In this document: in pieces, positions 1 to 43,497 of the stretch
Position numbering within the stretch: the first letter of the stretch is position 1
Layout: every line of letters starts with the position of its first letter
Assembly: GCA_001914785.1 (NCBI GenBank)
Contig: MNDE01000017.1
Span: 1 to 43,497 of the forward strand
DNA: 43,497 nucleotides
Source: Acidobacteria bacterium 13_2_20CM_57_17
Lineage (GTDB): Bacteria > Acidobacteriota > Terriglobia > Acidiferrales > UBA7541
Direction of reading: 5' to 3'
The notes under the pieces: model-generated
The model's database searches: none
Told to the model about the DNA's origin: nothing
The model's input: the letters and a program-made list of their open reading frames with translations, nothing else
Made by a program: the position numbers and the translations under genes

Positions 1-87
1 CTGAGGAAGTGACTCGTTGGATTTTGCTGCAATTCGTTAGCTTTCCTCCGTTTAGCTTAGCTCCGGCGAATGCTGATTAAGTTACTC

Positions 88-138
88 TGCTGGCTGTTAA
101 CCGAAGGGTTGCTAGTTCGAATCTAGCCCGGGGAGCCA
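88..138 (+). tRNA. tRNA-Asn 3'-half remnant (att-like)
   Basis: This is the 3' half of a tRNA-Asn. The anticodon loop CTGTTAA (anticodon GTT) is followed by the 3' anticodon strand, a perfect T arm (GCTAG-TTCGAAT-CTAGC), the acceptor strand CCGGGGA, a G discriminator and CCA. Upstream bases do not form a D arm or the 5' acceptor strand, so this is not a functional tRNA. A tRNA that is normal only from the anticodon loop onward is the usual product of tyrosine-recombinase integration, in which the displaced 3' half marks one end of an element. Confidence 0.75.
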
Positions 139-330
139 AATCTCCCACATTTGCTACTGATTACGCCGCTTTCGCGGATTGAGTTTTGGCCTCAGAAAGT
201 CGGCCAATTCCGAGTGTCAGCGGCAGGCTCGGCAGCTTAAGTTCAAGCCCAACCTTTTCAGCCCATTCTTTACGAGCGAGCCGAGCAGGGGCCGCTCTTC
301 GTTGCTCAAGAGATCCTTGCGCTAACGAAG
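139..330. other. no recognised gene; possible minus-strand coding remnant
   Basis: No gene is recognised here. A minus-strand reading that ends with TAA at 163-161 gives a basic, Lys/Arg/Ala-rich C-terminus of about 50 residues just beside the tRNA remnant. That is where an integrase or excision gene would be expected, but no family motif is visible, so it is only noted. Confidence 0.2.
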
Positions 331-462
331 ATGAACTGGAACAACACGCAATTCGACAACTTCGAACCGATCACGCTCAAAGCGGCACGCAAGGTCGGCA
401 GCATCTTCAAATACATGAAGCCAACCGATCCGTCTCAGTCGCGGTATAGCTTTTACATGTAA
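331..462 (+). CDS. possible 43-residue micro-protein, unknown
   Basis: A short open frame runs from ATG at 331 to TAA at 462 and gives 43 residues ending in SQSRYSFYM. The composition is protein-like: an acidic/aromatic start, then a basic amphipathic stretch (ITLKAARKVGS), then an aromatic C-terminus. There is no strong Shine-Dalgarno before the ATG. An AGGAGG lies directly after the stop, which may belong to a lost downstream gene. No family is recognised. It sits in the element zone between the tRNA-Asn remnant and hipBA and may be a real small accessory gene or a chance frame. Confidence 0.3.
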   Translation: MNWNNTQFDNFEPITLKAARKVGSIFKYMKPTDPSQSRYSFYM

Positions 463-639
463 GGAGGACAAGCCCAATTCCACTTTCGCGGTCGTCACGA
501 CCAAAACTCCAACGTCAACTAAGCTAGTCGTGATAAAAAGCCATTTCACCGTGGTGAGCAAAGCGAGCATCGTCTTCTGGCACCCGAGGCATCCCTTGCA
601 ATCGAACCCCGTCGCGAACCGGGGAAGGCGCGGCACTTC

Positions 640-849
640 GTGAGCGAGGATGGATTAGCGCTAGAGGTTTGGTCCGACGGACCCGTGGCAAAGCAAAATC
701 TGAGAACCCTAGTTGGCAAGCAGGTTTACCTGCCAGAGACTTCGCAGGAGCTCGGGGCCGTCGACCTTACCCGACTTGACGCCAACGTCGAGCCGGATCT
801 TGTTTCCATATCTGAAACAGTCCGTGATACCCTTTATTGTGTAACATGA
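640..849 (+). CDS. short hypothetical frame, possibly a gene remnant
   Basis: A GTG-initiated frame of 69 residues ends just upstream of hipBA. It contains a plausible hydrophilic stretch (EVWSDGPVAKQNLRTL), but no domain is recognised and no good ribosome-binding site precedes it. Its 3' end overlaps the inverted repeat proposed as the hipBA operator. It may be the tail of a decayed gene. Confidence 0.2.
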   Translation: MSEDGLALEVWSDGPVAKQNLRTLVGKQVYLPETSQELGAVDLTRLDANVEPDLVSISETVRDTLYCVT

Positions 850-874
850 TCACCTTGAGATAATTTAGGGTATC
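826..874. promoter_or_regulatory. inverted repeat upstream of hipBA, candidate HipB operator
   Basis: GATACCCT (826-833) and AGGGTATC (867-874) are a perfect 8-base inverted repeat with a 33-base spacer, 39 bases upstream of the hipB start. E. coli HipB represses its own operon through paired TATCC...GGATA half-sites. The half-sites here have a similar core, so an autoregulatory operator is a reasonable inference. An AT-rich stretch with TATGAT near 888 lies between the repeat and the start. Confidence 0.5.
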
Positions 875-912
875 GCTTGCGCTTCGCTATGATGTATTAT
901 ATTGTATCAATC

Positions 913-1287
913 ATGAAGAATGACGTAAAAAAGGGTGTCAAGCCCCTCCGGCAGAAAGCGCTGCCCGCCGAGCTGCGCCGGGCCCTCAGGGAGGCTCGGG
1001 AGAAGCGCGGCTGGAGCCAGAGAGACCTAGCGAGCCGTCTCAGCGTCGGCCAGAGGCATATCTCCGGCATCGAATCCGGCAAGATCGTGCCGCGCTATGA
1101 CACACTCCTTGAGCTGGTCCGTGCCCTCGACCGCGACCTCCTCATGGTGCCCCGCGCTCTTGTGCCCGTGGTGCAGTCCCTTGTCCGCGACCACCTGAAG
1201 GACCAGCCAGGTGAAGGCGAGGAACGCCCCCTTTACGTCGCCGACGGAGACGAGGACACGGCGGCGGAGCTGCGCGATGAAGTTTGA
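913..1287 (+). CDS. hipB: HipB-like XRE-family antitoxin/repressor
   Basis: This 124-residue protein has a Cro/C1-type helix-turn-helix at about residues 20-75 (LREAREKRGWSQRDLASRLS, then a recognition-helix region with HISGIESGK). The position directly upstream of hipA and the domain make it the HipB partner, which in this family binds DNA and holds the HipA kinase inactive. The ATG at 913 was chosen because the helix-turn-helix protein family begins near here; an in-frame ATG at 889 would add eight residues. No clear Shine-Dalgarno is visible. The C-terminal tail is long and acidic and probably contacts HipA. The stop overlaps the hipA start by 11 bases, so translation is coupled. Confidence 0.85.
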   Translation: MKNDVKKGVKPLRQKALPAELRRALREAREKRGWSQRDLASRLSVGQRHISGIESGKIVPRYDTLLELVRALDRDLLMVPRALVPVVQSLVRDHLKDQPGEGEERPLYVADGDEDTAAELRDEV

Positions 1288-2521
1288 TCCGAAAACAATC
1301 AACGCGCTCTCCGTGCGCCTACACAAAAGGCACATTGGGGTCATCACCCGCCTCGCGGGCGACCGCCAGCTTTTTGCATTTGAGCAGGAGTATATAGATG
1401 ACCCGAAGCGTCCGACTCTGAGCCTCTCCTTCAAGGGCAGCACTGGTGGGCTCGTGACACAAACGCGTCCCACGGCGCGCCGCGTGCCACCGTTCTTCTC
1501 TAACCTTCTCCCGGAAGGTCACCTGCGCGACTATCTCGCCAAGCGCGCGGACGTCAATCCCGAGCGCGAATTCTTCCTCCTCACCGTGCTTGGGGCCGAC
1601 CTTCCCGGCGCGCTTGTCATTGCGCCGCTTGAGGGTCAGGCGCAGGGGCCAAAGGCTCATCAGGATCATGACGATGAGCACGACCATGCGCACGACAGCG
1701 AACAACCGTTGCGTTTTTCTCTCGCCGGAGTGCAGTTGAAATTCTCGGCCGTCATGGAGGCCTCTGGCGGCCTGACCATTCCTGTGGACGGCATGGGCGG
1801 ATCGTGGATTGTCAAGCTGCCTTCAGCCCGCTATAAGGCGGTTCCCGAGAATGAATTCGCCATGATGGAACTGGCCCGACGCGTCGGCATCTCCGTCCCT
1901 GAAAACAAGCTCGTAGATATAGCAAGCATCAAAGGACTGCCCGAACAAGCGCATACAGTGGAAGGCCGAGCGCTCGCCGTGAAGCGTTTCGACCGAAAGC
2001 CGGGTGGGGAGCCCGTTCATATGGAGGATTTCGCACAAGTCTTCGGGGAATTTCCCAACGACAAGTATAAACGCCACAGCTACGCGAACATTGCCGGTGT
2101 CCTCTGGGCGGAAATCGGCGAGGACGCCATACTCGAATTCGTCCGCCGCCTCGTATTCTCCGTGCTGATCGGCAACGCCGATATGCATCTCAAGAACTGG
2201 TCCCTCCTTTATCCCAACCGCCGCACGCCCGTCCTGTCGCCGGGCTACGATTTTGTCGCCACGCTGCCCTATATTCCCAACGACAAGCTCGGCCTGAGCT
2301 TCGGCGACAGCCGCAGCCTTTCTGAGATCACCCCAGACCAGATGCGCCGCTTCGCCGACAAGGCAAGAATTCCAGCAAGCCCGCTCTGGAAGATCGCCGT
2401 CGAGACTGCGCAGAAGACCGTCGCAGGCTGGAAATCGCTCGAACAAGCGGACCTCCTCCCAAAGGACTTGCGCGCTTCCATCCAAAAACAGATTCTTCGC
2501 GTCGCTGCCACGGTGAAGTGA
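1277..2521 (+). CDS. hipA: HipA-family serine/threonine kinase toxin
   Basis: This 414-residue protein is full length for HipA (about 440 in E. coli). HipA kinases phosphorylate a translation factor such as glutamyl-tRNA synthetase and induce dormancy. The catalytic parts look intact: the FSLAGVQLKFS region holds Ser148, matching the autophosphorylated serine of E. coli HipA; WIVKLPS supplies the ATP-binding lysine; GNADMHLKN carries catalytic Asp302 and Asn307; and SPGYDF has metal-binding Asp325. The ATG at 1277 lies inside the end of hipB, as is usual for coupled hipBA pairs. An odd feature is a His/Asp-rich insert at residues 128-139 (HQDHDDEHDHAH), which could bind a metal and lies just before the ejectable Ser loop. 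Confidence 0.9.
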   Translation: MKFDPKTINALSVRLHKRHIGVITRLAGDRQLFAFEQEYIDDPKRPTLSLSFKGSTGGLVTQTRPTARRVPPFFSNLLPEGHLRDYLAKRADVNPEREFFLLTVLGADLPGALVIAPLEGQAQGPKAHQDHDDEHDHAHDSEQPLRFSLAGVQLKFSAVMEASGGLTIPVDGMGGSWIVKLPSARYKAVPENEFAMMELARRVGISVPENKLVDIASIKGLPEQAHTVEGRALAVKRFDRKPGGEPVHMEDFAQVFGEFPNDKYKRHSYANIAGVLWAEIGEDAILEFVRRLVFSVLIGNADMHLKNWSLLYPNRRTPVLSPGYDFVATLPYIPNDKLGLSFGDSRSLSEITPDQMRRFADKARIPASPLWKIAVETAQKTVAGWKSLEQADLLPKDLRASIQKQILRVAATVK

Positions 2522-2532
2522 GAGGATCCGGG

Positions 2533-2598
2533 ATGCTCAACATCTGGTTCACTGCCGATTTTCACCTCGGGCACAAGAACATCATTCGGTCTTACTCT
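2533..2598 (+). pseudogene. truncated calcineurin-like metallophosphoesterase (N-terminus only)
   Basis: The frame from ATG 2533 reads MLNIWFTADFHLGHKNIIRS, the typical start of small calcineurin-like phosphoesterases (a D-x-H metal motif in WFTADFHLGH). After about 22 residues the match ends and the following sequence is unrelated, so only the 5' end of the gene survives. It starts 12 bases after the hipA stop, so it was probably the third gene of the hipBA transcript before a recombination joint near 2598 cut it. Confidence 0.6.
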
Positions 2599-2649
2599 TT
2601 ATGTGCTGAAGCATTGTTTTACTTAAATCGTTGTCTTCGGCAATTGCCT

Positions 2650-2935
2650 TCAACATCTTGCTTGCATCCGCCTGAACTCATGCATGCAAATATGCCCGAC
2701 CCGATCGCGGATGTGGTTGTTCCACATTTCCCGACATCCCTTTTTCGTGGACTCGCGCAACTCCTCGATATAAGAGAGATAGATTTTCTCGACGAACTCC
2801 GTGAGAACCATGCCGCTTTCCGACGTAAAGTTTCCTGCATTTAGCGGTGCATGGATTCTGTTTTTGAGAGACATGATTTGGGATTCGAGCGGATAATCTG
2901 CAACACTTCCCAGCACGGACCAACGTAAAGCGCAA
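2650..2935 (-). pseudogene. tyrosine recombinase (phage integrase) internal fragment
   Basis: The minus strand encodes VADYPLESQI, then NAGNFTSESGMVLTEFVEKI and LRESTKKGCREMWNNHIRDR. This is the pattern of the linker and SAM-like core-binding domain of tyrosine recombinases from integrative elements, where the sequence after TEFVE is followed by STxKGYxxMWxxH. The fragment stops near 2650 without any catalytic domain (no R...HxxR...Y), so it is inactive. It is probably a relic of the integrase that brought in this cargo. Confidence 0.6.
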
Positions 2936-3239
2936 AAGCGATCCGATTCCGCATTTCCGTCCTGGACGCTACGTACGGTTTGCTTGGGGTAGCAACGAAC
3001 TCCGTGAGTGGCTAGGTTGTCAGCCCAAGATGGGCGGTTGTACATTCACCATGGAGCGTGGTTCGTCCGATACCGTGTACGCGTGCGGCAGAAGGACGGC
3101 TCGACCAGACTCCACCAGAAGGCAAAGGAACATACCCAGGTTTCGGGTGTGTTCAGCCGTTTGCCAGCTCGGTTGAGTCTATCACTTCTACTTCGACTTG
3201 ATTCATGGATGTTCGGATAAACGAATCGAATTGAACGCG
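2936..3239. other. decayed integrase-associated spacer
   Basis: Apart from the integrase N-terminal piece on the plus strand (3032-3130), no gene is seen in this stretch. It separates the integrase relics from the primase gene and ends just downstream of the primase stop. Confidence 0.4.
3032..3130 (+). pseudogene. tyrosine recombinase N-terminal fragment, opposite orientation
   Basis: The plus strand reads GRLYIHHGAWFVRYRVRVRQ followed by KDGSTRLHQKAKE. This is the usual N-terminal DNA-binding stretch of element integrases (W[FY]xRYR...DGS...QKAK). In such proteins the next segment resembles the VADYP...ESQI stretch found on the minus strand at 2935-2870. The two pieces therefore look like adjacent parts of one or two related integrases now facing opposite ways. 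Confidence 0.5.
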
Positions 3240-4136
3240 CTAGATTGATCTGTGAGAGCCATCAATCGGCTGGGTCGGAGTTGCCTTTTCCGTCGCAAGG
3301 TGCTGCTGCGCTTTGCTGACGGTTAGCCGCGCGTAGTATAGCGGGTCGCTTTTCTCACCACTGCGAAAATCCGCGATCCTGCGGATGATTTCTTCGGGGT
3401 CGTCGCCGCGGGCGAGGGCCCGCTTCGCATAGATCCAATCGTGCTCGGACTGGCTCAAGGGTCGCGTTTCAGAAGACCGTTGCGTTAACAGCCTGTAGTG
3501 CGCGCGGAAGTTGTTGTCGATCGGCTCAGTGTGTAGGCGAAAATCTTGTAGGGGATGAATGCGGTCGGTGTGCTTCTCGGCTTGCACTCGAAAGTCGGTT
3601 TTATACTTTCGGTTGATGAATCCCGGGAGACGCAGAACGCGAGTGGAATCGGTGGCCGCAGGATCGCCTCCGAGTTTGCGTGCCATGGCACGCAGCAGGG
3701 CCTCGCCGTGTTCCCGGTCAATACCCTCGACCCGCCACACGATCTGGAATTTGTCAGGCGATGTATTTACGGTGTAATTCGGCGGCGGCACCAGGTTGGA
3801 TTGCCGAATCTTCGCCAAGGCCGACGGGCCATCGTGATCGATGTCCAGGTAAAGATGACGGATGGTCTGAATGTCCCCCTTAGTTCGCGTGCGTGCCTCG
3901 GGTTTCAGAGTGTTCATTCCGATGTAGATGTCGCATGCCTCTTTTTCATTCTTGTGCTGGAGCCATTCCTGAGCGGAAGTTCCCGCGATCCGTTCAGCAG
4001 TCGCGATACGCTGGATCGTTTCGCCCGTACCGCCGTTGCGGACCAGGACGGCAATCCGATCAGACGGATGAAAGTTTGTACGGATGTATTCGCTTGCTGA
4101 GATGTCCTTCATGTTTCGACTTTCGTCCGTCGTCAT
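3240..4136 (-). CDS. RepB-type DNA primase/replication protein
   Basis: This 298-residue protein has the three motifs of the RepB-like archaeo-eukaryotic-type primase domain found on plasmids and integrative elements: HLYLDIDHDG (metal-binding Asp98 and Asp100), TSPDKFQIVW (residues 126-134) and DSTRVLRLPGFINRK (163-177). It would make primers for replication of the element. The C-terminal part has a basic, helical zinc-free region typical of such proteins. The ATG at 4136 overlaps the natural stop of the upstream VirB11-like gene as ATGA, so the two were translationally coupled. The gene appears intact although its upstream partner is broken. Confidence 0.75.
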   Translation of the reverse strand: MTTDESRNMKDISASEYIRTNFHPSDRIAVLVRNGGTGETIQRIATAERIAGTSAQEWLQHKNEKEACDIYIGMNTLKPEARTRTKGDIQTIRHLYLDIDHDGPSALAKIRQSNLVPPPNYTVNTSPDKFQIVWRVEGIDREHGEALLRAMARKLGGDPAATDSTRVLRLPGFINRKYKTDFRVQAEKHTDRIHPLQDFRLHTEPIDNNFRAHYRLLTQRSSETRPLSQSEHDWIYAKRALARGDDPEEIIRRIADFRSGEKSDPLYYARLTVSKAQQHLATEKATPTQPIDGSHRSI

Positions 4137-4380
4137 TGGGATGGCTCCTGTGTCTGGTAGATCGCACAGTAATCGAAGGGGTCGCGTCGGGGTCGTAGCT
4201 GTTGATTTCGAGCACTTCCGAGACGTAGCGGCGTCCTGGTCTGCGCTTGATCTGAATCACGACATGGAGCGAGTCAGCGATGTTGCTCTTGATAGCTCGG
4301 TAGAGTAGTCCGACGCCGCTTTGCAACACGCAACTGGTGAAGCGGGCGAGGCCCTGCTTCGCCGAATTGGCGTGAATCGC
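4133..4380 (-). pseudogene. VirB11/CpaF-type secretion ATPase, C-terminal fragment with frameshift
   Basis: The minus strand reads AIHANSAKQGLARFTSCVLQ, then YRAIKSNIADSLHVVIQIKR and GRRYVSEVLEI. This is the C-terminal part of the VirB11/TrbB/CpaF family of conjugation or pilus ATPases (TIHANSA box, then the IxSxIADxxxVVxQxxR region). After YDPDA the frame breaks: shifting by one base restores FDYCAIYQTQEPSQ and a TGA that overlaps the primase ATG. One base therefore seems to have been lost near 4180. The nucleotide-binding part is missing: sequence upstream of 4380 (to about 4770) stays open but shows no Walker motifs. Confidence 0.6.
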
Positions 4381-4836
4381 TTTGCTGATGGAGTCATCGA
4401 GAATGAGATGTTCGATGGGTTTCAGAAAACCGACTCTTAAACCCTGTAGAACAGAATCCGTCCTGGCGGACCGAGTTGCCGAAGGAAGTGGAAATCCGTC
4501 GCGTTGCGCATCAGCCATGGAGTTCTGAGAGAGCAGCCAGTCCGGAAAGTAGTCGGGCAGGGCTAAGTTAGCGAGAGCTGTTTGGATCAAGTCCGAATCC
4601 GATTCAATTCCCGTCCGACCTCCTTTCTTTCGCAACGACCGTCTCCGGCATTTTCCTTGCATCGTCTTGCCACAGGTGCGGAAGATAAAGTCCGACGTGT
4701 TCCTCGAGGGAGAGAGTCTCCCTGCGCTTCCAAGTGGGGGTTCTGCCCGTTTCGCTTTGTCTACGGACACGCTAACCGATGTGCGGTCTCCGGCGAGTGC
4801 TCCTTCCGGCTGGTCCCATGTTAAGGGCGCTAGTGC

Positions 4837-5619
4837 TTACGCCTGGGCAAATACGATCCGTTTCTCTCCTTTCATTGAATCATGAGGAGCAGCTGCCACA
4901 GCCATGCTGTCCACAATGCCTTCCAGGGCTTTTGCTTCTTCTCGCGTCACGCGAAAATTCGTGGCCCGCGGGCGCCGCAAGATGCTCAAGGTAGCGAATT
5001 CCGCCCGCGATGAAAGATACGTCCGTTGAATCGCTGGCTCGATCAGTTTGAGCAATCGGATCTTTACGCGAAGGCGGTCTCCTCGGAACTTTTCCCTGTT
5101 CCGGATGAACAGCAGTTGTTCTTTCGGTTCCGGTTGAATCCGAGGCGGCTCGGATACCTCCGCCAGTCCGATGATTCCTCCCCGCGGACCGGACTCCCAC
5201 AAATACACCCTGTCTCCCAATTTGATCTGTTCCTTGTGCTGCTGGACGAGCCAGGGATGTTCCCTAAGGGTGCGAACTGCACTCCGAACGTCGGAGAATT
5301 CCGAGCTGGCCTTAAAGATCCAGGCGTTCCGGCAGTCTGCTGTGGTACCTATCGGCTCTTCCTTCTTCTCTTCGCGTTGTGCCCCGTCTTGAGCCGGCCC
5401 TTTCCCCAAAACATGCGCATGAGAAACGCACCAAGGAGGAACCCCGTTCGCCCCGCTGGTTTCCTTTCCTATGCGAGTCATTGCTCTGTGGGGGTCGATT
5501 CCATTGCCTGCCAAGCCGCCACCGGGCTTGATGACTTGAATCCCGATGCATTTCACGGAATCACCACGAACCTCTAAAACCAAAGAAATGTTTAGTTCCA
5601 ACGCCTTGTCCGATATCAC
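4837..5619 (-). CDS. EVE-domain protein with novel N-terminal region
   Basis: The C-terminal part of this 260-residue protein (about 99-245) is an EVE domain of the PUA-like fold: AWIFKASSEFSDV, then WLVQQHKEQIKLGDRVYLWE and GGIIGLAEVSEPP. EVE domains bind modified bases in DNA or RNA and are common in restriction-linked and mobile genes. The GTG at 5619 was chosen because GGAG lies seven bases upstream. The same GGAG-N7-GTG arrangement and a matching first ten codons (ISDKALELN against VSNKSLEVN) occur at the ssb gene at 9374. The first 98 residues are not recognised. On the minus strand it sits between ssb and the VirB11-like/primase pair, so it is probably an element maintenance or anti-restriction gene. 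Confidence 0.7.
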   Translation of the reverse strand: MISDKALELNISLVLEVRGDSVKCIGIQVIKPGGGLAGNGIDPHRAMTRIGKETSGANGVPPWCVSHAHVLGKGPAQDGAQREEKKEEPIGTTADCRNAWIFKASSEFSDVRSAVRTLREHPWLVQQHKEQIKLGDRVYLWESGPRGGIIGLAEVSEPPRIQPEPKEQLLFIRNREKFRGDRLRVKIRLLKLIEPAIQRTYLSSRAEFATLSILRRPRATNFRVTREEAKALEGIVDSMAVAAAPHDSMKGEKRIVFAQA

Positions 5620-5640
5620 AGTCCATCTCCAAAATCCGCG
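5590..5640 (-). promoter_or_regulatory. translation-start leader shared with ssb
   Basis: The segment 5595-5635 matches 9350-9390 at 32 of 41 positions. It covers GGAG, a 7-base spacer, the GTG start and the first codons of the EVE gene, and the same parts of ssb. This supports both GTG starts. Confidence 0.55.
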
Positions 5641-5812
5641 CGCTTTCTTGGGGCACGCAATGCTCGAATTCAGCCGCAGGGCTGATACCGACAGAGCGAA
5701 CCAATCTTCCGAATTTGGGTGTTCCGAAAAAAACAATATTCCCTCCCGTGCGTGGCCAGAAACGATCTTTTACTTCGCTTACTGAGTATTATCCTGGTGA
5801 TTCCGCTGGCCC

Positions 5813-6466
5813 ATGCATGTTAGAACCTTAGACTCCCGCCGGTTAGACGGCCGTCATCTCGGCGTCCGAGGTTTCTTCTTGGAAGCGCAGCAAAGCCTGG
5901 ATTTTGAGGAACTAGCCCATCGGCTGACTGCTTTTGGGCTGCGAACCTTTAACGAGTTTGGACTCGGTGGGCGTAACTCTACAGTCGCCGGCGTCGGTCT
6001 GTCCGTCGACGACTTTGTCTCGGCAGTCTTGGTGGAATATATGGAAGGCAGGCTTCAACATCGCGCCTCCCGTGGCGATTTGTTCTCCCTGCTGGCGACC
6101 GCCATGCGCAATGACATTATCGATTCCCTTCGTAAGGCGGCACATGCCCACGAGGAGAGCCGATCCCCGCTTCCTGCCCAACGGGATGCCGATGCTGCTC
6201 CCCTGTCGCTCGACGAATTGCCGGGATCGGCTATAGATTTTGCGGCCTCCATCGATGAAGAGCAGTACGGTGAACGCGCACGGACTGCCTTTGCCGGGGA
6301 ACCCGAACTAGCGGAAGTTGTGAGGGCGGTGCTGGAACTCAACCTCTACAAGCCCCGCGAAATAGCGGCTGAGTTGGGCATTACTGCAGCAGAGGTGCAG
6401 AACAGGAAGAAGAGGCTGCAGAGGCAACTCATCGATCACAACTTGGTAGGGAGGAAAACCGCATGA
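5813..6466 (+). CDS. sigma-70-like factor (ECF-type)
   Basis: This 217-residue protein has two conserved blocks. The first is a sigma-2-like block at about 65-115 (DDFVSAVLVEYMEGR, then LFSLLATAMRNDIIDSLRKA). The second is a sigma-4-like helix-turn-helix at about 168-208 (VVRAVLELNLYKPREIAAEL, then QNRKKRLQRQL). Such factors direct RNA polymerase to a small promoter set. It lacks an obvious full sigma-3 region, as in ECF sigmas. It is the first gene of a three-gene operon; its stop overlaps the next ATG as ATGA. The middle linker is long and acidic. It could instead be a sigma-derived transcription regulator without core binding. Confidence 0.65.
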   Translation: MHVRTLDSRRLDGRHLGVRGFFLEAQQSLDFEELAHRLTAFGLRTFNEFGLGGRNSTVAGVGLSVDDFVSAVLVEYMEGRLQHRASRGDLFSLLATAMRNDIIDSLRKAAHAHEESRSPLPAQRDADAAPLSLDELPGSAIDFAASIDEEQYGERARTAFAGEPELAEVVRAVLELNLYKPREIAAELGITAAEVQNRKKRLQRQLIDHNLVGRKTA

Positions 6467-6954
6467 GCGAACAGAAGGAAAAGGATCTTTTTCCGCAAAA
6501 CGCGCGGTTGGCTCAACTGTCCGACAGCTTGTACGGCAGCCCGAGCCAGCTGGATGCCGGGGAAGCCCGGGAACTCTTGCGGCGCGCAGGAATTGATCCG
6601 GAAGACGTCAAAGCACGCCTTTATCGAAAGTTTGATGCCCTAGCAAAAGAGTACGCGGCAGCAGGCCGGCCCGTTCCGGCGCTCTTGAAACAGGCGCTTA
6701 GTGACTTGCGTCCAGGCGTACCCGGTTCCCCAAAGGAACGAGCATTAGTTCGCGAAGCCCGAGCGGTCATCCGGAGTGTCATCGACCACGCTCAGCGTAT
6801 TCAGGAACGACTCGCGAGGCTGCCGCGTGTGACTTTGGCTACCGCCTATCGAAACAAGAAGGAACTCTCGGAACGGGACAAGAAACTCCTGGACGACCTC
6901 GCCGAGGATCTTTTGAAACGCAATAATCGCAGCCGCCCGAAAGACGGTCGATGA
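6463..6954 (+). CDS. unknown 163-residue protein linking sigma and protease genes
   Basis: No family is recognised. The protein is hydrophilic and mostly helical in composition, without membrane segments or cysteines. Acidic and basic patches alternate, and it ends in a highly basic tail (KRNNRSRPKDGR). The ATG overlaps the sigma stop and its own stop overlaps the next ATG, both as ATGA, so the three proteins are made together in fixed ratio. By position it could be an anti-sigma factor or repressor that the ImmA/IrrE-type protease cleaves. That is inference, as the sequence itself shows no anti-sigma motif. Confidence 0.65.
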   Translation: MSEQKEKDLFPQNARLAQLSDSLYGSPSQLDAGEARELLRRAGIDPEDVKARLYRKFDALAKEYAAAGRPVPALLKQALSDLRPGVPGSPKERALVREARAVIRSVIDHAQRIQERLARLPRVTLATAYRNKKELSERDKKLLDDLAEDLLKRNNRSRPKDGR

Positions 6955-7715
6955 GCGGGTCGCAAAAAGGCGGCGCCTATGCACGCGCCCTCGCGCGCGA
7001 ACTGCCGCTCGAGCATGGCGATCTGCGGGCAATCGCTTCGCGACTCGGACTCCAAGTTCGCGAGGTGGACGCTGATGGGTTTGACGGCGCCTTGATTCGA
7101 GCGCGCGAGATTCCTTTGGGAACGATTGCGGTCCGGCAATCGATCCGCGAGGCTGGCCGCAAGAATTTCACGCTCGCCCATGAAATCGCTCACTTTTTGC
7201 TTCCCGATCACGACCAGACGGAGCTCGTTTGCACCAAGTCCGACATCGGGAACTGGGGCGACTGGTCGCGAGAACTCGAGCGCGAGGCCGATGAATTTGC
7301 CGCCGAGCTTCTCCTGCCCGCTTCCGCGGTCCAGCCGATCGTCGAGTCCGCACCGCCTTCTCTGCAAGTGATCGAAAAAATCGCCCAGCGATTTCATACT
7401 TCTCTTTCGGCAGCGGCGTGGCGGTACTGCGATCTGGCGAAGCAAAGCTGCGCGATCGTGTGGGCCACGAATGACCGAATCGATTGGTCGAAACGCTCGA
7501 GCCACTTTGGCTTTCCGCTCCAAAAGGGGGCGCCCCTTCAGCAAGGCACGTTTGCGTTGCAATGCTTTGCGGGAACACCTGGTCCAAGGAAACCGCAGGC
7601 GCTCCCCGCGCGTTTGTGGATCTCCGCGACCGGTTTTCCAGAGGCCATATGGGAGGAGTCCAAGGCGCTGCCTGCTTACAACAGTGTAATTTCGCTGCTT
7701 TGGATCAAATCGTAG
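6951..7715 (+). CDS. ImmA/IrrE-family metallo-endopeptidase
   Basis: This 254-residue protein carries the zinc protease motif HEIAH (residues 77-81) in NFTLAHEIAHFLL and a second glutamate region LEREADEFAAELLLP (Glu112), the hallmark of the ImmA/IrrE (COG2856) family. Known members cut a repressor after a stress or quorum signal: ImmA cuts ImmR of ICEBs1 and IrrE/PprI cuts DdrO. Here no helix-turn-helix repressor is adjacent; the partners are a sigma-like protein and an unknown 163-residue protein in a fully overlapping operon. The region after residue 150 is longer than in minimal ImmA and may be a sensor. An IS element lies 59 bases beyond the stop. Confidence 0.85.
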   Translation: MSGSQKGGAYARALARELPLEHGDLRAIASRLGLQVREVDADGFDGALIRAREIPLGTIAVRQSIREAGRKNFTLAHEIAHFLLPDHDQTELVCTKSDIGNWGDWSRELEREADEFAAELLLPASAVQPIVESAPPSLQVIEKIAQRFHTSLSAAAWRYCDLAKQSCAIVWATNDRIDWSKRSSHFGFPLQKGAPLQQGTFALQCFAGTPGPRKPQALPARLWISATGFPEAIWEESKALPAYNSVISLLWIKS

Positions 7716-7770
7716 GTTCAACGAAGGCTGTGGTAGAGCCTGGCGTTGGTGCAGGCGGGCAGGAAATTAT

Positions 7771-8679
7771 CTAGAAGCTGTTGCACAACCTGGTACAAGC
7801 ATCTGAAATGACTATAGTTGAGTTTTGGGAAATGCGATAAGCGGAGTCAGCAGCGCCGAAGGAGGGCGGATGGCGCGGTCCGGTCCGTTGCTGACCGAAG
7901 CGCAGTGGAAGAAGATCGCGCCCTTGCTCCCCAGGCCACCCAAGCAGCGCAAGGTGGCCGCCCGTGGATCGACAACCGTCGCGTCCTCGAAGGGATTCTG
8001 TGGATTCTGCGCAGCGGCGCTCGCTGGCAGGACTTGCCAGAGAAATATCCGCACCCTTCGACTTGCTGGCGGCGACTGCGGGACTGGGACGAGCAGGGCG
8101 TGTGGTTGAACATCTGGGGCGCGTTCCTGAGCGAGTTGAACGAGTGCCAGCAGTTGCAGTGGAGCGAGTCGTTTCTGGACGGCAGTTTTGCACCGGCGAA
8201 AAAAGGGGCTGCGGTGTCGGAAAACCAAGCGGGGCAAGGGGACGAAGTGGATGGTGGTGGTCGACGGCCAGGGTCTTCCTTTGGGAGACCACCTTCACTC
8301 TGCATCCCCGGCGGAAGTCCGGCTCGCGGAGACGACGCTCGCGGCCATCCGCGTAGGGCGGCGTCACCATGCGGGCCGACCGCGGCAGAAGCCGGTGCGG
8401 GTGATTGCCGACAAGGCTTATGACAGCGACCCGCTGCGCAAGCGGCTGCGGCAGCGCGGCAGCGAACTGATCTGCGCACAAAAAGAATCGCGTTCGTCCG
8501 GCGACGTAGGATGGCCGCGCCTTGCGGCGCTATCGCCGCCGCTGGGTCGTGGAGCGCACCATTGGCTGGTTGGGGAATACCGGCGCTTGGTTGTGCGCTA
8601 TGACCGCTCGCTCCAAATCTACCGGGCGTTATCGCCTGCTTCATGATCGTCTTACGGAGGGTTGTGCAATAGCTTCTAG
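7771..8679 (+). mobile_element. decayed IS5-family insertion sequence (IS427-like)
   Basis: Terminal inverted repeats are nearly perfect: 7771-7790 and 8660-8679 match at 19 of 20 bases (CTAGAAGCTGTTGCACAACC against its complement with one change). CTAG stands at both outer ends and is the likely target duplication, so the element proper is about 7775-8675 (901 bases). It encodes one transposase in pieces. It lies between the sigma/protease operon and ssb and is probably a late insertion that has since decayed. Confidence 0.8.
7870..8672 (+). pseudogene. IS5-family DDE transposase, multiply frameshifted
   Basis: The reading starts at ATG 7870 (SGPLLTEAQWKKIAPLLPRP), moves to another frame near 7960 (GGRPWIDNRRVLEGILWILR, RDWDEQGVW), again near 8215 (KWMVVVDGQGLPLGDH, ADKAYDSD), again near 8515 (RRYRRRWVVERTIGWLGN), then through YRRLVVRYDRSLQIYRA to a last piece ending in VLRRVVQ at 8672. 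These are the conserved blocks of IS5/IS427 transposases with DDE residues in the VVVD/DKAYDSD and E-containing VVERTIGWL motifs. One shift could be the programmed frameshift of this group, but at least four more are needed, so the gene is dead. Confidence 0.75.
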
Positions 8680-8750
8680 GAAATCAATCGTAGCAAGCTT
8701 GGGGCTAGCCCGACTGCAAGCGCGCGATAGCCCCAAGTTCTCGGTCATTG

Positions 8751-9374
8751 CTAATCGCCGGTACGCTCGTCGGCGAGTTCGCTCCCGCTTTGCGCCCCAT
8801 TGCTTGGAGCCAGCGTAAGGAAACGTACATCGCTTGCCACCACTTCTGTGGAGCGGCGCTTCTGGTTTTGCTTGTCGATCCAGTTGCGGATGATGAGCTT
8901 TCCTTCGACATAGACCCGCGCACCTTGCCGCAGGTTTGCGCTTACCGTTTCCGCAAGGTCTCCCCACACTTGAACCCGGTGCCACGTAGTCTTTTTTTGC
9001 CACTCGCCCAAACGGTCTTTGTACGACTCCTGGGTTCCCAAAGAAAAATTCGCCACGATCTGACCGCCTTTGGTATGCCTCACTTCGGCATCCCGGCAGA
9101 GTCGCCCCGCCAACATGACTTTGTTGACGGCGTTCTGTCCCTCGAGATCCAGCTGGTTCCCGTTAGGTTGGGCCGAGCTCGTCGGCAAAGAACGCTGCGG
9201 CGTCTTGCCGCTACCGTTTTGTTCCGCCGGTGTTTCTGCGGGCTGCCCATGCGGTCTCGGCGGAGAAGCCGGTGTGCCGGTTCCGCTCGGGGTTTGCGAC
9301 TCCTTTTCAAACGTTCCCTGCTTTGCACCCTCGGCGAGCGCAGCATTCACTTCCAACGACTTATTCGATACCAC
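8751..9374 (-). CDS. ssb: single-stranded DNA-binding protein with N-terminal extension
   Basis: This 207-residue protein has an OB-fold SSB domain at about residues 81-190: NAVNKVMLAGRLCRDAEVRH, NFSLGTQESY, WHRVQVWGDLAETVSANLRQ, GARVYVEGKL, FLTLAP. The order is unusual. A Pro/Gly/Ser/Gln-rich disordered segment of about 70 residues precedes the OB fold, and the normal C-terminal DDxPF-type tip is absent (the end is DERTGD). The GTG at 9374 was chosen because GGAG stands seven bases upstream, as for the EVE gene. It is probably an element-borne SSB for plasmid or ICE replication together with the RepB primase. Confidence 0.85.
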   Translation of the reverse strand: MVSNKSLEVNAALAEGAKQGTFEKESQTPSGTGTPASPPRPHGQPAETPAEQNGSGKTPQRSLPTSSAQPNGNQLDLEGQNAVNKVMLAGRLCRDAEVRHTKGGQIVANFSLGTQESYKDRLGEWQKKTTWHRVQVWGDLAETVSANLRQGARVYVEGKLIIRNWIDKQNQKRRSTEVVASDVRFLTLAPSNGAQSGSELADERTGD

Positions 9375-9751
9375 TTTACATCTCCAAATTGAGCGCCCTG
9401 TACAGCAGCACCCAATCCTTTTGAATTTCAGCAGCAAGCGCTGATATCTCTAAAGCGGGCTGCTAGCTCGGATTTTGCCATTTCGGCGCCGCAACATTTT
9501 CCCACCCACGGCCGAAACCGGTCTTGCTATTTCGCTTACCTGGTGGATGTACCCGGCTTGAGGACAGATATCTCCGCGTTCTTTTCACAACCAGAAGTCA
9601 ACACACTTGTCGCACGCAGAACGGCGTTGCGCATCGGCGTCGGGTAGGGCCCTCTGACTTGACAGCGCAAGTAAAATGAGTTTGCCCAGACGGAAGGGTT
9701 CGCCGCATCGTTTTTCTATCCTTGAGCAAACCGCGACAGGAGGTAAATTTC
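9375..9751. other. divergent intergenic region between ssb and the radical SAM gene
   Basis: No gene is seen. A TTGACA hexamer at 9659-9664 is a possible -35 box for the radical SAM gene, although no good -10 stands 17 bases on. A strong AGGAGG (9738-9743) lies 8 bases before the ATG at 9752. The ssb leader occupies the left end. Confidence 0.4.
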
Positions 9752-11617
9752 ATGTTCGAGTGTATGGCCTCTCACTCTCGTTTCACATCCAGCGCAGCAT
9801 GGACCATCGCCAGCTCCGTTAACCGCGTTCTGCCTGAAGGGGCGCTGCCCGCACCAAGCTGGGCGCCGGGTCGGCTTCTGAAGAAGCACCAACGAACGCC
9901 AATGGGGAAGGGGGTTCCGAGGCGAACCCTGTCGCTCTGCCCGGAATGCAACCGCAAAGCAGTCGAGGCGGTCATCAGGGGCCAGAGTGATGTAGCCGGT
10001 TTTAGGGAGCGTCCGGGAATCATTGACGCCGAGATCCTTGAGGAAGGCGGACGAATCCTCATGCGAAAGGCGTGCGAGACGCATGGTCCATTTGAGGACG
10101 TGCTATCGAACCATCCCGATTTCTTTCAGAGGATGGAAGCGCAGTCCTTGGGGGGCGACTTCGATTGCGTTGGCGACCGTGAGCTCCACGACCACGGCCC
10201 GAACAGCATCCGGGCGGGCCGCGGGTCGTATTTGATCGTGGATCTGACCAACCGATGCAACATGATGTGTCGACCTTGCTTCATGGACGCTAACGGAGTT
10301 GGTTACGTCGACGAAACAGATATGGAAGAGTTGAAGACGATTTTTGAACGGGCGGGATCTTTCAAGCCTAACCGCGAAATCAATGTCTTGTTCTCCGGTG
10401 GCGAGGCCACACTCTCTCCGATCTTCCTTGACGCAATTCGACACGCGAAGAGCAAGGGCTTCCATCGTCTTCACGTTTCGACCAATGGTATTCGTTTTGC
10501 GGAAAGCCGAAATTTTGCTGTCGAGGCGAGCGCCGCCGGGTTGCACGGCGTGTACCTGCAGTTCGATGGCGTCTCCGAGGAGAAGAACAAACATCGCGGG
10601 CTTGGAAATTACATGGAAGTGAAGCTCCGCGCGCTGGAGAACATCGCTGCGGCTGGAATGCAAACCACCTTGCAAGTTACCGTGGTCAACGGTCTCAACA
10701 ATGATTGCGTGGGAGAGATCGTGCGCTTCGCTCTCCGCAACGCCGATCAAATCCACGGCGTAATTTTTCAGCCCGTTATGTTCACCGGCCGCGACGAGCG
10801 CATATCGACTGAAGACCGGTATGCAGAACGGTATCCTCTCTCTCAACTCGCTTACGACCTGCAAGCCCAAACCTCGATTGACTGGCGGCCCATGCGGGAT
10901 TGGTACCCAGCTTCGGCGTACGCGATCTTCAGCCATTTGGATGATGTCCTTGACCGGGGTGCAGAGCGTGGCAGTCTCTTTCCTGACATGCATCCGGACC
11001 ACGCGATTATGAGCCCCTTGCTTGTAGATACTGAGAAGGGGAAGGCGATTCCGATTCCAGCGTTCTTCGATCTCGGAAGGTTCATGCAAGACATTGTACA
11101 AATAACAGATTCCGGCAGGTCGCCTCGGGTGACCAGGGCCATGGTTTTGCTTTCACTTCTTCGGAATTTCAACCAGGCGAAGGCTCCCTCGGGATTGGGA
11201 CCCCATGAGCTCCGTGGTCTGTTTGAGGGCTCATTGTATCGTTTCACGACAAGCAACGGCGATTGGTCGCGGCAAGCCTCTGCGAAAACCGCACGCTGGA
11301 GACTCATGTTTATCAATGGTATGTGGTTCCAAGACGCCTACAACTACGACTTTGCGACGATCTGCAATTCAAACGCGCCAGTAGCAACTTGGCAGGGCGA
11401 GATCAGTTTTTGTGCCTACAATGGTGGTGGCTGGCGCAAGGTACTCGAGAGCGTCCATCATACGGCGACGGTGGCCGATTGGTATAGAAATCACGGTCGG
11501 CACCAAATCTATGCGGCAGGCAAAAAGGTACAGCTAGTGGAATCACTGAGCAGCCGCCCTGAACCGTTGGTTCAGATTGAAGCCGCCCCTGTTGGTACCT
11601 TCTTCACGCGTGGGTGA
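9752..11617 (+). CDS. radical SAM enzyme, tetraether/membrane-spanning lipid synthase (Tes/MSS)-like
   Basis: This 621-residue protein starts at ATG 9752 behind AGGAGG. An N-terminal metal site is formed by CPEC (63-66) and CETH (108-111). The radical SAM cluster is CNMMCRPC (Cys169, 173, 176), followed by FSGGEA for SAM binding. C-terminal cysteines include ICNSNAP and ISFCAYNGGGWR. The order of a zinc-like CPxC...CxxHG module, CxxxCxxC core and extra C-terminal Cys region fits the MJ0619/Tes group, which joins lipid tails to make membrane-spanning lipids; Acidobacteriota make such lipids (iso-diabolic acid). The radical SAM call is firm and the substrate is inferred. It is monocistronic and placed between tRNA remnants, so it may have been transferred. 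Confidence 0.85.
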   Translation: MFECMASHSRFTSSAAWTIASSVNRVLPEGALPAPSWAPGRLLKKHQRTPMGKGVPRRTLSLCPECNRKAVEAVIRGQSDVAGFRERPGIIDAEILEEGGRILMRKACETHGPFEDVLSNHPDFFQRMEAQSLGGDFDCVGDRELHDHGPNSIRAGRGSYLIVDLTNRCNMMCRPCFMDANGVGYVDETDMEELKTIFERAGSFKPNREINVLFSGGEATLSPIFLDAIRHAKSKGFHRLHVSTNGIRFAESRNFAVEASAAGLHGVYLQFDGVSEEKNKHRGLGNYMEVKLRALENIAAAGMQTTLQVTVVNGLNNDCVGEIVRFALRNADQIHGVIFQPVMFTGRDERISTEDRYAERYPLSQLAYDLQAQTSIDWRPMRDWYPASAYAIFSHLDDVLDRGAERGSLFPDMHPDHAIMSPLLVDTEKGKAIPIPAFFDLGRFMQDIVQITDSGRSPRVTRAMVLLSLLRNFNQAKAPSGLGPHELRGLFEGSLYRFTTSNGDWSRQASAKTARWRLMFINGMWFQDAYNYDFATICNSNAPVATWQGEISFCAYNGGGWRKVLESVHHTATVADWYRNHGRHQIYAAGKKVQLVESLSSRPEPLVQIEAAPVGTFFTRG

Positions 11618-11667
11618 GGGATCTAGAAAATGGCTACTCAACCAAGTGCGAACCCCAAAATCTGTTC

Positions 11668-11686
11668 GCATTCCTTCTCGGAATGC
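11668..11686 (+). other. hairpin after the radical SAM gene
   Basis: GCATTCC-TTCTC-GGAATGC is a perfect 7-bp stem with a 5-base loop, 50 bases past the stop of the radical SAM gene. No run of T follows, so it is only a possible terminator or RNA stabiliser. Confidence 0.4.
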
Positions 11687-12155
11687 TCACGTAATCCGGT
11701 TTATCTTAACTGTACTGTATATGTGAAAAAGGGTCTTTTGTCTCGCGTGTCTGGGCGTGTCTGGGTGCTGCGCCGGAAGGCTGGCAGCTCTGATTGCGGC
11801 CCTTGATTAGTTCACGCCAGGCTTGTCTCGGTGGACGAAACAGGCTCTCTTAGTTTGCAGAGAAGGACCCCTGTCCTTCAACAGGCCAACGATCTAGAAT
11901 CGCAGCTGCAGCGTCTCGATCAATCAGTTGCTTCGCGTACCGCGCGCCCGTATCTCGGTTCTCGTGGCCGGAGCTAGCACTGATCATCGCGAGGAAGGGG
12001 ATTCGACCGATCGGTTGGCTCTGGCGATTCGACTCGCCTCCACGGCGGGTTCGGGGAAATGATCGAAGTGGGTATGGTTGGCCAATTGGCCAACTCAAGC
12101 GCCATATCAAATTTGTAAGTGACGCCAAAGCAATGACTTAGTGATTTTCACCCGC

Positions 12156-12175
12156 GGCTGTTAACCGAAGGTTGC
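12156..12175 (+). repeat. second copy of the tRNA-Asn anticodon-arm core
   Basis: GGCTGTTAACCGAAGGTTGC repeats bases 92-112 (GGCTGTTAACCGAAGGGTTGC) with one G missing. It is in direct orientation, about 12.06 kb away. The T arm does not follow. It looks like an attachment-site core copy. Confidence 0.55.
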
Positions 12176-12218
12176 CCTTGCGAAGTCAACTCTTCCCTGT
12201 GACGCGACGCAGAGAAAA

Positions 12219-12243
12219 TTGGCGGGAGCGACGGGGCTCGAAC
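12219..12243 (-). tRNA. tRNA 3'-end remnant (T loop and acceptor strand)
   Basis: On the minus strand the sequence reads GGTTCGAGCCCCGTCGCTCC followed by CGCCA, i.e. a T loop with the 3' T-stem and acceptor strand. The 5' T-stem strand and everything before it do not pair. It resembles the short identity block left at the end of an integrated element. The amino-acid identity cannot be told. Confidence 0.45.
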
Positions 12244-12296
12244 CGATTTGCCACGACTTTCGCTGGAACTGAAGTTGCAAATTGGGCCTTTCAGTC

Positions 12297-12316
12297 TTTA
12301 TCCCAATTTATCCCAA
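12297..12316. repeat. tandem TTTATCCCAA pair
   Basis: Two exact 10-base copies stand head to tail, about 54 bases from the minus-strand tRNA remnant. Short direct repeats at this distance from a tRNA core are typical of integrase arm-type sites in attP arms, so this may be an old attachment arm. Confidence 0.4.
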
Positions 12317-12410
12317 TACGCTGTCAACCGTGCCCAAACTGTCCAGAGCCAGCCGAACGCCACCTAGTGTTATCATCAGTTTAGAGCGGAGCCGGAGCGC
12401 AACCACCCGC

Positions 12411-12468
12411 CTTGAAAACCGTTAGACTCGAAAGGGTCTCGGGGGTTCGAATCCCTCCTCCTCCGCCA
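12411..12468 (+). tRNA. tRNA-Ser 3'-half remnant (att-like)
   Basis: From the anticodon loop CTTGAAA (anticodon TGA) onward the sequence follows tRNA-Ser: anticodon 3' strand ACCGT, a long variable arm (AGAC...GTCT), T arm GGGGG-TTCGAAT-CCCTC, acceptor strand CTCCTCC, G and CCA. The 5' half does not pair, so no functional tRNA is formed. This is the expected right-end scar of an element inserted in tRNA-Ser, and ordinary dense gene content begins just after it. Confidence 0.7.
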
Positions 12469-12594
12469 TAATTTGAGGCTTGAGTCGCGCCTTATCCAGT
12501 AGTGGGTCGCGTTTCGTTTATCTTTAGGCCATGCCGTAGAGATTGTCCGCCCCGCATCCCTGCCCTCCGCGCCTAAACTGGAAATGCTCAGAGT

Positions 12595-14406
12595 ATGTCT
12601 TCCTCCCGCAGAATCGCCTGGATGTTGGGAACCTGGATCTTGATCCTCGTTATCTACTCGGCCGTGTCGCTTTTGCTGAGGCGCGGCTCGGATTCGCTCA
12701 GCGCCTTCGGCAACATCGTGCAATGCCTCGTGCCTCTTTTCGCCAACGCGGGCCTGCTTTTGAATGCGGGAACGCCCCACTGGCGGAGAAATATCTTCTG
12801 GATGCTGCTCGCCATGAGCTGCACTCTCTGGATGATCGGCCAGTTTGAGTGGACTTACTATGAGGTTTACCTCCACCGGCCGCTCCCCGAGATGTACCCG
12901 GGAGACATCCTGTTTTTTCTGCGCGGAATCCCCATGATGGCAGCGATCGCCTTGCGTCCCCACCGCAAACGAGGGGAGATTCAGCTGCGTTTTGGTTACG
13001 TAGATTTTGTTTTGCTGTTGATCTGGTGGACCTTTCTTTACGTTTTTGTGGTCTTGCCGTGGTTGTACGCAGCGCCGTCGCTCGGGCAATACAATGACAC
13101 CTTCAATTTGATCACCAACATTCAGAACATGGTCATCGTCGTTGGATGGGCCATCCTGTGGCTGCAATCGAGCAGGGCGTGGAGGGTTGTCTACGCCAAT
13201 CTCTTCGGCGCTTCCACGGTTTACATGTTTTCTTCGTTGTTCATCAACGTAGCGATTGACGGCCACAAGTATTACACGGGAAGTTTGTACGACCTTTGGC
13301 TGCTGTCGACGTTCTTTTGGTTTGCCTTTGCTGGGGTAACCGCCCACCAGAATCAAGACAAGCTGGATGCCCCCTCTGAAAGCGCCTATGACTCGGACCC
13401 TGATGCAACCTCGGACGAGAGTGTCTGGCCGGCTCGGCTGGCGATGGCCGCGGTGATTTCGCTTCCTCTATTCGCGATCTACACGCTGCGATTCAGCCAA
13501 GATGACGCCCAAGTTCGTGATTTCCGTCTCATGGCTACCCTGCTTGCCTCCGTTCCCCTCGCGTTGTTGATCTTTGTGCGGACGCATCTGGCGGACCGGG
13601 ACCGTTCGCGGTTGCTTGCGCAATCGGAACAATCCATCGAGAATCTGAAACGGCTGCAAGCCCAGATCGTACAATCCGAGAAGCTGGTTTCCCTGGGCCA
13701 GCTCGCCGCTGGGGCGGCGCACGAAATCAACAATCCGCTCGCAGCCATACTTGGCTTTTCCGATCTGCTTGCCGATGACCCGGCAATCCCGGAGAAGGCC
13801 CGCACAACCGCCTCAAAAATCCGCGATCAGGCGCGCCGCACAAAAACTCTGGTCGGCAATCTCCTTAGTTTCGCCCGCCAGGTGCCCGCTGAACGCACGC
13901 TCCTTGACATCAACACGGTGGTCAACAATGCCGTGCAGCTTCGCGCACTTGATTTGCGCTCCGGGACAACGCGCGTTGAATTGCAGCTCGAATCCGTACT
14001 CCCGGGCGTTCGTGGGGACGGGAATCAATTGATGCAGGTTTTCTTCAACATTATCAGCAACGCGCTGGAAGCCATGGAGGCGGCTAACGGCGGGGTTCTG
14101 ACAATCAAGACGATCCGCGACCGGGGAAACGTGGTGATTCTTTTCTCTGACACCGGCCCCGGCCTCAAGGACCCCCAACGCGTTTTCGATCCCTTCTACA
14201 CGACTAAACCCGTTGGCAAGGGCACCGGCTTAGGTCTTAGCATTTGCTTCGGGATCGTTCAGGAGCATGGCGGAAAAATTCTTTCCTATAACCGGCAGGA
14301 AGGCGGAGCCGTGTTCCGTGTTGAACTACCCGCGGTCTTGGCAGCCCTGCCGGCGAAGGAGTTGCAGCTCAGCACCGCATCGTCCACACGTCAAAAGCCT
14401 TCCTGA
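12595..14406 (+). CDS. membrane-bound sensor histidine kinase
   Basis: This 603-residue protein has an N-terminal half with about nine hydrophobic segments (10-28, 41-58, 66-83, 104-120, 136-160, 178-192, 205-221, 232-250, 282-298 and a last one at 311-328). It then has a coiled-coil stretch and a kinase core: H box AAHEINNPLAAILGF with His376, N box FFNIISNALEAM (Asn485/Asn489), G1 DTGPGL (519-524) and G2 GKGTGLGLSI (541-550). It would autophosphorylate in response to a membrane signal. No response regulator gene is adjacent. The next genes are an ABC exporter on the same strand, about 100 bases away, so it may control or sense through that exporter. Confidence 0.9.
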   Translation: MSSSRRIAWMLGTWILILVIYSAVSLLLRRGSDSLSAFGNIVQCLVPLFANAGLLLNAGTPHWRRNIFWMLLAMSCTLWMIGQFEWTYYEVYLHRPLPEMYPGDILFFLRGIPMMAAIALRPHRKRGEIQLRFGYVDFVLLLIWWTFLYVFVVLPWLYAAPSLGQYNDTFNLITNIQNMVIVVGWAILWLQSSRAWRVVYANLFGASTVYMFSSLFINVAIDGHKYYTGSLYDLWLLSTFFWFAFAGVTAHQNQDKLDAPSESAYDSDPDATSDESVWPARLAMAAVISLPLFAIYTLRFSQDDAQVRDFRLMATLLASVPLALLIFVRTHLADRDRSRLLAQSEQSIENLKRLQAQIVQSEKLVSLGQLAAGAAHEINNPLAAILGFSDLLADDPAIPEKARTTASKIRDQARRTKTLVGNLLSFARQVPAERTLLDINTVVNNAVQLRALDLRSGTTRVELQLESVLPGVRGDGNQLMQVFFNIISNALEAMEAANGGVLTIKTIRDRGNVVILFSDTGPGLKDPQRVFDPFYTTKPVGKGTGLGLSICFGIVQEHGGKILSYNRQEGGAVFRVELPAVLAALPAKELQLSTASSTRQKPS

Positions 14407-14509
14407 CACTGTTCCAGTGTTGTGATGTCTATCCGCTCTTTGTCCGGGAATCAACTTGAGTCGTGCTAGAGTTTTGCATTCCGTTTTCTAGGCCAGAATG
14501 GGAGCCGCG

Positions 14510-15298
14510 ATGACCGAAATGGCCATTCAGACGCAAAAACTGACCCGGACATTCGGGAATCTTACTGCGGTCGACGGTATCGATCTTCAAGTGACTGCGG
14601 GCCAATTTTTCGGCTTTCTGGGGCCGAACGGCGCGGGAAAATCGACGACCATCAAAATTCTGACCGGCTTGCTGGCGCCAACCTCCGGCAGCATGCAACT
14701 CCTCGGCGTGGACTTCGCCGCGAATCCTGTCGAGGTAAAGCGCCAGATCGGCGTTGTACCTGAAGGTATGGGCCTTTTCGAGCGCTTGACGGGTTCCGAG
14801 TATTTGAAATTTGTAGGCCGGATGTACGGTCTGGACCGTGCTACAACCCAGCGCCGCTCAGAGGAGTTGCTGGATTTTATGCAGCTCGCTGATCGCCCCA
14901 AGACCATGATTGCGGATTACTCGCACGGAATGCAGAAGAAGCTGGCTCTCGCGGCCGCCGTGATTCACGGACCGCGCATTCTGTTTCTTGACGAGCCGTT
15001 CGAAGGCGTGGATGCCCTGGCGGCGGGAGCTCTGAAGGCGCTGCTGGCGCGCATGACGGAACGCGGTACAACCATCTTCTTGACGTCGCACGTCCTGGAA
15101 ATCGTCGAGCGGCTGTGCAGCCACGTGGCCATCATCCATAAAGGCAAGCTTGTCGCGCAGGGTTCTCTGGAAGAGTTGCGCGCAGGAATATCGGGCGAGG
15201 CTGGGACCAAGACCACCCTCGAACAGATTTTCCTTTCAATTGTTGGTCAGGATGGCACGGAACGCCCGCAACTCCAGGAACTTTCATGGCTGATGTGA
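14510..15298 (+). CDS. ABC transporter ATP-binding protein (ABC-2 exporter)
   Basis: This 262-residue ATPase has Walker A GPNGAGKST (near 43-51), signature SHGMQKKLALA, Walker B ILFLDEPFEGVD and a switch histidine in TSHVLE. It powers the membrane partner encoded directly downstream. The ATG at 14510 was chosen over the one at 14498 because GGGAG lies just upstream at 14500-14504. The stop overlaps the permease start by 13 bases, showing coupled translation. The substrate is not evident; ABC-2 exporters of this type move drugs, lipids or peptides. Confidence 0.9.
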   Translation: MTEMAIQTQKLTRTFGNLTAVDGIDLQVTAGQFFGFLGPNGAGKSTTIKILTGLLAPTSGSMQLLGVDFAANPVEVKRQIGVVPEGMGLFERLTGSEYLKFVGRMYGLDRATTQRRSEELLDFMQLADRPKTMIADYSHGMQKKLALAAAVIHGPRILFLDEPFEGVDALAAGALKALLARMTERGTTIFLTSHVLEIVERLCSHVAIIHKGKLVAQGSLEELRAGISGEAGTKTTLEQIFLSIVGQDGTERPQLQELSWLM

Positions 15299-16938
15299 CG
15301 CAGTCCGTCGGCGTCTTCGAGCAAATCCGGCTGATCGCTGGGCTGCGGTGGCGAATTCTGCGGAACAGCCTGCGCAAGAAAAGTAATCGCCTCGATCTGA
15401 TGGGCTTGATTTTCACGGGCGTCTTCAGCGGCATCCTGGTGATTGGATTCTGTTTTGCATTTTACGCGGGCGCCTACGCCTTTGTTTCCCAAGGCCGTGT
15501 GGAGTGGATGGCATTGCTATTCTGGGGCATTTTCATTTTCTGGCAGGTTTTCCCAGTCTTTGTCGCGGGATTCGGAGCGAATTTCGAGTTTCGCATGCTC
15601 CTGCGTTTTCCGCTGAGCCTTCGCGCGTTTTACATCATTGGATTGGCCTATGGGTTCGCCGATTTTTCGGCGCTCGCGTCGGTCATCTGGCTTCTGGCGA
15701 TGACTGCCGGAGCCACGGTCGCCAAACCGGGCGTGCTGCCGGCCATGCTGTTGATCGTTGCTGCGTTTATGCTGCTCAACGTAACGCTGGAGCGACTCAT
15801 TGGTTCCTGGCTGGAACGCCTGCTGGCCCGCCGCCGCACGCGGGAACTCTTCTTCGGCTTGTTTATTCTCTCCATGGTTTCGTTGAATTTTATTTCGCCC
15901 CTAATGCAGCGCTACGGCGCCCCGGCGCGGCCGGTCTTTCTGCGCTTGCTGCCATACTTTGCGTGGTTTCCGCCCTCGCTTGCAGGCCGCGCCTTGGCCG
16001 AAATTGCCCGTCTTCAAGCTGCCGGTTTTCTATTGAATTTCGCGCTCCTTCTCCTGTACGTGGTTCTGTTCAGCGCTTTCTGGTGGCACCGGTTTGCCGC
16101 GCAATACCGTGGGGAAGAGCTCAGCGAAACTGTGGCACCGGCGCTTGCGGCCCCCCGCCCAATCACAGCAAAATACGATGGGCGCGATCATTTAGGTTTG
16201 CTATCCCCCATTGTGGCGGCGATTCTTCGCAAAGAGTTCCGCTATCTCACTCGCAACAGCTTTGCCTCTCTCGCGCTGCTTCTGCCACCGTTCCTGATAC
16301 TGATTTTCAGCTTGAACTCTGCCGCGTGGCATCTAACGGTTGGCGGCAAAGGCATTTCCGCAGATATGTTTTTCCCCGGCATGATGGCCTATCTCATCCT
16401 GATTCTGATGGCGCCGGCCTACAACACCTTTGCCTACGAAGGCCGTGGAATTCAAACCTACTTCACCGCCCCGCTGCGCTTCCGAGATGTTTTACTGGGT
16501 AAGAATCTTATGCTCGTCCTGGTGCTCTCGATGGAAATCTTGGTTTCCCTCGCCATGCTCGCATGGCGCGTCGGTCTGCCTTCACCCCCTATGCTCACAG
16601 CTACGTGCGCCGCGATCATTTTTACGATCGTGGGTCAGCTTAGCGTCGCCAACTGGTCCTCGATCACCTTCCCACGCAAGATGGAATTCGGGCAGATGCG
16701 TGGCCAGCGGCAATCCGGCATGGCTGTGCTGGTTGCGTTTGGCTCGCAGGTATTGATGGGTGGTATTTCGGCGGCGATTCTCTTCACCGGGAATTTGACC
16801 GGGAACCGCTGGCTTCCCGCTGAAGCGTTCGTCATACTTGCAGTTGTGGCGGTGGGTGGCTACTTCGCGTCGCTTGACGCACTGACGCAACTCGCGGAGA
16901 AAAGGAAAGAAACCTTGATCGAAGCGCTGTGCCGGTAA
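15286..16938 (+). CDS. ABC-2 type exporter permease
   Basis: This large, hydrophobic 550-residue protein has roughly twelve membrane segments arranged as two halves (about 40-70, 78-100, 120-170, 180-200, 215-275; then 325-350, 365-385, 405-425, 430-455, 480-505, 515-535). The middle loop (260-310) is hydrophilic. It would form the channel for the ATPase just upstream, which it overlaps by 13 bases. Its length suggests a fused double unit, so one gene could supply both halves. The end is convergent with the polysaccharide locus, 39 bases away. Confidence 0.8.
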   Translation: MADVTQSVGVFEQIRLIAGLRWRILRNSLRKKSNRLDLMGLIFTGVFSGILVIGFCFAFYAGAYAFVSQGRVEWMALLFWGIFIFWQVFPVFVAGFGANFEFRMLLRFPLSLRAFYIIGLAYGFADFSALASVIWLLAMTAGATVAKPGVLPAMLLIVAAFMLLNVTLERLIGSWLERLLARRRTRELFFGLFILSMVSLNFISPLMQRYGAPARPVFLRLLPYFAWFPPSLAGRALAEIARLQAAGFLLNFALLLLYVVLFSAFWWHRFAAQYRGEELSETVAPALAAPRPITAKYDGRDHLGLLSPIVAAILRKEFRYLTRNSFASLALLLPPFLILIFSLNSAAWHLTVGGKGISADMFFPGMMAYLILILMAPAYNTFAYEGRGIQTYFTAPLRFRDVLLGKNLMLVLVLSMEILVSLAMLAWRVGLPSPPMLTATCAAIIFTIVGQLSVANWSSITFPRKMEFGQMRGQRQSGMAVLVAFGSQVLMGGISAAILFTGNLTGNRWLPAEAFVILAVVAVGGYFASLDALTQLAEKRKETLIEALCR

Positions 16939-16977
16939 TGCCATGGATTTTCCATTGTTACTTGCAAAACGCACTGC

Positions 16978-18075
16978 CTATTTCAAACTCCGCATGAATT
17001 CCCCGTAGCGCGCCGCAATCGCGGGCCATGAAAAATACTGCTGCTGTGCCACCCAGCTTTGCTGTGCAAGCGAAGCGCGATAGTGCTCGTCCTCCAAAAC
17101 GCGGAGCAGGACGTCTCCCAGGTCGCCCTTCCTCTGCGGGGAAAAGAGGGCCAGTCCCGCTTCGGTGATCGGCGCCGCCGTTTCCGATCCAGCGGACGCG
17201 ACCACCGGCAGGCCGCAGGCAATCCCAGCGATTGCGCTGCCGCGCCGCGTGGAAATATGTCCGCGCACAAACAGCAGAACGTCGGAAATGGAAAGGCTGC
17301 GCACTACGTCTTCTCCGGGCAAGACGCCCATCACGTGGAGTTCAACACCTCCATCTTGAAACCGCTGCCGCAATTCCGCCTCGGCGCTCTGCGCATTACG
17401 GCCAAAAACAATCAGCCGCAGATTTCCAACACGCGAGGCGGCGAATTGGACGGCATCAACGATTTGGTCAATTTCCCCTCGTCCCGCTTCCCCGCCGGTG
17501 ATGCCAAAGACCGCGACGCTCAGCTTTCCGCGGGTGAAAATACCCTTTCTCGAGTTGGCCTTGCTGGCCGTGGGCAGATTGGCTCCGACGGGAATGAAGC
17601 ATCCTTTGCCAAGCTGGTTCTTGAGCCAGGAAATTTTCTCCATCGGAACCGTGAAAATAGCAGCGTCGCAAACGCGCAGCGCCTTGAGCATGGCGTGCAG
17701 TTGCGCACGACGGCGCAGCCGATCGATCGCCCGTGTTCCACCGTAGGGTTCGACGTCGTGAAACACGACCCCAACGCGGACTTGAGCGGCTTTCAGTATG
17801 CTAAGAAGCCGAGGGAATCGCAGCGGAAAGCCACGCGCTGACCACGCCAGTGCCGTGTATTGAACGAGGACCCACGCTCCGCGCCATCTTTTTGCCCGCC
17901 GTCGAAGTCCTTTCGCTGCGCGCGTCCACCCGTCTTGTGGCCACGTGACTCGCTCGATGATCAATTCGAAGCCTTCCGCCGTCATAGCCTCGCCGAGGTA
18001 GCGGCAATACTCTTCAACCGCGTCGGTGGGCGCGTCAGGCCGTCCGAGGAGCGCGATGACGCGCTGTCCGCTCAT
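16978..18075 (-). CDS. GT-B glycosyltransferase (GT4-like)
   Basis: This 365-residue protein of GT-B type has the C-terminal nucleotide-sugar-binding pattern GSAIAGIACGLPVVASAGSE (residues about 280-300) followed by ITEAGLALFSP, as in GT4 enzymes. The N-terminal half has a dinucleotide-like start (RVIALLGRPDAP). It would add a sugar to a growing glycan on the cytoplasmic side. It is the last gene of the minus-strand polysaccharide locus and is 10 bases after the carbamoyltransferase gene, so it is very likely in the same transcript. Sugar specificity cannot be read from sequence. Confidence 0.8.
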   Translation of the reverse strand: MSGQRVIALLGRPDAPTDAVEEYCRYLGEAMTAEGFELIIERVTWPQDGWTRAAKGLRRRAKRWRGAWVLVQYTALAWSARGFPLRFPRLLSILKAAQVRVGVVFHDVEPYGGTRAIDRLRRRAQLHAMLKALRVCDAAIFTVPMEKISWLKNQLGKGCFIPVGANLPTASKANSRKGIFTRGKLSVAVFGITGGEAGRGEIDQIVDAVQFAASRVGNLRLIVFGRNAQSAEAELRQRFQDGGVELHVMGVLPGEDVVRSLSISDVLLFVRGHISTRRGSAIAGIACGLPVVASAGSETAAPITEAGLALFSPQRKGDLGDVLLRVLEDEHYRASLAQQSWVAQQQYFSWPAIAARYGEFMRSLK

Positions 18076-18085
18076 TGCAAGATGC

Positions 18086-19762
18086 TCATTTTTCGACGAG
18101 AAAGCTTCCGATCACCAGCGCGTCCATGCCGGAACTGAAAAATGTCCGTATTGCATCAGTCGGCGTGTGCACAATGGCTTCGCCACGCAGATTAAAGGAT
18201 GTGTTCATGATGACGGGCACGCCCGTGCGTTTCTCGAATTCATCGATCAGCCTCCAGTAGAGCGGATTGATTTCTTTCTCTACCGTTTGCGGGCGCGCGC
18301 TTCCATCCACATGCGTAACCGACGGAATTATGCTCCGTTTTTCCGGGCGCACCTGCGCCGTCAGAATCATAAACGGTGAATCCGTCGCGCACTCCAAGTA
18401 TTTGTCGGCTGCTTCCTTCTTGATCGATGGCGCAAACGGCCGCCACCACTCACGGAATTTCACAGCATTGTTGACCTTGGCGTTCATTTCCGGATCGCGG
18501 GGATCGGCAAGAATCGAACGGCTTCCAAGTGCGCGCGGACCAAATTCCATGCGCCCCTGAAACCAGCCGAGGATTTTCCCTTGCGCAAGCAGTTCAGCCG
18601 CCGTGGACGCGGGATCCGACAGTTTCGTGTAATGCACTTTATAGGTGCGCAGCGCGCGCGCGATCGCCTCGTCATCAAAACATGGCCCCCAATATGCGTG
18701 GCGCATCGCCTTGTTCGGCAATTTCCCGTTCCCGTCAAGATAGGGCGCAAGCGCCGCGCCAAGCGCTACGCCATCATCCGAGGCCGCGGGCTGCACAAAC
18801 AATTTATCCACAAGACCAGATGTCACAATTTTTCCATTGGCTTTCGAATTCAGCGCCACGCCTCCGGCAAGACAAACATTCCGGCACCCCGTTTTCTCGA
18901 TGGCCATCCGCACCACGTTCATCATCGCTGTTTCGCAAGCGTCCTGCACGGCGTAAGCGATATCCTTGTGACGTCCGTCGATGTCGCTCTCTGGAATACG
19001 CGGCGGGCCAAGAAGTGCTGCCATGCCGGCAATCGGCGTCGCGCCGTTGGTGATCAGTTGTCTCGTGTGGATACGATACGGCAACGCCCTCACATCGATG
19101 AAGGCGGACAAATCCACGCCGGGCTTCCCGTAGGGCGCAAGTCCCATCACTTTCCATTCGTCGCTGTTGCGCTGAAAGCCGAGAAACTCGGTAAATTCGC
19201 TATAGAAATGTCCAACAGAATTGGGAAAGGGAATCATGAGCACGGGGTCGAGCCTGCCGTTGTGGCCGTGCCAGATGGTCGTCGCTTCCCACGCGCCGCG
19301 GCCATCCATCACCACGATGGCGGCATCTTCAAATCCCGAGTACGCATAAGCGCTGATGGCATGCGCGAGGTGATGATCAACAAACCGCATTTTCGCTTTT
19401 GTCGGCCCGAATTGTTGCGCGAATTTCTTCGCTCCGCTTTCCTGGTGCCACATACTCAAGAAGTGCAGCGTCGAATTCAGGCCATTCAGGTAGGTCAGCG
19501 GCATTTTCCCTGTGGCGTAACACTTCAGATCATGCCGGAAGACCGGCCCCGCCGTCTGCCACCCAAAACACACTTCGTCCAACTGCTCCGGTCGCGCGTT
19601 TGCGAAATCGAGACACGCTCGAATGGCATTTTTGGGGAAGCCGGGATCGTGCTTCAACCGGCTGATGCGCTCTTCCGCCACAGCGAACAAGAGCTCGCCG
19701 TCGCGTGCGATACACGCCGACGAATCATGCATCTGCGAATAATTAATCCCTACCGTGAGCAA
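18086..19762 (-). CDS. NodU/CmcH-family carbamoyltransferase
   Basis: This 558-residue protein is of normal length for the family. The N-terminal domain has HDSSACIARDG (His12) and the metal-binding DHHLAHA (129-135). GGVALNSKANGKI marks the Kae1-like core. The C-terminal YrdC-like half has GRMEFGPRALGSRSILADPR. Enzymes of this family use carbamoyl phosphate and ATP to place an O-carbamoyl group on sugars or antibiotics (NodU, TobZ). In this locus it should carbamoylate a glycan residue. The start overlaps the end of the upstream methyltransferase by 20 bases. Confidence 0.9.
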   Translation of the reverse strand: MLTVGINYSQMHDSSACIARDGELLFAVAEERISRLKHDPGFPKNAIRACLDFANARPEQLDEVCFGWQTAGPVFRHDLKCYATGKMPLTYLNGLNSTLHFLSMWHQESGAKKFAQQFGPTKAKMRFVDHHLAHAISAYAYSGFEDAAIVVMDGRGAWEATTIWHGHNGRLDPVLMIPFPNSVGHFYSEFTEFLGFQRNSDEWKVMGLAPYGKPGVDLSAFIDVRALPYRIHTRQLITNGATPIAGMAALLGPPRIPESDIDGRHKDIAYAVQDACETAMMNVVRMAIEKTGCRNVCLAGGVALNSKANGKIVTSGLVDKLFVQPAASDDGVALGAALAPYLDGNGKLPNKAMRHAYWGPCFDDEAIARALRTYKVHYTKLSDPASTAAELLAQGKILGWFQGRMEFGPRALGSRSILADPRDPEMNAKVNNAVKFREWWRPFAPSIKKEAADKYLECATDSPFMILTAQVRPEKRSIIPSVTHVDGSARPQTVEKEINPLYWRLIDEFEKRTGVPVIMNTSFNLRGEAIVHTPTDAIRTFFSSGMDALVIGSFLVEK

Positions 19763-20420
19763 GGGTCGTGTTCCTCCTGCGGATGAACACCAATGAATCT
19801 ACCTCGTCGAGAATTTCCCATGGCGAAGAGTCATTTCGAAAGGCGCGATCCACAAAGCGAACCGGCCCATAGTCCGGAGAAGTCCATCCGCCCGGAAAGA
19901 TCCTCGCATCATGGAATGCGGCTAGCCCATCTTTCATCAAGAGCCGATGCCAATCCTGCCAATCTTGCTCGACAGCTTGTTCTCTGTGATCGCCGTCGAT
20001 TAATAGAAAGTCGATTGGTTTTTCCCATTTCACTACCGCTTCATGGCTGAACTGCTCGATCCAAACAATTGTGGGCCCCGATTTCGCGCAAACCGTCCGT
20101 CTGGCGACACGGCGCAAAAAATTCAGTGCGCGCACTCTTGAAAGATGAAATGGATCCACAAGATAGAGCGTGCCTTCCGGACTCATCGTGGTCCGTAGCG
20201 CCACGGCGGAGGCGCCTTCGGCAACTCCGATTTCAACCAACCTCCTGCGCCCCCGTGCATGCTTTTCGAGCGCCTGATGCTCTGCAGCGGTATGCTGAGC
20301 GATCGGTGGCCGCAAACCTGCCCATGCGAAGAAAGGGTGCTTCATCGCCCGAGATGTCCAAATCTCAGGTTTCTGGAGTTCTGGGTGAATCTCGGCGAAT
20401 CGAATCCTCGGCGTAGTCAC
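19743..20420 (-). CDS. class I SAM-dependent methyltransferase
   Basis: This 225-residue protein has the SAM-binding loop RRLVEIGVAEGASAVALR (about 59-76) and a downstream acid loop FLLIDGDHREQAVEQDWQDW. It resembles the Methyltransf_24 group, often found in glycan clusters. It ends 20 bases inside the carbamoyltransferase gene, and a gap of 38 bases separates it from the upstream glycosyltransferase. It probably O-methylates a sugar. The target is not evident. Confidence 0.75.
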   Translation of the reverse strand: MTTPRIRFAEIHPELQKPEIWTSRAMKHPFFAWAGLRPPIAQHTAAEHQALEKHARGRRRLVEIGVAEGASAVALRTTMSPEGTLYLVDPFHLSRVRALNFLRRVARRTVCAKSGPTIVWIEQFSHEAVVKWEKPIDFLLIDGDHREQAVEQDWQDWHRLLMKDGLAAFHDARIFPGGWTSPDYGPVRFVDRAFRNDSSPWEILDEVDSLVFIRRRNTTLAHGRD

Positions 20421-20458
20421 TTCGTTTCTGGCGCGTCCTTGGACGTTAGAAGTATTGA

Positions 20459-21673
20459 TTACCCGTGCGGCGTGGGGTTCGCCGCAACGGGCACGTTTCG
20501 CTCAATCGTTTCACTCCCGACTCCGCCCGTGAAGGTTTCAGGTGTCCTCCCCATCGCCCGGCAGAAAACCATCTCTGACCGGCGGGCGGTTTCTTTCCAG
20601 GTGTAGCGTTTCATTTTCTCCTGGGCCGCGTTGCCTAAACGCAGCCGCAGTTCCGGATCGCGGCAAAGCCTGACAATCGCTGCCGAAAGTGACTCCGCGT
20701 CTCCGGGAATCACGAAGATCCCATCGTGCGAATCCTCAACCAAGTCGGTCATACCGCTCGATTCTGTGGTCACCACAGGCATTCCGCTAGCCATGGCTTC
20801 CAGCAAGACCAGCGGCATTCCCTCCATAAGCGAAGGCAACACGAAGATTTCGTGCTCCGCATATAAACTCGACATCTCCGCGCGCGCCACGAGCGGCCAC
20901 ACTTCCAGCGCAGCCTGAGATGCCGACGCAAAGCACTGGCGGACCTTTTCTTCGGGCTCCTGGCAGCCTGCAATCGTCAGCCGGGCCTCGGGAATGACTC
21001 GTAGAACTTTCTCGAAAGCCTCTACCAGGTAATAAATCCCTTTGTGATCGATCCACGTTCCAACGAAGAGAAGTTTGGTCGCGGTTCCACCGGAGAAAGG
21101 CCTCACGTGGAAGAACTCCGGTCCAACGCCATTCGGCACGAGCCACACTCGGTCTGGAGGCAGGTTGTAACGCAGTTGAAGAAAAAGCAGTGCTTCCCGG
21201 TTGGTCACGATGCATTGATCCGCAGTCTTGAAGGACCAGCGGTAGGTCCGCATATGGTAAAGATACTGCCAGACGCGATTCTTCCACCGGAAATAATCCG
21301 CGCGCTCTTTTCTCGCTTCTCTTCCCATAGCGTAATTTCGGCGCTCCTCGAGACCATGCATGGTCATCACGTAGGGAGGCCCTGCCTGCGAACCATGTCG
21401 TCGTCTTTGCGCGCCGTACCAGAAGCCGAAAGGGGCATGAATATTGATGACGTCGAATTCCTTGCCGTTCTCTCCAACGTATTGCGCGATTCTTTTTGCG
21501 AATTCGATAGTCCGAAATCGATTGGGCCATTTTTGCCTCGGCAGCAAGTCTTCAAAGAACATGGGCTTCATGCTGTGCCCCAGTTCGCCAAGTTCCTTTG
21601 TCAAATTGTAGACAATGCCCGCAACTCCGGCCTCCGCCTTCCCCGCCACTCCCGATATCATCAGAATCCGCAT
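20459..21673 (-). CDS. GT4-family glycosyltransferase
   Basis: This 404-residue protein has a full GT-B layout. The N-terminus MRILMISGVAGKAEAGVAGI carries the glycine-rich acceptor loop. The middle KLLFVGTWIDHKGIYYLVEA and the C-terminal LPSLMEGMPLVLLEAMASGM with the E-x7-E pattern (EG...LLEA) bind the nucleotide sugar. It is cytoplasmic and acts in assembly of the glycan. Eighty-one bases of non-coding DNA separate it from the TylF-like gene upstream. Confidence 0.9.
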   Translation of the reverse strand: MRILMISGVAGKAEAGVAGIVYNLTKELGELGHSMKPMFFEDLLPRQKWPNRFRTIEFAKRIAQYVGENGKEFDVINIHAPFGFWYGAQRRRHGSQAGPPYVMTMHGLEERRNYAMGREARKERADYFRWKNRVWQYLYHMRTYRWSFKTADQCIVTNREALLFLQLRYNLPPDRVWLVPNGVGPEFFHVRPFSGGTATKLLFVGTWIDHKGIYYLVEAFEKVLRVIPEARLTIAGCQEPEEKVRQCFASASQAALEVWPLVARAEMSSLYAEHEIFVLPSLMEGMPLVLLEAMASGMPVVTTESSGMTDLVEDSHDGIFVIPGDAESLSAAIVRLCRDPELRLRLGNAAQEKMKRYTWKETARRSEMVFCRAMGRTPETFTGGVGSETIERNVPVAANPTPHG

Positions 21674-21754
21674 CTACGCACGGCCTCGCTTTGCAGTCTC
21701 CCAACCCCTGCCGAACAGAACCTTCTCAGGCCCTCCCCCGGAGCAGAGCCAAAG

Positions 21755-22516
21755 TCACAGCTTCAAAGCTATCCGCCCAGTGTAATCAATTCGGTTTAGA
21801 AGAATCGGGATGCGATTCTGGGCGAAATATTCATCGCAGGCTTCCCGGGCTCCCCGCCAGTGCCCGTAGTCGTCGATGATGATTACGCCGGCCTTGGATA
21901 GACGCGGGAAGAGATGAACTAGCTCGTGTTTGGTCGAATCATACCAGTCGGTATCCAGCCGCAGCAGAGCAATAGGGTCTGGTGCAGAAGCAGGTACGGT
22001 TTCTTCCACTCTTCCTCGAACGAAATGTATTTTTTCTCTCGCGTAGCCCGTCCCGTAGAGAACTTCCTTTACTTGTTCAAGCGGCGCGTCCTCGCACCTG
22101 TCCCCAGGAATGTCGCGCAGAACTTGAGAGGCTTTCTTACCTGCGCAATTGAGGTCTTTCACTGTGGGCACCGTCATGCCTTCAAAGGTATCGAACAGAT
22201 ACAATTCGCGGCTCACGTCTTGCAACTGGAGGAGCGTTCTGGCAACTGTGGCCATGCTTCCCCCTTTCCAGACGCCGCACTCGACCATGGCTCCTGGGAT
22301 GCCATTTGCGCTCAGGTATCGCACGGCCTGAATCAGTGCATAGATTCTATCCGGGCTAGTCATCGTCCATGGACGGACTTGCCGTAGGATCTCGAGTTCA
22401 TCCTTGCGAAAGTCAGGGGGGATAACCTGGTACCGAGGAGGGAAATGGATTATGTCGAGGCCGAATAGCCTGAAGGTTTTATGGATCGCCGCCTTGATCA
22501 TGACCCCGCGTGCCAA
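21755..22516 (-). CDS. TylF/MycF-family O-methyltransferase
   Basis: This 253-residue protein belongs to the macrocin-O-methyltransferase family: VECGVWKGGSMATVARTL (SAM loop, about 80-97), LYLFDTFEGM, ALLRLDTDWYDSTKHELVHL (metal and sugar binding) and IIIDDYGHWRGAREACDEYF. TylF and MycF methylate deoxysugars with Mg2+. Here the likely substrate is a sugar of the surface polysaccharide. The start overlaps the end of the GT2 gene upstream by 19 bases, so it belongs to the same operon. Confidence 0.9.
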   Translation of the reverse strand: MARGVMIKAAIHKTFRLFGLDIIHFPPRYQVIPPDFRKDELEILRQVRPWTMTSPDRIYALIQAVRYLSANGIPGAMVECGVWKGGSMATVARTLLQLQDVSRELYLFDTFEGMTVPTVKDLNCAGKKASQVLRDIPGDRCEDAPLEQVKEVLYGTGYAREKIHFVRGRVEETVPASAPDPIALLRLDTDWYDSTKHELVHLFPRLSKAGVIIIDDYGHWRGAREACDEYFAQNRIPILLNRIDYTGRIALKL

Positions 22517-23616
22517 TCCTTTTGGATGTGCTCCATCTCGGGAACCGGAAGCCAGCGTGCCCGCGCGTGCTTGTAAAAGCCGCTTTGCGCGAGTGTCCGC
22601 TGAAGACTATAAAAGCGCTTCGGCGTTACGAACAAGGCCCCGAATAGGATCAGCATTTTGAAAGCGCGATGAGAAAACGGTGCCTCCGGATGCAATATGT
22701 CATAAATCGTCCATTCGGTCTTTACCGTTTCCCATGGCCACCCGCCATCAAGCACCAGTCGAAGCTGGTCAGCGCTGGCTTGGGTATACTCAACAACCGT
22801 GCGGCAAACTTCCGGTTCAACGCCAATGATCTCGAGCTGTCGGGAAAGACTCTTTGCGAGTATCGCAAGTGATTTCTGCTTGTGGCGTAGTTTTTGCGCG
22901 TCATGCCCGGCGAGCTGAAAACTGTTTCCTTCATGAAGCCGGTAGTAGGTGAGCGCTTCCGGCAGGATCTGCGCGCCCATGAACACAGCCGCGAGTGTGA
23001 ACAAGTATTCGTCGGCTTGAATTTCTATTGTCTCCGGAACAGGTCCGATCCAAGTGAGAATTGCGGCGCGTATCGCCATCCGGCTCGTTCCCAGAAAAGC
23101 GCCGCGCCGGCGAAACAGAAGCGCGCCGTCAATCGTATTAGCCTGAAAATGAAATCCTTCGCGAAGAACCTCGGCTCGCTCACGACCGTCGCGCTGAACG
23201 TTGACAATGCCGTGGCCCACAATTCCAACGGACGCATCAGCATTCATCGCTTGCGCTACCCGCGTCAGCTTTTGAGGCGCCCACCAATCATCCCCGTCCA
23301 GGAACGCAACGATCTCTCCCCGGCATTCCGGAATGCCCGCATTAAACGCTGAAGCCTGCCCGCCGTTCTCCTTGCGCAGCAATCGCACGCGCGGCTCGAA
23401 TTTCTTCACAATCTCCGGTGTGCGATCCGTCGAACCGTCATCGACGACGATGATCTCACGCTCCGCTGCTGGAAAATCCTGCTCCAGTGCGCTCACGATC
23501 GCCTGCTCGATGAAGCGTTCGTGGTTGTACGTGTCAATCAGTACGCTGACAAAGCTCCTTGGCAAATTCGCGCTCCCCAAAATCCTCAATCCCGTATGCA
23601 GCAAGGATAATTTCAA
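22498..23616 (-). CDS. GT2-family glycosyltransferase
   Basis: This 372-residue protein has a GT-A domain at the N-terminus: VSVLIDTYNHERFIEQAIVS, IIVVDDGSTDRTPEI and the metal site AFLDGDDWW. The last 150 residues are of unknown role and have no membrane segment. It is adjacent to a second GT2 (its start overlaps that gene's end by 4 bases), and the two share the order of motifs, so they may be duplicates. The likely role is addition of one sugar in repeat-unit or chain synthesis. Confidence 0.9.
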   Translation of the reverse strand: MKLSLLHTGLRILGSANLPRSFVSVLIDTYNHERFIEQAIVSALEQDFPAAEREIIVVDDGSTDRTPEIVKKFEPRVRLLRKENGGQASAFNAGIPECRGEIVAFLDGDDWWAPQKLTRVAQAMNADASVGIVGHGIVNVQRDGRERAEVLREGFHFQANTIDGALLFRRRGAFLGTSRMAIRAAILTWIGPVPETIEIQADEYLFTLAAVFMGAQILPEALTYYRLHEGNSFQLAGHDAQKLRHKQKSLAILAKSLSRQLEIIGVEPEVCRTVVEYTQASADQLRLVLDGGWPWETVKTEWTIYDILHPEAPFSHRAFKMLILFGALFVTPKRFYSLQRTLAQSGFYKHARARWLPVPEMEHIQKDWHAGS

Positions 23617-24674
23617 CTCTTGGCAGCCAGTGTTCTTGCCTTTTCCGCCGCCCCGCTCTTCTTTGCGGAAGAATGGAACAGCCGCTTGCGCTTCATCCGA
23701 ACGTCATCCAGCACATACAGATGATGATAGCCCAGGAACAGCGCCGCGAGTGCACGCAGATAACTGTAAGCCCGGTGCCGCGGCGTCATGATCTCGCCGT
23801 ACGTCCGGGGAAAATCAAGCAAATGGCGAAAATATTTCCATCGGTCCGGCGCCCTCAGCACAAACCCATCGCTCTCCTGAGCTTTTACCCACTGCTTCAA
23901 GTAAGCGCGAATACTCCTGGAGCTGATATCCTGACCGTATTCTTGCAGCCAATTCTGGAGCTCCCTGAGCAGCGCCTCGCGCGTGGCCATCCTGCCTTCG
24001 ATTTGGCTGCGCGAAGGTCTTTCGACGTTCACCTTAAACAGGTTTGCGCTATGCAACCGATACTTCCCCAAAAATATCGGCAAGGCCGCAACCGGCGCAA
24101 CGAATATCACCAGCGCCGTGAGATAGGCATCGGCCTGAAATCGCAACGACTCGGGCACCGGCAATAGTTTCTGAAGCGCTTCGCGCCGGAACGCCAGGCA
24201 CGACGTGCCCATCATGGGGTATCGCAGAAGCGCGCGCCGGCTTTCCGTTACGTGCCCCGAAACAGGTATGAAATACGTGTCTTCAGAAAGGTGTGCCCTG
24301 CCATCCCACAAATACAGGCGGTGGTAGACCATCCCCGCGGCAGGATGGTGTTCGAACTCTTCGTAGACTTGCCCCAGTTTCGCCGGAAGCCAGACATCGT
24401 CCGCATCCAGCAGCGCGATCACTTCACCTCGAGCATGCTCGAAACCGAAATTGAAGGCCGAAGCCTGCCCGCCGTTCTTCTTTCGCAAATAGCGGATCTT
24501 TTCCCCGAACTTCCGCAAACGCTCTTCCGTATCATCGGTCGACCCGTCGTCCACGACCAGAATTTCCCGTTCCTCAGGCGGAAAATCCTGCGCCAGCACG
24601 CTCGAAACAGCGTCTTCGACGAATTTACCGTGGTTGTAGGTATCGATCAGGACGGTGAAAAAAGGGGCTTTCAT
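23613..24674 (-). CDS. GT2-family glycosyltransferase
   Basis: This 353-residue GT-A enzyme has FTVLIDTYNHGKFVEDAVSS, ILVVDDGSTDDT and the DxD site ALLDADDVW. It is similar to its downstream neighbour at 22498, which it overlaps by 4 bases, suggesting duplication followed by divergence. It lies 15 bases after the epimerase gene and is therefore co-transcribed with it. Confidence 0.9.
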   Translation of the reverse strand: MKAPFFTVLIDTYNHGKFVEDAVSSVLAQDFPPEEREILVVDDGSTDDTEERLRKFGEKIRYLRKKNGGQASAFNFGFEHARGEVIALLDADDVWLPAKLGQVYEEFEHHPAAGMVYHRLYLWDGRAHLSEDTYFIPVSGHVTESRRALLRYPMMGTSCLAFRREALQKLLPVPESLRFQADAYLTALVIFVAPVAALPIFLGKYRLHSANLFKVNVERPSRSQIEGRMATREALLRELQNWLQEYGQDISSRSIRAYLKQWVKAQESDGFVLRAPDRWKYFRHLLDFPRTYGEIMTPRHRAYSYLRALAALFLGYHHLYVLDDVRMKRKRLFHSSAKKSGAAEKARTLAAKS

Positions 24675-24689
24675 TCGTGCCTTCTTGGT

Positions 24690-25754
24690 TTATTTCCCCA
24701 TGGTCCGCGCCAACTGTGCTCGTTGTGCCGCAATAATCTCTTCGAAAATGACTTCCAATCCGCGTGTGATTTTCCAATTCGGATAATGGCTCAGGAACTT
24801 TCCCGTGTTTGAGATATAGCAGATGTGATCGCCTTTCCTCGCCTCATCCACGTAGCGCCAATCCAGCCTGCGTCCGGTCATCTGTTCAATGCGCTCGATG
24901 GCTTCCAGCATCGACACGCTGTTCGCGCGGCCGCCTCCCAGGTTGTATACCTCGCCGGGACGCGGATTTGCCGCATACTCCTCGATGGCACGCACCACGT
25001 CATGGCTGTGAATGTTGTCGCGCACCTGCTTGCCCTCATAGCCAAAAACGGAATATTTCCCGCCGCTGAGCGCCACCTTCACCAAATAGGACAAAAAACC
25101 GTGCAACTCTACGCCGGAGTGGGACGGCCCCGTCAGGCAGCCACCGCGAAAGATTCCCACCTTCATCCCGAAGTAACGCCCATATTCTTGCGCGGCAAGG
25201 TCCGCCGCTGCTTTCGAAGCGCCAAAAAGCGAATGTAGCGTTTGGTCGATCCGGCAAGTCTCGGCGATACCCTCAAAATCCTCGGCTCGCGCGTAATCGT
25301 ACCGCTTCTCCAACTCTTTCAGCGGAATCTCATTGGGCGCATCTCCATAAACCTTGTTGCTGCTGAGAAAAACGAACACCGCGTCGGGTGAATGCTGCCG
25401 CGTGGCTTCGAGAAGGTTCACTGTCCCAAGCGCATTCACTTCGAAATCAAGAAGCGGAATCTCCCGCGCTTTATCGTGTGAAGGTTGCGCTGCGCAGTGG
25501 ACAATCAAATCGAAACGCTGCGTTCGAAAGAGTTCTTCCATCGCCGTCCGGTCGCGGATATCCAGCGCCGCGTGTGTGAATCGCTTCGTCACACCCTTGA
25601 GCCGATCCAGATTCCACAGCGTGTCGCCCGCCGGACCGAAGAACACCCGGCGCATGTTGTTGTCCACGCCGACGACTTCGTGCCCCCGGCGGTCGAAATG
25701 CTCGGCAGCTTCCGAACCAATCAGTCCGCTACTGCCCGTGACCAGAACTTTCAT
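24690..25754 (-). CDS. NAD-dependent epimerase, CDP-tyvelose 2-epimerase-like
   Basis: This 354-residue extended short-chain dehydrogenase/epimerase begins with the NAD loop [13 protein letters not shown]. It has [12 protein letters not shown], as in tyvelose epimerase, and [20 protein letters not shown] and [14 protein letters not shown] in the sugar-binding half. The usual YxxxK active-site pair reads FGASK (in [13 protein letters not shown]), so the tyrosine is a phenylalanine. The enzyme could work by another base or on another nucleotide sugar. It supplies a sugar precursor for the locus. Confidence 0.85.
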
Positions 25755-25933
25755 GGGTTCGAATCCAATCCTCGCCTCGTGGGGCCCAAACCGTGAAAGA
25801 GCGGCGCAATTTCACACATCGCTTTCCTAAAATGATTGAGATCAAAGACAAGAGGCCGCTCCCTCACCAAAAGAGTACCAGCAGTCGCCCGCAATTTGAC
25901 TGCCTCGAGATAAGGCCAAAGCCGGGCATTCAC

Positions 25934-27577
25934 CTACCGCTGCCCGAGAAGACTGAAAAACTCCTCCACGCGCTCCACGGGAAGGGCAACCAGATTGGCG
26001 TCATACGATGCCTGGTCGCAGGAAATCGGCACCAACGCTCCCTTTGCGGCAATGGCGAACCAGCGGTAGTCCATTCGAACCAGGAATTGGAGGATTTCTC
26101 GTGCCGCGTAGCCCCATGGCTGCGTCCGAGTGTCCCGCACCTCCGCCAGTATCGCCGGTCGCGATTCCCGGTGCAGCAATTTCATCGCGCCGTATAAAAC
26201 GGAGAGTTCCGCTCCTTCTACGTCCAGCTTGACAAAATCAACTTTGCTCACGCCTGATTCGGCAAGCACGTCGTCCAGTCGTCGGACCGGGACCCGCACT
26301 GTGTGGATGGGTTCGCTGACAGCTGGCCGCCGCAGGCTGTTGCACCAATCTTGCTCTCCGTCCACGAGATAAAGGTCCTCCTCCCCAGGATTCTCTCCCA
26401 GCGCGCAAGGCACCAGTTCGGTGTTCGAACAACGGTTCATCCTCAGGTGTTTTTCCAGCCGTATACACTCCCGCAGTGAAGGCTCGATCGCAATAACGTG
26501 TCCATCCCATCCCACGCGCTTCGATGCCAGCAACGTATACAACCCGTGATGCGCCCCGGCATCAACGACAGTCATGTCCCTCCGTAGAAATCGCATTACA
26601 AATTCCGTTTCCATCCGTTCAAACTCGTCATAAATCAATTCTTGATCCAGGGCGCTCTTCTCTGCCAGCCACCACGCGCCGAAGGGCAGCCGTAAGGGAA
26701 TAGGCATCCCGGGGAAAACCCGTCGCGCTCGGTTCACCAGCGTAATGTACTTCCTTCGCGCAGGTGCGGCCAGGAATCGCCCGATTCGTTGGGGTAGTGT
26801 GGCCGTTACCGGCTTCTTAGACCAGGGATCTTCTGCTTCATGCGGCTCGGGGATTAGCCGGAATCCCGCCAAATCGATCGACATGGTGGAGGCCAGCAAG
26901 ACCGTGCGCCGCCGGGTGTGTTCCGCTGTCTCGCGAAAATCCTCGTGATCTGGCAGGGGCACTACGCGATAGACCATCCCGAAACCCGCGCGGTATAGCA
27001 TCTTCACCAAGCCGCCCTCGCTCGGATAGCAAGCCACCTCTGTAAGGCTCTGATCGTGCTCGCGAGGTTCCTCGCGCAGCAACATCGAGGCTTTTTCTCC
27101 CGGCAGGCACATGCTTTCCAGCAAGAGGCACTTCTTGGTCAGCACGCGGAGGTTGCGAATCGCGACCAACGGATTCTCCAGGTGATAAAGAAGCCCGAAG
27201 CACAGAACCAGATCAAATTCGCCCAGTTGCAGGATTGCACGTTCCACAATATCGCCCTTTTCGAACGGAATGTGCGGGAATCGCCGCCGTGCCTCCGCCA
27301 CGTTTTCTCCACGCGCGTCGAACCCATGCACATTCAGGCCACACTCCACAAGAGTTTGTGAGAAAAATCCCACGCCGCAGCCTGCGTCTGCGGCATATGA
27401 AAGCTCCAGCGCGGGTTTCAGCTTGGCGACGATTCGCCGTATTGTTTCGCCTCGCGCATCAATCAGTTCCCGGTACTCTTTCCGGTCGAATGGCGTCAAA
27501 TGGATGGTCATTTCCGCAGTTGGCCGGATGGGCTCGACCTCTCGGATCTGTGAAATTCCAGGTGTGTTGGTATTCAT
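25934..27577 (-). CDS. two-domain methyltransferase (class I plus FkbM), copy 1
   Basis: This 547-residue protein has two methyltransferase domains. The first has the SAM loop DAGCGVG (64-70), then DLVLCFGLLYHLENPLVAIR. The second is of the FkbM type, with VVDAGAHHGLYTLLAS (337-352), IAIEPS and VDFVKLDVEGAELSVLYGAM. The ATG at 27577 was chosen because AAGGA precedes it at a good distance; a start at 27601 adds eight residues. A paralogue with the same architecture lies at 36909. It probably methylates two positions or two sugars of the glycan. The 356 bases between 25578 and 25933 include a 179-base non-coding gap after it. Confidence 0.85.
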   Translation of the reverse strand: MNTNTPGISQIREVEPIRPTAEMTIHLTPFDRKEYRELIDARGETIRRIVAKLKPALELSYAADAGCGVGFFSQTLVECGLNVHGFDARGENVAEARRRFPHIPFEKGDIVERAILQLGEFDLVLCFGLLYHLENPLVAIRNLRVLTKKCLLLESMCLPGEKASMLLREEPREHDQSLTEVACYPSEGGLVKMLYRAGFGMVYRVVPLPDHEDFRETAEHTRRRTVLLASTMSIDLAGFRLIPEPHEAEDPWSKKPVTATLPQRIGRFLAAPARRKYITLVNRARRVFPGMPIPLRLPFGAWWLAEKSALDQELIYDEFERMETEFVMRFLRRDMTVVDAGAHHGLYTLLASKRVGWDGHVIAIEPSLRECIRLEKHLRMNRCSNTELVPCALGENPGEEDLYLVDGEQDWCNSLRRPAVSEPIHTVRVPVRRLDDVLAESGVSKVDFVKLDVEGAELSVLYGAMKLLHRESRPAILAEVRDTRTQPWGYAAREILQFLVRMDYRWFAIAAKGALVPISCDQASYDANLVALPVERVEEFFSLLGQR

Positions 27578-27833
27578 CGGTCGGCTTCCTTGCCGCAGCA
27601 CTCTTCCGGAGTCGGGCTCGGCGTGGCGGAATGCGCCCGCTGCCGCAGAAGCCGACGTGTCACCGCATCAGGCAACTCGGCTGCCAGCGCCAGCGACGGA
27701 AATACTTGGGAACAGGGGGACGGCGGTACTTACTGCTTATGGTATGCGGATACTAATTACGACACGCTAATAATGCAACATATTTCTTTTGTAGTAACAA
27801 GCGGCAAACATGTCGTTCCGGCCTCCAAGCAGA

Positions 27834-28739
27834 TTAAAACTTGTGACCGAGGGACCGTCGGACAGGGCGGATGAGATTTAGAACCCCGAACCAAATAGTG
27901 TGCCAAACGTCGTTCCGCAGCACACGTCCCGCTTGCCTCACGTAGCGCCTCACTGCGGACCAGTGGCGCAGCACATTAGACTTCAGCCCCTCCGGCGTGA
28001 GCACCTCCGTGGCATCGGCGATGGTGCGAAGATGGCGCCAACCACCCGCAAGCTCCGCGTTGCGGCCTGCTTCTTCTCCGTTCCAGACTCCGGCTTTCCC
28101 TTGTGGATGGTAGCTGTAATCGTGATTTTGGTGTACGGCCATCACCACGCGCGATGCATCGATGACTGGCTTCCCCGAATCCAGCGCTTTCCAAACAAGC
28201 CAGTTATCCCAGAAGACGCGCAGCACAAACGGGAGTATGTCCGGTCCATAAAGGCCACGTGTAAACGCGAAGTAATCGATCCATTCGGAGGTGCACCGCT
28301 TGCCCAGCCCCAATGCAGCACTTCGCAGTTCCGTTTGCCATTCATGGCGCTCGAACGCCAGCGGTTCTGTAATCCTCGTATCCCAGCGGCGGCCAACCAT
28401 TAGAAATTCCCGGTGCATCGCATGGACACGCTCGATCGCACGACGCAAGTCCGGCATCAGGATAATGTCGCAATTGACGTAGCAGAGGACGTCATGCTTC
28501 GCGATGAGCTGCGCTCGCGCGAACAAATAGTCCAGCCGCTTGGTGCCGTGCTCGTTGCGCTCCACGTGCGGCTCGTGGTGAAGTCCTAATTCTTGCGCGG
28601 CATCGGCCGCCCCTTCATCGGCGCCAAAGAGGATGATCTCTACGGCCGGATGAAGGGCCTTCCACGATTGCAGCGCGTTGCGCTGAATGATCCCGATGTG
28701 CCCGCGGAAGGGTTTTGCAGTCGTGAATATAGTAAGCAC
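27834..28739 (-). CDS. predicted GT-A-like glycosyltransferase, HQNHDY family, copy 1
   Basis: This 301-residue protein begins MLTIFTTAKPFRGHIGIIQR. It has an Asp pair in CYVNCDIILMPDLR that would bind metal and nucleotide sugar, and a C-terminal VHQNHDYSYHPQGKAGVWNG block. The layout is that of a GT-A transferase, but no named family is recognised. Two paralogues occur at 30600 and 35243. It lies 256 bases downstream of copy 1 of the two-domain methyltransferase start. It would act in the cytoplasm in glycan assembly. Confidence 0.65.
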   Translation of the reverse strand: MLTIFTTAKPFRGHIGIIQRNALQSWKALHPAVEIILFGADEGAADAAQELGLHHEPHVERNEHGTKRLDYLFARAQLIAKHDVLCYVNCDIILMPDLRRAIERVHAMHREFLMVGRRWDTRITEPLAFERHEWQTELRSAALGLGKRCTSEWIDYFAFTRGLYGPDILPFVLRVFWDNWLVWKALDSGKPVIDASRVVMAVHQNHDYSYHPQGKAGVWNGEEAGRNAELAGGWRHLRTIADATEVLTPEGLKSNVLRHWSAVRRYVRQAGRVLRNDVWHTIWFGVLNLIRPVRRSLGHKF

Positions 28740-28873
28740 AGGCGTTATATTCTTATATTAGATAATTCTGTGGCGGCATGTTACACCGTATTAGCGAAAT
28801 GGCAATAGCAATTCCCGGGATGCCCGCTGCCACCTGCCTGGTGGACGGGTTCCGCCACGGCGAAATCCCGCGT

Positions 28874-30256
28874 CTAGTCCGCTGAAATGCTGGCGGTCGC
28901 GGTATGCGGTGCGGGGGATGGCGCCCCCAGGCGGATGTAGTGAACGTTTTGCGAGCCTTCCAGGTGCGGAAGAGCGCGCCAGCAATCGATGACCACGCGC
29001 CGCGTGGCATTAAAACTCGGGCCCGAGCGGAACGGCTGCATCCATGCCGAGCTGGCGAGATCGCAGAACTGCTGCCAGGGAGTAGCGAGGACGACGATTC
29101 CGGATTGCGCGATGCAGTCCTCCGCGGAAGCCGCAACGCGCACGGATTTATGCGCGGCGAAAGCGCGAGGCAAATCGGCGGAAGGATCGAAGACCACGAC
29201 CGGGAGATTGGCTGAAGCCAGCTCAAGGGCAAGCAGCAGCCCAAAGGATTCTTCGATTACATCCGTGTTTGGTTTGTACGCAAGGCCAAGGATTCCAACC
29301 GGAAGGCTCCCGGATTGATGGGATTTTACAAGCCCTGCCAGGGCCGCGATCTGGGCGCGGTTGAAACGATCCGTGGCTTCGGCAAGATCGGAGAAGGCGC
29401 CGCTGCGCGCGGCCAGCGCGGCAAAGGCGCGATTGTCGCGAGGAAAACAGGGGCCGCCATAGCTGACCGCGCCCTTCAAATACTTGGAGCCGATCCGCGA
29501 ATCGAGTCCCAGCGCGTAGGTAACCACGCTGACATCGGCTTCGGGAAGTTTCTCGCACAGACGGGCAAGCATATTGGCATAGCTGATTTTGGTGGTGATG
29601 TACGTGTTGACCGCCAGCTTGGTGATTTCCGCGTTAATGAAATTCATGCGCGCTATCGTGGGAGAGTTCTTGCGAGTCCGCGCGTAGACATCCGAAAGAA
29701 GGTCCCCAGCGCGAGGATCGGACTCGCCGATCAAAAGAAAATCGGGATAATAGAAATCGCGGATCACGGTCCCGAGTGCGATAAATTCGGGACTGTAGCA
29801 CAGCCCGAAGTCCTGGCCGCAGCGCTTGCCGCTGGCGCGTTCGAGCGCGGACTTGATTTCCCCGCCGGTGGAACCGGGCATCACCGTGCTGGTAAGCACC
29901 ACGAGATGATAGGAGTCTTTGTTGCGCAACGCGCGGCCGATGGCTTCGCAAGTGGGAATGGCATACCGAAGTGAAAACCCGCCGTCCGCTTCGCTGGGAG
30001 TGCTGACGACAATGAACGTGGCCTCGGAATCTCGGACTGCCGCTTCGGTGTCCTGCGTCGCGAGAAGGCGCCCTTTGGATTCCTGGAGAAGCTCCGCGAG
30101 TCCGGGCTCGTGCACGGGAGGCACCCCGCGGCCGATGGCGTCCACTTTCTGTGCATCTATATCTACCGCGATGACTTGAAAACCGCGCGCCACAAAACAA
30201 GCTGCGATAGGCGAGCCGAGTTTGCCCAAACCAATAACCGATATTGTCGAAACCAT
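28874..30256 (-). CDS. nucleotide-sugar 6-dehydrogenase (UDP-Glc/GDP-Man DH family)
   Basis: This 460-residue protein has the Rossmann loop VIGLGKLGSPIA, the middle helix and substrate region (NFINAEITKLAVNTYI) and the catalytic Cys270 in SYGGPCFPRD. The C-terminal domain has VLATPWQQF. These enzymes turn a nucleotide sugar into its uronic acid with two NAD. The ATG at 30256 follows AGGAGG and gives the usual N-terminus; the open frame extends upstream to 30355. UDP-glucose is a common substrate, but GDP-mannose cannot be excluded. Confidence 0.85.
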   Translation of the reverse strand: MVSTISVIGLGKLGSPIAACFVARGFQVIAVDIDAQKVDAIGRGVPPVHEPGLAELLQESKGRLLATQDTEAAVRDSEATFIVVSTPSEADGGFSLRYAIPTCEAIGRALRNKDSYHLVVLTSTVMPGSTGGEIKSALERASGKRCGQDFGLCYSPEFIALGTVIRDFYYPDFLLIGESDPRAGDLLSDVYARTRKNSPTIARMNFINAEITKLAVNTYITTKISYANMLARLCEKLPEADVSVVTYALGLDSRIGSKYLKGAVSYGGPCFPRDNRAFAALAARSGAFSDLAEATDRFNRAQIAALAGLVKSHQSGSLPVGILGLAYKPNTDVIEESFGLLLALELASANLPVVVFDPSADLPRAFAAHKSVRVAASAEDCIAQSGIVVLATPWQQFCDLASSAWMQPFRSGPSFNATRRVVIDCWRALPHLEGSQNVHYIRLGAPSPAPHTATASISAD

Positions 30257-30326
30257 GCGCCTCCTGAGAGAGGCCCTAAGTTTAACGTGAGAAAGTGCCG
30301 GCAGGAAGCCTGCAATCAGCGAAACG

Positions 30327-30524
30327 TCAGACTTTGTCGGTGGGGGGACTTGCACCGAGATCGCCTCCGCCGGAGCGCCGCAGACCTCTCAATTCCTGCT
30401 CCGCCCGAAAGCGTTCCTTTGAGATCTCGCGGTCGATACCTTCGTCCGAGGATGCCCAACGCAACAATCCATATAGAAGGAAAGGAGTCGCGAGAACAAC
30501 CAGGACCAGACCCCACCAAAACAT
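30327..30524 (-). CDS. small single-span membrane protein
   Basis: This 65-residue protein has one strong hydrophobic helix at residues 2-22 (FWWGLVLVVLATPFLLYGLL), followed by a charged amphipathic tail (IDREISKERFRAEQEL). An AAGG element precedes the ATG. It ends 70 bases before the dehydrogenase gene and follows the copy-2 transferase gene, so it may be a small accessory membrane factor. No family is recognised. Confidence 0.5.
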   Translation of the reverse strand: MFWWGLVLVVLATPFLLYGLLRWASSDEGIDREISKERFRAEQELRGLRRSGGGDLGASPPTDKV

Positions 30525-30599
30525 GACGCCGCCTTCCTCCGGATTCCTTAAGACTCTTCAGCAACGGCAAGGCCAAGCCATAAAATCCACCAGCGATGT

Positions 30600-31496
30600 T
30601 CAGGAGCTCTGATCGTTCGCTGTCTGTCTGAATCCCCTGCGCAGCCCCAGCACTTTCCGAAACGCCGCTGTTCGCCGCACTAAAATATCCCACGCGAATC
30701 GCCTAATCTTGAACAACGGCTTGCGCAAGCGCGCCCTTCGTAATGCCCCGCCCCGCGTAAGCTTGTGCGTCACATCCAGCAGCGTGTACGAGTCCTTCAC
30801 CCTGCCATAAAGCTGATAATTCCGTTCCTGTTCCTCACCGTTCCACACTTGTTCCTTGCCGCCGGCCACGTGAGTGTAATCATGATTCTGGTGGAACACC
30901 GGCGCGAGCAAAGATGCATCCACCACCGGCAGGTTTTGCTCCCGCACCGCTTTGATCAGCCAGTGATCAAACCACAGCCGCCCGATTGCGAAATCGGGGA
31001 TACCCGCGTAGAGGCCCTTCGCAAAAGCGAACACGTCTATGCTGGTGTGGTCTTCCCCTTTGTCGTTGGCCTTGCTGCGCCGTCTAATGCCTTCTTCCCA
31101 TCTGGAATCGAAATCAAGTTTCTCGCTGACGTCGAGGTCTACCCTTTTCGACACCATCAGCGACTTTGGGAATCTTCTCTGTACTATCTCAGCCGCGCGC
31201 AAAAAGTCGTTCAAGAGAATAATGTCCGCGTTGACGTAGCACATCCAGGACGAACCGGCCGCCGCCTCCGCCTGCCGGAACATATCGCTCAGCAGCGGCG
31301 TGCCGTGTTCGTTCGTCGCCACGTTCGGCAAGTGTCGTAAGCCAAACTCCTGCGCCACCTCCATCGTTCCTTCATCGTTTCCCAGAAGGATGATTTCCGG
31401 ACGCGGCTCCAGCTTCGTCCAGCTCTCAATCGCATTGCGCTGGATAAGACCAATGTGCCCTTTGAACGCCTTGGGGATCGTGAAAATTGTCAGCAC
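30600..31496 (-). CDS. predicted GT-A-like glycosyltransferase, HQNHDY family, copy 2
   Basis: This 298-residue protein is homologous to the copies at 27834 and 35243. It begins MLTIFTIPKAFKGHIGLIQR, carries CYVNADIILLNDFLR as the metal site and PVFHQNHDYTHVAGGKEQVW near the C-terminus. It is the most divergent of the three, for example in the second basic stretch of the middle (RRRSKANDKGE). Transcription starts at the divergent region with the plus-strand membrane protein. Confidence 0.65.
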   Translation of the reverse strand: MLTIFTIPKAFKGHIGLIQRNAIESWTKLEPRPEIILLGNDEGTMEVAQEFGLRHLPNVATNEHGTPLLSDMFRQAEAAAGSSWMCYVNADIILLNDFLRAAEIVQRRFPKSLMVSKRVDLDVSEKLDFDSRWEEGIRRRSKANDKGEDHTSIDVFAFAKGLYAGIPDFAIGRLWFDHWLIKAVREQNLPVVDASLLAPVFHQNHDYTHVAGGKEQVWNGEEQERNYQLYGRVKDSYTLLDVTHKLTRGGALRRARLRKPLFKIRRFAWDILVRRTAAFRKVLGLRRGFRQTANDQSS

Positions 31497-31718
31497 ACTT
31501 CAAGCATAGTCAAAATATTGCCCGCCGCAAGGAGGGCTACCAACGGGCAAGTAATTGAAAACGTAATACCAGGCTAGCGCCGTAGTGTGGCGGGGAAAAA
31601 CGTCCGCAACACCAAGCCACTGTGCCAAAATGTGTTCGCGCGTCTTGCCGATATTATCGCCGCTGGAGACCACGTGCCTCGGCCAAAATCCTCCTCATGC
31701 CGAAAAGGCCGCCGCTAG

Positions 31719-33458
31719 ATGCTCCTTCTTTCCGCTTTGGAGATTTTCCTCACATGGGCTTTCGTTGCTTTCGTACTTATCGGCATCGGTTGCGTCGTTC
31801 TCGCACTGTTCGCCAAAGGCCACTCGCTCCATGACACCTTCTGGACGGGTCTCTCCGTTTCCGTCGCCGTCCTTGAAATTTGGAATCTCGTTTCCCCCGT
31901 CACTTCTTCCATCACACTCGTTCTCTTGGCCCTCGGCATTCTCGGCCTCGCGCTAAACCGCTCCCTTGTATTGAGCCGCCTCCTCACCGCCTGGCAAAAC
32001 TCGCGCGCTCTCTTTCTCCTCGGCGCCACCTTGGCGCTTCTCCTCGCTATTCGTTGCTGCGGTCCTTGCGAGTATTACGACACGGGCCTTTACGGTGCCC
32101 CCGCCGTTCGCTGGATTCAAACCTTTCCCATAGTTCCCGGCCTTGCCAATCTCCACGGCAGGCTCGGCTATAACAGTTCCGTTTTTCTTTGTATTGCCGC
32201 GCTCGGGCAAGGACCTTGGAAGGACTTAGGCTTCCATCTCTTCACCGGTTTCCTGCTCTCCGCTCTCTGGGTCACCCTGCTGCCTGCCTGTGCCCGTATT
32301 GTCCGCGGAGTTGCAATCTCTCCTGCCGACTGGTTTCACAGTATCCTCGCGGTCCCCGCTCTCTTTTGGACCACGCGTTCCCGCATCGTCGGCTCGCAAA
32401 CCGACGAGCCCGCCGCCATCGTCGCCTTCGTCGCCGCCGGCTTCCTCTTCGCGGACTTTTGCCAAACTCCGCGCCAAGACCAGCAAACACGCCCGCCCAC
32501 ACGCCTCGTCTTAACCGCGGCTCTCTTCACTTTGGCCGTCGCGTTCAAGGAATCCACCGCCGTTTTCGCTTTTCTCGCTTGGTGCCTCGTCGTCCGCAGG
32601 ATTTGGCAAACCGCCGTCTCGCCGCAGAACCGCCGCGTTCATCTCGCTGCCGCGTCGTTTTTCTCAGCCGTGCTCTTGCTTCCGTGGCTGGCGCGCTCGA
32701 TTATCCTGAGCGGCTATCCTTTTTTTCCCGCCACCATTTTTGCTTTCCCGGTTCCCTGGAAGGTGCCGCTCTCCGCCGCCCGGTGGTACGCCCTCGGCGT
32801 TCAATCCTGAGGCCGCGGCGCCGACGCTCATTATCTTGACACCCGCGGTCTTCAGTGGGTCGGTCCTTGGCTCAATCACACGTTTCGCAACCGTTCCGCG
32901 TTTCAGGTTCCGCTGGCCATCGGGCTCGCCGGCCTGGCCATCGGGCTGATTCATCGCTTCCGCGGCCGAGCCACACCTCGTCCCGCGTGTCCCTGGCTCT
33001 CGCTCCTGCTCCCTTCTTTCGCTGGTATTCTTTTTTGGTTGGTTGCTTCCCCGGACCCGCGCTTCGCTCAATTCGCTATTTGGACCGCCGCCGCCACTCT
33101 TGGCGCCTGGGGAATCGTATCCTGGGATTTCCAAGCCCAGCGCTCGCACTCCCGCCCCGTTTTGGCGGCACTCCTCTTGTCTTCAATCTGGTGTCTGATC
33201 TCTCTTGGTTGGAAGGAACCGTTCCAAACTCTTCGCGGCGTACAACAACCGGCGCCTCTCCCTAAGCCCGCCCTCGTCCTCAAGCACACGCTCTCGGGCC
33301 TCGCCGTCTACGTCCCCGCAGAAGGCAAACAGTGCTGGGACGCTCCTTTACCTTGTACTCTCTATTTCGACGATTCGCTCCGCCTCCGCGACCCATCCTC
33401 CCTGCGCTCGGGTTTCACTTCCGAAGGCCGCGCCGCCGAACTCCAGACCTACTGGTAG
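31719..33458 (+). pseudogene. polytopic membrane protein (GT-C-like) with an in-frame TGA
   Basis: One reading frame of 580 codons runs from ATG 31719 to TAG 33458, interrupted only by TGA at 32808-32810. The first part (363 residues) has many hydrophobic segments and the motif YYDTGLYGAPAVRWIQTFPI, then GLANLHGRLGYNSSVF, seen in large membrane proteins of glycan loci. The part after the stop continues with GLQWVGPWLNHTF and more membrane segments, ending in a non-hydrophobic domain. The coding strand is unusually rich in C and T compared with neighbours. It is either a recent nonsense mutation, a base error, or stop readthrough. It is the only plus-strand gene of the locus. Confidence 0.7.
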
Positions 33459-33479
33459 AGCCCCTGAGCTCCTTAGGAG

Positions 33480-33532
33480 GTCGGAGCTTCAGCTCCGACG
33501 TTAAGCGCAGAGGCCCAGGGGCTTTAGCCCTG
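33480..33532. repeat. palindromic repeat pair between convergent genes
   Basis: GTCGGAGC-TTCA-GCTCCGAC (33480-33499) is a perfect 8-bp hairpin, followed by CAGGGGCTTTAGCCCTG (33516-33532), another hairpin with one bulge. The spelling AGCTTCAGCT / GGCTTTAGCC resembles short palindromes scattered in Acidobacteriota genomes. It lies between two converging genes and could act as a terminator for both strands. Confidence 0.65.
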
Positions 33533-33547
33533 AAGAGAGCCTTTGCG

Positions 33548-34381
33548 TCAGCGGGCCTGCCCCGTCAGCAGCAAGTGCCAGCCAAAGCGTCGCTCCAGTA
33601 ATCGAAAAAACGGCCGCGGCATCCAGCGGAAATACCATTCTTTGACGTACCGATGCTCCATATAATCCCCGATGCGGTAAGGAAAGATGTGCTCGGCTCG
33701 CGCGTCCGTCACGCGGAAGCCGTGTCGTTCCAAAAGTTGCCGCCCTTCTCGCCGCGTGTAGGTGTATGTCACCGGGCATCCTGTTTGCGCTTCGGAGTTT
33801 TTCGCCACCACGTCCTGCAGTTTCCAGAACTGGCCCTTGTCCTCCGTCGCCAAAATCCACGCAACTTTCCATGATCGCCGGTGATAGACCATGATCTTGA
33901 CAGTTGTTCCCGGGCCCGCGTACTGCCGAAGCTGCTCCAGCACCGCCTCCGGATTCGGCGTGTGGTGGATTACGCCGAAGGAGTAAATCAAATCGTACGG
34001 CTCCGACGGCACAAAAGCGCTGAGCTGTTCCGCATCCCCAGCGCAGAAACGGATGCGGTCTTCCAATCCAAACACCGCGGCGCGCTTGCGGGCCAGCTCC
34101 ATGGACTTTTCCGAAAGGTCTACGGTCGTGACCTGCGCTCCCGCGCGGGCAAAATTGATGGTGTCTGTCCCAATACCGCACCCAATTTCCAGCACCTTCT
34201 TCCCGCGCCACCGCGCGAACTCCGCAAATCCTGGTATGTGGTATTCCACAAAGTATTTCCGCGCCTCTACTTCGTCGAAGTATTCCTTCGTGCCCACCGG
34301 GGCGGTCGAATGCCGTATGTTGCAGGGACGCTCATTCCAATAATCCCTGACCCGCGCGATTTCGACTTCCGTAAAAGTCAT
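33548..34381 (-). CDS. class I SAM-dependent methyltransferase
   Basis: This 277-residue protein has SAM motif I KKVLEIGCGIGTDTINFA (about 60-77), an acid loop TTVDLSEKSME and a motif IV region YDLIYSFGVIHHTPNPEAVL. The ATG at 34381 was chosen since the open frame upstream shows no conserved sequence and overlaps the neighbouring gene end. A small upstream gap of 25 bases to the next methyltransferase suggests co-transcription. The C-terminal part (about 170-277) is unique and may bind the sugar. Confidence 0.8.
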   Translation of the reverse strand: MTFTEVEIARVRDYWNERPCNIRHSTAPVGTKEYFDEVEARKYFVEYHIPGFAEFARWRGKKVLEIGCGIGTDTINFARAGAQVTTVDLSEKSMELARKRAAVFGLEDRIRFCAGDAEQLSAFVPSEPYDLIYSFGVIHHTPNPEAVLEQLRQYAGPGTTVKIMVYHRRSWKVAWILATEDKGQFWKLQDVVAKNSEAQTGCPVTYTYTRREGRQLLERHGFRVTDARAEHIFPYRIGDYMEHRYVKEWYFRWMPRPFFRLLERRFGWHLLLTGQAR

Positions 34382-34406
34382 GATTTTTCTTCTGAAGGGG
34401 CTGAAT

Positions 34407-35207
34407 TCACTGGCCCCGGTAGGCCAAGTCGAACCAGTTAAAATCGCCATTATGAAATTCGCGGTAGAGCACAACATCGAATTTGGCCGGCTCAAACATG
34501 CTCAGGAGTTTCGGCACGTCGTACCATTCCTCCCACGGCGACCGTTCCAGCATTTGGCCCCATTTGTCGAACGTAGGTCGCCCGGCCTTGGTCCACCGGA
34601 TTTTCGGGTACGCCAGTTGCAGCCAGCGTCCGCCGACGCGAAGATGCCGCAGCAGCTCTTGGTATTCAGGCTTCATGACCTCGACCGGCGCATTGTGAAG
34701 TGAACCCATGGCCATGATGACGTCGTAATCTGCCTCAAGCGCACGGAGCGAACTCAAATCTTGAAAATGCTGGAATTGCACGCCTTTCAGTCCCAAAATC
34801 TTGCAAAGCCGCTGTAACACCTTCAAATTCGTTTCGACTAGGTCGACAAACGTCATCCTCGCGCCGTGCTGCGCAAACGTGATGCTGTCCACGCCAAATC
34901 CGCTTCCAATGTCCATCACTTTCTTGCCATGCATACTGTCGGCATACAGCGCGTGATACCACCCGCGATGGTCCCACTGAGCCCCAGTCGTCAATGTGGT
35001 CCGGCTCTTTTCCCATTTCGCCAGCAGCTCGTTGTCAGGCAACGCTAGCAGCTCTTCCGTGCTCAGGATTTCCCAATTCGTGATGGGAACTTCAACCCAC
35101 TTCGTGCGCAGAGTCTCGTAGGGCTTTTGCCAGTCCACCGGCTTGTCGTAAGGCTTAAATGGCTCAGTCAATCCAAGTGTCATTTTGATCCTGCTGGCTA
35201 GACCCAT
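34407..35207 (-). CDS. class I SAM-dependent methyltransferase
   Basis: This 266-residue protein has SAM loop GKKVMDIGSGFGVDSITFAQ (about 93-112), TFVDLVETN and a motif IV YDVIMAMGSLHNAP. Its N-terminal 90 residues are a helical cap (WQKPYETLRTKWVEVPI). The target is unknown; it probably acts on a sugar of this locus. The start is 35 bases after the HQNHDY-family copy 3 stop. Confidence 0.8.
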   Translation of the reverse strand: MGLASRIKMTLGLTEPFKPYDKPVDWQKPYETLRTKWVEVPITNWEILSTEELLALPDNELLAKWEKSRTTLTTGAQWDHRGWYHALYADSMHGKKVMDIGSGFGVDSITFAQHGARMTFVDLVETNLKVLQRLCKILGLKGVQFQHFQDLSSLRALEADYDVIMAMGSLHNAPVEVMKPEYQELLRHLRVGGRWLQLAYPKIRWTKAGRPTFDKWGQMLERSPWEEWYDVPKLLSMFEPAKFDVVLYREFHNGDFNWFDLAYRGQ

Positions 35208-35242
35208 GCTCTTGCTCTCTCCTTAGCGTTCAGTCTGTCAGT

Positions 35243-36142
35243 TCATTTCCCCCGGCGAAGGCGATCCAGCGTCTGCTTCTGCAGGCCGAGACGAGCCCTC
35301 CAGGAAAATGAACGAACTAATAAGCTCTGCCAATATTTCCGGATCGCAGGCCTGGGAATGTGACGGCGGAGCGGAGCCCATCGGATGTTTCCATCCTTTC
35401 TAAACCGATGAGTGGAATCAATTATGGTTCGCAGCTGCTTGCCGCCGCCGCTCAATTCTCTGTTTCTCATTGCCAGTGCATCTGTATGCGTCCCTTGCTT
35501 GCCACCGGGGTGGTAACCGTAGTCATGATTCTGATGGACTGGCACGACAAAAGAACTGCAATCCACTACTGCCACTCCCTCTGAGATGGCCTTCCAAATC
35601 AGCCATGCGTCCCAAGCGCTGCGGCCAACGACGAGCGGCGGCACCTTGTCGTAAAGCCCCTTGGGAAATACGAAGAAATCCGCGAAATCCGTATGTTGAT
35701 GAAAACCTTCTCTCTTGGCAAATCCCTGAAGGCTTTCGGCCCACTCGGCTTGCTTAAAATCGAGCGGCTCGGCGACGTCAGTATCCCAGCGCTGGCCTAC
35801 CAAGAGAAACCGCTGGCGCCACGCAAAAGTCCTTTCAAACGCTTGCCAGAAATCCTGCATGAGGACGATGTCGCAATTGGAATAGCACAGATACTTGTGG
35901 CGGGCGATCAGTTGCGCACGGGCGAACATGTAGTCCAGGTACTTCATGCCGGATTCGTGCCGTTCGACATGCGGCTCATAGCCGAGGCCGAGATCGGCGC
36001 AGACTTCAGCGGCACCTTCGTCGTTCCCAAATAAGATCACCTCGACCTCAGGATGGAGCAGTCTCCAGCTTTGCAGCGCGTTACGCTGGATGACCGCGCT
36101 ATGCCCCCGGAAGGGTTTCGCCGTCGTAAAAAAAGTCAACAT
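35243..36142 (-). CDS. predicted GT-A-like glycosyltransferase, HQNHDY family, copy 3
   Basis: This 299-residue protein is closest to copy 1. It begins MLTFFTTAKPFRGHSAVIQR, has CYSNCDIVLMQDF as metal site and VPVHQNHDYGYHPGGKQGTH. The ATG at 36142 was chosen to match the two paralogues, which also begin MLT. A GTG at 36148 is possible and would overlap the upstream stop by 4 bases. It lies directly after the methyltransferase at 36145 and is co-transcribed. Confidence 0.65.
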   Translation of the reverse strand: MLTFFTTAKPFRGHSAVIQRNALQSWRLLHPEVEVILFGNDEGAAEVCADLGLGYEPHVERHESGMKYLDYMFARAQLIARHKYLCYSNCDIVLMQDFWQAFERTFAWRQRFLLVGQRWDTDVAEPLDFKQAEWAESLQGFAKREGFHQHTDFADFFVFPKGLYDKVPPLVVGRSAWDAWLIWKAISEGVAVVDCSSFVVPVHQNHDYGYHPGGKQGTHTDALAMRNRELSGGGKQLRTIIDSTHRFRKDGNIRWAPLRRHIPRPAIRKYWQSLLVRSFSWRARLGLQKQTLDRLRRGK

Positions 36143-36144
36143 TC

Positions 36145-36900
36145 TCACTGGCCCCCTGAAGCGACCTCCGCCGAGCGCTTCCGCAAGGAGAAGCAGCCCA
36201 AAGCATATGCGCAGCCATACGGATCGGCGGGATTATTGTGCGGCTGATAATTGAGAGCGCTCTCCCGGTCAGAGCGTACCCATTGGTTCGCCCCGTTCTT
36301 CGTCCAATACTCTTCTTTCTCTACGCGGAAACACTCAAACAGCCTTGGAAGTCGCTGCGCTCCGTACACTCGGCACCAGGGAGCCATGACAGTATCTCTG
36401 CCGCACGGCGCGGTCATTAGCAGGTGTCCGTCCGTCTTTAGGATTTCCGCCAGACGGCCCATAACGCGAAAGTCGCCCTCGTCCTCATTCACCTCGATGC
36501 CGTAGCGGCCTGCCACGCCCACGTGCTCGACCGAAGAACAGTTGATGGCCAAGTCGAAGTGATCTCGCGGAAACTCCAGCTTCAAAAAGTCACCCCGTCG
36601 GAATTCAACATTCGGATGCTGCCAAACAAATGACTGTTCCTGCAAATCATTGGCAACGACACGAAATCCTTTCTGAGCCGCCAAGAGGCTCATATAGCCT
36701 TCTTCGCAGCCGAATTCGATAGCTTCACCCGGGCCACATGGCATCTGCGAACTTAAGAAAGTCCACTCCACGTGGCGCTCTCCCGAAATATTTACTCTGC
36801 AAGCTGGCCGCGCCGGAGGGATGAAGGCCCGCTTCACGCGCCGCGCTGACCTGTAAAGCCAACTTGGCAAAGATATCGGAACTAGAAATTTTTCGGCCAT
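36145..36900 (-). CDS. class I SAM-dependent methyltransferase (DUF268-like)
   Basis: This 251-residue protein has SAM loop GEAIEFGCEEGYMSLLAA (about 57-74), an acid loop VVANDLQEQ, and LAINCSSVEHVGVAGRYG, which is reminiscent of DUF268-type methyltransferases. The C-terminal region has HLLMTAPCGRDTVMAPWCRV. The start is 8 bases after the two-domain methyltransferase copy 2, and the stop overlaps the start region of the HQNHDY copy 3. Confidence 0.75.
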   Translation of the reverse strand: MAEKFLVPISLPSWLYRSARRVKRAFIPPARPACRVNISGERHVEWTFLSSQMPCGPGEAIEFGCEEGYMSLLAAQKGFRVVANDLQEQSFVWQHPNVEFRRGDFLKLEFPRDHFDLAINCSSVEHVGVAGRYGIEVNEDEGDFRVMGRLAEILKTDGHLLMTAPCGRDTVMAPWCRVYGAQRLPRLFECFRVEKEEYWTKNGANQWVRSDRESALNYQPHNNPADPYGCAYALGCFSLRKRSAEVASGGQ

Positions 36901-36908
36901 ACGTTGCG

Positions 36909-38495
36909 TTAAGAACGTATTTTGACAGACTGGCTAAAGCTATGCATCCGTTCCGCAGGAACGGCCACTAGATTTGCGTCAAACGAGGGACTAGTAGCAT
37001 CGACAGGTCTTGGCATGCCGCTTTCGTCGAGGCTATACCATTCGAACGTGCGTTCCATAAGGAAGCGGACAATATCGCGAGCGGCATAACCCCAAGGCTT
37101 GGTTCGGATGTCGTAAACCTCAATCATGAAGACCGGGCGCGACGACTGTCTTAGCAGGTTGGATGCTCCCTTCAGCACTTCCAGCTCCGCACCTTCCACA
37201 TCCAATTTTATGAAGTGCACGCCCGTAAGACGTGTGGAGGACAAGAATTCGTCTAGTGTAGTCACGTTCACAGGAACCCTGCGCGTTTCGGCATTAACGG
37301 CGGGTGGTCGAAGGCTATTGCAGTAGTCTTCCATACCTTCCACTAGGAATAATTCCGCTTTCCCAGGGGACGCGCCCAGCGCGGTCTGTTCAATTCGAAC
37401 GTTTCCGCACTTGTTTAGACGAACGTGCCGTTCGAGGCGTACTCGTTCGCGAGGGGAGGGCTCAAAGGAAACCACTCTCCCGGTCGGACCGACAAGCTTA
37501 GATGCGAGCAGAGTGTAGAAGCCATGATGGGCACCGATGTCTAACACCGTCATTCCCGCCTGCAGGAATCGCTCGACGAATCGTGTTTCGGCGTTTTCAA
37601 AATTGCCGGAAAGCAAACTCTGGTCCAACGCGCTGCCTTCTAGTAGCCAGCGGGCACCAAAGGGCAGCGCCATGATGCTTGGGTTTTCACCAAAGATGGT
37701 TTTCATGCGACGGCTGACACTGGCCAATTTTTCGTCCGCGGGCTTAGCCAGAAATTGGCGCAAGCGTTTCGAGATTTTCGCCGGGGCGGGTGGTGTTTTA
37801 CGCCAGGGGTCGGCGGACTCGCGCGGTTCAGGGACAAAAATCAGCCCGGCCAGACTCACCTTTTGCGGAAAAGCAAAGAGTATGGTGCGGCGGCGCATGT
37901 GTTCTTCAGTTTCCCGAAAATCATCGTGATCGGGGAATAATTCTATCCGGTAGACGCCATCGAAGCCTGCCCGGTAGAGCATTTTGACTAGGCAGCCTTC
38001 GGAAGCGTAGAAGGCAATATCCCTGAGCCCTTGATCGTCGAGAGATGGCTCTTCCCGAAGGAGCATCCATGACTTCTGATCCGGAAAACACATACTTTCC
38101 ATTAGAAGGACTTTTCGAGTGAGTGAGCGAAGGTTGCGGATCGCGAGAAGCGGGTTCTCCAGGTGGTAGAGAAGCCCAAAGCATAGGACAAGATCGAATT
38201 CGCCTAATTTGCGAATCTCAGGGTTCTCAACGTCCCCCTGCTCGAAGGAAATCTGCGGGAAGCGAGCGCGAGCCTGTTCGACATTCTCCATGCGTCCATC
38301 GAAGGCGCGGATGTTCAGGCCCGCTTCCTGGAGAATCTTGGCAAAGAAGCCGATACCACAACCGGCGTCGAGCGCAGTCGAGAGTTCCAGAGCAGGCTTC
38401 AATTCGTTGACCACGCGGCGGATGGTCTCGCCGCGAGCCTCAATCAATTTGAGATAGTGGCTTTGGTCAAATACGGTTTGCCGCTGTGCGGTCAC
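36909..38495 (-). CDS. two-domain methyltransferase (class I plus FkbM), copy 2
   Basis: This 528-residue paralogue of the gene at 25934 has class I SAM loop DAGCGIG (43-49) and LVLCFGLLYHLENPLLAIRN, then the FkbM domain with VLDIGAHHGFYTLLAS (317-332), VSFEPS and VHFIKLDVEGAELEVLKGAS. Translation likely starts at GTG 38495, inside the end of wzt (29-base overlap); alignment with copy 1 supports this start. Next to an ABC exporter ATPase with a C-terminal domain, it is a candidate chain-terminating methyltransferase, as WbdD is in E. coli O9a. Confidence 0.85.
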   Translation of the reverse strand: MTAQRQTVFDQSHYLKLIEARGETIRRVVNELKPALELSTALDAGCGIGFFAKILQEAGLNIRAFDGRMENVEQARARFPQISFEQGDVENPEIRKLGEFDLVLCFGLLYHLENPLLAIRNLRSLTRKVLLMESMCFPDQKSWMLLREEPSLDDQGLRDIAFYASEGCLVKMLYRAGFDGVYRIELFPDHDDFRETEEHMRRRTILFAFPQKVSLAGLIFVPEPRESADPWRKTPPAPAKISKRLRQFLAKPADEKLASVSRRMKTIFGENPSIMALPFGARWLLEGSALDQSLLSGNFENAETRFVERFLQAGMTVLDIGAHHGFYTLLASKLVGPTGRVVSFEPSPRERVRLERHVRLNKCGNVRIEQTALGASPGKAELFLVEGMEDYCNSLRPPAVNAETRRVPVNVTTLDEFLSSTRLTGVHFIKLDVEGAELEVLKGASNLLRQSSRPVFMIEVYDIRTKPWGYAARDIVRFLMERTFEWYSLDESGMPRPVDATSPSFDANLVAVPAERMHSFSQSVKIRS

Positions 38496-39708
38496 TTTTT
38501 CGTTTGTTCCCCAATGAGAATTCGGACGGTAGATTGAGTATACCGTTCCACTCGTCCATATAGTGCTGGTGGATTTCCGTCGCGATGGTCATTTCCGGGA
38601 TGCAATCCCATTGGTCCAGCATTTCGCCATCGTCCCAGAGACTGACCTGCCATTGGTACGCGCCTGGACGGAGCGGGAGCGATGGGAAAGTGTGCGTGAA
38701 GACATGGGAGCCCGGTTCGAGACTTAGATTCTGGGCGGCGCGGGCCCACATCAACTGGCGCTCGGCATCGAACAGCGCAACGCCGTGTTCGCCGTTGGTT
38801 ACGCGTTCTGCCAATTCGACAACGAAATTGACAGTGACAGGACCGAGAGACGAGAGGACGTGAGATTCCGAACAACCAGGTTCGGCGATTTCCCAACGGA
38901 GGAATTGTGCCCTCGCGTCCTTGCTACGTTGCAACCCTGTCGCATGGTCTCCTGAAAGCATGGCGGATTCGTATGCTGAGACGACTTCATGTGTCGGCCC
39001 GTCCTCGCGAACGGATCCGTCATCGATCCACACGACGCGATGGCACAGGCGGCGAATCTGGTTGAGCTGATGAGAGACGAGGACGACCGTTCGCCCGGCC
39101 CGGGCCACGTCCCCCATCTTCCCCAGGCACTTCTTCTGAAAATTGATGTCGCCCACCGCCAGGACTTCATCCACCAGCAGAATCTCCGGCTCTAGGTGCG
39201 CCGCCACCGCAAACGCCAGCCGCACGTACATGCCGGAAGAGTAGTGCTTGACCGGCGTATCGATGAATTTCTCCAGCTCCGCGAACGCCACGATTTCATC
39301 GAACTTGCGCTCGATCTCCGCTTTGCTCATCCCCAGGATCGCGCCGGAAAGGAACGTGTTCTCCCGCCCCGTCAGCTCGGGGTGAAACCCTGTCCCGACT
39401 TCCAGTAGCGAGCCAACGCGCCCGTGAATCTCCGCCCAGCCTTCCGTGGGCCGTGTAATTCGTGACAGAATCTTCAGCAGCGTCGTCTTTCCCGCCCCGT
39501 TGCGCCCGATCAATCCAAGAACTTCCCCTTCTTTAACTTCCAGCGACACATCTTTCAGCGCCCAGAACGTCTCTTCTTTTTTCCTGCGCAGCGAAGCGAT
39601 CGGCGACCGCACGAAATCTTCCAGCGCATGCCGCAACCCGTCGTCCACCTGTAACCCGCGCCGGTATCGCTTCCCCAGCCCTTCCCCATGAATCACCACG
39701 GTGCTCAT
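38467..39708 (-). CDS. wzt: Wzt-like polysaccharide export ATPase with C-terminal domain
   Basis: This 413-residue protein has Walker A GRNGAGKT (68-75), signature HYSSGMYVRLAFAVA and Walker B EILLVDEVLAVGD, as in ATPases of the O-antigen and teichoic acid export type. The last 160 residues (about 250-410) form an added beta-rich domain with GSHVFTHTFPSLPLRPGAYQ. In E. coli O9a Wzt such a domain recognises the terminal methyl/phosphate of a finished chain. The stop overlaps the fusion methyltransferase start by 29 bases and the start overlaps the acyltransferase by 4, consistent with one transcript. Confidence 0.9.
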   Translation of the reverse strand: MSTVVIHGEGLGKRYRRGLQVDDGLRHALEDFVRSPIASLRRKKEETFWALKDVSLEVKEGEVLGLIGRNGAGKTTLLKILSRITRPTEGWAEIHGRVGSLLEVGTGFHPELTGRENTFLSGAILGMSKAEIERKFDEIVAFAELEKFIDTPVKHYSSGMYVRLAFAVAAHLEPEILLVDEVLAVGDINFQKKCLGKMGDVARAGRTVVLVSHQLNQIRRLCHRVVWIDDGSVREDGPTHEVVSAYESAMLSGDHATGLQRSKDARAQFLRWEIAEPGCSESHVLSSLGPVTVNFVVELAERVTNGEHGVALFDAERQLMWARAAQNLSLEPGSHVFTHTFPSLPLRPGAYQWQVSLWDDGEMLDQWDCIPEMTIATEIHQHYMDEWNGILNLPSEFSLGNKRKSDRTAANRI

Positions 39709-40931
39709 GGATACGCCGCCTCCGCCGATGGCCGGGCCACAGCCTTTGCCGATGGTTCAGCGAACGTATAACTGGAACGGTGGCCTAACCGTATCAGTGG
39801 GCTCTCGAAATACCGCCAGGAGAGGCGCGCGGCCACCAGAGTCAAGGCGAGCGCAGCGAGTGCGGTCAAGAAAGTAAGAGCGTTTGTTATCTGCGGGAAG
39901 TGTCCCCAGAAATAGCGAAAAAGGAATCCTACTATCGCTTTATGAAGAAGATAGGTGCCGTAGGCGATCCCGCCCAGCCAGCCGAGCCACTTAAATCTCA
40001 GCGCGCGGCTGACAAGACTGTTCGGTCTGGTCACTGAAAAGAGAAGCACGCTGACATAAAAAAGAGCCAACCAAGTGTAACCAAACGTCCGCATTATGGA
40101 ATCTGTAAAGGCGGGCGATTTCCAGCCTAGAAAACCGATACCGATTAAGAGAATAGGCATCAAAATGGCGAAAAATAGATTATTCCTCCGGATGCGATCT
40201 CTCCATGCGTCATTTCGAATCAGAATCGCTGCCAGGACACCAAGCAGCAGAGCGTCTGCGCGGCATGGCATAAGGACGAAACCGGCTATCCAATTATGCG
40301 GCCAGATCAGCCGGATAGCGGCCCGCGCCAAAGGTGCCATGCAAATCCCGCCGAGGACCCACGCCCAAAGTTTGCGGCCAGTGAAGAACCGGACGATCAG
40401 CGGCAGCGTGAGATAAAACTGCTCTTCGATCGCCAGGGACCACGTGACCCCCAAAGCGTTGCCGCCAAAGTCTATCGCACGGACCATCCAGAAATTCTGT
40501 GTGAAAGTCCAGAAAAAGTACCACGGCGGATGTTCCGGAGTCAGCCAGAGGCCGTGACGCATGCGCTGTGCCAAAAACAGGAACGTCGGAACTATGAGGA
40601 GGACTGCGGCATAAATAGGGACGATCCGAAAAAAACGGCGTGTGTAGAAGACTTGGAAATAGTTGGTTGCCTTGCGCGCATCCAGAAGGATTCCTCCGAT
40701 GAGGAAGCCGGACAAAACAAAAAACAGGTCCACGCCGGTCCAAGTTAGCCGCCCGAAGACCAGAGCGTAGGAAAGCGGCGTGGCAGGAGCGGTTACAGTA
40801 GGAACCATAAAATAGTGCCAAATCAATACGCTGCCGATGGCCAGACCGCGCAGGCCGTCCAGCTCCGGAATGCGGCCCGAAAGAGAGAGCGGCGCGGCCC
40901 GTTGCCCATGAGTGACAGCGGTAGCCATCAT
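39705..40931 (-). CDS. acyltransferase-3 family membrane protein
   Basis: This 408-residue protein has an N-terminal signature IPELDGLRGLAIGSVLIWHY (about residues 19-38), typical of the acyltransferase 3 family (OafA-type), and about ten membrane segments. Enzymes of this family O-acetylate or otherwise acylate exopolysaccharides and O-antigens. It is the gene between wzt and a methyltransferase and would decorate the exported glycan at the inner membrane. Confidence 0.9.
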   Translation of the reverse strand: MMATAVTHGQRAAPLSLSGRIPELDGLRGLAIGSVLIWHYFMVPTVTAPATPLSYALVFGRLTWTGVDLFFVLSGFLIGGILLDARKATNYFQVFYTRRFFRIVPIYAAVLLIVPTFLFLAQRMRHGLWLTPEHPPWYFFWTFTQNFWMVRAIDFGGNALGVTWSLAIEEQFYLTLPLIVRFFTGRKLWAWVLGGICMAPLARAAIRLIWPHNWIAGFVLMPCRADALLLGVLAAILIRNDAWRDRIRRNNLFFAILMPILLIGIGFLGWKSPAFTDSIMRTFGYTWLALFYVSVLLFSVTRPNSLVSRALRFKWLGWLGGIAYGTYLLHKAIVGFLFRYFWGHFPQITNALTFLTALAALALTLVAARLSWRYFESPLIRLGHRSSYTFAEPSAKAVARPSAEAAYP

Positions 40932-40933
40932 GT

Positions 40934-41665
40934 TCAGTTCCTGCCTTGCGTTTTCGCGGCGGCGATGAAGTAAGTATACGCGAAGGGGCTGAGCAGCTTG
41001 CGTATCACGCGATTTGCTTCCAGGGTCTCCCAGCGAACAGGGTTGCGGCCAGGGAAAAACGGAAATTGATGCACCGTCCCGTCAGTCCGAAGAATGGACC
41101 ACCCGGCGTTGCGAAGCCACCTGTGAACTTGCGGGAACCACTGGCGGCGGTCGAAGGGCTGATCGTCCTGGCGCGATGGATGGCGGAAGCGTGCATAAAC
41201 CTCGTATAAACCCATGAAGTTGAAATAGTTGGGAGTGGTGAGGAAGAGTTTGCCTCCGGGCCGCGTGACGCGGTACATCTCAGCGACGGCAGCCTGTACC
41301 CGGGGCAGGTGCTCGATAGTCTCGCAGGAAACCACCACGTCGAAGGACCTATCGGCAAAGGGCAAGTTCTGGGCGTCTCCCTGAACGAGCGTGGCAAGCG
41401 GCGGACAGTTCGGAGTGAAAAGTTTGGTCCTGGCGGCGCGCAGCGCCGCAGAAGAGAAATCGCACCCCGTCACGCGTGCACCGGCATTAGCCATCTGACG
41501 GATAAACCCGCCGCGTCCACAGGCGACTTCCAAAACACAAAGACCGGCAACCTCGCCGAGATATTCACGAACCACCTGGTACCAAGGAGAGGAAGCATCT
41601 TCGTGAGAAGGATCGGCTTCGTAGATTCGCTGGTGCCAATTATCGTACACTGTACGCAGGCTCAT
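40934..41665 (-). CDS. class I SAM-dependent methyltransferase
   Basis: This 243-residue protein has SAM loop LCVLEVACGRGGFIRQMA (about 42-59), VTGCDFSSAALRAART and SFDVVVSCETIEHLPRVQAA, then VTRPGGKLFLTTPNYF. This is a Methyltransf_11-type enzyme with common fold and unknown target. It starts after a 387-base non-coding region that separates it from wzm, so a promoter may lie there. Confidence 0.85.
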   Translation of the reverse strand: MSLRTVYDNWHQRIYEADPSHEDASSPWYQVVREYLGEVAGLCVLEVACGRGGFIRQMANAGARVTGCDFSSAALRAARTKLFTPNCPPLATLVQGDAQNLPFADRSFDVVVSCETIEHLPRVQAAVAEMYRVTRPGGKLFLTTPNYFNFMGLYEVYARFRHPSRQDDQPFDRRQWFPQVHRWLRNAGWSILRTDGTVHQFPFFPGRNPVRWETLEANRVIRKLLSPFAYTYFIAAAKTQGRN

Positions 41666-42052
41666 GGCGTTCAGGCACAGAATTTCGCACGGAAGGGACA
41701 GAGCGAGGAAGTCTCTATGCCGTGGATAGCTATTGGGGTCACCGTTCTAAGTCGCTCTTTCCAGAAGGTTTATATTTTAGTTGATATAACGTTACTTTGA
41801 TGGTAACATTGTGTACGGATTTGACGCTGTGTCCTCGACTGTTGTTTACTCTCCCTGGCCCCTCCGCTTTCTAGTTTCACATTTCCAGTTTCGCTCCTTC
41901 GCAAAGCCTATCCCCTTTGTTTTGATATTCTTCCGAACTCTTTTGTAGTCACACTTTTGCTAAGGCATTTAGATTCAGGCGATTGCGAACTCTTTGCACA
42001 AAACACCCCGGGGGTACCTGCGCTACCTCTTTGTTTCGTTACTTCTCCTCTT
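41666..42052. other. 387-base intergenic region between wzm and the methyltransferase
   Basis: No gene is seen. AT-rich DNA near 41766-41810 holds a GTTAC...GTAAC inverted repeat at 41792-41808 and may carry a minus-strand promoter for the methyltransferase-acyltransferase-wzt block. A pyrimidine-rich run at about 41830-41930 has no hairpin. The end toward wzm includes CCCCGGGGG near 42006 without a loop. Confidence 0.35.
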
Positions 42053-42919
42053 TCAAACCCGATCCGCGACGGAGGTCTCCATCCTATTGAAAAAAACCAG
42101 CCCACCAAGAACAACTAGCGCCACCGCGAAAGCCGAAGCAAGCAGCAGGCTAGGCGCCTGGCCGCGCCCGGTGATGGCCCAGCGGAAACCATCAATCACT
42201 CCCGCCATGGGGTTGAGTCCGTACAGCCACCGCCAACGCACCGGAACGAGCGACGACGGATACGCCACCGGAGAAGCGAACATCCAAAACTGGATCAGAA
42301 ACGGAATCACGTACCGCACGTCGCGGTACAGCGCGTTTAGGGCCGATAGCCACAGGCCTACGCCCAGCGCCGTGAAAAAAGCGAGCGCCAGCAGCGCGGG
42401 CAGCCACAACACGGCAAGCGTGGGGCGGATTCCGTAACCCACCGTGAAAATAGCCAGCACGACAAAGCCGATCGCGAAGTCCACCAGGCCGGAGAGCGCC
42501 GCGGAGATGGGAAGAATGAGGCGCGGGAAATACACCTTGGTGATGAGCCGCTGGTTGTCCACGACGACGTTGGTGGTCATTTGCAGAGCGTAGGAAAAAT
42601 AAGTCCAGGGAACGAGCGCCGCAAAATAAAAAACGGGATAAGGCAATCCCTCTGACGGCAGCTTCGCGAGGCGCCCGAAAAATAATGTAAACGCCAGCAT
42701 GGTAAGCACCGGTTGCAAAACAACCCAAAGGACTCCGATGGCGGTTTGTTTGTAGCGGATCTTGACGTCGCGCCAGACAAAAAAATAAAGCAGCTCGCGG
42801 TAGGCCCAGACTTCGCGGAGACGCAGCTCGAGGATGCCGCGGGGGGGCTCGATCCGAATGGTGGCGGAGAAACCGGAGTGCAGCGGAAGAGCGGCGCTCG
42901 ATTGCGTGACGGAAGCCAT
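42053..42919 (-). CDS. wzm: Wzm-like ABC-2 polysaccharide export permease
   Basis: This 288-residue protein has about six membrane segments and the ABC-2 pattern LLYFFVWRDVKIRYKQTAIG (residues about 42-61), the coupling-helix region at the front. The later stretch PFLIQFWMFASPVAYPSSLV and a final MAGVIDGFRWAI are as in Wzm/TagG-type permeases. It is the membrane partner of the Wzt gene at 38467, separated from it by a methyltransferase and an acyltransferase gene and a 387-base gap. It moves the finished glycan across the inner membrane. Confidence 0.9.
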   Translation of the reverse strand: MASVTQSSAALPLHSGFSATIRIEPPRGILELRLREVWAYRELLYFFVWRDVKIRYKQTAIGVLWVVLQPVLTMLAFTLFFGRLAKLPSEGLPYPVFYFAALVPWTYFSYALQMTTNVVVDNQRLITKVYFPRLILPISAALSGLVDFAIGFVVLAIFTVGYGIRPTLAVLWLPALLALAFFTALGVGLWLSALNALYRDVRYVIPFLIQFWMFASPVAYPSSLVPVRWRWLYGLNPMAGVIDGFRWAITGRGQAPSLLLASAFAVALVVLGGLVFFNRMETSVADRV

Positions 42920-43018
42920 GCGAAGAATCGAAAACTCCTGAGAGCGAAATGAACCCTTGGCTAGAGTATCAAAGAAAACAGTCGAGAAAGAACGTATTGC
43001 GTACTCACAATAAATGTT

Positions 43019-43497
43019 TCAGGGAGCTGGAGGATTCTTTTGGAGCTGCTGGATATCGCGGTCCTCGATCTGCTGCATGAGGGCTTTGCGGCGAAAGAGG
43101 TAGGCGCGAAGCTGGGTGGAGAGCTGTCGGGGGACAACGAAGAATTGGTTGCGGGCAACTTCCGAAAAAGAGACCGGGCCCCGCGCTGGGATCAGATGCG
43201 CACCCCACTGAAAAATGAAACCGGCATTCCACACCACCAGGAAAAAACTGAGCGCTGCGGAAATAGCGAAAGCCCGGCTCGCGGAATGAAACAATATGCC
43301 GAATCGCTGGAGCAGCATTGCAAAGCCAAAAATAAAGACGGGTGTGAGCGGGATGAAGTACCGGTTTCCGAAGGAGGCCGTGCCATGCCAATAGGGATAA
43401 CTGGAAATCAGGTAGTAATAGGCGGCTGCGCCAACGCCGAGATATAAGGTGATGGATTTCGCCGCGCGAGGCGCGAAAAAAAGGCCTCCGACGGAAA
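43019..43497 (-). CDS. polytopic membrane protein, C-terminal part (runs off right edge)
   Basis: An open minus-strand frame enters at 43497 and ends at 43019. At least 158 residues are visible, with two or three membrane segments (around SITLYLGVGAAAYYYLI, IPLTPVFIFGFAMLL, and AISAALSFFLVVWNAGFI) and the motif FGNRYFIPLTPVFIFG, typical of large membrane glycosyltransferase- or polymerase-like proteins. The C-terminus is hydrophilic. The start lies outside the window, and a promoter for wzm may lie in the 99 bases after it. Confidence 0.75.
   Translation of the reverse strand, partial: SVGGLFFAPRAAKSITLYLGVGAAAYYYLISSYPYWHGTASFGNRYFIPLTPVFIFGFAMLLQRFGILFHSASRAFAISAALSFFLVVWNAGFIFQWGAHLIPARGPVSFSEVARNQFFVVPRQLSTQLRAYLFRRKALMQQIEDRDIQQLQKNPPAP

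Follow-up and report, generated by a model that had tools for sequence, protein, structure and literature searches.

Overlapping genes for an ECF-like sigma factor, a small protein with a CapH-like C-terminus and a CapP-type protease: a candidate controller beside immune operons in several phyla

CapP proteases are activated by single-stranded DNA and cleave CapH. They are described as DNA-damage controllers, in which this repressor is destroyed at immune operons after DNA damage (PMC13373217). The same paper describes CapK+CapS and CapW/BrxR as DNA-damage controllers located beside the same classes of immune operons. In the PprI-DdrO pair the cleavage site is found in a loop of the DdrO C-terminal domain (PMC10904395). 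M78 zinc proteases acting on a co-encoded or genome-encoded regulator are the common element of the PprI/IrrE-DdrO and ImmA-ImmR systems. ECF sigma factors are also known in pairs with anti-sigma factors, as those of the RseA and RsiW type, from which they are released by regulated proteolysis. A literature search on CapP/CapH, COG2856, CBASS, and anti-phage defence combined with sigma or ECF factors, which did not reach the original CapH/CapP, Bub and ubiquitin-like papers, returned no system made of a CapP protease and a sigma factor.

The window analysed here is the whole stretch of 43,497 nucleotides of contig MNDE01000017.1. It contains three genes joined by two ATGA overlaps, and the coordinates and overlaps reported by an earlier sequence-only reading are exact. 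The features of the locus are the following.

4837..5736, reverse strand: divergent ORF with an EVE domain (PF01878, E 8e-12), conserved in both sister genomes
5482..5812, no strand: probable divergent regulatory region, from word enrichment across 30 such regions
5813..6466, forward strand: sigma-70/ECF-like protein, 217 aa (PF07638, TIGR02937, family profile)
5900..6166, forward strand: sigma region 2, residues 30-118, from the match of the AF2 model, with a DLV-x-[ED]-like core-binding segment
6251..6448, forward strand: sigma region 4, residues 147-212, from the match of the AF2 model
6463..6466, forward strand: ATGA overlap of the sigma and middle genes, seen in the sequence; the same 4-bp overlap is present in 18 of 30 listed homologous junctions
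6463..6954, forward strand: middle protein, 163 aa, all-helical, no Pfam family (alignment with 30 homologues, AF2)
6838..6930, forward strand: CapH-like C-terminal segment of the middle protein with invariant Arg130 (AYRNKKELSERD...), from the 31/31 alignment, PADLOC capH and hhalign
6951..6954, forward strand: ATGA overlap of the middle and protease genes, seen in the sequence
6951..7715, forward strand: CapP-type M78 (ImmA/IrrE, COG2856) zinc protease, 254 aa (PADLOC, PF06114, PDB 7t5t)
7179..7193, forward strand: HEIAH zinc motif, residues 77-81 of the protease, invariant in the protease alignment
7278-7280, forward strand: third zinc ligand, Glu110, from the alignment

HTH_3/XRE genes are absent from the operon, in agreement with the earlier remark that no helix-turn-helix repressor is next door, and Pfam/TIGR-type profile searches found no HTH_3 domain in the middle or sigma protein. 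The nearest HTH_3/XRE gene (877-1287) is part of a hipBA-like pair, in which a HipB-like HTH gene and a HipA kinase gene (877-2521, forward strand) make up a toxin-antitoxin pair. Other genes nearby may be mentioned. The region 3240-4770 (reverse strand) includes a RepB-type primase gene (PF16793), and the C-terminal part of an ORF in it resembles by eye TrbB/VirB11 ATPases, possibly the trace of a decayed conjugative element. Positions 7775-8674 are taken up by an inserted element (about 900 bp, encoding an IS4/5-type transposase, DUF4096) that is absent from the two sister genomes, which are contiguous at this site; a 5-bp overlap resembles a target-site duplication. Downstream of the CapP operon, gene conservation resumes with ssb, encoding the single-strand-binding protein (8751-9437, reverse strand). 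It is convergent with the operon in all three genomes, a curious location given that CapP-type proteases sense single-stranded DNA.

The third protein had been labelled an ImmA/IrrE-type protease. Assignment to the M78 proteases is borne out (PF06114, E 1.4e-15), but the label is generic, and the protein is specifically CapP-like. PADLOC capP is the best of 5027 defence-protein models, matching nearly the whole protease at E 1.4e-55, and among solved proteins CapP comes nearest (7t5t, E 3.5e-18), ahead of IrrE at E 1.2e-4. The HEIAH motif seen in the raw sequence is part of a conserved zinc site: HExxH is present in all 33 related loci, and the E..A pattern of the third ligand in 32 of them. 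By homology, the protease of the window should be activated by single-stranded DNA, and its natural substrate should be the middle protein.

The first protein had been read as sigma-like, with regions 2 and 4, and both regions are supported by profiles, predicted fold and Foldseek. Pfam scores are weak for the family. The protein of the window scores 22.3 bits against PF07638 (Sigma70_ECF; cut-off 21.1) and remains below cut-off with Sigma70_r2 alone and with TIGR02937 (E 3e-8), the latter matching 15 of the 31 homologues. In a PDB search the profile built from the 31 homologues covers both regions 2 and 4 of the Mycobacterium ECF factor SigH (E 7.5e-10). Two well-predicted helical domains make up the AF2 model (mean pLDDT 77). 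Foldseek returned mostly sigma factors, with a best E value no better than 0.002; a flexible link between the two domains may be the reason. In VIA-align superpositions, residues 23-118 fit region 2 of B. quintana RpoE (2.8 A, 81 residues) and residues 147-212 fit region 4 of SigD (2.9 A, 62 residues). The core-binding region 2, on which the earlier reading had staked its model, is thus found by structure prediction and profile alike. Most homologues retain the DLV-x-[ED]-like core-binding segment. In the region 2.2-like segment D or E is found at position 67 in 26 of 30 sequences, and at position 71 in 23 of 30; the window protein has Ala71 at the latter. One large clade has diverged in the part of region 2 that normally reads the -10 element. 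A match due to a helix-turn-helix only was considered and rejected, because the evidence for region 2 is independent of that for region 4. By three independent routes the first protein is a predicted ECF-like sigma factor.

The middle protein ends with the basic tail KRNNRSRPKDGR, as had been noticed. It belongs to no Pfam family, and has no fold match in PDB, which is no proof of a new fold. AF2 predicts helices and a separate C-terminal helix (pLDDT 76), and no known anti-sigma domain was matched by Pfam, PDB profile or fold. Apart from the start Met, Arg130 is the sole residue kept in all 31 homologues. It is located about 33 residues before the C-terminus and is part of a motif resembling [FYHA]R[ND]....[LM][ST]..D in the last 40 residues or so. 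The PADLOC capH profile matches 19 of the 31 homologues (best E 8.8e-5; E 0.026 for the window protein alone), and any other PADLOC family matches at most one. When the middle profile was aligned by hhalign to 36 CapH-type HTH proteins encoded at other CapP loci, the score was 27.3 and only the Arg segment (FR..) was aligned; the highest score from 200 column-shuffled profiles was 17.9. The middle protein is therefore described as a CapH C-terminal segment carried by a different N-terminal body. Such a CapH-like, protease-substrate-like terminus, as judged from sequence, supports the middle protein as the part that would be cleaved; as DdrO is cut in a C-terminal loop (PMC10904395), the Arg segment is the likely cut region. 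The middle protein is accordingly called here a candidate anti-sigma factor and a candidate CapP substrate.

Some variants of the middle gene are worth reporting. Beside one complete triad (L049, 10503-10781, reverse strand) there is a 92-aa paralogue of the N-terminal half, devoid of the Arg-motif tail, possibly an uncleavable partner. In Variovorax (L114, 1042-1933) two near-identical middle genes lie in tandem between the sigma and CapP genes. In genome G022 (L002, 850-1992) the sigma gene is frameshifted close to its end, so that sigma and middle protein are fused in frame (380 aa); the frameshift may be a sequencing error.

Two further genomes from this genus carry the three genes, at 91-95% amino acid identity and with the same surroundings; other, weak tblastn matches to the middle protein in the genus (L004, L005, L006) turned out to be unrelated ORFs. 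CapP is encoded at E <= 1e-20 in 30 of 396 genomes of the phylum, and among the loci returned by the phylum search 11, window included, have the order sigma-middle-CapP. A GTDB scan seeded with the CapP proteins of the phylum gave 80 loci, 19 of which have sigma, middle and CapP genes, counts that are no estimate of frequency since the seeds were sigma-type CapP. Record labels of these triads are Acidobacteria/Bryobacterales, beta-, gamma- and deltaproteobacteria, Spartobacteria, Anaerolineae, Bacteroidales/Flavobacteriaceae and Nitrospira. One locus of the scan (L064) has sigma and CapP, with no detectable middle gene. Altogether the order is observed in about 30 distinct loci of at least seven phyla. 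Conservation of the middle gene with the other two had been proposed as a test, and the gene is found repeatedly between them. The arrangement is not due to chance, because the order recurs in some 30 loci where a middle gene separates the other two, and the listed sigma/middle junctions are 4-bp overlaps in 18 of 30 cases.

Loci with sigma, middle and CapP genes are referred to as type A. A second type features sigma, a different short protein and CapP (about ten loci: L072, L079, L106, L107, L115, L117, L118, L121, L124, L133); in L106, L107 and L121 the sigma protein is above the Pfam Sigma70_r2 cut-off. A shared Arg motif in these short partners was considered and dropped, since hhalign aligned them elsewhere or below shuffled controls. 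Most other CapP loci have a CapH-type XRE HTH gene. In L057 and L095 CapP is preceded by an excisionase/MerR-like HTH protein ending in AARG..[LI]S..D, a possible further type of CapP partner. Two triads are plasmid-borne and annotated as hypothetical protein, hypothetical protein and ImmA/IrrE; the middle protein of the window itself had no match among plasmids and phages. In the viral_contigs scan CapP relatives had no sigma genes detectable by the type-A sigma profile, and one (L178) had the middle protein only.

Immune operons, with either a CBASS cyclase or E1/ThiF (Bub-like) genes, are placed head-to-head with about half of the type-A loci. PADLOC confirmed a CBASS cyclase (CD-NTase) in this position in six (L041, L043, L044, L084, L112, L116); HORMA and TRIP13 accompany that of L043, phospholipase effectors those of L044 and of L116 (Collimonas sp. 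OK307). ThiF/E1 genes are head-to-head in eight type-A loci (L045, L046, L047, L050, L052, L058, L063, L071), and neighbour the second-type locus L051 as well; L048 clusters by sequence with the ThiF/E1 group. A small DUF2188/DUF3892-like cassette is common to L077, L108, L125 and the two plasmids. In the window the divergent EVE-domain ORF is a candidate controlled gene and no proven immune operon. Its N-terminal part is weakly constrained; therefore the true start is probably further inside the ORF, and the intergenic region longer. The left border of the putative regulatory region is uncertain for this reason. The dN/dS values obtained (0.35 to 0.9) come from few changes and give weak support.

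In the 30 upstream regions the most over-represented 8-mer is TTCGGACA (5 loci, 0.2 expected), and the most over-represented 7-mer is TCGGACA (7 loci, 0.7 expected). Against 100 dinucleotide-preserving shuffles the 8-mer exceeds the maximum, and the 7-mer equals it. The window region hosts one copy of the 7-mer, as TGTCCGA (5607-5613), and two TTCCGAA words 15 bp apart (5707-5713 and 5722-5728). In some loci the enriched word forms the palindrome GGAC..GTCC, a site equally compatible with a dimeric repressor. A simple scan for palindromes gave significant results for few loci, and none for the window. The word may be part of a sigma promoter or an operator, and is suggestive only.

Most likely the triad represents another form of the CapP controller: instead of the CapH HTH it has a sigma factor together with a partner whose C-terminus is CapH-like. 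It resembles CapH+CapP in the protease family and zinc site, in the CBASS/Bub-type neighbours of about half of the relatives, and in the substrate-like C-terminus common to CapH and the middle protein. It differs in having no XRE HTH repressor. Two proteins stand in its place, an ECF-like sigma factor and a helical partner; therefore the logic may be activation rather than derepression. As in PprI/IrrE-DdrO and ImmA-ImmR, an M78 zinc protease accompanies a regulator, but the presumed substrate is no HTH repressor, the operon includes a sigma factor, and CapP is a closer homologue of the protease than IrrE (3.5e-18 vs 1.2e-4). As in RseA/RsiW-type pairs, the sigma gene is followed by an overlapping small gene and release by proteolysis is presumed; in contrast, the partner is soluble and dissimilar to known anti-sigma domains, and the operon itself includes the gene of a cytosolic zinc protease. 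CapK+CapS and CapW/BrxR rely on kinase/STAS or WYL chemistry, and feature neither sigma factor nor protease.

The simplest logic would be release of the sigma factor from its partner. Through overlapping translation the middle protein would be produced along with the sigma factor, bind it and keep it inactive. Single-stranded DNA arising from damage or phage infection would activate CapP, the partner would be cut within the C-terminal Arg motif, and the freed sigma factor would transcribe the divergent, often immune, operon and its own. We regard as fairly probable this CapP-type, probably DNA-damage-responsive controller, in which CapH is replaced by an ECF-like sigma factor and a partner cut by CapP. 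The sequence-only reading had supposed a sigma factor held by the middle protein and freed by proteolysis. It is partly supported, by region 2, by the conservation of the middle gene and by the CapH-like C-terminus of the middle protein, while the CapP identity and the frequent CBASS/Bub-type neighbours had been missed.

The sigma-like protein could also be a DNA-binding co-repressor doing with the middle protein the job of CapH, so that cleavage by CapP would derepress the divergent operon. Known CapP systems act via derepression (PMC13373217), region 2 is degenerate in one clade, inverted repeats are found near -60 in L041, L112 and L088, and RefSeq names the two plasmid-borne homologues hypothetical rather than sigma. 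Yet most members retain core-binding residues of the DLVx[ED] type, the family profile covers regions 2 and 4 of true ECF factors, the window protein passes PF07638, and clear sigma factors are found in the second operon type; we consider a co-repressor rather unlikely.

That the three genes are nearly always together would also fit cleavage of the sigma factor itself, presented to CapP by the middle protein as adaptor or chaperone, in a switch turning transcription off. This is very improbable, as the CapH-like C-terminus is on the middle protein and not on sigma. Even less credit is given to a toxin-antitoxin-like addiction unit, with CapP as toxin and the other two proteins as antitoxin and regulator. 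TA function has been ascribed to COG2856/Xre pairs (PMC10538038), the PDB entry 7t5t bears the label CapP toxin, and the triad lies beside mobile-element remnants, but a controller better explains why CBASS and E1 operons are repeatedly found head-to-head with the triad.

Release of the sigma factor from a cleaved partner remains the preferred reading, and the occurrence of the trio beside antiviral operons in many phyla suggests a sigma factor that is set free by DNA damage and turns on immunity genes. We lean, by a little, towards a widespread and undescribed class of controllers, in which CapP activated by single-stranded DNA frees an ECF sigma factor by cutting its dedicated partner at whose end the CapH-like segment lies, and CBASS and ubiquitin-like immune operons are actively driven by damage instead of being derepressed. 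How abortive-infection operons stay off and get switched on is a current question, and in the literature searched their controllers are of the HTH, WYL and kinase types only. A sigma-factor controller on CBASS/Bub-like operons in several phyla would be, if true, a further solution. CapP would then work with interchangeable regulators via a common C-terminal segment, many hypothetical proteins would gain a testable role, and control of a sigma factor by cytosolic, non-membrane M78 proteolysis becomes testable.
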